A stretch of DNA of 64,000 nt from Callaeas wilsoni (lineage: Eukaryota; Chordata; Aves; Passeriformes; Callaeidae). Shown here in pieces: positions 1 to 64,000 of the stretch; the first letter of the stretch is position 1; the number at the start of each line of letters is the position of its first letter. The stretch is from assembly GCA_013398955.1 (NCBI GenBank), contig VWPU01004175.1, forward strand, positions 123,189-187,188, read 5' to 3'. The notes beneath the pieces were generated by a model, which saw only the letters and a program-made list of their open reading frames with translations, was not told where the DNA came from and did no database searches. The translations under genes and the position numbers were made by a program.

Positions 1-335
1 TCCAATTCCCCTGCCATTGGCAGGGACATCCTCCACCCAACCAGGTTGCTCAGAGCCCCATCCAGCCTGGGCTTGAACACTTCCAGGGACCGGGCATTCA
101 CAACTTGTCTGGACAACCTGTTCCAGTGCCTCACCACCCTCACCATAAAGGTTTTTTTCCTAATCAAAGGCTTTCCAGAAGTCCAGGTAAATGATATTTG
201 TAGCTCTTACATCATCAACTGATATTGTTGCTCCATCATAAAAAGCCTCTACGCTGGTCAGGCAGGATTTTCTGTTGCTGAAGCCATGCTAGCTGTCTTG
301 AACCTGCAGTCCAAGTGAATCACTGCACGTGCATG
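1..335 (-). mobile_element. CR1 LINE fragment, internally deleted
   Basis: Read on the minus strand, 335 down to about 167 encodes a piece of the CR1 RT (a degraded copy of the segment around the YLDFxKAFD motif). It then jumps directly into the CR1 3' region, with the typical wording about accelerated repair of the final 170 bases (fixed-length antisense 3' segment mentioning 'gttgctcagagcccc' near 47-61). The join at about 165-168 falls just after the KAFD motif, so several hundred bases of palm and thumb plus 3' UTR are missing. The element continues beyond the window start, so its 3' end is not seen. It is non-functional, with stops and frameshifts throughout. The CR1 assignment is firm; the subfamily is not known. 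Confidence 0.88.
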
Positions 336-1253
336 AAGCAAGTGGCTTTGCACAAGTATCCATATACTGTGTTTTCTTTATGGCTTCTATTTCCTTTTGA
401 GGACACCAAAATTAGCCTTTCCAGTCACATGCTTAGAAAGAAATTGTGAAACTCTGGGTTGCTTTTAAGCAACTGTGGCATTGCCATTCTGCAGATGACC
501 TTGTGAAGGCTTTCCAACCAGTTTTCATAGAAAGACTTAGGAAAACAGATCATAATTGACTGCCTTTTTTGAAGTGTGATAATATTTGACTTCAGCTTGT
601 GATATGTTGAAAGCAAAAAATGAGGCAAAGAAATGAATATCAATGACAAATGATTAGCAGTCTTGGAAAGACAGATTATTCAGAGCTATAAATGGTCACT
701 AGCAATTATTGGCATGCATTAGTAAGGAGGCAGATAGGGTGGGCTGAAGTTTCCTTTCACTACGTATTGCATGCTAAAAAATCGAGTGGCTAGAATGTGC
801 TGAACATCATAATCAGAAAGACAAGCTTTTATTAAACCTTGGGAAAAAAAATTGCTCCATAAGATAAATAACAAATTAACTACACATGATATATCGCAGA
901 TAATGGAAGAATACAACAATTACACTTACAAAACACCAGTACTCACAGTACAGTACAAAGTATTTCTTTTTGATCACACTATAATAAGTTAAATAGGCTC
1001 TAACTTCTTATGATAACATTCACAAATATATTTCAGATGTACAGTTTTTATATTCATATTTTGTGAGTGCAAAATAAGTTTCATAAAGGTAGAATTCACA
1101 CTCCATATAATTAATAAATTTCATTAAGTTGAAAAATATTTTTTGAATGAACAAGTTTAAGAGTTGTTTCTTTAAAAACAGTAAAACTATCTCACTTTCT
1201 GGAGAGTTTGTTTTCTTAATCTAAAAACCAAATAAAATAAAAATATACCATTA
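336..1253. other. AT-rich unique sequence, no feature recognised
   Basis: This stretch has short chance reading frames only, the longest about 74 codons on the minus strand and of low complexity. No repeat family, RNA gene or promoter-like arrangement is recognised. Confidence 0.6.
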
Positions 1254-1258
1254 CCTTG

Positions 1259-1643
1259 TGTCATAGTTTTGGCCAGGACAGGGTTAATGTTTTGCAGTTG
1301 CTAGAAGGGGTTGTGGCCAGGGTGTGGATGTAATTCTATACCACTTCATGTCAGTGCTAGTGGGGAGAATGGTCAAAAACCCATGGCGGACAGAGTAGTC
1401 CAATATTTGTTTATTGTAGGGGACTTTCTGTGTAAATAGTTTCCTTTTCTTATACATTTTGTTATTAATATTGCTGTTACTGTTTTTTTTCCTATTTCAT
1501 TGCTGTTTCCAATAAATTTTTCTTATCTCAATGCATGATCTTTGCATTTTTGCCTCCAGTTGGAGGGTGAGGAGAAGAATGCAGCACATGGTTTTATCTA
1601 CACTGGAGTGCTACACTGAAAACAGTGTTCCTAAACCGTGACA
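1259..1643 (+). mobile_element. Solo LTR of an ERVL-like avian retrovirus
   Basis: A 385-bp LTR begins TGTCATAG and ends CCGTGACA, giving TG...CA termini with a short terminal inverted repeat (TGTCA/TGACA). It is flanked by a perfect 5-bp target duplication, CCTTG, at 1254-1258 and 1644-1648, which fixes both ends. A canonical polyadenylation signal AATAAA lies at 1511-1516, followed by the T-rich stretch usual for avian LTRs, which sets the plus orientation. No internal proviral sequence adjoins it, so this is a recombinational solo LTR. The ERVL assignment rests on the 5-bp duplication and resemblance to known avian ERVL LTRs; the exact subfamily is uncertain. Confidence 0.9.
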
Positions 1644-1648
1644 CCTTG

Positions 1649-4600
1649 AAAGGCTAAAAGGCAGAAAGTTGCATAGATCTTCTTAAGATTGCGTAGTTAT
1701 TTGCTCATAATTTGGCAAAACTGTCTCCCAGGGACCCATAATTTAGGAGCAGTTTCCATTCCTTTGGTTGGCATTAAACAAAGGGAGTTTAAAATATAAA
1801 CAATCAGCATACTGTAATGGTGATAACACAGAAAAAGAACTGGTTAAAATTTAGAGGAAGATTTCACAGTTGCTTGTTCTCCAGAATAGAGGAAACAAAA
1901 AAAGCCAGGATGTACAACCCATGGCTGCATCTTAGTCTCAGACATGTTTTGGAAAGAAGCTAATTCAATATGAATTGCTGCTTTTTGAAATTTATGGGAC
2001 AATTTCAAATACAAGTGGAAGTGATGATGCAGTTCAGATGAAAACATGAAAGTAATATAAAATATCTTAAAAACTATAATCAGAGGCTGAATAACTGGAC
2101 AAGTAGGAAAAAATCACCTCTGGAACTGTATAAGCACCAAAAACACCGAGGAAGAAGCTGTGTATGATGCCAAAGTGAACAAATGAGATACACTGGAGAC
2201 TTGCAAAGGTAGAGCAGGCCAGAGCAAAACCGCTACCACTGACAGATCAAGGGCTTGATTCATTGCATGTGGCCCAAAACGTAGGCCATATTTTCATTCA
2301 CTGTCAAGGCTGGTCAGGGAGAGATTAAATTGCTGGAACATATGGTTATTTCAGGTGCAGGTCTCTTATGTAGAGATGTGTGCATGCTTACTGAATTCTG
2401 AGAAGAAATTGTCAAAATGAAAGAAGCCAAATATAACAGCTTATGTTCTGGATGTGATAGCTACACTGGCTCCCCACCAGATACTCACCTTATCGATGAC
2501 AAATTAAATTATTTTGGTATTGGTTTGTCAAAGCTGTGAAGGCATAGTCTGGTGCATAAAACAAAATGATGCCAGTAATCAAGGTTCACCAGTTTTAATT
2601 AAAGTGAGGAATAAACAAATATCCGGTTGACAAAGGGCATACTTTGGAAAGCAAAGGAAGCAATCTGTTAAGCAAACAAGACGGAAAATAATGAAAGGAT
2701 TTGTAGAAAATCTTGGAATGTTTTTAACTAAAAGATGTGAAAAATGATCTAGTATTTTTTACCTCTGATAAAGTATTTAAAAGGCAAGGGTTCACATTAG
2801 TTTTCTGAATAAACACTTTAAACATGAGGCCAGACAACAGAAGAGAAGAACCACAAAAGTAAAAGTACCAGTAAGGAAGTTTTGGGTTGCATTTTTGGCA
2901 TGAAATAAATTATCCCTATATATTCCTTAGTAGGTACTTAGAAATTGAATGAATTATGGGTTTATGTTGCCAAGTTACCTGATGTGAGGACATTAAAAAT
3001 TTCATTTTTGAAACTTACAGGAATTTCACAGTTTTTATGACCTCTGGAAAATGTAAAATAAAACATCCAAGAGATGCAAAGATTTTAGAAAACTGCATTG
3101 GCACATAGGTAGTGAAAAAATGGAAAATCCTCTCACTTAGGAACGTAACTTCCTGAAAGTGAAGTCAGATCAGAAACTAAAGGAATGAAGTAAGAAAGAC
3201 AAAAATTCCAGTACTAAACATTGCTAATTAAATTAAAAGAAACCACTCATTTTCATCAGACATTAAAACTGAAAAAGGAAAGCAGAAGTGGATCCTATTT
3301 CTTGTGAAAATTGGAATAAGGCTAAATGAATTTATTGTGGCTAAAAAACAACCTATAATTTTCTTCTATAATTTGCTTATAATTTTCTGCTAAAGAAGTA
3401 AACCAAAACAAGGAAAATAAGAATGAAGACATGTATGCAGAATTCTATCTGTCCAGATAGAGATAAGTGGAGAAAAGAACTCACTCAAATAAAGAGAAGT
3501 GGACAAACTCTGTCCCACAACTCGGAAGTTACTGGAGCATCCCATTTCAGTTGTGATACAAAATTGAATAAGTTTGCCAAGCCTCCAGTGATAAAATATG
3601 AGCGAAAAGGCAAAAACACTGTACCTAAAAATGACCACATAGTGATCCCAGAATTGATAAAACTGTTAATCTTAATCCAGTAATATGAGCAATATCTCTG
3701 CCAGGCCTCAACTGACAGCATCAAGATTTACCTTCAATTACTAAAAATTCAGCTCAAGTGTTCTAACAGAAACCCAAGGAAATTAAATTAAACTGACTGG
3801 ATACTTAATGAACTATATTTTTCCAGTTGAAAAGAGAGAATCAATGGCTTACAAAATAGTTGGTCTGTCTCTTCTCACTGAAAGAAGGAAAGGAAAAGAG
3901 AGACTAACAGAATAGGATAGTACACACTAATACAATCAATAAGCTACTTTGCTTGCCTGGTATTTAGACCAGGTGTTGGCTCATGAGAAGAAGCAGACAT
4001 GACACAAGTATGAAACATTCATATATTTTCATATCCTTCCTTTCTTCAACCTATAAGGAACATTTTATGGGGGACTTGTTCAGGTAGAAAAACAAGACTA
4101 AAAAGATTTAATTCAATTCAGATTCACTTACACATTTGATGGACAACATTTTCCAGTTTTACTCTGAAAGCACAGAATGTTGTTCTGTAAATTGCATTTT
4201 TTTTGTTCTTTTCTCTACAGACCCTTTCATGAGTACCTGCCATAGCTTGAAGGCATTTACTAAGAGATGAAAAAGCATTTGTGAAAAGTTTGTATAAGTG
4301 ATTAATTTCACATTATATGTGATTCTGTAAAAGCAGGAATATCAAATCAATATTCACTATCTTAACTATTAATCTGTTAAAAAAAAAAATCTTCAAAATA
4401 GCACTGCTATTTGAAAATTCTTTACCTCAGATCTTGCCTAGCTTCCAACCAATTTCCAATCAATGGAAAGAACTTCATTTTTTTTCATTTTCTAACTATT
4501 TAATGCTTTTTCTTTGTATTTATTGATAGCAAAGTAGGAACACAGAAATTGCATCGTGTGGTATCATATCAACAACTTCATTTTTAATCAACAGGATAAG

Positions 4601-4879
4601 AAACTTGATACCTCTTAGTAACTGAATATAGTAAATGAGTATCTCAGTTCCTACCAATGCTGTAAATGATTGCTTGATATGTCTACACCGCTTAAAGAGA
4701 TACAGGGACAATACCCTGCATCCAAACCAAGCAGCACAGAACAATTCCCATCATTACTTGTATCACATTTCCTTTGGTGCATTTGTTTTAGACAGAACAC
4801 TCTGGAGCCATCAGAACATGAGGTGAGTAGTAAACTCATAGTGAGACACTGAATGATCAGGGAGCCAGTTCTTGAACTC
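1649..4879. other. Unique AT-rich sequence, no gene recognised
   Basis: About 3.2 kb without a recognisable repeat or gene. The longest plus-strand frame is 86 codons at 3423-3683, which has no domain or motif I recognise and no paired splice context. It is taken as chance. There are several A/T runs but no clear tandem array. Confidence 0.55.
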
Positions 4880-5300
4880 AAAATGGTCCTCTTCTATTTA
4901 GCTGTATAGGTCACACCATTAAATAGGCGCCCATTCTGGTCTGGGCTTTCCATAAGGTCACAACTTCTTTCAGCGCATATCCACCTGCTCTGACAAGGAG
5001 TCCTCCAGGGGCTGCAGGTGGACATCTCCAGTGCCTGGAGCATCTCCTTCCCTGCCTTCTTCACTGATCTTGGTTCTGCAGGGCTGTTTCTGTCACATAT
5101 TTTCAGTCCTCTCTCACATTTTCTGTTACATGGCAGTTTTTCTCCATCATTGGTGGGGTCATCTTTGGCTCTCAGTGGGTCTGTCTTGGATCTGGCCTGC
5201 ATTGGTTCTGTCAGACATGGTGGCAACTTCTGACATGTTTTCACAGAAGCCACCCCTGAAGCTCCCCTGCTACCACAATCTTGTCATGTACTCAGTTGCA
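4880..5300 (-). mobile_element. Partial LTR of an avian endogenous retrovirus
   Basis: On the minus strand this matches the 5' half of a widespread avian LTR. A segment with the wording of that LTR's upstream part (about 5290-5200) is followed by the region ending in 'gaaacagccctgcaga' (antisense, near 5090) and then the repeated 'ctgcagcccctggaggac' units near 5010. The downstream half with the polyadenylation signal is absent, so the element is truncated at its low-coordinate end. A 119-codon minus-strand frame at 4894-5253 lies wholly inside and is fortuitous. It belongs to the same general LTR group as 34653-35506 and 61300-61979. Confidence 0.72.
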
Positions 5301-6141
5301 AAGACTAATATTTTCTTAGATATTTAGAAGGGTGTATACATAAGTAACAAAGCTGAACTGGGAATCAAAATAGGATGCAGTGCCATGCCTGATATTTACA
5401 TGCCATTAAATCATGTGGCAAAATTGTTCCTAAGTACGTAGGAAGTGCCGCCCCTTGTACTACAGCACATAGTGGTCTTTTAAACTCACATGAGACTTGT
5501 GCTCACATGATATTTTTAGGTTCCTTGCTGTCAACATTCTAGTTAAAAGGCAGTTCCAGAACCTTACTAGTTTAATGTTAAGAGCCTTCTTCTAATAATG
5601 ATCCTAAATGCATTCATGGTCTGTCTGTATGAAGTGATTCATGATACAACAATCACTTTTCAAGTGCCTACTTTATGCTACCTGATTTTTCAAGATGACA
5701 CATACAAACTCAATGATGTTTAATGAGTGCAGTCAAAAAGATGAGCACTAAAGATTAATTATATGCTGTATTGAATAGTCCATTTCTTCCTTTTCCAACT
5801 TACTGTTAGATACCTCATGAAATTAATTGAAAAAATTATGTTTCCCAAATGCAACAGTACTCCAAGTAAACACTCAGGCAAAGATTCAGTCAAGGGCAAA
5901 CTCTCTAAATACTTGTTATATTATTGCTCTTGCATTCTGAGAAAAAAGTCTATTGGCTTGACATTACATTTTTTAATATTCATTGTGCCTCCCTTTCAAG
6001 GTTATAGTGTCAACCAGCTAATCTTAGTGATTCTGCAATAAATCCTGAAAATGCTGAGTTGTGTTCGTGTGGGGGTTTTTGATGCTTTTTTTTTCTTACC
6101 AGAATAATATCCAATAACAGCAAACTGTTTGCTTGAATTAC

Positions 6142-6178
<37 letters not shown>

Positions 6179-6639
6179 AACCAAAATATATTTTTGAAAT
6201 GGACCATTATATATAAATTATGTGCAAATGCATATGCTCATTGAATCAGATAAAAAAAAATACAAAAAGCATGGATTAATCTAATGTATTATTGCCCATT
6301 CACTGGAAGTATATCCTCTGTAAACATATAGATACGTTTCAATTGCCTCTAGTTTTGAGTGTTTTGATATTCCATGACCCAGGGAAAGAGGAGGCTAATA
6401 ATCTGCATCCATCCATAGTACATTGAGTTCTGGTTTTATTAAGGAATGTGATAAGGACAGTTAGAAAAAAAACAAATATTCAAAAAGTTTAAACTGAAAC
6501 TTTGATTATTGACTGAGGTTATATTAGGACACCACTGTTCTTTTGAAGGTGCTTTGAATTAGGAGAATTTTTGGCAAGATCTGCTTGCAAAGAGCAGTAG
6601 TTAAGTTCAGCAAGACATTGCTGGTGATGCAATTTATTT
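5301..6639. other. Unique AT-rich sequence with one microsatellite
   Basis: Apart from the GATA-type microsatellite at 6144-6178, no gene, RNA or repeat family is recognised here. Confidence 0.55.
6144..6178. repeat. (GATA)n microsatellite
   Basis: An uninterrupted run of about 35 bases of the tetranucleotide AGAT/GATA, between 'acaa' and 'aaacc'. It is probably polymorphic in length. It generates spurious SIYL/SIYLSIYL-type peptides on the minus strand. Confidence 0.97.
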
Positions 6640-7000
6640 GGATGCATCACCCTCACCTTGTCTTCCCTGTCTATCTTTCCTAAAGAGCCTGTATCCTTTC
6701 ATTCCAACATTCTAGTCACAGGGATCCTTCCATCATATCTCTGTGATGTCAGTAAGATCATAGCCCTACAGGCATGCACATGCCTCTAATTCCTCATGTT
6801 TATTCCCCATGGTGTTTGCCTAGAAGCAAATTGGGCCTCTCCTGCTGGCTGGAGTGGCTGGAATTCCTTTGTGCTTCTCTTCAGATGCTCTCCTGCTGAC
6901 TTGCAGCCTCTCCCCAGTCAGTTGTCATCTCTTCTTGGTCCTGGTATCAAACTGGTAGGAGAGGGATGGACTGAGGGTTCTTTCCTCTGGGAACTTTACT
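6640..7000 (-). mobile_element. CR1 LINE fragment, start of ORF2 endonuclease region
   Basis: Read on the minus strand from about 6850 down to 6640, the translation in broken frames follows the N-terminus of the CR1 ORF2 apurinic endonuclease: a cysteine/leucine start region, then an ITETWW-like stretch here decayed to 'HHRDMME' (near 6740). The 6850-7000 part resembles sequence just upstream of that domain in CR1. There are multiple in-frame stops. No RT portion follows, so both sides are deleted. Confidence is moderate because the copy is divergent. Confidence 0.65.
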
Positions 7001-8640
7001 GTCTTCTTCACTATGAAAATTCAGACATCTCTTGCAACAACCAGATGGAAAAATCAGATAGTGGAATGGAATTTTTATAATACCAATTATTTAAATAAAT
7101 GACTGGCAATTTTTCCTGTTCCACAAAGTGGAACATGACTTCTCATGAAGTGACTAAAAAAAATAGAAATTTTATAGAATTTATACATACTTGAATTTAT
7201 ATACATTTATATACTTTTTTTTTCTCTACACACAGACTAAGAATATTATATATTATAAGATATTTTGGGCCATGATCCTCTATGAGAAAAAAAAATCTCA
7301 AAATATGCCTTAGACATGAAAAGATTAACAGTTTTTGTATTAATTCCTGGACATGGCTCCTGGACATGCTGTTGAGAAGGAAACAGGTCTTTAGGATGTG
7401 GTCTGTGGTCCTGCATATAATATAGATAAGTAGTATTGTTACAGTTATAAATAAGGAGCTGTTTTTATTAATAGAAATAAGCAAAAACTAATGGAAATAA
7501 ATCTGTGAAAATTGTGGAAAGTATGGTAATCATTTATTTTTTTAAGAAATAGTAAGAATGCTATGCAGCAGCTTTATTGAATAATCAGCTGGTCTGTACT
7601 CAAAGTTCACAAAAAATCACATTTCTAAATGTCTGCCATGATGAATCCAATATATACTCAAAAGAGAGTGTACAGATGCAACTTCATTACCTTTTTTTAT
7701 CTTCTTATGTATAAAGAAATAACATAAACCTCATCCTCAACTTACATTTAAAGAAAAAATATTTTCCAGATTTTCATCTTTCTACTGAGATTTTAATTTT
7801 CTTTCTTACAGAAATTCACACTTTCTATTTACTCAATTAAACTGTAAAATTTGATTCCTATGCCAAATCTTATGCCTCTGAGTAAATGTGAGAATCAGCT
7901 TTGGCACCGCTACTGCACAGTGTACAAAGGTTTATAGCATTATCACCTGCAGTCAAGGTCTCCACATTACTGCTGTTTCAAACATTTGATGTTTTAACCT
8001 GCCCTTTTTAAATGCTTATAAAACTAATATCGAGCAGAGTCATTCTCTGTTGATCTCCATCAATCCCAACATGCTTAAACAGACAAATATACTTTCATAT
8101 TATTGGGATGCCAGGTAAAAACCCATCTGATCTGGTCTTTCACAGTAAGGATAGTAAAATGGGACTATAGTTTATGAAATCGTTTCGCAAATTTCAAAAT
8201 AAACACCTGAAATCAGATTTGATGTTCAAAAGTTAAAAGTTTGTTATTTTCAGAAATAATAAAAATTTACCAGTTTGGATATAGAGTATCTTCAAGTTCC
8301 GACGAAAAATTCCATTCTTTGAAACACAAGGTATAGTTCAAAAGCTATATATTCTTACCTAGATTGAATTTTCTGTGATAACCTAGAGAAGCAATGGTGT
8401 TTGAATGTAAATTTTCATGGGTAGCACACATAAAATATAATATATCTGTAAGTATATTCTATTCCTATCCTATAAATGTAATCTTAGTACAGCATTGTCG
8501 TGGTGTCTGGAACAGCTGTAACCCACCTGAGTACCCTTTTTTTACTTTTCCCTGGCTGACAGACCTACCCAGACTTGGACCTAAAAGCAATTCTCTATGA
8601 ACTGTAAATTACTGGGCCACTAAATCCCTGAACTCACTAT
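7001..8640. other. Unique AT-rich sequence, no feature recognised
   Basis: No repeat family or coding potential is recognised. The longest frame is 95 codons on the minus strand, of low-complexity composition. Confidence 0.55.
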
Positions 8641-8645
8641 GACAC

Positions 8646-9214
8646 TATCATGGTTTTAAACTCAGCTGAAAATTAAGCACCACACAGCTGATCACTCAAC
8701 CCCTTGCTTCTGCCCCCCCCACCCCAGGGGAATGGGGAGGAGAATCAAAGTAAAAATTGCACGTTGGGATAAGAACAGATTAATAATTTAAAATAAAATA
8801 AAATACAGTAATCATGGTAAATTTTAATAAAAAGGGAAAACCAAGTGATGCAGAATTCAATTGCTCGCCACTTGCTGACCATGTCAGAGCCCCTTTCCCG
8901 AGCCCAGACAGGCTGTCTTTGTGGGTAACTCCCCCCAGTTTACATACCGGGCAGAATGTTCTGTGCTGTGGAACATCCTTTCAGTCAGTTTGGGTCACCT
9001 GTCCCAGCTGTGCTCCTTCCCGGTTTGTTTTGCATCCCTCCTCACTGGCAGAGCATGCGACAATGGAAAAATGTCCTTGACTTGAGATAAACACAACATA
9101 GCATAAAGCAAAAACATTAGGATGCTATCAACATCACTCTCCTTCCAAATCCAAAACACAGTGCTGTAACAGAACTGTGAAGAAATTAACTTTTTTGCAG
9201 CTGAAACCAGGACA
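8646..9214 (-). mobile_element. Solo LTR, avian ERVL type
   Basis: A 569-bp LTR on the minus strand. In sense it starts TGTCCTGGTTTCAGCTG (9214 downwards), a hallmark start for avian ERVL LTRs, and ends near 8646. A perfect 5-bp duplication GACAC flanks it at 8641-8645 and 9215-9219, fixing the boundaries. The last base pair of the sense strand has mutated: the plus-strand start reads TATCATGG instead of the expected TG. A C-run at about 8715-8722 and a TTTTATT-rich zone mark the polyadenylation region, but no clean AATAAA is left. There is no internal retroviral sequence. Confidence 0.9.
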
Positions 9215-9219
9215 GACAC

Positions 9220-10329
9220 TCTGACCAGCCTGTGCAACCCACATAGATTGTTCTGGAGACCATTGCCACAATGGGTCTGGTGAATTGTACCCTCCATTAC
9301 ATGATGGAACAGGTTCTTGATGGGAAAATTAGATGGCAGGGATCACAAAATTACATTAGCTTTATTCTCCAAAGTAAATTACTTCTATATCTAGTATTTT
9401 GATTTTATTTATTTAGAATTTTTATGAGAGCAAAATTATTGTGAACCAGAATTAAGTGTGCATTTATATACATGTGTGTTTTGATATATATAATTTACAT
9501 TAATTTTTCTTTTCATTGACACACTACTTGCAAGACTTGTGTGAGAAGCAAATGTAAACACAACAAGAAATATTTTGTATTTTACTTCCTTCTCTAGTGG
9601 TAGTCATACTATGCATGAAGTCAACAGTGTTGTACAGTGTTTCATTCCAGGTGACTTAATTTCTACCTGAAAATCAAATTTTCACAAATTCCAGCAATAA
9701 TTTAAGGGATGGACAAGTTAGTTAAGGAAAAGAAAGGAGGCAAGTGGCTCTGTACTAGGCTACAAAGTTCAAACAAAATTACAGGCAGTTATATGAACAT
9801 TAAATAGCTATACCTTCTATCCTTCCTCCCTTAGAGGTATCCATATTTCATAAAACAACATAACACATCTCTACTTCTGTTTTTCAGAAATGTTCAAAAA
9901 TTCATATTGAGAGCAGTTTTCATGGGCATCGTAAGGTTATCTTGGATCTAGGCTACACAGTATAGCATTTAATATAATGTTTCTGATTTACAGATTGGTG
10001 ATCATCTGAAAGCAGCAAACCAAAAAGCAATGAAACAAAACATAAAACCAGTAAAAGAACGAAAAGAAAAGCAAAAACATAGCCAACCAATAATTGATAA
10101 AGCTTTGTATTTCACTGTGGTACATCTAGCACTATTATAGTTCTTTCTAAGAAAGTACATTTTCCATATTGGTATGTTTCCACATCTCAAAAAACCCAAA
10201 CAGTCTGGAAATTTAGAAGTAAAAATCCAATCTAAAAGTCCGGTCGTTAAATCCAGCCCCATACTTAAAAATCCAGTCCAATACCAACCTTTTATTTTTT
10301 TTATATTCTTGGCTTTTTGTTCCATCAGC
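9220..10329. other. Unique AT-rich sequence, no feature recognised
   Basis: No repeat family, RNA gene or credible coding region is seen. A 107-codon minus-strand frame at 10002-10325 is aromatic-rich and has no motif I recognise; it is taken as chance. Confidence 0.55.
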
Positions 10330-11330
10330 CTGTTATAGACCAGGACCCGTAAGTAATTTCTGCAAAGCTGATTTCTAGTTAGTAAGATCCTAGCCTCATC
10401 CTTCCAGCTAGTCTGGCTCAGATGTGGCTAATCCCACTATGGGAAGTGCTCCTCCAAGCAAGTGCCTCCAGGATTTGGAAGCTTTGCGTTATTCCCTGTT
10501 TGGCCTTTTCTTCAGCTGCCAGTACTGGGTCAGGTACAGCCACGCCACCTCTTCAAGTCCCCGGTTTGGGGTCAAACCCTGGCCTCACCTGTATGGCTGG
10601 TGTGGGCTGGAGGAATGGAATAAGAGGGTGAGGTTTAGCTACCTTAAGAGCCAGAGCACAGGTGGCAGGCTGGAAGTGCAGCCTTCAACTGCAGTAGCAA
10701 CTGCTGTGGCAACTGCCAAAACTGCAGAGAGCCTTCCAGGACCTTCTAATGGCTGCCGGAGACTGGATCTTTCCAGGTCCCTTCCTCAGACAATTCTGTG
10801 ACCTGTACCATGGTATCAGCACTTGTGTTCCCCTACCTTTCTGTCCCTTTGTCCTCTGCAGGGTTGCAGCGTACAGGACCCGAGGGGCCGGGAATGGCAG
10901 CTCTTCCTGCATCTCACCGGGCTCACACCCTACCCTTCCCATGGGAGCCCCAGAGGCCCTCCCTGAGTCCTCCACACTGCACAGCCCAGGCATAGTTCCC
11001 CCAAGGCCAGGGCACCTCGCTGCCTATTCAGATGTCTTTAACCTTCCGCCAGGGCCTCACTGGCTCTGGAAGGGAAAGCAGCAGGCACAAGCCTCTCTCC
11101 TGGTCTTTTGCCAGCTCTGTTTCCCTTGCATTGCCGAGCAGTACTCAGGAGTCAGGGCAGAAACAATCCCACTGAACTGTGCACTGAGGCCTCCCCCCGG
11201 GTACACCTGTGCTGTCCCCACCCATTCCATCCCAGAACCTCCTCTGCCTTGGCTGGACCATCCCATCCTACCCCAGAGCTCCACAAGCCTTGGGCAGAAC
11301 AGCCCATCTGCACTGCATTGTGTTGCACTG
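10330..11330. other. GC-rich block of unknown origin
   Basis: About 1 kb is clearly richer in G and C than the surrounding DNA, with many CCC/GGG runs and few CpG dinucleotides. It directly abuts the CR1 RT fragment at 11336-11690. A 291-codon plus-strand frame (10749-11624) spans it, but its last third is antisense to that CR1 fragment and the rest is Pro/Ser/Leu-rich without a domain. I read it as chance from stop-poor GC-rich sequence. It may be an unrecognised repeat, an old LTR or a structured non-coding region. The length makes it the longest open frame in the window, which is the only argument for coding. Confidence 0.5.
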
Positions 11331-11335
11331 CATTC

Positions 11336-11690
11336 ATCCACCAAGCTAGCAATTTCATCATGGAAGGTTATCAGGCCGGTCAGGAATGATTGCCCCTTTG
11401 TAAACCCGTGTTTATTGTTTCTGGTCACTGTCATGTCCCTTGTGTCTAGAAAGGTTTTCCAAGTTTATTTGCTCTATCATCTACCCAAGGACTTAGGTGA
11501 AGCCAACTGGCTTGTAGTTCCCCAGATCTTCATTCTTCCCCTTCACAAAAATAGGAGTGATATTTACCTTCTCCTAGTCTTTAGGAATCTCACCCGATCA
11601 CCATGGCCTTTCAAAAATAGTTGAGAGTGGCCTTGCAATGACGTCAGTCAGTTTCTTTCACTTTTATGGGAGAATCCCAAGTGGAGTTAA
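11336..11690 (-). mobile_element. CR1 LINE reverse-transcriptase fragment
   Basis: In minus-strand order (11690 to 11336) the broken translation follows the fingers region of the CR1 RT: a TDVIARPLSTIFE-like start near 11650, an ITPIFVKGKNEDLGNYKPV segment near 11550, then after a frameshift HGFTKGQSFLTGLITFHDE near 11400, ending at LVDE near 11336. Frameshifts and stops show that it is dead. The palm domain with the catalytic aspartates is missing because the GC-rich block begins there. Confidence 0.9.
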
Positions 11691-14600
11691 TTTCTTTGCA
11701 AACATAGCTTAAACAAAATAAATAAATAAATAGTATCAGTGTATCACAAAATGGAGCTTAACTTTCAATACAATAAACTGCGCTGAAATATTTTCGTACT
11801 TCTTCATTAAACAACATTCAATCCCAACATTTTAAATCCAGTTGTGCATTTGCACTGCAGAACAAAACCAGAGCTTAAAGTTGCTATGGTTTCCTAGCAA
11901 AGGAAAAATGACTGAAATTATATAGGCTTCAGAAAGAAATGGTGATTTGACAAGGGTTTTTTCATTTGTTTGCTTGTTCGTTTGTGAATATTAACTGAAT
12001 GACCCTCTTTTTCTCTTACTACCTCAAGGATTTCAGGTGCCTGTCTCAATGCTGTGGTATCTAACTCTGAGACAAACTGTCCTGATGACCCCTCCTCAGC
12101 CCTCTGCTTAGTTCCAAGGCGCAAAGCCCCTGACATTTCAGTTTTACATGTGATCTGTCTGACGACTGCCTGCTTACGGCATCCACCGGAAGAGATATTG
12201 TTTATTCAGCTCCTGCCATAGGAGAATTTACGGTGGAGTCCAGCAAACTGGGATATGTATGTCTGGTCTCACTAAATGGTACTTGCTTTTCAATGCAGAA
12301 GCTGTGTTGTTGCCGTTGACAACCACAGCCTGCTATTAACATGCAGCCATTATGTTGCAGAAGTATCGAACACCAGATGAAAGTGCTATTTGCTGTTAAT
12401 TTGTAAACAATACATAGCATGAGCATGAACAAGGAAGATTTTCTAGGAGGAAAGAAGGATTTAGGTGCCAAAACCATTGTAGACTCTGTCAGGCTTAAGT
12501 TGTCAGACATAAAAACATACATATAGGGAAAAATGTTTTAATTATCATTATAGATTATGTAGAAATTTTACAAATTCAGAAAGAGTCTTCACCTTCCAAA
12601 CTTCATTTTATCACTTAACTTTGGACTAATTAAACACCAACAAAATTAAATCAAGCAACTCTTATGAAATGTTCATTAATAATTCTCCTGGTACAGGTAG
12701 TCACATCATAACTGAATGTCAACCCATCATTAGGGACTGGGAAAAAAGAAATTTCCCTAATAGAGAAATTAACTAAAATGCCACAGAGTGTTGTTAGGAT
12801 TTTTTAACTGATCATGTTGAAGTCACTGATTGTACAAAACAAGCCTCAGTGGGATAGAGAAAAGTTGATAAATTTTGCAGCAAAAAAATCTCATAAATTG
12901 TCTTTTGATTTGAGGTAACTAACTTTTAATTGGCGGTAACAGTCGGAACTCTAAACTACTAACAACATACATGTTTGGAATTCACTTAAATAATGTAAGA
13001 ATGACAGGACTGGAGAACGGCTTTGAGATGAGACACCTATTACTACAAACTACTCCAAATCATGGCTGACAGCTAAACACATCAGAACATTTCTCTACAC
13101 CTCAAAAATACAAAAAAAATGTATTGGCCAGACTAATTGCATATTTCCTCCTATTGATCAGGTTTCTTGTGATTTTTGAATATTTTTATGCATCTAAATG
13201 GAATTATGTTATATAAAGACCAAACTTTAGAGCTACACTAGATACAATTATGAAATATTAAACCTCTAGGGTCAGACGAGTTCAAACTTTTCAAACTATT
13301 GCTCTATTTACTTCAGTAGATTTATTTTCACCTAGTGCAGAAAAAAATGAATACAAATCTGTCCTGAGGTGATCAACCAAGTCTTTTCAGCAGCTAAGTT
13401 ATTCTCTTCAATTCCTCTTGCTTGCCTCCTCATTTACCAGACTTCTGCTGATACTCACTCAGGGCTTACAATTGAATCTTATTAGAAACTACAGGAATAG
13501 ATTCAAGAGGATATAGACAAGATGCCACAAAGATGAAATTCATATTTGTGTCTAACTTCCAAAGCTTTCTTCAACAAGGTCTGACATGAGAGTCTCAGAG
13601 TAGGCAATGTACCAGCTTTGTGATATCTTCTATCCTGTGCTCACTCCTTTGGGTATCTCTGGAGATGCATGTGATCCCTCAGGTTGGGTCATTGGCCAGT
13701 GATATGGTGGTATGTCTTCACTCTGTCCGATAATTCTTAACCTTGAGGATTTCCATGAGATTCATCAACATCCTTGGCAAATACTCTTGTTAGTTTTTCA
13801 TCTTGCCCACATACCAAGTCACTAGAAGTTGGCGTTCGCACACATTCTTCTAAGGACTTGAATATCACAGGACACTGTTGGTCATATAAGCACATCCTTC
13901 AGAATTTCCTAAATATACCACAGCGCATTTCTCACATATGCCACGACTATGTTGGCCATCTGGAGTGATTGTTTTACTTTGCAGATCAAATTTGGAGATG
14001 AGATGCTAGATTCTGTGCATAAGATATGTAATTCTGCCCCAGTTCTGGCCTTTGCACTCAATCCTTCCCTGATGTCTGTTTTCCTCACTCAGAGGTAAAA
14101 TCTCTGATCATCCCCCTCACAATCCAGGTAACAACAGCCCATCCAAAAGCATGAGAGCAGTCAAGGGGTGATACAGACATTAGCCTTATCTGGGTTGTGC
14201 TCAAAGAACATATTGCAGCCTCTTCCAGGAATGTTTGTTATCAGCTGGTTTCTCAATATGGATACTAGTAAAAGTATGTATTCCTCAGGAAAAGGTTCAT
14301 GCAATCTACAGTGAAGATAGATATGAAAATCAGGTATTTGGTACTGGACTATTTAACTCTGACTAAGTGCATGTGCCTCATCGGCAGTGGTGTTTAGACA
14401 TGTTGTTGATTCCTAAAGTAGGGTAGATTAATGATACCGAATGATGTTATAGTAATACAGCAGTCAGCCAAATGGGACATAGACAAAATTATTAAAAATA
14501 TTTTCTGCTCTAGAAACCCTAATGCATATAAGACTGGGATTTTGATGTCTAAATCATTTATTTTTTATCATTTATAATCTAATGAAAGCAAAAATCAAGC

Positions 14601-15599
14601 AACCTTTATTGGTGGCTAAGGAATATGGAGATTACAGGAAATAATTTGAAATCTTACTTAAAGTAATAGTCTGAAAGTATGAGAGTTAACAACTGACACA
14701 TCAAAGGAGTCTCTGTCAGCAATCATAGAGGCAGCTAAGAAGGAATGAGTTGTGGATTCCTCTGATCTGAACCCGGACTTCAAACTGTACCTTGTCAGTA
14801 AAATCCTGGGTGGTGGAAAAAGTTGTGGCTACTCTTTGCTGATCAAAGTCAGAGCAGCATTTCGTTATGCAATCGATTTAGTTCAAAACTAAGTTATTTT
14901 ATTGAATAAAATAAAGCTAGAATTAATGAGTACTATTAAAGAGGGGAATATATCCTGAAGAATAAGTGAGGGAGGATGTGACACTAAATTCAGATCTGTT
15001 AGGAATTTCATATACACAATTGAAAAGAGGAAACATTTCGATTGATTTTGAAACAAATGGGCAACCAGGAGAGTTGACCATAATGCTCATATGAGAATGT
15101 GTATGTTCTGAAATCTAGATGTCATGAAATTATAGAAGGCTATAAAGAAAGCAGCTGCAAAGTTAAAAAGGATTAGAGATAAAGGTATTGTTTAAGTTTT
15201 CAGCAGGTGTATAGTCATGAAAGTAGAAGATAAACCATGTAGTGATGACAGAGACAAATCCATGAACTAATGCATGGTCAAAAATAATACAAAGGTTAGA
15301 AAAATATCAAAGCTGATAGAATAATAGCACCAAGAAAAAAAGTATGAAAGATTGAAACATGATTTCCTTTGTTCTTTAACACCAAAAAGTAATGATACTA
15401 TATTTCTGGCTGAAAATACCAGGTAAGAGCAGTGTTAAGCTCCAAAGGGAAAAACCTTACCTATTTGGAAAATTAAAGAAAAAATATGTATCTCTTATTA
15501 TAAACCTCATTATATTGCCTAGTTTCACTTTAGCCTGTTAGGATTATTACCAATTTTATGTTTCTATAGTCTTTGAAATCAAAAAGAGAACTAAAAATG
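11691..15599. other. Unique sequence, no gene or repeat recognised
   Basis: Nearly 4 kb with no recognisable repeat. The longest frame is 106 codons on the minus strand at 12202-12522, with no domain. Single exons of an unknown gene cannot be excluded by eye. Confidence 0.5.
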
Positions 15600-16660
15600 G
15601 GATAGAATGCAGCATGGATTTGCTAAAGTTTGTTGAAAAATGTTAAAGCAATAGAATAAGATAGCTCATTCTTTTTGATAAATTATTTTCTAGACAAGAG
15701 AATTGTATTAGGATTCATGTATCTGGACTTCAATAGAAACAGTACCAGATGGAAATTATCAGCCTATGTGAAGAAAATGAAGATTTGTACTAGGATAATT
15801 GATTATTTAAAGAACTGTTTGAGATGTTTTTCTCCACGTGTAATGACAGAGAGGAAACTATCAGAATTGAATGAGTCTAACTTTGGAATAGTTGACAAGA
15901 GGAAGACAGACAGCTATTATTTAATGCTTTTATATGTGGGAGGGTTATTATTTTTATTTTTACCTTTTATTGAATTACATGACTTGACAACTCTAAGTTG
16001 AGAAACCATTGTGAAATCAGAGGACTAATTAAATGCACCAGAAATATGTGAAGAGTCTTGAGGAGTACATCAGATTAAATTTAAGAGCATGAACTCAAAA
16101 TTATCTGAAAATTGGATTTTACTTACAAATCATGAGATTTTAAACTGAAAAGGAAGAAGAGGAGAGAAGACTCAAGCTACCAATCTCTTAGTACAGAGTG
16201 AAATTTAGTTAAACTCTTAGATGGCACATTTTAGACATTTATATCAGAACTGATCATCCTGAACTCTTTTTGCAGTCAGCAAAGAGAAATAGGCACTTTT
16301 AAGAAGGGAGTACTTAAACCAACTTTAGGCATCTGCCTTGGGATGAGATGAACTGCACCCTGAGATTTCTTCCCTCTGTGAAGGAAGAATAAACTTCTAC
16401 CTAAGCTTTTAAAAAGAATTAAAATGCAGTCTTCTTGCAGTCAAGAGAATACTACCTTAGTTGACTAGAACATGCCATCAGATGTGACAATGAAAATGGT
16501 AAATGAAAACTTAGGATATATTGAATAAAACAGTAGAAATAGAGTAATATTGAGCTTCTTAAATACATAGATGACATTTTATCTAAAATACTCTGAACAG
16601 GACATCCATGACCAGAAGAACAGTTAGATCAGGAAAAATTCATATGTGAAACTTTTTCAG
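15600..16660 (+). mobile_element. Probable ancient CR1/L3-like LINE remnant
   Basis: Two patches look like a very old CR1-family ORF2 in the plus direction. At about 15605-15800 the wording 'gaatgcagcatggatttg' is followed, after about 110 bases, by a MYLDF segment (15717-15731) at the place of the YLDFSKAF motif. At about 16500-16640 a weak LGYI...-type patch fits the later part of RT. No intact frame remains. The match is weak and would need a profile search. Confidence 0.4.
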
Positions 16661-17529
16661 TTTATGAAATGGATTATAGTATATATACTTGACTTGATAG
16701 TCCAAGAAATCCAATCCTGTTAAAGTCTCTGACATTGTATAAAGGAAACTATTGTTTTGTGAAGTATTTCAGCAAGTAGAAATAAGTGCCTGCAGAGACA
16801 ATGTGTAAAAATACTTTTGCAAACACTAGTACCTCAAAAAGTATGGTCTTAAGTAGAGAAAATGATACAAAATCAGCTACAAATTAGATAAAACCTAAAA
16901 CCTTATCAAATTTTGGGAGCCTTCGCATTCTAAAAGAAAAGTGGAAGCAAAACTTTATGATTCAGTCCCATCCCTAATTAAAACCCATGTTTACTATATT
17001 TTATAATGAAAAATTATTTTCGCATGAATTGTTTAATTATTTTTTAACGTAAGTTAAAATAGTAATTAGTAAATATTGAATATACTTGTTAATAAGTAGG
17101 ATTTTCAAGTTATGTTTTAATAGCTTTTTATTTCATACTGTAATTCAATTACAAACATAAATTATACACAATAATTAGTAATATTGAGAACTGGTACAGC
17201 AGGTTAACATTTGCTTTACTGAAATTTGCCTTTTAAAACCAAGCTACATAAAGTGCGATGTTGAGCTATACTTTGAAGACCTAATATTAGGCGGTAAAGG
17301 AACCTTGCAAGATAGCGTTTAAGTTCAGAACACCTATACTTAGGTGTTTATATGTAAATTTTTGTACATAAGCTAGTTGTCTAAGTTGCTATGGAGATCT
17401 ACAGAGATTTAATCAGTACAGTGAATGGATCTTAGAGCGCTTTTAAGGCCAAAGCCTTGAGGAGTGCTGCTCTCAACCCACATATAAGAGCGATGCAATT
17501 TAAGAACCTCTAGGACATCTGACACAAGA
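16661..17529. other. Unique AT-rich sequence
   Basis: No feature is recognised other than a small palindrome CACCTA-TACT-TAGGTG at about 17331-17346. Confidence 0.5.
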
Positions 17530-17718
17530 TGTGGAGCAGCAGCTGTGTGGAACAAGCTGAGGCATTTTAAATGCCATTAGATGGAAGTATTTAAAAGGCA
17601 TGTGGATGTGGCATTTGGGGATATGATTTAGTGATGAACATTCTGGTGCTGGTTAATGCTTGTACTCAGTGATATTAGGGCTCTTTTCCAAACTTTATGT
17701 TTCTGCGATTCTATGATA
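17530..17718 (+). mobile_element. CR1 LINE 3' end
   Basis: The sequence follows the CR1 3' UTR. A 'gtgtggaacaagctg' segment near 17545 is followed by the 'ggcatgtggatgtggc' segment near 17600 and the terminal part ending 'gcgattctatgatac' at about 17704-17718, a variant of the ATTCTATG terminal repeat. This is a typical 5'-truncated CR1 of under 200 bp, with no coding capacity. Confidence 0.82.
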
Positions 17719-18619
17719 CCTAGTTGGAGCACCAGAGCTGAGCTTGACAGAAGCACTGTGATGGACTCACTGCTTACTACATCAGCAATGTTTAAAAACA
17801 GAATTTTCTTTGCAACACAGGCATACAATATGAAATTTATTGCTACAGGAGGCAAGAAGCCAAAACCGACTGAAAAATTCAAGAAAGAAATCCACTTGAA
17901 AATCAGTAAGTGTAATGGAGTAGATACAGTGTCCAGCTGAATAAGCTACCTGTCCTAAAATAACTAATAGCACACTGAAGTTTCACAAAAAAAAGGAAAG
18001 AACTGTAAGCAGAAGGTTATGAATTCTGGTGCTCCTTCACTGCTGTTCTTTAGAAGAACTCTTACTTGCATCTTAACCAGCCTTAAATTGCCTAATGGAT
18101 GTTATGCCTACCTTTCATCTTATCCAAAAGCCTCTTCTCCAGATCAGAGGCAAGACTCCATCCTGACTTTCTGTTGAATTCATTCAGCAATGCAGTATGA
18201 GGACTCATTGAAGATACTTTGAGAAGACAATGATGTCCATTTTGTTATTTCTTCATCTTCTTTTATTTCAGTCTTTGTTCTCACAATCTCTCTCACCTGT
18301 TTTGTCTCTCTCTTTGTAGCTGCTACAATCTAATCTACATTTCTATTTTACTGTACCACTCACCCTCTACACACACAGACATATACATGTGTTCATGTAC
18401 ACACACAGAAAGTTAAAACATCTTGCTTCTCTAATCTGTTCTATTTCCCCTATGCTCTTATACCCATATACTCCTTTCCACTCAAAAAAGCAGAAACAAA
18501 TCAAGCAAACAGCAGTACCATCAAGTTGTGTATAAAATGAACCTAAGTAACCATGTAATTATTCTCACTCTATTGCCGCTGCTCTTTATTGCTCTCACTT
18601 ATTGTGTCATCTTTCATAT
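17719..18619. other. Unique sequence, no feature recognised
   Basis: CA-rich pieces occur at about 18365-18410 (several short ACACAC runs). Otherwise nothing is recognised. Confidence 0.5.
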
Positions 18620-18735
18620 TGCAAGACTGTAGGCTCCTCAGGGAAAGGGACCACATCATTTATTTTCTCTTTGAAGTACCTTCAGCACCTCAGGCACTTT
18701 GCAAGTAACAAATAATAATAATAACCATTAATCAG
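18620..18735 (+). repeat. L2/MIR-type LINE tail
   Basis: The segment 'gactgtaggctcctcagg' at about 18626, a 'gggaccacatca' stretch and a terminal (AAT)n run at about 18711-18723 resemble the 3' end of ancient L2-type LINEs or MIR-like SINEs shared by amniotes. It is short and diverged; the assignment is by eye only. Confidence 0.5.
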
Positions 18736-21700
18736 GTAATGGGATCAGTAGAAAGCACCAGTCATCGGCAATTAAAATCTTAGCAACAGTAGGCAGGTTC
18801 CTACTTCAGAATTTAGAGACTTTTCTTTATGCTCTTTTCTAATTATAAAGTCAACTTGGTTTATCCAACATAAAATACAGGACTTCTCAACTGGCCTTCT
18901 ATTTGCATACACTTCTTTTTTACCCCTTCAGACTGAAAGGATGAGTGAAGTCCACAATCTTTACATTTCAGTGACCCATAGTTTCAGATATATACCTGTT
19001 TTCTGATCACTCCAAATAGCAAACGTGATTAAGCTGAAGTTCTACGTTCAGTTGAGAGCACACTGAAATTGGTAGAGTTGAAGGAGCAGGTGATGTTATT
19101 TGATTTTGTCAGTTGCTGTTGAAATCCAATGAGTTTTCAGCACCTAACTAGTGTAATTAAGGATGACTGAATCCAGGATGACACAGCATTTCCATGCAGC
19201 TGGTAACAAGAGGTATTTTTATACTGCAGCTTGTCTTCACTGTTGGAAACAGGCAAATGAAGGCACTTTTGCTCCTTTTCTTTTTCGAGTCCTTTGCTCA
19301 CAATGGTATAAAAAATGTTTTCAATAGAATTTCTAAATGACCAGTTGATATTTTTTCCCCCTGCCTGGTAATGACTAGGCATATAGTCTATTTCTGCATA
19401 TCATCTATTAACATCTTACTCTATTTTTGTCTATATCCAAAGCTGTCATATAATTATTCTTTACAGTTTTAATTATAGCAAAACACCATATAATGTTGAT
19501 GAAAGGCCTTTAATTTCAGTTCTAGGACTTAGAAAATTTCCAGAATAAATAAGGGAAAGATGCTTTCTTTATAGCAACAAATAGAGTGTCTTAATTGAAA
19601 ATATTGATAGAGACACACTTTAGGAACAGATCGTTATGTAATTCTAGTGAATACATCAGTTTAATCTCCAAACACTTCCCATTTTTCCGAAGACCCATTT
19701 TTTTTCTCCCCAGTTCTATCACTCTTTCCTGTATAAAGGTTTATTCTACTCAGCTTTGCCTAGAGCTGATATGTCTATTCATATTTTGAAGACTAAATAT
19801 TCATACCTATTAATATTCATATCTCTAAATAAATCAGATACTTAAATACTTGCATATGTCTAATTTTTCCTATATATTTTCATATCTAATAATTGGCTCT
19901 TAACTTGGGTCATTCTCTGTTTTAACCTTGTATTATATGTAAGCTCATAAAAGGCATATGCACATAGCTTCTATATATTTATATATCAACAGATAAAACC
20001 TAAATGGCATATATAAATAAATTCTGAAAACTCATTTCTGCAGAACGTTTACAGGCAATAAGTAAAAAAATAAAAAAGTGAGGGAGGTGGAGAGGAGGCT
20101 AATAAGTGAAATTTCTTTTTACACAAATATTTATATAAATATATAACAATTGTCACAGAAATACAGATATCTCATATGCTTTACCCTTATTTTTTATTCT
20201 TTTAGTCCAGTAACTCATTTATAATTTGGCTTACAACCTCTTGGGGACATATTTTATTTCTGCTGTGAGACACACAGCATACCTTTAGGGATTTGACACT
20301 GAACACCAATGTGGATGGCTTCATTTCTGTGATTCGTATTTCACATGCTGCCCTGACATTACTTCCCACAGCATGTAATTTGGAGAAAGATGTTATTTTC
20401 CATGTCTTTAAAAATTTGCCAACACAGCTGCCAGAAGATGTGATTACAGCATGTGGTAGCGCACTTGTGATATTTTATCCACAGAGTGGAAAAAAGCAAC
20501 ATCAAAATCTTCTCTCAGGAATTTTTTAAAAACTTGAAATTCCAGTTTGCATGCGGGAACCTTGAAGGATATCCACTTTTCTACCATGTGATAGTACTTG
20601 AGGTGTTCAATTTTATTGGTGCTACCCATTGTGCTGGCTGGATTTGCATGCTTTTGTCATGCCCTGTGGATATAATTTGTGCTTAGCGAAATGAGAGAAT
20701 CTTCCCGTATTCAGCTTTATGATTATGAAAACTTCCTCTCTCATTGATTCATAACAAAACATTCTAAGTGTTGAGGAGAGTGGTGGTGGTGTGTTTTTTG
20801 ATTGTTTCCCCAAAGGGAGTATGTGGACCACGTATAGGAACTCATCCATAAACTAACTGACAGAGCAGGACTGGATGTAGACTTAGGAAAAGAAGCAGAT
20901 AGGCGAGGGCTTTACAGGACCATCGTTTCCCCCCTACTATTTGAGAAGGATCACACTTTTGGCAGTTGGACATCATGGAAGATGTGATGGAAAGAAATAA
21001 AAGTTCATTAACCATTGCCTGCGCTTTAACCCTGAATTGCTATGTATCTTTTAGTGTTGTGCTTGATATTCACTGTTTGACTTTTCTGCCCCTGAACTCT
21101 AAGTAATTGTTATGACATTTGCCTGGTGAATGCTGACACTTAGCTGCTAAAGGCTCTGCATCCACCGCATTATCACTACAGTGTGCTGAAACTCTTCTGT
21201 GATCAAGACTGATAACTCGCAGTGTTCTCACCTACTGGATGTGGTATACACTTTCCCCTTTCTCCATTAACCCACACACCAAATAGCTAAACCATGACAT
21301 TATTTGATAACAAAGAATGACTTTCTCTAAGCTGAAAAAATGCTGGGTTTTTTTTTTATTTTGTTATGCTGCTTGAACTTGATATATTACAAGGCTTCAG
21401 TAGCATTTGATTTACAACATTACAGCCCAGACTCTTATTGTTAACATTAAGCAATGCTGTTGCAGCCAATGGTTTCACATACATTGTACTGCAGCACTGC
21501 ACCCTTTGGTTGTGACAGATTTTTTTGCTATGCTACTCAGTGATCAGGCATATATTGAGCAAAATCACTGAGCCGGGTTTTATAAATACATAACTGATGA
21601 TTACATTTCCCTCACAGCCTCATCTGCAGTCTTATGCCTTGCAGTTCACTGCCTTTAACCAGCGTGTGTCTCTGATAATTGGTTTTCTTCTGGCATCGTT

Positions 21701-23110
21701 TCTGGAGCTAGCGTTGAGTGGGAGTATAGTGCAGGCTGTTCTTGTCCTTTCATGTGGGAGGACATACTGTGATTTCAGCCAACACCCCAGCATTTAGCTT
21801 CTGAGCTGCCCAAAGCCATGGTTTTCCCATACTGTTTAAACAAGATTTATGTTCTGAGTTTGGGACTAGCAGTTACTTTACTGCCTGTTGTGTTGTGTGA
21901 GCCAGTGAGACCAAGGGCCTTGCACCCAGCAGTGTCTGTGGAAGATTAGGTCACTTTTTGTGAGGCTTTCTTTGATCACACAGCTGCATCCAGGAGAGAA
22001 GAAGTGACTGTGGGGAGGAAAAGGGAGGTGATGAAATTTCTCTTGGATCATAAGTCGTTAGAAGAGGAATCTCAGTATTTGTCTCCCCTCTTGGCTAACA
22101 AACTAACAGCTAAAGGAAACTACTCTTGCCAAAGTTTTGAAGAGGCTGATTTTCTCTGCCTGGCAATGTACTGGAGAGCTTTTTGTAAAAAATACGTGTT
22201 GTTTCTTTACTTGACATTTGGTTTAAGGATCCTAACTCTGGACAGTGGCCTTGTAGTTCCTTGTTTACGAGAGAAATATTTGTTCTGCCAACTTTGCAAC
22301 CATTCTTATTTCTTCAAGATTTCGAGTATTTTCTTCTCCATGGTTGCTTGTGAATACTTGATTCCAACATGCATTTATCAGATGTCTTCAGCCAAATGCC
22401 AGGGAATGAGATATCTTTCAGCATCCTTGGTACATCTTTTGCTGCAAGACTGCAACAGTGTGGGAAGATGACAGGCAGTAAAATCAGAGAAAACTGGGAA
22501 GTTATAGTAATGTTATAACTGAGATTATAACAGTACAGAAAATACAAAGTGAAATACAGTTGATGCTTCCTGGATGGAACACTGTTGGCATGCACAGAAT
22601 CTATTTCACGATGATTCTTCACACACAGCCTGCAACTTGAAGTACATGTTAAGCAGGGCTAAATGGAGGGCAGAGTGAACCTACTGTGGCCAGGCTATGC
22701 CGAAAGCTTTGCAGAGATGGGAACTCAATGGTACCTTGTAGCTGATAAACCTCACAGCAGCTGCCAGCCAAGGGAGATAGAAGAAAATGTCTTGCTGCCA
22801 AGCCAGCAACTGTTCATGAGTTTGGTTCACTATAATCTGATTATAATACTAACACACACCTCCAACCCAAAGTTATCAGCCTCCAAGGTACAACCATCCC
22901 TCACTGAGCAAGAGCTATATATTTTATCAATTATATCTTTAAGAGAGGAGCAAGAGAATTTTACAACAGTCAGTAATAGAAGTATGTATGACTAAAGTCA
23001 CTCAAGCTCCACTTAAATGAAAAGAAATAGTAAAAAAATGAGTTAGGAAGGCGGAGAAATTGGGGAAGACTTTGTTGTAACTTCTGAGATTGATAAATTG
23101 ACTGAACTTT
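18736..23110. other. Unique sequence, no gene or repeat recognised
   Basis: About 4.4 kb, very AT-rich at 19800-20170 with many TATATA-type words. A 155-codon plus-strand frame at 22004-22471 is the longest here. It has hydrophobic stretches and cysteines but no domain I recognise. It may be chance, or an exon-like piece of a non-coding transcript. Confidence 0.45.
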
Positions 23111-23140
23111 TCTTCTCCTCCATAGTGATGGAGGAGAAGA
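23111..23140. repeat. Perfect inverted repeat (hairpin), 13-bp arms
   Basis: The left arm at 23111-23123 (TCTTCTCCTCCAT) and the right arm at 23128-23140 are exact reverse complements separated by the four bases AGTG. It would form a strong stem with a tetraloop in RNA or single-stranded DNA. It is not part of a repeat family I recognise. An AATAAA hexamer lies about 170 bases downstream, near 23310. Confidence 0.9.
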
Positions 23141-26100
23141 CAAATTTTAACCAAAAACCATACTCTCTGTGTGCAGAATGAGCTAGCTTTTATTGGTGAT
23201 TACAGCTTGTCTGTATATTATTTCAAGTATATTTTAGCAGTCAGATTTAATGATCAGCAGTCTTGGAACCTTAACCTGCCACAATTTTCTATTATCAGTG
23301 TGTTTATTAATAAAGTGTGTTATTCCCTTAACTGTTTAGTCTGAGTGTTTCAAGAGTGACAGCAGCCATCAGCAGCAGATGACACACTCAAATAAAACTG
23401 ACGAGATCCAGGAGGAGGTGCCTCTTTAAAGGGTTTGACTCTGATATGCTGTTGGCACGTGTCCCAGGACAAGTTAGATGAACTGCACTCCAACACAGCA
23501 GACTGATCAGTGGAGTCCCAATAAGGGGACGGTGACAGACTGGTCAGGCATAAGGGTGTCAGCTTTCTTGGGGTGTTGACAGATTGATCAAACATAAAGG
23601 GTTCAAGGAAACCTCCCTTTCATGCGACAGTCTGGAATGGTAAAGTTTCGGAACATGAAGGAATACTCTTTTCCTCTCGATTCTTGTGTTCAGCTGCTAT
23701 CCTTAGATGGACCACAATCCCTGATACCCTAAAGATCTATCATATAGCTATAGCTCATCTGGTAGGTCTCAGCATATTACCTAGTGTAAGGTAACCTTAA
23801 AAATAACTTTACATCAACACAGATAGCAGCTTAGCAAAGCATAATAAAAATGATAGAAAACATAAGAACAGATTGACTTTAGTTACGGTTAAGTAACTGG
23901 GACATGTTAGAAGAGTCACAAATGAGAAATGAGCCAGACAGAGGTCAACAGACCGGCTTAGTTATACATCAGACAGCTTAATTTTTAATAGGATAGCATG
24001 ACTGAAGAGTAGCTTTTTCCCATAAACAAATTTGAATAACTCCATAATTAGAATGTCCTATTGTTTTATATAATATAACTTTATATTACCAATATGATAA
24101 TCATTGAAGTTTATACCAAGATTTTTCTGCCCTGTTGCAGAACTTGTATTTATGCCAAAGTACCCATCTGGAGACATCCTGAGAACATCATTGGAGTATA
24201 GTGTTTGAATTAAGGAAATTAGACAAGATTTCATCCCTATGTTGCTAACTTTTTAATGGTCTTTACAATAAAATATAAATATTTGAGTATAAGCATATTT
24301 TTCTTATAAACTATTTCTATAGTCACAGATTTAATAAGCTGGCTTTTTATTTATGAAGCAATATATATTAAACTCACTATGTTTTCTCTAAAAAATGCTA
24401 TTATTTATTTACTTATTATTCACATCAGACTTTAAATAAAAAAGAAATACTTATTGCAGGGGGATTATTTATTACTTTGCCCATCTGTTTTTCCTAAGCA
24501 GCTTCCTTAAATTCCCTGGACTCTTAACTGTGTCTGGAATTCAGTAATATCCTTGGGCATCAATATTATATGGTCACTTTGCCTGTGTAACAAGGCTCTT
24601 TTCAGTGATAAGCTCTGGGACTACTCATAAGTTATTGATAGATTTGGGAACAATAGGCAAAACCTTGCCTGAGTGTCATCTTCACCTTGACAGTAGGTGT
24701 TTCCAGGAAGGAGTAATTTTGAGTAAATATCTTGGTTGCCCACCTGCCCTGAGGGTTCAATCACACAGATGTGACATGTACGCTTTGCTTGAGCTTCCTT
24801 TTCAGTTTGCACTCACTTATTTCTGTGTTAGTCCTGAAGTATGTTCCTTTCTGGGTTTACTTTTAAAGAGCCTGCAGCTGCTGCTTATACTTATGTTGCT
24901 GCATAACGATCTTGTTCTTTAGATAACAAGGATTTTCTATTTCTCCACCTACGAAAGCACCTAATACATTTTACTCTATATACAGTTGAAAAGTTTTACC
25001 TTTGGCTTCCATAAGCTTGTTATCAAGCTCTAAGCAGCCTTCTCTATAGGATTTTTAGAGTAAGATCAACTCTTTTGCTTCCATCTGGGACATCTGCGCA
25101 TATGGATTAGTTAGCATGCATATGGTGATTCCAGGCAACAATTCATAGTGCAGTGCATAAGACTATTGATCCAGTCATGCTTCTAACATTAAATGCCTCT
25201 AGCTGCTAAATAAGAAAGAGAAACCGATCCCTGGGCTAAGAGAAAAATGGCACTGTTTATATGCTTTGCCCTTGAGACTAGACCCTTTAACACTGTCTTA
25301 GAGGCATTTGTGTGGAGTACTCCTAACAGACACAGGGAATAAGCTGTCATTCATTTACCAACATGAACATGGCCTTTAAGACTCCTTTTGTTACTGTAAC
25401 CCCAAGAGAGTTACAGCACGCTACTGAGACGAATAACTTTCTTGCTTCTTGCTTTCCTCTCTGAAGGATCTCAGGCCATTCTGGACAAACTTCCAACATC
25501 TGAATTTGAGAAGAGAGCTCAATGTGGAAGACATTTACAATTTCTGAAAGTCAGTTTGAACCTGGACTATTCATATCCCTTTAGACAGCTCTGGCCCTTT
25601 GATCTGGTTTACCGGGGACAGCATCTAGTAGAGAATCTTATCCTCCCACTAGACCCTCAACCTCATAAAAGGATTGCTCCGTTCTTACTATGTTAGAGGG
25701 GGGTCACACTGTATTTGCTATGAAGAACTCTACTTCTGAAGGCCTGATTTTTGAAATATAGTATGATGTGCTCTGAAGGATCATACCCTTAGTTAACATA
25801 TTTTGAGACTTGGTGTTTGTTTGTTTGTTTTCCTGTAAATTTCTTTTTTCTTAGAAAGCTACACTACCCTCTTCTGTTTTATTCTCATCTGCTTTTAACA
25901 TACTCAGTTTAATTTCCCACTGTGCTTCAGTTTAGTTCAAAGTGCCTCCTACATGTTTTAGATTTGTTTACATTCTTGTATACACATAAGAGAAGCATGA
26001 AGATTACTTAAGCATTCCCTTTAATTTCTTCGTAGAAATAAACTTCTGCAAGAATCAGTATAATATTCTGAATATTTTACTTTATGTTTGTATTCATTTC

Positions 26101-29022
26101 TCTGCGTATTTGTACATTCTTTGCCCTTTCATGGTCTTCTGTTTAAAATCGTTTTGAGACTAAATGTATTGTTAAAATATTTTTTTCCAAACTGTGCTCT
26201 ACAAGTTGCCTTGAAAACAACATGATCATTCTCTTTTAAGCTAGATTTTGTTATATATATTGAATCAACCCTTACCTTTACATTAGATTTTAAACTGCCT
26301 GATATAAATTTACCATTATGTTGAATACAATGACATCTGGTAATCAAAAGATTTAGATGTGCATAAAATGTTGTCAGTCTGAGTTGAAAAGCTCATAGAA
26401 AGCCTCATGGGAGGTTATCCTTAAGAGTTAAGTAGCGTGTACTAGAAAAAATAGATATCTTCTGAACATCTCGTGAACAACGTGAAAACGCCTTAATATG
26501 CTCTGTGGTACAAAGGAGCTGCTGGTACATTTTGTTTTGCATATGTTTCCACTAAATCTTTTACTGTAAAAGGACAAAGAGGCTCACTTTTTATGAAGTC
26601 TGAAAACTATTGGTTGATGAAATAGAAACACTGTTAAATATATTCATAAGTTAACAGTTTCAGCAGGCACAGCTCCTCCTGTAGATAGGGAAATTAAAAA
26701 ACATGTATACAATATATTTCTGAAATAAGTTTTTAGCTAGCATAAATAGTAGCATTGGTAATCAAAAAGAGCTGAATTTGTTACTACCAGCATCTAATAG
26801 ATTTTCAATTTAAGCATGATTTTACTTTCATATAAATTATCCAACACACTAAGTGGATTTTTCACCATAAAATCAATACAGTTTTCTAAAATCTGCGTTT
26901 TATTAGTCTACAGACAAAGTTACTTGAATGTTTCAGTACTATTTAACAATCAGCCATTTAGCACTTTCATTTGAAATCGATCATTAAAGATTCATTTTGT
27001 CTGACTACAACTATTTGTAAACATTGTCCTCACTTTTCTTGTGTCTTCATTTGTACCTTGTCATTTTCACATTAGTTTGTAACCTATTAGAGTCATTCTA
27101 AGGCATCAGCAACAGACCTCTCATTAGAATCCCACTGATAAAGTGAACTATCAGGTAATAACTGAGATAACTGATCACACTAAAATGAATCATTGATTAA
27201 AAATTCCATGGAATGATGATGTACAAACACTGAACCATGCCTCTCCCTTCCCTTCAATAAAAGCTAAGTGGTCAGTGCTCAATCATGTAATTGAGACAAA
27301 TTATCACTTGAGATAGTCACCTGTAAATCTATCAATATCTTTTGCCAGTAAACAGATGTAGGAAAAATTTTCTTATATTCTGCTAATATTCCATTTCAAA
27401 CCATTTGACATGTAGAGTCTGACTGAAGGAAATGTATCTATTTTGTTTGCCTTGTGCAGTATCTAAACAAGTAAGCTCTGAAGCTACCATCAGTTTTTTT
27501 CATAATGACCAATGAAACCTTTTTCGTTGAGTATCTGTGTCTTGTCTCTGTAGAGATTTTTACTCCACTGCTGACATACCCCTTGTTAGTTCATCTGAAA
27601 GAAAACTTACTGTGGTCTCATCTGGCTTCCTTAGCTGCATCAAACCCCAAATGCTTTCCTTCCCGTTTCGTGTGTCTGGCACGTGTTTACTGTAGTCCAA
27701 TCTCTTTTCATATGAGGTCTCATAAGCCCTCAAACTGTATCCTGAGTTTCTTTTTGTGTCTGCTGCTAATTGGGCAAATGAAAGCACATTCACATCTGGT
27801 TAAGAGCTACAGCTGTTGTGTCTGGCTAACAAAGAGCGCAGCTGGTCAAATCCTAGCTGTCCCTTAGGGAAGACATTAATAGATTCTTTATCCATCTCCT
27901 AATTTTTCTCAAAAATTCATTGAAACATGATCTCTTTGAAATCTCTACTCCTTTGTGAAATTTGCTTGGAACTGCCCAATTATGATAAAGATTTTTGCAA
28001 GTGAGAGGATACAGAACAAGAAATAGTACTAATTTCCTTAGGAGAATGGTTTAAGAATAAAAATTTCTAATATTACCATTTACCAGCATGGCAATTCATA
28101 TAAACAGTTTATTTTCTGTGTAACAAAATGAAAAAGACTGTGCCTCGGTTGAATAGAGCATCTCTGAGCCATTTGATGACCCTCTATTGCACTGACATTG
28201 GCCAACAGTTGATTACAAGCCAGCCGTGTTTTCTAATGTCTTAATTTCAGTGGGAAGAAGTACATGTACTCAAATGGGACATGAGCCCACATGCAAGGAA
28301 GGCCAGGATGTAGGAAAACTCCTCTCTATTATATTCCAGAATACAGAAATCTGGGACCATATGCTGCAATTGAGGTCTTACAGCCCCGGAGATGAGGTTC
28401 CCGGTAAGGACTATCTGGAGATCAGAACATCTGATACCAATATCAGTGAAAAGGGAATGGATGAACAATTGTCACCACGTAAGAGAGGAAGGAAACAGGT
28501 TTATCTTTTGTCTCTCACAAGGATATAATACAGGATAAAACATGAGTCTTCTCTTTCCTTCAGTGCATGTTTATTTTCACTGTTTTTATAGGTCTCAAAA
28601 AATTGTAAACAAACACATCACTTGCTGCATTTTTTCTTATATAGTTTATACCTTAATTAAAACAAAATCCCTTAAATTTTACAGATCCCATCACCCAAAG
28701 TTAGTATAGCTTGAAAAAGACTTATTTTGGAAACGATTACGCTGATGTGATGATGACTACAAAACACTGTAATGGTTAAACAGCTGGAGGGAAATCTTCA
28801 GTCTGCAGAAGTTAATGAGAGCTTTTTCACTGACTTGAATAAGGTCAAAATTTTACCCCCAGCACTCTGTCATCTTTGCTTATCACACTCTTCATAACTA
28901 TCTCATTGTGACCCAGCTTCCTTTGTCTTTTTTTTGTAAATTCCTATTTCTTATATTAGAGGATTGAAGTCCTGTTACAGAGAAGTACCGTGTTCAGAAC
29001 ACTTTATCTGGAACTTTGGTTA
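23141..29022. other. Unique AT-rich sequence, no gene or repeat recognised
   Basis: About 5.9 kb. Frames of 120 codons (27505-27867, plus), 105 codons (24605-24922, plus) and 100 codons (28226-28528, plus) have no recognisable domains and no supporting context. A short (GTTT)n run lies near 25818. I see no RNA gene. Confidence 0.5.
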
Positions 29023-29027
29023 AGGGG

Positions 29028-29454
29028 TGTCGAATTTCCAGAGTTAATTTTTGTAGTAGCCAGGAGGGGCAGGACCAGGACACAGAGGTTATTCTGTATC
29101 ACCTGTCATAATTTTCTGGGGGCAGGGGGAGAGCTCACTTCCTGGTTGTAGTAGGGTGGCAGATGGAGTGGTAGGATATTGTTACATATTTCCACAGGGT
29201 GAGAAATAGAGCTTCTTTTCTTGTACACTCTGTTAGTAATATCGTTATTGTTGTTACTCTTCATTTTCTTATCTTACTGCTCTTTCCAGTTAATTGTTCT
29301 TATCTCAACTGGTGATCTTTCCCTTTTGTGCCTTCTATTCTCCTCTCCAACTTGCTTCAGGGGGAAGGGGAGGGGAAAGTGACCACGTGATGCATGGTTT
29401 GGACTGGTTTCAGTGGGAACACTAATTGGAGAATACCATTCATATACCATAACA
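29028..29454 (+). mobile_element. Solo LTR, ERVL-like
   Basis: A 427-bp LTR begins TGTCGAAT and ends CATAACA. It is flanked by a perfect 5-bp duplication AGGGG at 29023-29027 and 29455-29459. It is a diverged relative of the LTR at 1259-1643: both share the 'gttaat' start region, a pyrimidine-rich middle and a 'cttatctcaa' segment downstream of the polyadenylation site. The AATAAA at the homologous place (about 29290) has decayed. There is no internal retroviral sequence. Confidence 0.88.
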
Positions 29455-29631
29455 AGGGGTCATATACAGCTGGAATACCAATATTTATTAAGATTTAGCA
29501 ATATTTATCTACTAAATATATCTTTGTTCAATATTATTGTCTATGTAATATTTTTAAATAAGCACTTTTGAAGAGACTTAGAAGATGTATTTAGTTTAGG
29601 CAAAATGAAAGACAATGTATTTTTGTGCAGA

Positions 29632-30054
29632 AAGATGGATGGAAGACCTCCCCTGTGAGGAAAGGCTGGAAGAATTGGGATTGTAAGACTGTTAAAGACA
29701 AGGCTTTGGGGTGACCTAATTGCAGTCTTCCAGTACCTGAAGTGAACTAACAGGAACATGGAGAAAGACTGTTTGCAAGAGCATGTAATGACAGAACAAG
29801 GGGAATGGGTTCAAACTGAAAGAGAATATGTTTAGATTAGATATCAAGAAAAAATTCTTTACTTTGAGGATGGTGAGACACAGGAACAGGTTACCAAGAG
29901 AAATTGTGGGTTCACCATCCCTGGAAATGTTTAAGGGCAGGTTGGATGGGGCTTTGAGCAACCTGATCTAGTTGAAGATGCCCCTTGCCATGGCAGAGAG
30001 TTGGAACCAGATGCTCATCAAGGTCCCCTTCCAACCCAACTGATTCTGTGATGA
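29632..30054 (+). mobile_element. CR1 LINE 3' end
   Basis: A 5'-truncated CR1 starts at the 'gaggaaaggctggaagaa' segment (end of ORF2) and runs through the full 3' region ('ggttggatggggctttgagc' near 29940, 'ccttccaaccca' near 30028). It ends with the octamer-like TGATTCTGTGATGA at about 30041-30054. The ORF2 remnant corresponds to the C-terminal end of the protein and contains stops. It lies only 178 bp downstream of the solo LTR. Confidence 0.95.
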
Positions 30055-31832
30055 TTGGTTTTGCTAGGATGATACCACAGCTGATGCAAATGAAAGAAAG
30101 AAAAAGTGTGGTTGCTGATTACTTTATAGTTTAGATCCTTCTTACATATTTCCTTACATTGCTCTTTTTTGTGTGGAAAATTCCATGGATTTATAGCTCA
30201 CTGTTATGATTTCACTGTTATGATTTCATCATTTAGGCAAATGAACAAAGTCTAGGCTGTAACCTATGAACACAGAGAGTGTGTGGACAGTGTATTAACT
30301 AAGTTTCCCCACCCACAATACTGTCTGTTTTAGTTTTATAATTCTATCTTTCTTTCTTTTCTTGGTTTGTTTTTTTTTTTTTCCCTCAGAGTTGATAATA
30401 TCTGTTACAATGGAGATGGCTTTCAAATAACCAACCCTCTCTAATAATGTCCTCTGATGCATGGAAGGTTCTGCCTTACTCTGCAATAAAGCCTGTGTAG
30501 ATGGCACACAGCTGTCCCCTGTTGCAGAATAGCACTGGAGCATCTATTTCTCTGCGGTGCAAAATGCCAAATGAATATAGGTCAGTAAATCACAAAGCAA
30601 GCTAATTAGACAGTACTGGAACATAAATGCAAAGCAATAATGAGCCACCGACATTGCTAAGAGCTATGATCTTGCCCTCCACTCTTTGCTACGGAGTGCT
30701 TCTACTTTCTTGTGGGAGTGGAAGGGACAAAGGAGTGAAAACTAGGTTTTTACCATAGAATAATATTGTTCTTCTCCTTTCCTGTCTTCATAAATAAGGG
30801 AGAGAAGGTTCTTGTTCTCCTTTAAGTAGAAACAAGTGGCCTACACACTGCACAACACTGAGTAAAATTGGTGAAAATTTACATTGGGGTTGCTCTTCAA
30901 AATAACTTAAATGTACAATTTGATATATATACTTCAAATAATTACGCAACTTTTCCAACACCTGCAAGCACAAGGATAAATTATGTTAGTGATTGAAAAG
31001 TGTTCTGCTTGCCTTCTTGTTCCTGTAAAACTAGCAACTTGTTCTTTGTTTTTCCCCCTCTAATAAAGTTGTCTTTTGCCTTTCTCTGTCACTGGATAAC
31101 TAGTAAATAAAAGTGATGAGGTGTTTTCTGATTTCTTTTCCTACTCGTCTGCATTACCATCTTCCTAAATGTCGCTGTGCTCCAATTCTCTCTTTTGACA
31201 TCCATATTGCTGAACTCTCATGAGTGAGGCTGTTAGCCATCACGACCTGTTGACACCATACAAGAGAGAAAACGGACTTGCTCTTCCACTTAATTCTTTC
31301 AGGTGATACTGTATTTTGGTTTGAGGGGTTTTTTTTGTTGTTGTTCTCAAAGCATTTAATGATGTTTTTATGAAGTGATATTTAAACACTAGCAACAATA
31401 ATGAAATCTCAACAAGGCAACTGTGTTCACTTCTGTACTACCAGGATAATGAAGGGCAGTTATTGACAGAGACAAAACAAAATGAAAACATACAAGTCAG
31501 TTTTGAAAGAGAGAAAGAAACTTTAAGATATGTGTTATGGAAGTGTTAGAAGAGAAGCAATAATGCTTCAAAGCTCCTATTAATACAGACTGCACTCAAG
31601 GAGAAGGGAGCACTCAAGATTTGTAGATGTTCGTGTTTGAAAAGGAAAGAAAAAGTCAAAGGGTCCACAAAAGAAACTTAAAGACTTTTATTAGTGCATG
31701 GAAATGGGTGTTAGTTAGTCCCTTGTCTTCTAGCATAAGCACTCCATGGTAGTGGGTTTTGAATAATGGGCAAGGTGAAAGGTAAGAGAGAGAAGGAAAT
31801 CAGAAAGGGAGAGAGAAAGAGAGGAATAAAGG
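30055..31832. other. Unique sequence, short tandem repeat
   Basis: A 14-bp unit (CACTGTTATGATTT) occurs twice in tandem at 30199-30226. A purine-rich GA tract occupies about 31780-31832, just upstream of the next LTR. No gene is recognised. Confidence 0.55.
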
Positions 31833-32281
31833 TGATGCCTTAGGATTTTAGCTTTTATGTTTTCATATATTTGTAATCTTGCAATTCGTTAGGGTATAAC
31901 TCTGAACTCCATGTAGAGTGTCAGCAACTGCTTTTCCCATTTTTGTCAGACACAACAATTCCTATCTAGGCCTAAGAATCAAGGACACCTCATTGTCTCA
32001 GGCCCTGAGAAATGTAAACAAAAGTGAGTTGAGGGGGAGCAAACTAAGAGAATGGGACTCCACTGCCTGAAGCTGTAACTGGACAATTAACCTCTGATAT
32101 GCAAATGGACAAAACTTTTATCTGTCCGAAAAAAGTGTGACTGTGTCCATCTCGGGTGTAGTCTCTGCGAGACTCCTGCACTGCCCAAGGTGTACCCTGT
32201 GAAGGCCTTTCAATAAATACCTACCCTTTATCTTTTCACTCTGTCTAGCCTCTGTTCCAGGTCAGCCTCTACAAGGCATCA
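31833..32281 (+). mobile_element. LTR of an avian endogenous retrovirus
   Basis: A 449-bp LTR is bounded by a perfect 9-bp terminal inverted repeat, TGATGCCTT at 31833-31841 and AAGGCATCA at 32273-32281. The polyadenylation signal AATAAA at 32212-32217 gives the plus orientation. The flanks share AAGG (31829-31832 and 32282-32285), consistent with a 4-bp target duplication, as made by gammaretrovirus-like (ERV1) elements, although four bases can match by chance. A GA-rich tract ends just upstream and could be either flanking DNA or a leftover polypurine tract of a provirus. No coding region adjoins. Confidence 0.85.
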
Positions 32282-32285
32282 AAGG

Positions 32286-34648
32286 GAGAAAAAAAGAAAG
32301 ATCACCAGTTCTGGCTCCAGTGCCAATCCAGATAATGAGGTGTCTAGGGTCCTAGGGGGTGCTTGCCTGGACTTCATGGGAGTACCTTGTTATAGATAAG
32401 TTTTCCCTCCCTGGACATAAGTTTCACCTGTATCACCTAAAACCAGCCATAACAAATGTTATGTTGGATTTATTTTTTAAATTATTTTTGGTGACAGTTC
32501 CTCTAGTAGTGACATTTTTTAGCAGAGAAAATCAAGTCTTGAGTAATGTTTATCTCCCTCTGTCACCCATTTTTCATCCAGAGTAAATTTGGTTGTGGAT
32601 AACTTGTGTGTACAACAAGGTCAGGGAACTTTAAATGAAATTGTGCAGCTATCACCAAGTATAATCAGAGCATGCATGATCCATCTGCACTTAAACAAAC
32701 TAAAAATAGAAGGTGGATAATACTATTAAAACATTTTGATTAGTGACTTCTGTACAATGTTTTATTCAATAGGTTTCAAATGGGCATAACCTTCATACAC
32801 CTGTAATGATCCAATACAGTTAGCATATTCATTACTGTGTTCATGTTCCTTCATTCACTCTGTGATGAGAATTTTCATATTGTTCTGTGAACTAGGACAA
32901 GAGGAGTATGAACACAATGATCCTACAAACCCTCACATTTTCTTGTGTCTCTTAAACTGACTTCTTTTTTAGTCTTGCTGTGTGTCTTTTATATTCCACT
33001 CTCCATGTCTAGTAGACTTGTCACTGAAAATCATTATTCTACATATTTATATTTCACTGCCCTGGAATTGTTTTTGTCTTACTCAGACAAGTAAAAATCA
33101 GTAACAGAGCATTTAACAGCTAGCCAGTATGATTGGGTGTATTCTTGTTTACATACATTAAAAGTTTCAAAATGAGACTTTACTCTTATTTGTCCATAGC
33201 TTTCCCACTATACTGACAAAAAGTAATAATGGTTTTCCTGGTGTATTTGTTCAATTGTAGTAGCTGGCATGCAATTTTTTAGGACAAATTTAATCATTCC
33301 ATGAATTTGAAAACTTGGCCAAAGAGGATATATTTTTAATTTCTGTCACAGTAAAGTTACCAAAAGCAAAACACACCTGAAATCCAAATTGATGTCCATT
33401 ACCATAAATAATATATTGTTGGTTTCCTTTGTGGTTAATAATTGAAACTAAGTATGTAATCATAAGATTAATGCTAAATCATGATGGGAAGCAAAATTAC
33501 TACTTACTGTAATAATCAGCTCCCATCATGACAGAACAGCAAACTAAAAAGAAATTGAACAGGATTATTTGCAAAATCATGCTAGTATTAATCAATCATT
33601 CCTATTGATTGAAAAAGAGTAGTAGAATTCTTGACGGTTTCTTTATTCAGTTGACCACTTCATATAATAAACTCCACCAAGGTGATCTTCTATAGGTCAT
33701 CTGTGTGCAGGAGATTACAGTGGTTCTGTAGACTGCTATGATTGCTTTCATATGCCAATTTACTAAACATGGGAATTTTGTATTCTGTTCCATTCCTAAA
33801 ACAAATATATTCTCTACATAGATACCTTTATTGCAGAAATCTTAGACCTATATTATTAGAAATGGCTAGGATATATTATTCTCTGCATTTTAGAGTCTAG
33901 CCATAGACCAAATTCCTGTCAGCTTATTGTCATCATGTGAAAAGAGTGTAATAATTCAGTAGAACAAATATGTTACAACACAAGAAACACTCAGAATTGC
34001 ATCCATGGTCAAGAGTAAAGGGATGATTCAAATTTGGCAGCTCTCAGAACAGAATCAAGTAGATGACACAGTTAGTTCTTTCCTCAGAATCTTAATTGCC
34101 TAAGTAATAAGAGTTTGCCCCATAAAGAGTTTTTTGTATTTGGCGGCATACTATCATATACTTTGATTTCTACCCTGCAGACATACAGGTTTTTTTCTAT
34201 ATTTTTGAGTATATTGCCTCTAATTTTAAAATTGCTTTAGTTGTATTTTGAACATGCAACAGGATGCTATACATTCTTGGGACAATCAAAGAAAGCAAGA
34301 AGATGGGAAGCAGAGAAATTTTAAATAAGAACACTTGGAATAATATTGTAATAATCCTCCTTCTGCCATTTATTTAATATTGCTTGGACCAAGTACTAAG
34401 AATAACACGAGTGAGTTAAACTCAGAGGAAAGGAAGGCAGGAGATGTGTAGGTTTGATTTGCACTAATGTTTCTTTTACTTACAGAAATATAGGAAAAAA
34501 AGAGGTCAGTGAAGGGGGAAAGCATGTGAGAGTCTGTTGCTCAGCTAATTGCAATTCCCCCAATTCCATTACGAAGATTGATTGAAAGTCCTGCATAGCC
34601 ATTGCCACACAGGATAGGAACTCTATGATAGGCAGACTACCAGATGAA
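32286..34648. other. Unique AT-rich sequence with one hairpin
   Basis: Apart from the inverted repeat at 33479-33531, no feature is recognised. Confidence 0.5.
33479..33531. repeat. Imperfect hairpin, miRNA-precursor-sized
   Basis: Outer arms TCATGATGGGA (33479-33489) and TCCCATCATGA (33521-33531) are perfectly complementary over 11 bp. An inner 5-bp stem ATTAC/GTAAT is separated from them by a 6/7-base internal loop, with an 8-base apical loop. The total length of about 53 bases is short for a pre-miRNA but of that general shape. There is no evidence of expression. It may equally be the relic of a small palindromic element. Confidence 0.8.
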
Positions 34649-34652
34649 AAAT

Positions 34653-35506
34653 TGTTGTCAGATTGTGTCATAACAGCTAATCATGGGAAATAAAATGTTT
34701 CAGGCTACAGCTGAAAGAGATCATAGGACCCTTGTCCTGGGTGTCCACAGCAAGGTGATGAGATAGAGATGCTGGAGGAGCAGACTCTGCGAGGAGGGAC
34801 TGAGGCTGCATTGTGGCAGACACAGCTAGTTCTGATTGGCTCCAACAGACAACCTCTCATCCAGGGTGGTGGCACCTCTGGGAATGTATAATGGCAGAAA
34901 ACATGGGATGGAGAGAGAAGGATGGAACAACAAAGAGTGAGAAAGAGCTCTTCTTCTCACCCGTTGTCAAGAAATAGAGGGAGAGCAGGTGCTCCAAGAA
35001 ACAGAACATGTAGGAAACCATGCTGGAACAGATTTTTCCTGACAGAAACTGCTGGATTTTTTCAGAGCAGAATTTTTCATGAAGGAAACTGCGTATTATG
35101 GGAATAGCCCATGCCAAAGCAGGGCAAATATGCAAGAAGGAAGGAGCAATAGAGGAACCTCTAGGTGCTGACCATAACTTTGTATCACCCCTCTTGCGTC
35201 ATTTTGTGGGATAGAAGAGATTGGAGTGAAAGAGTTGAGTCAAGGAAAGGGGTGATGAAACGTGTTGCTGTAAGTTCTGCTTTTTTGTATCACACTACTT
35301 AAATCTATTTTCATTGGCAATAAATTAGCCTAAATTTTTGCAAGTCTGTTTTGCCTGTGATGGTAGCTGGTTAGTGATCTAACTGCCTTTATCTTAACCT
35401 GCGAGCCTTTCATCCTATTGTTTTTTTTCCTGTCTAATTGAGAAGGAGAGTGAGGGAGCAGCTGGATGGGAATTGGCCTTTATCCTACTAACCTTAACCC
35501 ACCACA
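34653..35506 (+). mobile_element. LTR of an avian endogenous retrovirus
   Basis: The 3' half is a clear match to a common avian LTR: AATAAA at 35319-35324, then 'cctgtgatggtagctgg' near 35352 and the terminus 'taacccaccaca' ending at 35506. The 5' end is less certain. A TG at 34653 (TGTTGTCAG) would leave AAAT on both sides (34649-34652 and 35507-35510) and a weakly matching terminal repeat. The internal 'gtataatggcag' near 34885 may be the TATA region. Frames of 61 and 92 codons inside it are fortuitous. It is related to 4880-5300 and 61300-61979. Confidence 0.75.
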
Positions 35507-35510
35507 AAAT

Positions 35511-38500
35511 TCCACTTACAATATACAGAACAGAGGTTCACAAAAGAAACAAAACTTCTGTCTTTAGCAAAATATTAGTCCTGTGCAGGTATATTATTAC
35601 AAACTGTAATCTCTAGTAGTTTTCTTACAATTTTCTTCTAATATATTTTAAGCTGGTGTGTACATTTTGATGTATGCCTGGGTACAGGCACACTCAGAAA
35701 AGTGTAAGTGGGAACATAGAGAATATATTTGCAATTTCAGAGGCTGTTCTTTTTTCCTACAGAATAATAGATGAAATACCAGAAAAAGTACAACTGGCAA
35801 AAACTGAAAATATGCAAGTTTTACTTTGAATGCAAATGTATTTCCAAAGATTTCTTGTGTGAATGTATAAGCAATGTGGTTTCCATGCTTTGAAATGAAT
35901 CATTAATACATTCTATGATTATTTTCATATTGCAGAGCATCTGAAATATGTAACAGAAGGACAAACATCAAACTTCAAGTCAGTGGAGACCCATTGACTT
36001 TAACAATAATATAATTGGCTGGAGAACTGTGACATCATGTAAAGTATGGACCTCAATTCAGCCAAACACAAGCAAATCCTCTTTGGAAAAAGTTATAGAG
36101 TATCTTGGATATTGTCAAATAAAAATCACTTCCTACTTCTGGTTAAGAAGTTTTGGTCATAAAAATATTGAGTCGCCTATGCCCCACAACAGAGTGAAGA
36201 ACACGACTCACAGTGTTACTGAATGATATACAGCTGTATAGTCTGGAACTTTGTTTGCATATTCTTGATTATGGGATTGCTATGTAAAAATAAAAATTAG
36301 CAGTTCTGCCTGGGACAAGGCATGGTCCTGAACAAAACAAGCATATATTATATTATTGATAAAAAGTATGAACACCACAGAAATATTCCAAGACCGTTTT
36401 CTATATTTAAGAATTATCATTAACTGAATAGTGCTTTCGGCATAAGTAAGTGTGGATGATACTACAATTTTAGTTTTGTGTTGAATTGCTGGAGATTTTT
36501 TTGCATATTAATATAATCCAGTAATTTTCTAATTTGCCCAGAGATTTTTTTGTGTTGCTTTGGCTTCATCTGATGAGATAGTGGTGCTAAGAAGACACTC
36601 GGCCTTTCAAGTAAAACATGCACATGGACATGTGTGCTTCATGTGGGGAAATTAACTAAGTAACAGCAAAGAGCTTGTGAAGTTTAGGGTTTTTTTTGGA
36701 ATTTGTTTTGTGAGAGTCACTTCAGGGCAGGGTCTTCATAGAGTTGTCCTCTATTAATAGCTGACACACTTTCATGATATTTGAGCAATTTTTTTTCAAA
36801 GAAAATTAAGTTGAAGAAAAAAATTTCCATTAATTTGTATAATATAATACCTTCTATTAATTAGTATCCTAAGTAGTTCATCTGTGTTATCACTAAATTC
36901 TGCATAAAGTGAAAAATGGAAAGGGATAATATATTGACCTGTAATTTTATCATAAATTCATGCATGCTATGGAGTCAATGACATTCAGAAACTGTATTAA
37001 CCTTTGGAATAAAGTGAATCATCAAGACAGTAACAGCTGAAGCGTATGTGTCACCTCTACCTAGCAAGGTATGGAAAAATGCTTTCTTTCTCTGTGCCCA
37101 AGTAATGTAGAAAAATATTTCAACTATGAATAACAAGGCATGTTTGTCCAGCAATACCAGTCATATGCAAGTAACATTAAGTACTTACACCTACATTCAA
37201 AACAAAATTTGTGGATCATTTGAACAAGGAAGAAAGCTGGAAAGCCTCTGAAAGAAGTTGGCACATCACCAGCTAGTTCTATATGTTAATGTAATGAAGA
37301 CAGATGACAATAGATTTACTATGACAATTATTTCAGGACCAATTCTACTGTCTTCTTGGCTGATAAAGTTTTTTTGAGTATAACCAGAAAACATAATTTG
37401 TGAGAAGTGGGCAGATTTATAGGCAGTAGTGTGTAATTTTTTGCCAAGGAAGAAGATATTTTGTGTCTATACTGATTCAGGATATATTTTTTTAATTAAT
37501 AAACTACCGAGTCAGTAATGAGGAAGAGTTAAGTAAATCAGTTGCTGCTGATTTCTTGTGGCAGTTGCCGCTGATTTCTTGTAGCAGTTGCCCTCCACAG
37601 AATCTGTTATCAGAGAGGGATGAAACACCCCAAAACACTGACATTCTAAGCAGAGTTAGGAGAAGAATTTGAGGAAACCAGGAAGAAGTGATTGAAAGTT
37701 CTAGTGTCTGGTACAGCATGGTTGTAATCTTTCCTTCATACCAAAGCCATTGTCTGAAAGAACAGCAATTATCTGACCTAGCTGGAAGGAGGACATCTGG
37801 TATCTATGCTTCAGAAAGGTGAGACAATCAGCATAAGAAATAGAAATGAAGTTTATTGTTGAGTAGCCTTCTAAGATGAGAGAAAAGAGTTAATGCGTAA
37901 ATAAAACAGATTATTTTCTTCTTTTAATGATGTGATAGTTATTTCTTCCTTTGTGGAGAAAATGTTTATAGCCTAAAATGTGGGTGTTTTTTTACAAAAA
38001 TAAAAAAATCTGTAATATTTTGTGTTATATTTTTAGTGCATCAAAAATCAGTTCTCACATATTATCCATGTTTTAAACACCTGCCTGTACAGTGTTGAAT
38101 CACTGCATCAAGTTGTGTGCTTGCCCGCATTGTAAAGGCAAATGTCTTTTCAGCCTTTTCAGACATATATAGCTGTATAGCTGTCTCACTCAAGGCCACT
38201 CTACCTTGTTGAACAACCACAATAAACCATTTTCAAAATCCTTTTACCAATGTATGTGTGGCTTAGTATAAAAGAGAATTAGTCAAAGGCTCCTGAAACC
38301 CAGAATTTATTGAGGAAAGTGAAAGTGAACTACTGTTCACTCTATCACAGAGTTATAGATTTTCTAAATAATCCCTATGTCATGGTGTTTGACTGATTCC
38401 TGTTATAAGTAAAAAACCCCAAAGTAAGTATTAAAAATTAATGAAACTTTATCCCTGTATCTTTCTTTTTTCCTTCATTTCAAGTATAACTTGATTTTTA

Positions 38501-40112
38501 CATAAACTAGTGAATTATTTACTGGATATTTTCATCAGATTAGCAGCTGAAATACAAATATTACAAATGTAAAATTCTTTACATTGAGTCACGTTTTACA
38601 GTAGGAAATCACTAGCACTGAGAAACAAAAATTATGGAAAGATGCATTGACTAATTGATTGGAAGACAACGATTGGTCATGTAATGCTAAAATATGGATA
38701 AGGAAACCACATACTCATCAATTAATTAAAATATTGCAAAGCTGTTCCAATATATTATTCAATGGCAAAATAAATCAGGCCTATGCAATCACTCTAAATG
38801 GCCTTGGATATTATTATTAGGTTAGGTAGGATGTCCTTTTGCCATTTAGACGTGGCCTTTTGCCTTATGCAGAGCTGCATATTTCACCCCATTTAACAAA
38901 TAACCTGCTACATAATATATGATCTCTGTTGTAATTTTCTGTCACTTATGCCTGATTCACTCTTCCACACCTAGAATATTCTAAAGTGAGAAACAGTCAC
39001 TCATATACAGAACTTTAACTAATTAGTAACCATCACATTTTGTTTTATATTAAATACTGTACAGTCTTAAGGAGAGTGCATGATTTACTTTTTCATAAAT
39101 GACCTGTAATGCAAAAGTTCACACTCTAACAAGTTTTGTAGAGGGCAAAATTCTTCCTTCTAAAAATGGTGCGCCACTTGAAAAGATCATAAATAAACAC
39201 CCAAGAGAGTAACAGAATATGTAAAAATAATTATTTTTGCCTTGAATCCCTTGCAGAAGCTACAATGCATCTATTGTTAACACAAAAGGCACACTTGCAA
39301 AGCGAAAAGCAATAAAACTTAGGAATCACAGTTTCAAAAGTCTAAGAAAGAACAAAACTGAAGAACAATTGTCCAACCCTTAAAAGTGTTTTGTAGTGTA
39401 TCTGGAATTTCTCATTTCTCTTTTTTTGCAGAATTCTCAACAGTTATTTGTGGAAAAAAAAACATTAGAAAGAAGAGAAGAGAAGAGAGAAACTGGAAAA
39501 TGATTCATCATCCCCTGTATCAGCACATGTTCCCAGAGTAGCAAAGCGTTAACAGTCCTTTGTGTTTTTCTTCAGTTCAACTTTAGTTGAAACTGATGAA
39601 CAACAAGTCACTTGTTTTTGATACAATACTTATAACAGAAACATGGAAATGTTGGCTTTACACCTTCTCGTCTAGTTGTAGAACTGATCACAACTGTTTT
39701 CAAAATTAAATAAGGCTGAAAAAGCAGAGAAAGATTAAATGCGTGGTAGAAATATCTGGGAGGAACGCATTAAGTATTGTGCAAATTTTATGGGTGGCTT
39801 TTTCCCATTTGATATCAAAATTTGTCTCTATTAATCTAAGAGCCTCTTGTACCTCTTCTCCAAGAATTGTAGTACTCAGGTTTAGTGCTACTGGTTGCAG
39901 TAACATGGGAACCACTATAGTGTTTTATTTTTCTCCTGCAGCCACTATCAAAACCTTTAGTGGGAGATAAGTAATCCACAAATTACAGAGTGTTCTACAC
40001 AGAAGTTCATTCATTCTCCACGTTCATTTAAATGTTACCTCTTAGTTTGTCGGTTTATAAATTTCTAAACAAACAAAAAGTTTTAAATTTACTTCAGACA
40101 AACTATGGGTGA
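35511..40112. other. Unique AT-rich sequence with a short tandem repeat
   Basis: About 4.6 kb without a recognised gene. It contains the 23-bp tandem repeat at 37539-37592 and an (AGAAG)n purine tract at about 39471-39490. Confidence 0.5.
37539..37592. repeat. 23-bp tandem repeat, 2.3 copies
   Basis: The unit beginning CAGTTGCYGCTGATTTCTTG occupies 37539-37561 and 37562-37584 with two mismatches, and an 8-base start of a third copy follows at 37585-37592. It is a local slippage duplication with no known function. Confidence 0.92.
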
Positions 40113-40117
40113 CACCA

Positions 40118-40342
40118 TGTGTTGGTTTGGATATAAATTTAGGAGGAAATAATTTGAGAGGGGTGTTTTATTTTTTTTCTCTCTCCTGCCTGCTAGGTAA
40201 GTAGGTTTTGGTAGTATTTTTTTTAATGGGTTTGGGAAAATAATTTCTTGAATGAAAGTGAAAAAAAAAATCTATTTATTTAATAAACAGAGTTTTTTGT
40301 TGTAATAGGGTAAAGAAAAGAAATGTTTAAAACAATTAAAAA
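40118..40342 (-). repeat. Outer R-U5-like copy, C-to-T hypermutated
   Basis: Aligned without ambiguity to 40343-40539 over 197 bases with one extra A. Of 33 substitutions relative to the inner copy, 28 are C to T on the plus strand. The rest are one each of A-T, G-T, A-G, T-C and C-A, and no G to A is seen. Only one affected C is in a CpG (40457), so methyl-CpG decay does not explain it. The last 27 bases (40316-40342) match less well and replace a C-run by A-rich sequence, so the copies part there. In the element's sense the change is G to A. Confidence 0.9.
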
Positions 40343-40567
40343 TGTGTTGGTTTGGACATAAATCAAGGAGGAAACAACTGGAGAGGGGTGTCTTACTCTT
40401 TCTCTCTCTCCTGCCTGCCAGGTAAGCAGGCCCTGGCAGCACTTCTCTCATGGGTTCGGGAAAATAATTTCTCAAATGAAAGTGAAAAAAAAAACTTATT
40501 TATTTAATAAACAGAGTCCCCTGCTGTCACAGGGTAAAGAAAATACATATTTAAACCCCCTCCCCGT
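40343..40567 (-). repeat. Inner R-U5-like copy, apparently unedited
   Basis: The reference member of the tandem pair, starting TGTGTTGGTTTGG like the outer copy. It keeps 39 C residues over 40343-40539, against 10 shared with the outer copy. It includes a 10-base A tract and the antisense polyadenylation signal. It continues without a break into the rest of the LTR (C-run at 40556-40564), so it is the original LTR end. Confidence 0.88.
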
Positions 40568-41009
40568 CTTTTAAAAGAGGATTATGGATTTTAGAGTTTT
40601 TTCTGTAGGTAAAACCTGCAGTCCTGAGCTGGGCCGGGCCGGCCAGGCAGGGTCCGACGATCCCCCTTGGAGGGTCCTGCCGAGCAGGTCTGGAGATGGT
40701 AGCTGGTCTCACATGAAAAGCAAGCTAAAAATAGTTTAAAAAAGAAAAGAAGCCGCTGAGGCAGATTACAGTTCCTTCTCCACTGAAAGCCAAAGAGACT
40801 AGAGAGTAAAAGTCCTCTAACCAACAAACGTTGTTAGAATCGGGAGAGAAAAGAATGCAAAACACTTTACTTGCAAGGTCAAGTTAGCCGTTTTGAAGAG
40901 TTCTCTCGGCTTCTCTCTCTGTCTTTCTTTTGTAATTTAAAGGTACGCTAGAAATCAAGCAGGCGATGGGGAATACAGTATGGTCATAGAATCACCCCAA
41001 GACACACCA

Positions 41010-43179
41010 GTATACATCCATACAACCACTGTTCACCTCTTTCTCTGTCTGAATATGTTGAGATGTATCAATTTTTTTAAAAAAGCCAATTTCCCTTCTT
41101 TAATAGTATTTTGCGATAGTGAATGAAATAATTTTATTGGGAAATGAGCAATCAAAATGGCTGGGTTTAATTATTAAATGTGTTTTGTTTCATTTAAGAA
41201 ACATTTTATTATTCTTACACAATATCAATCATTCTCATTCAGAAAAATGATGGAATACTACTAAATCTTCATGCAAAAATAAATTTTATTACTTCTTTGC
41301 AATAGGCATCTTGAACTGAAAGGTGAATCCCGCTTGTTATCTAAACTCTTGGTCAGATCTTTTAGTCCCCCAGATGAAGTCAGTTACAGTCCATTGAAGT
41401 GAAGTCAAATATATACATAGAATACAGCTATCCAAACAATATCAAAAACCATGTAAGTTATTAGAATTCTTGTCATCAAACCACTAAATACAATTTATTA
41501 AATGCATGAGAACTATTAAATGTATTCTTATTATCACTGATTTGATAAATGTTTTTGAGGAGATTTTTCCTCATCAATGTTTTAGTAAGTTTACCTTTCC
41601 TCACATCCTTATTTAAATCTACTTCACCATACTATTTGAATAGGGGAGGAGTTGTATAGATTCTGTTACTGAAGTACATAAATATTTGGTTTCATTCAGA
41701 ATTTGAAATAAACTTGAATATTCCATGAAATTAAAGATCAAAATCATAGTAAAAAACATTTCACGTCATTATGATTCTTTCTCAGTGTTGACAATTTGTT
41801 TTCTTGTATTTTAACAAAGAGTAGTCTAACTGAAAAGAAAATTGGAAATAAAAATCAAAACATTCAGCACAAGTAATATCAAAACCCATCACATTCAGTC
41901 AGTGATGAAGGTTTCCACCTTTCTTTTCTTGTGTGTATTTTTTTTAGAAAGAAAACATAATCAACATAATCAACAGCATTTTAGGAAGTCCCAAGCATTG
42001 TCCCAAAGTCTTGCCTTTTTATTTTATTTTCTTTTCCTTTTTTCCCTCCCCCTCAGTTGCCTAGAGAGGAGATGAATTCCCAGTCTGAATTATGCAGATG
42101 CACTCTGCCAACATTTAAGAAAAACTTGTGGAATGATGTTGCCTAACAGAAAATCCAGTGAGGACTCAGTTACTTGGTAGTCAAGAGAAGTTTCTTATCT
42201 AGCTATCTCTTACTTTTATTACTGTAATAATTTTAAATTCAATTTTAACACACATTCAGTTGTCTTATTTTTTAAGGGAGACAAAGCAACATTTTATAGT
42301 GAAATCATACTGACTAAAAGCCATATTACTAAACTGAGATATTGCATTTGAATTTTTTCAGTAGAAATTGGTGAACTGCACATTTAAAGTAAGTTTGATA
42401 CTGCTCAAGATATTTTCTATTTTTATTTGTTAGTTAATTATCAGGTAAATTGTACTTCGTTGTATAAAGCCTTAGACCTGCAGCCAGCAAGAAATTCCAA
42501 GGGCAAAACTGGATATTGTCTAAAGTTTAGATACTATAAGAGAACCTGTAGATAGTAATCTACATATTTGGGCTGAGTAGAATTTGCATTTATCTGTTTC
42601 AGCCCAAATCCATCATCATTTCCACATCACTAAGCACTGAGAAAGCTGCTATTACATGAGTGAAAGCACAGAGATAATATTTAGCCTCCTAATATTATTT
42701 CCTCCTGTATTTTTCAGGTGGTTTTCCTTTCATCTGTTGTTTTTTTTTTTTTTTTTCCTAAATTTCCTGTATCTAACTGTAAAATGCACCGATTTGTCTG
42801 TTTTGGCCTCCATCTGCTGCTCCTGAGGATGTGGTGTTACGTGCACAGTCCCTGCGCAGATGTATCAGACACTCTAAAAGTGTTAGTAGTGCAAGGACCT
42901 TATCTTGCTCTTGTTTAGGCAAGTAATTCAAGCCCTTGGTGTCTGAATCTGAAAATTAACTCAGTTTTGCTTGAGATAATACTTGATTTTCAGGTTTCTG
43001 GCTGCAAAGACATGGTCCTGAATTAAACTTTAATTCCCAATCAAGATAACCCAAAATTTCTTTGAAATACTAAATGTCTTAAAAATTCCTTTAACTTAAA
43101 CACTTCTCTTCATCAAATGACTAAGGGGTCAGCCTTCTAGGGATGTACCCACCTAGGACACACTCAGTCTTACTCTTTT
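41010..43179. other. Unique AT-rich sequence
   Basis: No gene or repeat family is recognised. A 17-base T tract lies at 42740-42756, without an antisense AATAAA near it. Confidence 0.5.
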
Positions 43180-43345
43180 TATTGAGAAAAGATATTTTAA
43201 AAGACAGGATGGCTTCCGTTCCAGCTCCATAATTGTTGCAGTTGCCCTTTTCTGTGCCCTTTCTAACGCCACTCTGTCTTCTTTGAAATGCAGAGAAAAT
43301 ACAGCTGCGCAGTAGCAAAGATGTATACAGTCCAAGACTTTGTAC
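43180..43345 (-). mobile_element. CR1 LINE ORF2 C-terminal fragment
   Basis: On the minus strand, one open frame reads ...HLCYC... then FKEDRVALERAQKRAT (about 43300-43240), matching the conserved segment near the end of CR1 ORF2 (HLEYC...LERVQRRAT type). It is a short, old copy lying head-to-head with the plus-strand CR1 that starts at about 43340. Confidence 0.72.
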
Positions 43346-44284
43346 AGGAGCAAATCATCTTCAGTGCCATCATGTGGCATGAAAAGGACAATGAGAGGAT
43401 CAGGCACAGCCAGAATGGGTTTATTGAAGGCAGGTCTTGTTTGATCACCCTGATGTCCTTCTATGACAGGGTAACACATTTAGTGGATCAGGGAAAGGCT
43501 GTGAATATTGTCTCTCTAGACTTCAGTAAAGCCTTTGACACTTTCTCTTGGAGAAGATAGCTACCATGGTTTGGGCAGGTGACTGTTCACTACATAAAAA
43601 CTGCCTGCGTGGTCTGTCAAAGGAGTGGTGGTGAATGGAATTAAATCCACTTGGTGCCTAGTCACAAGTGGTGCTCCCCAGGGCTCAGTACTAGGGCCGG
43701 GTCTGTTAAAGAGCTTTATCAGTGATTTGGATGTGGCAATTGAGTGTACCCTCAGTAAGTTCACAGATGACAACAAGTTGGGCAGGAGTTGATCTTCTGG
43801 AGGTCAGGAAGTCTCTGCACAAGGCCCTGTACAGTCTGGATTGATAGGCTGAGGTCAGTGGTACAAGGTTCAACAAGGCCAAGTGCCGGCTCCTGCCCTT
43901 GGGTCACAACAACCCTGTGCAGTGCTACAGGCTGGGGGCAGAGTGGCTGGAACCTTGTCCAGTGGAAAAGGACCTGGGGGTGCTGGTCAGCAGCAGCTGA
44001 ACATGAGCCAGGGTGTGCCCAGTTGGCCAAGAGGGCCAATGGCATCCTGGCCTGTATCAGAAAAGGAGTGGCCAGCAGGACCAGGGCAGGGATTTCACCT
44101 CAGCATTGTGATTGTGCTCAGCACTGATGAGGCCACACCTCAAACATTGTTTTCAGTTTTGCAGGTAAAGACATATACATATGATGCTTAAGGACATGGA
44201 TTAGTGGAGATCTTGGCAGTCCTGGGTTAATGGTTAGACTCTGATCTTAGAGGGCTTTTTCAACCTAAATGATTCTATTATTTT
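43340..44284 (+). mobile_element. CR1 LINE with RT domain, internally deleted
   Basis: Plus-strand CR1 ORF2 remnant. NGFIEGRSCLITLMSFYD (about 43415) leads to LDFSKAFD (about 43520), then a frameshift and stop. Next come a [13 protein letters not shown] segment (about 43670), ISDLD, and the catalytic region with FTDDN where FADDT is usual (about 43760). The connection domain follows to about 44160. It then jumps to the 3' end ('gggttaatggttagactc' near 44225) and finishes GATTCTATTA at 44271-44280. Several frameshifts and stops make it a pseudogene of a non-LTR retrotransposon. Confidence 0.95.
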
Positions 44285-44439
44285 CTAAGATAACACTTTC
44301 CATCCCTTTGTGATGGTGCTTAAGAATTTTTTTTTAAATTCTTTTATTGCATAATGAGCTGATGTTTCTAGAAAAGAGTGACTTTGACTTCAATATTTCT
44401 ATTCTAGGTTGTGACCGCCAATTCAGAGTTGAGAAGATG

Positions 44440-45210
44440 TGATTTAGAAATATTTTCCCATGACATATTGTCCTACATTTATTTACATTTAAACTCAAGC
44501 ATTTGGTGTCACCTGAAAACTTAAAGTTTTGACTGCAGACTTCAAGTCATTGATGAAAATGTTGAATGAAACTAATCCTCACACTGATTAATGGAGAATC
44601 TATTGCTGATCCTTTTCCACCAAAAAAGTGAGCTTGCTTTTCCCTCTTTAACCTCATTTCAAACCAGAAAAACAGCTTTTCCTGTTGCAGCTTGTTTTTG
44701 TTACTGAATTTTATTTAGAGAATTTTTCAAATTCCATATATATGTCATCATCCTCTCTTTCTTATCAGTTTGGTCTTCCAAACCTCCTCAAATAACAGCA
44801 GGGTTTTTGAGGGTGATTTCCTCTTTCAGTTTCTTTCTTAACAAGGAAGAATCCTTTCTGATTCTTTCCTAGCAGACTATATTTATCCATGTTTTCATTA
44901 TTTCAGTGGCTGTAACTTTTATTACTGACTCTGCCAGATGGGTACTCAGGAAAGAAGCCAGGTTCATATATCTGCACTTCCTAGGATTCCCCTCAGAGCC
45001 CTGTCCATACCTGTGAGTTACATTGGTGACCTGCCAGTCCTCTGGCACAGCTGCAGTTTGTGATGATGTCTTACACATTTTGACTTCTGCTTCTACAACT
45101 TCACACTTGGGTTCCTTCAAAACTCTGTGGTGAACGTCAGGAACTCCTCGTTACACATTAACAAGTATCAGGTATGGAAATCCCCCAACACCTAGCTGTC
45201 TGCCTGGGTT
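44440..45210 (-). mobile_element. Ancient CR1-like LINE, RT region
   Basis: Minus-strand sequence whose translation keeps scattered RT landmarks. VPEDWQVTNVTH near 45045 corresponds to the fingers motif (PEDW+..N+TPIFKK type). About 480 bases further on, near 44570-44500, lie antisense words of the segment that precedes the catalytic aspartates. The spacing fits an undeleted RT core. It is far more decayed than the other CR1 copies here, so much older. It may belong to an L3/CR1 lineage shared with other reptiles. Confidence 0.62.
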
Positions 45211-45229
45211 TTATTTCAAATATTCCTCT

Positions 45230-45700
45230 GTTACCTTTTAGTTTAAATGCTAGCAGCCTTGTTCCACTGTGATTAAGGGGAAAGTTTTTCTTCCTGTGTA
45301 GGTTATTTTGTTTCTCTTCCTAACATCCTAAGTGCTTCATCTCTCTAGCACAATCTCATTGATTCATTGAGACATTTGATTCCTCCTCTCAGCTTCCTGA
45401 GCCTCACGTACGGGACTAGAACTATTTCACAGAACCCTATGGTGGAGCTCAAGGATGTTGATCTCCTGGGTTGGAGTCCAAGTTTAGCCTCTAAAATGTT
45501 TTTCTGTGCTCCCCTATATCATTAACAATAAGGACTACAGAGCATAATCCCTAGCTGCTTTTCTGAACATCTTGTGAAGTTCACTGCATTTTCACGCAGC
45601 AGGTGAACCACCATCCAGTTTTCTGAGACATTACAAATGCATCTGTCTATACCTAATAGTCAAGTCTCCCACTACCATCACCCACTTGAAAGTACTTTTC
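45230..45700 (-). mobile_element. Possible ORF1 (esterase-like) part of the ancient CR1
   Basis: Immediately upstream, in minus sense, of the RT remnant. Words such as 'gcatctgtctatacctaa' and 'agtctcccactaccatca' (45640-45680) resemble the antisense of the esterase-type ORF1 found in CR1 elements. If right, the endonuclease part between ORF1 and RT has been deleted. This is low-to-moderate confidence, by eye. Confidence 0.4.
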
Positions 45701-48700
45701 TGATATGAGAGGATCCCCTGTGTAATAAAAGCCACACCAGTCCTAAGAGCAGAGACAGGAATAATTATGCTTTAATCAGTCAGAATTAGGGAATTTCTCA
45801 CAATTAGTTTTCTGATCAGTGAAACTTTCATGCAAAATACCATGACAATGAACTTTTAACAAAAAAATTAACTCTGTTCCAGCCAGACCCAGTACAAATA
45901 TAACTACATATATATGTAAGTATATCTATATACATATGTATGTATATCAAGAAGTGTATACATTAAAAAATGTTCAAGTTTATATAATAGTAAAAAATAC
46001 TGTGATATATGTGGGAAGTCATACAGTTTGTGATATTTTTTGACTGGAATTCAGAATAGTTTATGAGATATTATTTATATAAAGAATATCTTATGCTTAT
46101 GAGCATTTATATGCTTGTAAGAATACTTATTAGAAACAAAAATTTCACAATAATGTGTCTCTACAAGAGTAAGCACTTACCTCAATGAATTAAATTTCTC
46201 TTCCTTCTATATCCATAGCCGTGAAAGTTGTGTTCATCAAGTCATGAATATATAACACATTGTCATGGGTGTCAGTAAATGGAATGGTTCAAGACTGCTC
46301 TCATACTAAAATATATGCACATTACATTTTTATAAATCGTTCATATATTTCAAAGTGAAAGCTATTCGTAAGTAACTCTTTAGCAAAATGAAAGCTAAAT
46401 TCATCAAATGTGTTCCTTTCTCTGTGAACAATCCCCTGAGTTTTAGAAAGATGAAACCACCATTTCTTTGTACCAGATTTCTCTGTCTTGGGTTACCTAA
46501 ATCTAAAGGATAGTAGAAATAATGTGTATGACTTCCTTTTAAAGTTGCTTAATATAAAAGTAGCAGTTGCTAAGTCCCAGTGCTTTTTCAGTGCAATTTA
46601 CAGATCCTAATGAATTCTTATCTAGCACAAATGTGATTAGAAATGCACTAGGTAAAGGAGATTGATCTTTGCAATAGTTAATGAAATTGAGCTGAAGAAT
46701 AGAAAAAAAAAAATGCTGCAGATCCAGTTTTTACGGCCCAGAGTGTTGTTCACCCTTGAAAGTCCATCTCATTTACCATGCAAATGACTGGTGTAGTATC
46801 ATGAACAACCTTTATCTGGGAAGAAAGGTTATGAAGATCAGGATGCAATGAGAATTTGGGATGTTTCCACAACTCTTCAGCATGCTCTTATTACTAATTT
46901 GTAATTCAACAAACTACCTTTTATGAATGTTAACATAGTTGTATTTCCAAAATTCTTAACTTTTGTTTTATTGTCAAAGACATTTATATCTAGTCGAGAT
47001 TGGCTAATGATCCAGCTAAAGGCAGCATTAAAAATCAAATTTCAATACATGTAAAAAACAACTGCAAATAAAAAAGAAATCAAAAAGCAAAATTATATAT
47101 AGCAATATTATAATTCATCTCTGATAAAGTAAACCCCTTGTACATGTTCCAGAATTAGAGGCAGAAAACAAGCAAACAAGAAAAAGTGGTGTACTAGAGG
47201 GGAAAAATAATGTCTCACAACAATTTATTTGGCAATCGATAGAGAGCATAGACCTTACCCTGTTTTAACAACTAATGAAATATTAGTTTAAAGTGCCTAG
47301 AGACATAGACATTTCAAATGCTACCACAGTTGCCAAGAAGCAGAGGTTTTTGCATTTGTAAGGTTGTTCCTTGAAATAGAGAGGTGGTTTTAAGGCAGTA
47401 ATTCATTCAAGGGGTTCACTGGTCACCATAACTCATGAAAATTTAGGAATGTCAGATGTTTGTGAGATAAATTGCTTCCTTACAGCAATCTCAAATTATA
47501 TGTTATAGATATCCTAAATTAAAGAAAACCACAATTAAGAGTAAGAACAAATTATTAGTGTAGATCCTGTTGTATTTATAATTCTGAATACTGTACTAAT
47601 TTCATATGAACAGAAATAGGACAGGAAAAACTCTGTCTTTTAACTGATCTAAAACTGCTTACTCTTTTTTTTTTCTTTTTAAGTCTGGATTTCGTTATGC
47701 TTCCTCTGTCTATTGATTTGATGGATTATTTCAGTCATAGATTTTTTTTGCATGTGTGTATTTTGCAAATTCTTGGCAGTAGAGAAGGGCAATGAAGCTG
47801 AGGTTAATTATATTAATTTCCCTTAAAGATTTTTAAAGTAGCAAGACTGCTGTAAAGCGGTCTTTGTGTTGTAGTGAACCTGTCCTAATGCAACTGACCT
47901 TTGTAACTTCCTGAAGACTGTCCACACTGAGACTGACAGATCCTTCTGGGACTCCATAATACTGTGAACATATGAACTACAAACAACAACATCCAGACAG
48001 AGTTTGGCTTTCAGAAGAATTAATGTATACACCCCAAACCAAACCCACAGATTTCAGAATAAATAATTTGTCTCTTGGTTTTGAGCTGTTGCTCACCAGA
48101 GTTTAGGGGTGAGAGGCTGATGTTATGTGCTTACTCACCTCTGATGCATTCTGTGGAGCTGTCTCTGACTATACCATATAAGTTTCTCACTGTGTGTTTA
48201 TTAGGTTTTGACTGAAAGACTTTTGAAAGAGCCTATGAATCCCCTGACACCCAAGGAGATATCTGGGAATCAGATGAAAGCCTGGTCTATCCATCTGGAG
48301 GTGTTGCTCCTCTCCACTGGCCTTCATCCAGCAATGCTGTTTCCTGGCAGTTTAACTCCAAAAATTATGCTACCATAAGAAGTATTTATATTGTGTAGGA
48401 CTGGGGGTGCTGATAAAATAGTACAGCTTGAATATTTTTGTTACTTTAAAATTTGGGCTCAAGATAGATTGTGAACAATGTATGCTCTCAATTTAAAATA
48501 TTAATTTTCCTCTTCCCATGCTAACTATGCAGCGACAAGGATCAAATGAAATAATGTCAGCATATATCCCTCACTCTTAAAAGATTCTCCCCATCTCAAT
48601 TACGTATTTCTGTGAAAGAAATTATATCTTTCTAAATCAGGAGGACTATTTCACATGCTATATAGGGTAGGAAAAGAATCTTTCTTAATTTTTTTTTTTT

Positions 48701-49835
48701 GGTTTGGGTGGCTGAATTGTACTCTTGAATGTGTCTCATCCATTTGGTTATTTGGTCCCATCACTTTGATGCACGCTATCTTTTCATTATAGGCACATTA
48801 ATTACATTTTGTTTCTCCATCTTGTTTTCAAACAAACAAAAGACCCTCTTGAAAATTATTGTTGTTGGCAGAGTTTTGCCTAAAAAAAAAGATACCTTCT
48901 AATCAGAAAATGCTGCATTTTTCTGTGAAAATCTTCTCATCACAGCAGGGGCTTTTGTGTTGTTAAAAGGAGGAAAGAAGGAGTTATGGATGCTTTACAG
49001 TTTTCTTATGTTGGAACACACATGCTATTTAAATCAAAATAAATTTTGATTTTTGCGCGACAATTATGTCACCGTAGTAACTTGCATAAACTGTTCAGAT
49101 TTCAGTGGGCTAAAGTACTTTCTATATTGCAAAAAACAATTATGATGATACAATGAACAACATGGGTGAAATGTTTACACCTATGCTCACAGAAATAGGT
49201 TGTGGAGAAGCTTTTGTAGTAAAAGAATAACAGTAGTCAGAGTGGCTACTCTGAGTGTTCTACAAATCAAGGCATTTGTGTCAATGCGCGTCTATTCCAT
49301 TCAAAAGTCCATCAAATGCATCACACAAACAAATCCAGTTATGGTTACTCCCCAGAAGAAGTGTATAAAGCAGAGTCTAAATTTGTTTCATTTAAATTTA
49401 TGCTTTTGATGTAGGATCTGTGGGGCTGTTTTTCTCATCCCATAATCAGTGGGGACCTCAGGTCTTACTTCTTCTCTGGAGAGTCTTTGTAGCCTAAGGG
49501 AAGGCTACTCATAAATCTAATGCCTCAGATCCCTAAAGATTGGTGGGATGAATCTGGACCTTGGATTTGGCAGTTAGGATTGTCAGTATTATACGACAAC
49601 GCTGTGCAGGATTAGGCTCTCAGCTTTACCCTATGTGAAGTCAGTGGAGCTCCATATGCTTATACCAGTTTGGCCACAGGCAAACTATTTAAAACTGGGG
49701 CCTGAATGTTATTCTGTCTCAAAACAGTGGGGCTCTGTGTTGGTTCATTAGCTCACGATGTGCTGCCAGTTTGAGGATAGGGTTTTAATTTGAACTTATT
49801 TACAAGGTAAATTGCTTCTGGAAGTATTGTTCTTC
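45701..49835. other. Unique AT-rich sequence with simple repeats
   Basis: An imperfect (TA)/(TATG) run occupies about 45907-45948. A stretch near 49640-49690 ('gaagtcagtggagctcc') resembles an old amniote interspersed repeat, but too weakly to name. No gene is recognised. Confidence 0.5.
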
Positions 49836-49857
49836 TTTTTTTTTTTTTTTTTTTTTT
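49836..49857 (-). repeat. T22 tract, possible antisense poly(A) tail
   Basis: A pure run of 22 T. On the minus strand an AATAAA hexamer (TTTATT on plus at about 49871-49876) lies about 13-18 bases before the A-run, the arrangement of a polyadenylated transcript copied into the genome. No target-site duplication was found by eye and the adjoining sequence is not recognised, so a simple homopolymer remains possible. Confidence 0.6.
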
Positions 49858-52107
49858 ACTGGTTGGAGGGCTTTATTATGATAAATATGATAAATTATGA
49901 TAAAGAACATAGGAGATCTAAAGACAAGACTGATGAAAAAGGACAGCCAGACAGTAGAGAAGTCAGTCTCTATATCCATACATAGATATATTGACCATTT
50001 TTCCTACCTGTCTCTTCATTTGTGTTACGCAAGATGTAGGGCAAAAATATTACTAGAGCAGTTACAAATAATAAAAGCACATGGTTCAGTACAAGCTAAA
50101 TCAGCTGTTTCTCCTTATACTACCTCAGCCACCAACTCTGTTTAATTTGTCTCGATTCAAGAGGTTCAGTATCTCACATTTATTTAGTCTACCAGCATCA
50201 GGCATATTCAAATCACTCATTAAAGAAATTTCCATCAAGCTGCTTCTGCGTACTTAGCAATGTATCATCAATCAAGTGCTGTCAGTCTGAGTCAGCTTCA
50301 GCTCCCGTGCTGAATCATGCTACAGACACTAGATGGACTGAAGATGGCCACAAGCACACATTAAAAATGTCAAAGAAGAAAGTTGTAGAAGGAAAGTATT
50401 TCTACCCTGACACTGAAAATAGAGGAAGTTGAGTGGATTTGATAATCTGGTAACAACCTGTTGTGTGAAGGAGAAGCCTGTTTGGGATTCTGATTAAAGC
50501 AGAAACTGCATGAAATGCAATAAGGTAAAGAAGCAAATGTTGTTCTATTTTCCCTTGTTACCCCTAAGCAACCAGGGATACAGTAGTTATGGAGCCAAAA
50601 GGAACGTGAATAGGGGACCATTTCTCCAGCACATCTAGGAGGAAAACTGTGCTGAAACAGATTGGATTTCTCCTTCTTCATTTTCAGTATCATTTTCAGT
50701 ATCTTTTCCATTGAATTAAGAAAAAAAAAAAAGTAAATATGAAGATGTAGTCCCACCAGGTTGCTACAGGGCTCAAGCATGACAGAGAAAACACTGCAGT
50801 TGCTGAGTTACAGGTTTATATTTGCTTATCCTTGATTGGTTTCCTATCGCAGGGTCTCCTTTTTTTTTATTTCAGTGCTATGGTTGCAAGAGAGACTAAG
50901 AGCTTTTCATTTCCCTCCTCCTCAGGCCATAGAAAACCTAATGGACAACACTGAGATTGGACATCCTCGTGATGATAATAATATTGATGTTTGGCATTTA
51001 CATTGTTTGCAAGAGTTTCATATCCTGTCCAGATATAAGAGAGACAAGTTTCACAAAAAAGATTTTGTGCTTCAGATTTCTTGTATTCCAGAAAAGGACT
51101 TTGCCTAACTTCTCTGGATATAGATTACCCTACAGAAAATACATTTTAACTGTCTCCTGATGACCAATGTAGACCTATTATTATTAAAGCTATTTTATTT
51201 TATAATTAATAATTATAATACATTAATTTGAAAATAATGTAATATGCTAATGCTATTTAGTTATTTCAACAACAATCAACAAGAACCTAAAACATCACAG
51301 CATTGACATAAAATATGAAGAATTTGCAGAGGGGCACCAAGAGATATAAAAAATTCTTGTTTGGTTCATTCCCTCATCTTTCCCAGTTTTAGCTGCACAC
51401 ACTTTTTCAGTCTGGCCTGTATTGCCTCTTGTGCTTAGGTTGTCTTCTGGCTTTGTGATCTTCTAAGCAGTGTAGTGTTGCCTATGATGAGCTCCAATCA
51501 ATATCAAGCATATGCACTCCTCAAAGAATTGTGAATCAGGTAGGGATAAGAAGGATCCAAAACCAAAAATAAAAAGTGGAAAAGTCAATCCAATTGTTTT
51601 TGTGCTTCCTATTATATGTTTCTGGACAAATCATGATAAAGGAGCAAAGGGCCTCTTTTCATCACTTTTACATTGTCACAACAGTGCCTAGGAGAAAATT
51701 CAAGAATCTGTCCCCATATTTAGGTATCATATTCATGAATTTGTAGAGATAGTTAGGAAGTTAGGCATCTTTCCCTCAAAAATCACAAATAGGGGACAAA
51801 TTAATTAAGTGTTCTGAGGCAACAAGTCAAGGATGGCAAGTTCTGCTGAACTTATTAAGATGAATTGGATTTGGAGCACTGGCAAATCTGCTAACATCAT
51901 TCTTTCATATCTACCTAGTCAAATATAGAACACTTCAGAACTCTTCTACAAAGAAGTCCCGTGACTGAAGTTGTGCACATAGTTACATTTCTAGGAAATT
52001 CACCCAGCACGTGTATGATTCTATACAGATTTCTGGATGTTCATGTCAGATTCCTCTGTTTTGGAATTGAGTTGTGCGTGATGTTTGGCAGTGTTTGATG
52101 GATCACA
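49858..52107. other. Unique sequence, no gene recognised
   Basis: A 136-codon minus-strand frame (50370-50780) and a 90-codon plus-strand frame (50836-51108) have no recognisable domains. If 49836-49857 is a poly(A) tail, the first few hundred bases here would be its retrocopy. Confidence 0.45.
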
Positions 52108-52483
52108 GCCTAGAGAAGTCTGAAGAGAGATCTCATTGCTGTCTTCAACACCCTCATGACAGGAAGTGGAGGCGCAAGTGCCCATCTCTTCACTCTTCTG
52201 ATCAGTGATAGGAGTCAAGGAAACAGAATGAAGTTGAGTCAGGGGAGATTCAGGTTGGCTGCCAGGAGAAGGTTTTTCACCCAGAGGGTGGTTGAGCACT
52301 GAAACAAGCTCCCCAGGGAGGTGGTCACAGCACCAAGTCCATCTGGGTCAAAAAGTGTTTGCACAATGATCTCAGGCACATGGCGTGACCCTTGGGGTAT
52401 CCTGTGCAGGCCCAGGGGTTGGACTTGATGATCTTGTTGCATCCCTCCCAACCCAGCATGTTTTGTGATTCTGTGATTTTATG
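52108..52483 (+). mobile_element. CR1 LINE 3' end
   Basis: A 5'-truncated CR1. It starts in the last part of ORF2 ('gagatctcattgctgtctt' near 52125), passes the 'ttcacccagagggtggttg' segment near 52276 and the 3' UTR ('ggttggacttgatgatctt' near 52417), and ends with TGTGATTCTGTGATTTTATG at about 52464-52483. It is a different CR1 subfamily from 29632-30054, judging from the 3' UTR wording. Stops are present. Confidence 0.95.
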
Positions 52484-53649
52484 AACTTAGTAGATTTAGT
52501 TTGATTTTTTTTATTGGTCCCAATACATCGTTTTTATTTTACAACCATCACAGTTCTTTCTAAGATGGCTACTTGCTTTCTTTTTCAAGTATGAAGTTGA
52601 AATTCTAATTATTGTTTAAAACCTTTTTCTTAAGCCTTTTAAAATTTGAAGTATTTATAATTTATACGTTCAATGTTCTTATAGTCAACAACAAAGCAGC
52701 AGTTTTAAATGTCCATAGTTAACAGCTTTGCAATTACTTCTGATAGCAGTGTTTCTGTATACACACAGTGGCCAATTAACAAGACATTTGAAATACTTGC
52801 TAAGTGAAGATATTTTGCAGTAGCTATTGCAGGTTAACATACACATGAAATATGTCTGCCGATTATGGAGCAGATAAGATATAAAGAAGTGCATGGGGGT
52901 GGGAGATCCTGCTGAAATTTGGATACAGGATACAGGAACTGTGCTACATCGCTGCCCTTTTCTGTCAAGTGACATAGACCTCTGACTAGACAAGGTGGTG
53001 GCAAAAATTTTTAGACATATAACTGAGGTTCAAAAACTTTATTTCTCAAAGTAGGTTACTTGGAATCCTATGTATTTGCCTTCAGCTGGGCTCCCCTTTC
53101 AGTGCAGGAGAACTGGACTCCTTTCTGCCCCTGCTTAAAGCATCTATGTGGTGAAACTCCACGTGGAAAGTGTGTCAATGAGGATTGAGGATTTTAAAAA
53201 AACATTTCTAATTCAAACTAGAACTTCTATTCTAGAGTTGCATTGTTGTAGATCAAGAGCAACTTCACTGAATTCAGTGGTCCTAATTCCACTTCTGCTG
53301 AAAAATGATAGGAATTTCTCAGTCAGATCATAATCATGGCCTTAATCTGAGAGACTGTAAATTTAACTAAAATGTGCCCCTGTGACTGTCTAATGTGCTT
53401 GGTCTTTCTCTATGCTTTTAAGGTGACATCTTGACATCCATCTCTCTTCCAATAATATACTGTCTCTTGTCCAGTTTTGCAGTCCTCTCCAGAAAGCTGT
53501 TAGTGGAATGAAACAAAAAAAAGTGGGGCAAAACAAAGATACTAAACTGTCCTATCCTTCTCAACTAACTAATGGTTCTTCTTCTGCTACTACCATGTGG
53601 GTTTACTTTCTTATAAGCCTACTTTATCTGTTGAAAGACTACAAAACAG
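52484..53649. other. Unique sequence, no feature recognised
   Basis: Short frames only, the longest 102 codons on the minus strand. No repeat family is recognised. Confidence 0.5.
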
Positions 53650-54342
53650 TCTCCCTGGATACATCTCCAGGCTGGACAACCCCGATTCTCTCAGTCTGTC
53701 TTCATAACAGAGCTGCTTCAGACCTCTGACCACTTTCCTGGACCTCGTCTGGACATACTCTAAAGTCTTCTTCGTGTCTTTCTTCTGCTGGGAGCCCCAG
53801 AGCTGAACACAGCACTCCAAGTGGGGTCTTGCCAGAGCAGAGGGACAGAATCACCTCCCTCAACCTACTGGTCACCCTTCTTTTGATGCAGCCCAAGATA
53901 TGGTTGGCTTTCTGGGCTACACGCACACACGACCAGCTTAGAATTAATTTTTCATGCACCAAAATTCCCCAGTCCTTCTCAGGACTGCTCCCCATCCATT
54001 TGGCTCCCAGTCTGTGACAATATTTCTGGTTGTCCTGACCCAGGTGTAGGATTTTGTGCTTGGCCTTAGTAAGCTTCATGAGGTTCACATGCACTCAACC
54101 CTCAAGACTGTCAAGGTCTGGTCTGGATGGCATCCCTTCCCTCTCATGAATCAACTGCATTGCTCAGTTTGGTTTTATCCACAAACTTGCTGAGGGTGCA
54201 CTCAATCCCATCTATGTCTTTAATGAAGACACTAACTAGTACTGGTCCCAGGATGGACCCTTGAGGGACACCATTCATTACTGGTTTCCACTTGGATCTT
54301 GAGCCATTGCCTGATACATCCTGATGTATCCTTAGGTGCAAC
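53650..54342 (-). mobile_element. CR1 LINE ORF2 fragment
   Basis: Minus-strand CR1. From 54342 it reads a [12 protein letters not shown] segment (about 54270), [20 protein letters not shown] near 54200 (FVDK replaces the catalytic FADD), then after a gap KAKHKILHLGQDNQ (about 54060), KDWGILV (about 53980), QKANHILGCIKRRV (about 53895), and the end region near 53700. A 130-codon stretch at 53702-54094 is still open apart from one shift, so this is one of the younger copies here. The 3' UTR is missing. It is inactive because of the lost catalytic aspartate and frameshifts. Confidence 0.95.
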
Positions 54343-54358
54343 AGCTAGCTAGCTAGCT
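54343..54358. repeat. (AGCT)4 microsatellite
   Basis: Four perfect copies of the palindromic unit AGCT, directly at the edge of the CR1 fragment and followed by imperfect GATA/TAGATA words to about 54388. Confidence 0.9.
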
Positions 54359-54390
54359 GGATAGGTACAGATATATAGATACAGATAAAG

Positions 54391-56465
54391 CCCTTTTCGG
54401 CTGATATTCTCACTTTCTGCTGGCATTGTCAGCTAAACAATTCCCTTTATTTCACTTAAGGAAGGTTGAATTAACTTGTAACTGTCTCAAACGTACAGAG
54501 AAGATTTGTTACTACTTCAGGGGGATTTAAAGACACAGAAGAAACGTTACAGAATTGCAAAGTATGACTGTTATTTGTGCAGTCATCCAGTCCACAGTTT
54601 AGAAACACCCGTGAATATTTAAATAGTTTAGTCAATGATTTCCAATTATATCCACGGATAAGTGAGTCTGCTTTGCCAGAATAACTAGGCATTTCAGCAT
54701 ATTTTTTTAATGTTAAGCTGAAATGCATTATTGCTCTGTCACTATTCTCATATTCCTTTGTACAAATCTAGATGAAACCACTTTTTGCTTAACCTTGAGA
54801 ACTGATATGAAATTATATTCAAGCAAATGTTTTTACCTTTCTTGTTTTTGTCCTTTGATTAAGGTGTCAGTCTGTTAGAGAATATTTTTTTGAGGAATAC
54901 TGTGCATTATCTCTCTGCTTACAGCAAGATCTTAAAGACATCTAATTTTACAGTGGTTTATTTAAAATTAGAGATGTGGATTATGTGTTAAACTAAAAGT
55001 TATCCCCCACTTCTCATCAAACCACAAACCAACCAACCCAAATATATTGCACACTGTACAAGTAATCTGAAAGACAGTGGTCTTAGCAGAGAAGGGTGAC
55101 ATCTTGTCGCCAAAAAACTAACATGAAGTTTAAACTTCCTGCCAGTCTATTTGAATGCAAATTTCTCTTTGCTTGTGAATATACAACATAAAACTGTTGT
55201 TTTGTTCCACTGTACAATACAGTGTTGAATTACATTTGTTATCACTGTTAATGAATCTGAAGCAACTTTTAGAGCTCATAAAATCTCTGGAAAAACTCTT
55301 TTGTTTGGAAACACTGAGACATTTCTGAAAGAGTTGTAGCTGTTGATTATATAGCCCAAAAGAAATTACCATGTTTCTGTACCACATAAGAACATGTCCA
55401 CTACAGATAGTTTTAGAGAGTCAGTCAATGGAAGTTAATATTCAAATTAATCAGCTCTCTGACCACTAAACTGTGATTTCTTTAACCTGATTTTATTCTT
55501 TGCTGGAAAAAAAAAAATCTCAATCCAAATTAAAAGAAAAAATAAAGATATTAAGAAAACAGTACAGCTGTCTGGAAGACTGAGGAATTTCTACCAAATG
55601 TGTATGGAAGGAGTTATCTGTGTAAGGGGGCAAAGAAAAAAGTATCCACATACCTTAAATGCCCATCACATTTCTTAAAGCACTTCTGAAAATGTTCAGA
55701 AACTATGCAACTGAAGCCGGTCTGAGAAAATAGGTAGAACTGCCTGATCATTAAAACAGGGCAATTTGAGAGCAGTAAACCCTTCCATCACCCTAAAGGT
55801 TACAAGAGAACCTTTCAAGGGGTTTCATATTGTAATTGATTCTTATTTAGCAAGGTTTATTAATTTTAATTCATTTTTTAAACAGAATTCATGAAAAAAA
55901 CTATCAGAGTCTACTCCAAAATATCAAATTAAAAGAATAGTAAAACTAGAGTGCAAGAAATTAGAAAGAGCAGTAAAGAAAGAGGCACTCAGGAAACCTG
56001 AAATCTGAGAGGGAAATGTAAAGTTAAAGAGAAATGTTTCATGTTTTTTCTCTTTTGTCTAATATAAAGGATATTTTCGCATACTCTCATGTCTTGAAAT
56101 GATCCTACTAGTAAATTCCAGCTAAAGTAATTTTTTTTTTCTGGTGCCTGGTAATTTTATAAGGATAAAACCAATCTTCTGTCTCTTTAAAGTTTGTGTC
56201 AAGACTTGACCTCTTAGGTTGATAGTGATCACTCTGAAGAAAAAGCAAATACAACAAAACCAGGTAACCATGGAACTAGTCTTACAGAAATTAATTTCCA
56301 AACTGTTACAGGCCAGAAAATGTGTTGAAACCTGATATCGGTATTTATTCAGTTAGCAGTTCACATAGAAATTCTCTTAATATCTCTATATGAATATGAG
56401 TATTGAAGCTTCTTAAACCTTAGAAATCTTGTCTGTGTCAAAATTTATACAAACTGCCCAAATCC
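54391..56465. other. Unique AT-rich sequence, no feature recognised
   Basis: No repeat family or gene is recognised. Frames of up to 85 codons are treated as chance. Confidence 0.5.
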
Positions 56466-56471
56466 ACACAG

Positions 56472-56541
56472 ATGTATATATCTATGTAGACATATATATA
56501 TGTGTGTGTATATATATGTATTTTTTAATATATATATAAAA
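56472..56541. repeat. Imperfect (TA)n/(TG)n microsatellite
   Basis: Alternating purine-pyrimidine sequence with TATATA blocks around a central TGTGTGTG block, interrupted by a T run at 56520-56526. Confidence 0.9.
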
Positions 56542-59500
56542 CCTAGCAATTGACTTGGACATAGCAACACAGTTGTTACCTAACCCCCCCAAAAAATAAG
56601 AAAACCCCTCAGAATTCATAATTTTTTTTCTCAAGTACTCAGCACTTTCCAAAGATGTTTTGTCAAAACAAAATAATTTTCCTATAGATGATTGGAAGTA
56701 TACTGGACTACACCCAGAATTTGTCCTGAAGCAATCTGCAATTTCATTCTGCTTTGAAAAACATTTGAACTCCCTCATACATTGGTGATACAGGTCAAAA
56801 CCCACCCCCTACCACATAAACTATAAACAAACATCTCTCATAAACAGCTTCATAATGAAAAAATGTCACTGAGGTTTTCATCAAACTGAGGAGGCTTCTT
56901 CATTTTACAAGAAGAAATGACTTTTCTAATCACTGTCTACAATGGAACTCATGTCATTGCATCTGTGACCCAGGTCAGGATTATTCTCAATAATCATAAT
57001 TAATTTCTACAGACCAGCTTGTCTACAGCAACAACAGCTGTTCCTTTAACTAACTATTTTCATTTTGGCAAGTAACTACACACAGAACTGAGTAATTTTT
57101 GCCTTACATTTCACTTGACATCCAGCATGAAAACTAGGAGCAAAGTCAGTTTTTAATGAGCTGTTTTTGTGTCATTTTATTCTGTACACAGATCTTTCAC
57201 TTGGATTTGTAGTTTCCTCTTTTCTCATGGAAGACTTTTCAATCTGTCTGTAATAACTTGGGCCAAATAACCCTCCCAAAGTCAAGAGAGGTTTCTCCAT
57301 ATCTTCAATGGGAACACCTTCAAATGATTAAAGACAAGTGAAGATTACAGGAAAAACCTTTCTTTGTTGTTGGAGGTTTTAGGGGTGTTTTTTGTTATTT
57401 AGGAGATTTTTTAAAATAAGAGTAGGTGCTTCATGTTTGGTCAAATCTTAAAAAATGAGTTCAGTAATTAATAAGTAAATAAAATCTGATTAGAGCTGAG
57501 TTTGGGATTCTTGAAACAGATTTAGATGCATGCAGATAACACATTTCCAAGTTGCCACTATGGTCTCATTTAATAGCTCATACAGAGTAATAGAAATTTT
57601 TAGGCACATCATCATAAGTGAATATATATGCATTTATATGAAATATACCATACTGTTTCTATCCACTAAGGTGGATACAGTCCAGAGGCCTAGCATGACA
57701 ATCTCAGATATAGTAAATTAGGTGAGATGAATACCATCCTGAATGTTAAGGACAATATTGATTAGAAAATTATGTCAAATTGAATATCATTGAATATGAA
57801 ATGGACAAGGAAAGGGACTGATTTCCATTCTGCCCTTCTGTCTAATTATGTATAAAGATGGCCCTATTGCATTTTGTTGCCACAGAGCAGATTTGCTAAA
57901 TACAGTTCTGTTATATACTTTCTTCCAGTATGTGGGTGAAATGAACTGTGGACATCTCAAAATCTGATGTCTAATTCTCATCTAATAATTCTAGGCTTTG
58001 TTTATAGTTAACAAACACAAACAAATTCCTACAAAAAATGTCTCATCTGAACTATTTCAATGATTACAAATGAAATGCAGTGTGACTATCTTCTAGAAGC
58101 CCGATTCAGGAAAAATAGGTCCCAAGACAGTTATTTTAATAGCATAAGAAATGCATTATCAGATATTACTGAGCTGCATTATAACTCTCTGTCCTGAAGA
58201 ATGGAATTTTTTCCAGCATAAATAAGTTTTCTGGCTATTGCTGGAAATCATAGTGAGTTTCCTTTACATTATTATCCAGTCTCACTGAAGATCGATTTCT
58301 ATTTTTTACAGACTGTAGCTGGAGCACCACTGTGATCACTGTTCTTCAGTACAGGGAGTCCAAAGAGTCAAGTTCTTTCTTGGGCTTTGTGTAGTGTGAC
58401 TATTCACATAATTCGGCAGAAAAACAATGCCCACTAAAATAACTGGATATATAGTTAGACCAATTGACTGACAGACTGACCTAAACGGGACTTAACTGAA
58501 GCAACATGTAGATTAAATTTTAAATTAAAATAGTAATAATAAAAATAAAAAGTTGGCATGATAAGCTGTACGTCTAGATCATCTTTTCCTAGACCTTCAC
58601 TCAGCTTGCCTGTAATTCCTTTGTCTGAGTACCGCAGATTTTTATTTCAGCTCTGAACATATTTCCATAGTTGCTCTGTAGTTTTCCTTCTGTGGTTTTA
58701 ATATCTGTAGATTGTTACTGTCGGATTATTTATCTTTCATACATAATGTATTTTTCATGAAACATTTCTCTGAATTGGTTAGATGAACAGTCAAAACCCA
58801 AGAAAGCAACTGTCTAACAAAAAGATTTGCTTTATATATCTACAATTTATGGAAAAACAGCAAGGGATGCCCGAGATACCTAGTCTACTCACCAAACATC
58901 CTGGGAATGTTGAGAGCTTGGAGACAGTGTACTGCAGCGTACATTGGTAGTTTCAGTATCTTCGAGTACAAAGTACACATTGTTCACACATCCAAATTTT
59001 TGTCCATTTTTTTTTCTTTTCAAGTTTTATCAGTTTTCCGGTTCTTTCTTTGTGCCTTCATTGTCTCTACCTGTTGTTTCAAGATGCTGCTGCTGGGTAA
59101 GATTTCATTTTTATATCTAAGGACGTTTTTCTCAGGTTTCCTCATCTTCCTCCATAATACATAGTGAGTTTCAAATGAAAGAACGACTAATTTTCTTTTT
59201 ATTTTGTTAGCAAGGTTCAATTGTGAATTGTTTATTTTAACGGTTGCTCATGCCAGCTATAGGCTAACCAGCCTACAGCATCCGATATCTTTCCTCATAT
59301 ATATGATTAATTTATAAATCAGACAAAGCCCTAACTCTTTTTCTCTTTCTTCACATTCTCTAAATTCAATACCCTAAAAGTGTTGCTTCAGATTTTCTTT
59401 GCTTACGAAAATGTGTTATGAAGTGGTCAATACCAACCTTTCTCCCTGGGAATAAATTTATCTTGGTGATTTCTGTAGGTCACAGTTTCAAATTTTTATT

Positions 59501-61090
59501 TTAAGCTGATTGGAGAGTTATATACATTCCATTAAAAATACTAAAAAATTCTTATCTTCCCCATAAACAATTTTTAATGTCTCTCACAGTGAAAGAGATG
59601 CTTATCTTTTGCTTCTTAAAACCTTATTAAAGCTCTCACATGCATAAGTTGTCGGCATTGATCACACTACCACAATGTCTAATGCTGACAGATCAGACGA
59701 TATTTTTGCAGCAATCATAGGAGCATGTGTATGATTGCTAACGATCTTTGTCCTCAGTTTATTTACGAGGAACGTGCACAATTTCCAGTGCTGAAGTCAT
59801 GTCCCACTCTTAGGCTTTTGATGTGTAAATAATTTTTTCTTCTTACTAAAATAGTTTCCATACCCTTAGATTCCTGTTACTACAAAGATCTATCAATTCA
59901 GCTGCCTTTAGAGACAAAATCTGGTCTGGTTTTATTTTCTTCCATGAGTATTAATGTGATGCACAATTTAAATCTCTTGAACATAGCCCTGCTTCCTAGA
60001 AAATATAGGATCACCTTTGCTAGTAATGGACTACAGGTTTTTTACTAAGCTACAACACAGATCTCAGATCATGTATTATCTGACTTTATCCAGATTTGTC
60101 TTGTCTGCATCAGACCTTTAACTTAGTTTGGTTAGCTGCAACAAGGATTTCTTAATGAGTAGGTGGCTATTACCTAGTTTGTTTTACTTTTGCTAAGTCT
60201 TATATACATGTGTGGCACGACACACATTGCTAAAAATAGTAAATATGAAACTATAATGTTTTCATGCTGCATAAGAGCAAATTATTTCTGAATTGTCCGT
60301 GAGATGCAATGTAAAGGAAGACTAAGCTGGGATAGCAGCAGACTCCTTGATTATGTCACATCAAGGTGTTGGCTCAGGATAATCCTAGAAGCTCCAGGTC
60401 TATCAGCAACGCAACAGCAACTAGTTAATGGTAGCTATGCAAAATTAAAAGCCGTTTTGGGGGAAAAAAAAAGGAAAAATTACAAGTGTCTTACATGTAC
60501 AATGCACCATATGTACTTTGTGGAGTTTCAGATCAGTGAAAAAAGATCAAGGAGTAAAGCATGCTAGAAAATATAATAATGGGCTCAATAAAACTGGAGA
60601 AAGAAGGAACTACCAACATCAACATGAGACACCCAGTCACTGTCATCATATTCCTCCAAGTGATGACTTAAAAATGCTGACAACTTTCATAATATTTCTC
60701 ACTCTTATCTGAAACTAAACATCAGGACCCAGGGGACCCTGAAAACAATAAGAATATAAGTTTTTCTTGTATAACGGCTTTTATGTGTTGCATTGTAAAT
60801 GAGATTTGTTTTGCCTTTAAGACTGAGAGAGCAACAGTGCCATTGAATGTCAGTTTATTAGACACTGACTTTATACAAACTTACAGTTAGGTGGTTGGCA
60901 TCCCATCCACTTCGTGATGCCACCTCAGAAAAAGAGGGGAGACCACAGGAGAAGAGACAACACTGGTACTAAAGTCTGAACCTTATGTTCCCAACTTGTT
61001 TTTAAGTTAGCAATTTTAACACTGAAATATTATTTTTAGTCATGTCCTACATATGAAAATGCATATGTCAAAAAAATATTAGCAAAAACT
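56542..61090. other. Unique AT-rich sequence, no gene or repeat recognised
   Basis: About 4.5 kb. The longest frames (87 codons at 60304-60567, 85 codons at 58907-59164) show no domain. No RNA gene is seen. Confidence 0.5.
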
Positions 61091-61299
61091 GGAATCAGAA
61101 GTGGAGGCGTACTGGATATGAAGTTGAAACCATTAGCAGAGATTGCTGCTATCCAGAAATGTCCCATAGAAAAACTAAATATGACTGATTCTTTCCCTGA
61201 TCTCTTGACTTGTACAGGTGGGAGGACTAAATTACCTCACCTACTTCTGGAGACCATAATTTCACTTTTACCCGATTTATTGGACTCAGGTGCCCAGAT

Positions 61300-61979
61300 G
61301 TTGACAGCAGGAGCTAGAGGGGCAGGCTCTGTCCTGCAGGTTTCTGCCAGCTCAAACCCACCCACTGCAGGACACATCTGAGCCCCTCAGCCAAGATGAT
61401 GGCTTCTTCCAAAAACATACTTAAGAAAGGGCAAAAAATGCAAAGTGGAGGCAGATGGAGAGAAAAATAAAGAGTGAGAAACAGCAGAGCGAACATCAAC
61501 ATGAGAAAAGAAAATGTACCAGCCACTGGAGCAGATATTGCCCTGTAGCCCATTGAGGACCCTGCAGGTGGATATTTTCAGAAGAAGTTCAACTCATGTG
61601 GAGATGGGAGCAGAAAGGAGGTCTGAGGATAAAGAAGCACTGGAGAGGAAGTGTCACCTAAAGATTATAGCCCCACCCCCTCTTGGACCACTAAGTGTGG
61701 GGATTGGAAGTATAGGGAGAGAAAGAGTGAAGCTAAGCTTGGGAAAAGGGGGATGAAAAGTGTCATTTTAATGTTTGTATTTTTACTTCTCACTATCCAA
61801 ATCTGTTTTACATGCCAATAAATTGGATTTATTTTCTCCAAATTGAGTTTTGTCCCAGAGAGTATCTGATAAGCAATCTCCTTGACCTTTTCTCATCCTA
61901 TTTCCACGCTCCTCCTGCCCCCAACGCTGTTTGGCTGAGACTGTTCTGAGCCTTACCCTCCTCTAAAGTTAATCCACCA
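61300..61979 (+). mobile_element. LTR of an avian endogenous retrovirus
   Basis: Same LTR group as 4880-5300 and 34653-35506. It has a TATA-like 'acttaagaaaggg' near 61420, 'ctgtagcccattgaggac' units near 61545, 'ccactaagtgtggggat' near 61690, AATAAA at 61817-61822 followed by 'ttctccaaattgagtt', and an end near 'aatccacca' at 61979. The 5' boundary is uncertain and no target duplication was found. Sequence just upstream (61118-61300) is open in one frame and may be leftover retroviral DNA. Confidence 0.78.
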
Positions 61980-61984
61980 GACCA

Positions 61985-62543
61985 TGATCTCAAGGGAAAC
62001 AGCATAAGGCATAAAAATATATAAAGTATAAAAGGTTGAAAACCAGGTCAGATGTCTTTTATTGCTAGCAAGGGAGGTACTAAGGCACTGAATCTTGTAC
62101 GCAACACCTCCAGTTCTGTAAGGCAGCTGCATGAAAGGTGACTGAATGGTTAACATGATGTTTCCTTTAACTTCATGATGAAATGGTTGAGTATCCATTT
62201 ACAAATGGATTAGGCAACAGCAGTCCTCAAAAAGACAAAAGAGTGACACTGAAACTCAGACTCCTGGATGTGTGAATAAGAGACATTAAGCACCTTATCA
62301 TATGTTTCCACAAACTAAAGCATAGCCAGATATTCTCATTATTGTGCCCATAGTTGCTGAAATGTTTGTAACTGTAAAGTACCGAGCTATTCTGTAGAAG
62401 GTTCTGTCATGCTATAAGATGGACTGCGCCTGACTAGAGTTCCTCTTTTAGCAGATCTCATTATCCCTTCTGCAGACAACCAAGAAATTTTGCCTAGGGT
62501 ACCTACTCTTTTATATCTTCAAAAGATTGCATATTCTACAGGA
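61985..62543. other. Unique sequence between two LTRs
   Basis: About 560 bp. No internal retroviral coding sequence is recognised, and the two flanking LTRs are of different families, so this is not a provirus. Confidence 0.5.
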
Positions 62544-63099
62544 TGTGGCTGAAATGGAGCTAACTTTTTCCTATAGCAGGCATATCGTGCTGTGCTTTTG
62601 CATTTGTCGCTAAATTACATCAGTGTTTTGGTTATTGCTAAACAGCCTTTGCACAGCATCAAGATTTCAATCTTTCTGCCCTGTTACCTAGCTAAATCCT
62701 AATATGCTGGTGAGCTCAAGAGGCCAGGAAGTGATATAGTGACAGCTGATCCAAATAAGCCAAAGGGATATTACATATTATATGACCTTTATTTCTAACA
62801 ATAAAAGCTCAGAGAAAAGAGGAAGGAGGGGAAATGTTCATGGTTATGCCATTTGTCTTCTCAAGTGACCATTACACTTGCTGAGGCCCTGCTTCCCAGA
62901 AAGTGGTGGTACATCTCTCTGCTGATGGGAAAAGGGGAATAAATTTCTCTTTTTGCTTTGCTTTCCCTGCTATGTTTTATTATTCTGTTCCTCCAATGTT
63001 CTCACCATCCTTCTACTTTCTTTCTGTCCTCTGAGAGAGCATAATAAGCAAAATGCATGGCTGGTGTTTGGCTGCTGGTTGGGGTCAACCTGCCACGCA
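62544..63099 (+). mobile_element. LTR, avian ERVL type
   Basis: A 556-bp diverged LTR. It starts TGTGGCTGAAATGGAG and contains 'gtgttttggttattgc' near 62621, 'ccaaagggatattaca' near 62760, a TATA-like 'ataaaag' at 62801-62807, AATAAA at 62938-62943 followed by 'tttgctttgctttcc', and an end 'ctgctggttggggtcaacc' to about 63099. The order matches well-known avian ERVL LTRs. The flanks (CAGGA and TGCAT) do not match, so the target duplication is lost or the ends are off by a few bases. Confidence 0.8.
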
Positions 63100-63104
63100 T
63101 GCAT

Positions 63105-64000
63105 ACAGCATATAGACCCATGCGTTGTAGGCCAAACACTTACCAGAAATACGAGGGCATTTTCTACAGCAAGAACACAAAGTAAATATTTCCCTACTTC
63201 TTGCAAGTACCTGTGATAAGGTCTCTAATTAGCTGAACAATTCATCTACAACTCAACTCAGTATTTGAATTATTCAGGGTTCCTTTAGGAAAGGTCAGAC
63301 GAATTATCTTGGATGTCAAGTTGTGGTTATAATACTTGTTTTCAGAAATTATTATATACCTTCCCAGATAAAGTGTACCATTGTAATCCCTTGTCTAAAA
63401 TTACTTTTTTATGGTTTATACATTAAACTTCAGGAATGTGAGTCCATCAGCTTTAGTCAGAAGCTCAGGTGAGTAGCACTCAAATGATATGTAAATTTAA
63501 ATCGAAGGGTAGACAAACTAAAGTTTCACTTTCTCAAAGCATGTAAGAATGTAAGAGGGCTGATAAATCCTCAAGGGTATAACCTTCAAAATGTTATCTT
63601 TATTTCTTAATTAACTATCCTTTTCTTTAGACTTGTGAGTATTTATCATCACAACCTATGTGATCTGCAGATACCTGCTGGGAGTCCTTCAGGACACCTG
63701 TCTTTCCCCCTTGTCCCATAGAAGATCTAGTAGTGTATTCCAAGGTACAAAAACCAGAGATGTAATGTATTTGCTTGACTTGAACAGATTGAACTCTCCT
63801 CTAAATATGTGGTTACTTACAAATATAAATAAAGGTATCCTGAAACATAATTAATAAAAAAACCCAAACAAAACAGCATTTTGAAGGAATTATGACTTTT
63901 TAATGTTTATATTATTAATGTCCACATATATCTATAAGCATCCTCTAATTAAGCTGACTCAACATATTTCAAAGACTATGGAGGGTGAAAGAAAAAAAAA
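63105..64000. other. Unique AT-rich sequence, no feature recognised
   Basis: No gene or repeat family is recognised up to the window end, which closes in an A run. Confidence 0.5.

What the first reader, a model, noticed from the sequence alone, without database searches (positions are those of the whole stretch)
40118..40539. Strand-specific C-to-T hypermutation between two tandem copies of an LTR end
Seen: over 197 aligned bases the outer copy (40118-40315) differs from the inner copy (40343-40539) by 33 substitutions. 28 are C to T on the plus strand, none is G to A, and one is T to C. Of 39 C residues in the inner copy, 28 are T in the outer. Only one is in CpG. Known: APOBEC/AID-type deaminases edit retroviral minus-strand cDNA, giving G to A in the element's sense. 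The LTR lies on the minus strand, so the observed direction is exactly that. Inference: one R-U5 unit carries a fossil editing event. DNA editing of LTR retrotransposons has been reported in birds, but a within-one-insertion edited/unedited pair would be unusual and gives its own internal control.
Basis: partly seen in the sequence, partly recalled or inferred. Interest (0 to 1): 0.82.

Follow-up and report, generated by a model that had tools for sequence, protein, structure and literature searches.

The report
Half-edited remnant of bird retrovirus
A damaged leftover of an ancient bird retrovirus carries two copies of the same virus end, one of which lost most of its C letters on one strand, most likely to an antiviral DNA-editing enzyme, while its neighbour was spared.

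Summary
Across 197 aligned bases, 40118-40315 differs from 40343-40539 by 33 substitutions: 28 of 39 C became T, and 0 of 45 G became A (Fisher p about 1e-13). No family relative was found, so the direction was inferred from composition. The outer copy has 5.6% C against 22.7% G; of 63803 windows of 198 bp, 13 are as skewed, and all overlap this copy. The inner copy looks like the neighbouring U3. A change-point scan that ignores the alignment puts the start of C loss at base 40118, the LTR terminus. Strand-specific deamination of the outer copy is well supported.

The locus looks like an internally deleted provirus on the minus strand: a whole 5' LTR (40343-41004), a 27-base junction, and the end of the 3' LTR (40118 to about 40333), bracketed by CACCA. 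Editing confined to the 3' LTR fits a mechanism proposed for mouse MMTV proviruses in 2025 (PMC12548423). Birds are already reported to have the strongest such signals (PMC6497032). This is a striking new example of a known kind. No deaminase context was found, and eight adjacent unedited Cs are unexplained.

The parts
40113..40117 (.). target-site duplication CACCA, 3' side of the element
   Evidence: Directly abuts TG at 40118; the same 5-mer follows CA at 41005-41009. 471 of 8858 sampled 5-mers do as well in 40565-41200, and 135 of 8858 in 40940-41069, so support is moderate.
40118..40315 (-). outer copy: R-U5 end of the (inferred) 3' LTR, hypermutated (28 of 39 C>T on plus strand = G>A in sense)
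   Evidence: C-depletion change point starts at 40118
40179..40193 (+). block of eight consecutive unconverted Cs inside the edited copy (alignment columns 62-76)
   Evidence: 0 of 8 converted here, 28 of 31 elsewhere; permutation p 5.5e-5 for the run
40275..40280 (-). AATAAA poly(A) signal in the outer copy, sense strand
40316..40333 (-). remnant of the end of U3 (TATA-like region) of the outer copy
   Evidence: 14 of 18 bases match 40540-40557; shuffles reach this at 2.2e-4; 3 other window 18-mers do as well
40334..40342 (.). 9-base filler at the junction, no homology seen to the position-matched stretch of the inner copy
40343..40539 (-). inner copy: R-U5 end of the (inferred) 5' LTR, not hypermutated
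   Evidence: base composition matches U3 (skew 0.071 against 0.079)
40499..40504 (-). AATAAA poly(A) signal of the inner copy; in sense it reads AATAAATAAG and then ten Ts
40548..40564 (-). promoter-like GGGAGGGG plus TTTAAATA (TATA-like) at the end of U3
   Evidence: motif match only
40540..41004 (-). U3 of the 5' LTR; sense start TGTCTTGGGG
   Evidence: 13 CpG in 40560-41004, observed/expected 0.57 against 0.16 window-wide; ends in CA followed by CACCA
41005..41009 (.). target-site duplication CACCA, 5' side of the element

Best explanation
A bird endogenous retrovirus inserted in the minus orientation. During its reverse transcription a cytidine deaminase of the AID/APOBEC family converted most Cs of the minus-strand DNA of the 3' LTR, while that strand was single-stranded. 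The likely moment is the second exposure, when the 3' LTR strand is displaced after the 5' LTR information has been copied off, because edits made before that copying would appear in both LTRs. A later internal deletion removed everything between the end of the 5' LTR and the TATA region of the 3' LTR. That left U3-R-U5 (clean) directly followed by R-U5 (edited). Shown: the strand-specific substitutions, the C depletion starting at the LTR terminus, and the two LTR-end copies. Supported by inference: the polarity, the provirus anatomy and the orientation. Inferred only: the enzyme, the second-exposure timing and the deletion.
For: 28 of 39 C>T against 0 of 45 G>A. Outer GC skew 0.607 is reached by 13 of 63803 windows, all overlapping the outer copy; inner and U3 are normal. 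The ten lowest C/(C+T) windows of the 64 kb, which overlap one another, all start at 40116-40134; C loss starts at 40118, and the 100 bp just outside still have C at 18 of 53 pyrimidines, so the host flank looks spared. Runs CCC and CCCC are fully converted; PMC12548423 describes consecutive changes as a hallmark of A3. Both copies end at the same LTR terminus, while U3 lies only beside the inner copy. One TSD brackets both copies. The edited copy is the downstream one in sense, as in four MMTV proviruses and MLV Mpmv5 with 3'-LTR-specific G>A.
Against: No relative was found, so polarity rests on composition. No deaminase context (TC against other p = 0.31; WRC against SYC p = 1.0). The junction holds no TGG-starting primer-binding site, and the deletion would have to begin within about 9 bases of the LTR end, which is a coincidence. 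The 18 retained U3 bases differ by T>G, A>G and two C>A rather than C>T. In the four MMTV cases the two LTRs also share multiple edits; here the 5' LTR seems untouched, which is more extreme than the precedent. PMC6523648 notes a much more limited editing signal in another songbird, medium ground finch, and the species here is unknown. The eight unedited Cs in a row are unexplained: predicted ssDNA pairing does not separate converted from other Cs (p = 0.20; 4 of 38 label rotations as good, 3 of 38 with pairs limited to 40 bases). RNA-fold z-scores do not favour the inner copy.
Confidence: 0.55

Rival explanations
1. The tandem R-U5 arrangement, with a T-rich second unit, is an inherited feature of an LTR subfamily. 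Deamination happened once in a distant ancestor, and this locus is one of many copies.
For: Nothing in the data excludes it. PMC6523648 speculates that APOBEC modification drives LTR subfamily diversity in estrildid finches. Mtv23 is described as a probable copy of edited Mtv17, so edited LTRs can be passed on.
Against: Only 5 substitutions other than C>T separate the copies, so they are not old relative to each other. No second copy lies in the window, but 64 kb is too little to tell.
Confidence: 0.2
2. Minus-strand strong-stop DNA (exactly R-U5) was deaminated, failed the normal strand transfer, and was joined by template switching to a second, clean LTR copy, so the duplication and the editing come from one faulty reverse transcription.
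For: The edited stretch is close to R-U5. Strong-stop DNA is a known A3G target (PMC7760323 passages). The unedited block overlaps the most purine-rich sense tract, where RNA could linger.
Against: Homology continues about 18 bases upstream into the TATA-like region, which a normal transcript start would not include. The purine tract and the unedited block only partly coincide (Cs at columns 54, 56 and 60 are converted).
Confidence: 0.1
3. Genomic deamination after integration (AID or APOBEC clustered mutation, or an R-loop) hit one 200-bp patch of host chromosome.
For: Clustered mutations consistent with APOBEC3G activity are reported for hominid genomes (PMC4864454, title and abstract start in the listing only).
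Against: The C loss begins at the LTR terminus and ends before or at the very start of the inner copy, with normal C content on both sides. A genomic patch has no reason to respect those borders.
Confidence: 0.07
4. The outer copy is ancestral and the inner copy gained Cs: A-to-G editing of sense RNA by ADAR (T>C on plus).
For: The direction is also formally possible: 28 of 83 outer Ts would be edited. The 5' neighbours of the supposed edited As are A or T in 25 of 28 (25 of 61 such sites edited against 3 of 22 with C or G).
Against: It needs an ancestor with 5.6% C against 22.7% G, unlike U3 or any window stretch away from this copy. The neighbour bias is expected anyway, because the inner copy has one CpG and the outer has few Cs. 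A 3' G is not favoured (1 of 8).
Confidence: 0.04
5. Assembly artefact: two alleles or two loci collapsed into a false tandem.
For: Reads were not available.
Against: By inference, a junction filler, a shared TSD and 28 of 33 substitutions of one kind are not typical of a collapse. The outer copy alone would still be C-depleted.
Confidence: 0.04

Closest known systems
3'-LTR-specific G>A hypermutation of endogenous MMTV (Mtv17, 21, 61, 62) and MLV (Mpmv5) proviruses, PMC12548423 (sections 6 and 7 and passages read)
   Same: G>A in sense, unique to the downstream LTR; runs of consecutive changes; for Mtv21, host flank spared
   Different: Mouse APOBEC3, context preference present, 2-16 LTR differences on top of edits shared by both LTRs, all but two of them in U3. 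Here: bird, no context preference, 28 changes in 197 bp of R-U5, upstream LTR apparently clean, provirus deleted.
DNA-edited LTR retrotransposons of birds (Knisbacher and Levanon 2016; not held, known here only through passages of PMC6523648, PMC6497032 and PMC12548423)
   Same: Bird host; strand-specific C>T on the cDNA strand of LTR elements
   Different: The zebra finch entries listed have 57.2 and 71.5 G>A per kb over 5-6 kb (Table 3 of PMC12548423; Mtv21 there has 120.8). Here 28 in 197 bp (142 per kb), but only over 197 bp, with the comparison copy next door.
APOBEC3G editing of HIV-1 minus-strand strong-stop DNA (PMC7760323, passages)
   Same: R-U5 minus-strand DNA as target
   Different: There, five hotspots at consensus A3G sites (the CC context is recalled); here conversion is near-saturating and without context

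Membership tests
AID/APOBEC DNA editing of a retroelement | strand-specific C>T excess | tested here: met
   28/39 C>T, 0/45 G>A
AID/APOBEC DNA editing of a retroelement | change is G>A in the element's sense | tested here: inconclusive
   holds if sense is the minus strand, supported by poly(A) and TATA-like motifs; no coding region to confirm
AID/APOBEC DNA editing of a retroelement | C is the ancestral state at the changed sites | tested here: inconclusive
   composition supports it; no relatives found
AID/APOBEC DNA editing of a retroelement | preferred flanking base | tested here: not met
   no preference at -1; TC p = 0.31, WRC against SYC p = 1.0; saturation could hide one
AID/APOBEC DNA editing of a retroelement | flanking host DNA unaffected | tested here: met
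   change point at 40118; 18 C of 53 pyrimidines in 40018-40117; composition only, no comparison sequence
Provirus remnant with 5' LTR and partial 3' LTR | TG...CA ends and target-site duplication | tested here: met
   TG at 40118, CA at 41003-41004, CACCA on both sides; chance 1.5-5%
Provirus remnant with 5' LTR and partial 3' LTR | internal sequence or primer-binding site between the LTRs | tested here: not met
   27-base junction has no TGG in sense; the deletion reading requires its loss
3'-LTR-specific hypermutation | excess G>A in the downstream LTR only | tested here: inconclusive
   edited copy is downstream in sense; one site goes the other way (T inner, C outer); valid only if the provirus and orientation readings hold
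ADAR A-to-I editing | T-rich copy is ancestral | tested here: inconclusive
   composition argues against; neighbours not diagnostic

The most novel reading that the evidence does not exclude
A bird deaminase attacked only the displaced minus strand of the 3' LTR, almost to completion and without sequence preference, after the 5' LTR had been copied. That would make displaced-strand editing a separate phase of antiviral attack that can occur alone, with one protected 15-base patch recording what covered the strand at that moment.
Probability: 0.25. Interest if true: 0.7.

Novelty: new member of a known kind. Interest (0 to 1): 0.5.

Why it matters
Edited and unedited copies of one sequence side by side in one insertion give an internal control for deaminase footprints that normally need a family consensus. 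If the 3'-LTR reading holds, it carries the 2025 mouse observation to birds in an all-or-none form, and it warns that LTR-divergence dating (33 differences here, only about 5 of them not C>T) can be badly wrong.

Tried and rejected
Relatives: self-BLAST of the element and of the whole window found no second copy. Four pattern scans of viral contigs and two of genome contigs gave 0 matches; these collections are viral and prokaryotic and the scans need exact matches, so the negatives say little.

Hairpin protection of the unedited block: predicted ssDNA pairing of C62-C69 with GGAGAG looked attractive, but over all 39 Cs it is not significant (p = 0.20; 4 of 38 rotations, 3-4 of 38 with limited pair span). 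RNA-remnant protection: the block overlaps the most purine-rich sense stretch, but converted Cs lie in the same tract, so I kept it as a lead only.

RNA folding as a polarity test: inner z -1.77, outer z -2.67; not informative, and if anything against my polarity.

Nested insertion of one LTR into an older one: no further match to the element in the window, which includes the DNA beyond 41004, and the inner copy's own left flank does not recur after CA at 5-7 bases in 40540-42500 (at 4 bases AAAA gives two matches).

Rfam gave no match and ARAGORN found no gene.

The step-1 count is now given. The 5 of 63982 18-mers include the inner site and the linker themselves.

Full report
Setting. The window is bird DNA: CR1-like and ERVL-like pieces were recognised by eye from memory at 1-180, 1256-1630 and 29630-30060. 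GC is 36.6% and CpG observed/expected 0.16. The species was not identified.

Observation. The two stretches align over 198 columns with 33 substitutions in 197 ungapped columns and one 1-base gap. Of 39 Cs in the inner copy, 28 are T in the outer copy, 1 is A and 10 are unchanged; 0 of 45 Gs became A; one site goes the other way, T to C. Fisher p is 1.1e-13. Apart from the C>T changes there are five substitutions in all.

Polarity. Without relatives I used composition. The outer copy has C 5.6%, G 22.7%, GC skew 0.607. Of 63803 windows of 198 bp (step 1), 13 reach this absolute skew, all overlapping 40118-40315. The inner copy (C 19.8%, G 22.8%, skew 0.071) matches the adjoining U3 40560-41004 (C 20.9%, G 24.5%, skew 0.079). 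A scan of C among pyrimidines in 39600-40750, which does not use the alignment, gives as best single depleted segment 40118 to 40353, lnL gain 17.9; starts from 40116 to 40198 and ends from 40345 to 40364 lie within 2 lnL. The ten poorest 95-pyrimidine windows in the 64 kb, which overlap one another, all start at 40116-40134 (11-12 C of 95; mean 36%). The 100 bp outside hold 18 C and 35 T. So C was most likely ancestral, and the loss respects the element's border.

Anatomy. TG at 40118 is preceded by CACCA; CA at 41003-41004 is followed by CACCA. About 5% of sampled 5-mers would do the same within 636 bp, and 1.5% within 130 bp, so this is moderate support. In minus-strand sense the order is TGTCTTGGGG... 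U3, GGGGAGGGGG-TTTAAATA, R with ATTAAATAAATAAG and ten Ts, U5 ending CCAACACA; then TTTTTAATTG and TTTTAAACATTTCTTTT; then a second R-U5 ending CCAACACA at the duplication. On the plus strand AATAAA also occurs twice (40282, 40506); in the clean inner copy no T-rich tract follows it, in the edited outer copy a converted T-run does. Orientation is therefore likely rather than proven. The junction retains about 18 bases of the U3 end (14 of 18 match; shuffles 2.2e-4; besides the inner site and the linker, 3 of 63982 window 18-mers match as well). Both copies stop at the same LTR terminus, and U3 is present only upstream. A 5' LTR joined to the end of its own 3' LTR explains this more simply than a tandem duplication whose edge happens to fall on the terminus, although the deletion must also start close to the LTR end.

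Mechanism. In sense the change is G>A, as left by deamination of minus-strand DNA. If the strand had been edited before plus-strand strong-stop DNA was copied from it, both LTRs would carry the edits (established reverse-transcription scheme, recalled). [quoted passage not shown]). It also says such differences had not been reported for other retroviruses. The present locus fits, but more extremely. PMC6523648 and PMC6497032 (passages) report, citing Knisbacher and Levanon 2016 (not held), that bird LTR elements, above all those of oscine passerines such as zebra finch, carry strong APOBEC signals; PMC6523648 adds that the signal was much more limited in medium ground finch. A zebra finch A1 homolog is noted in PMC3880073 (passage).

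What does not fit. There is no preference at the preceding base, and TC and WRC tests are negative. Near-saturation may hide a preference, and edits can create new target contexts, as PMC12548423 argues for C tracts. Eight successive Cs at 40179-40193 escaped (permutation p 5.5e-5; 0 of 8 against 28 of 31). Hairpin protection is not significant over all Cs. Patch conversion from the inner copy is possible and untested. The retained U3 bases lack C>T. RNA-fold z-scores do not favour the inner copy as ancestral.

Literature searches for a bird case of LTR-specific editing: (and on strong-stop editing). None of the listed titles or abstract starts showed one. The lists were capped (20 of 29, 20 of 27, 20 of 89 and 15 of 24 papers), and the library is open-access only, so this is weak evidence of absence.

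Verdict. Real, strongly strand-specific, most likely a deaminase footprint (my estimate about 0.85 for deamination of the outer copy in any form), with the 5'/3' LTR provirus reading at about 0.55. It is a new and unusually clear member of a known kind.

Noticed in passing
1-164 and 29843-30005 (opposite strands): Two CR1-like fragments, 76% alike; name from memory.
   Followed up: no
1279-1555 and 29039-29333: Two old, 64%-alike ERVL-like LTR pieces; name from memory. Too diverged to test for editing.
   Followed up: no
164-305 and 43396-43538: A weak inverted pair, 64% identity, unidentified.
   Followed up: no
18241-18530: Stretch with 78 C against 26 G; strong C-rich strand asymmetry, and no repeat partner in the self-comparison.
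   Followed up: partly
40167-40172: In the edited copy the conversions create an extra sense-strand AATAAA that the clean copy lacks.
   Followed up: no
10698-11624: Stop-to-stop open frame of 308 codons on the plus strand; not searched further.
   Followed up: no
6145-6176: GATA microsatellite.
   Followed up: no
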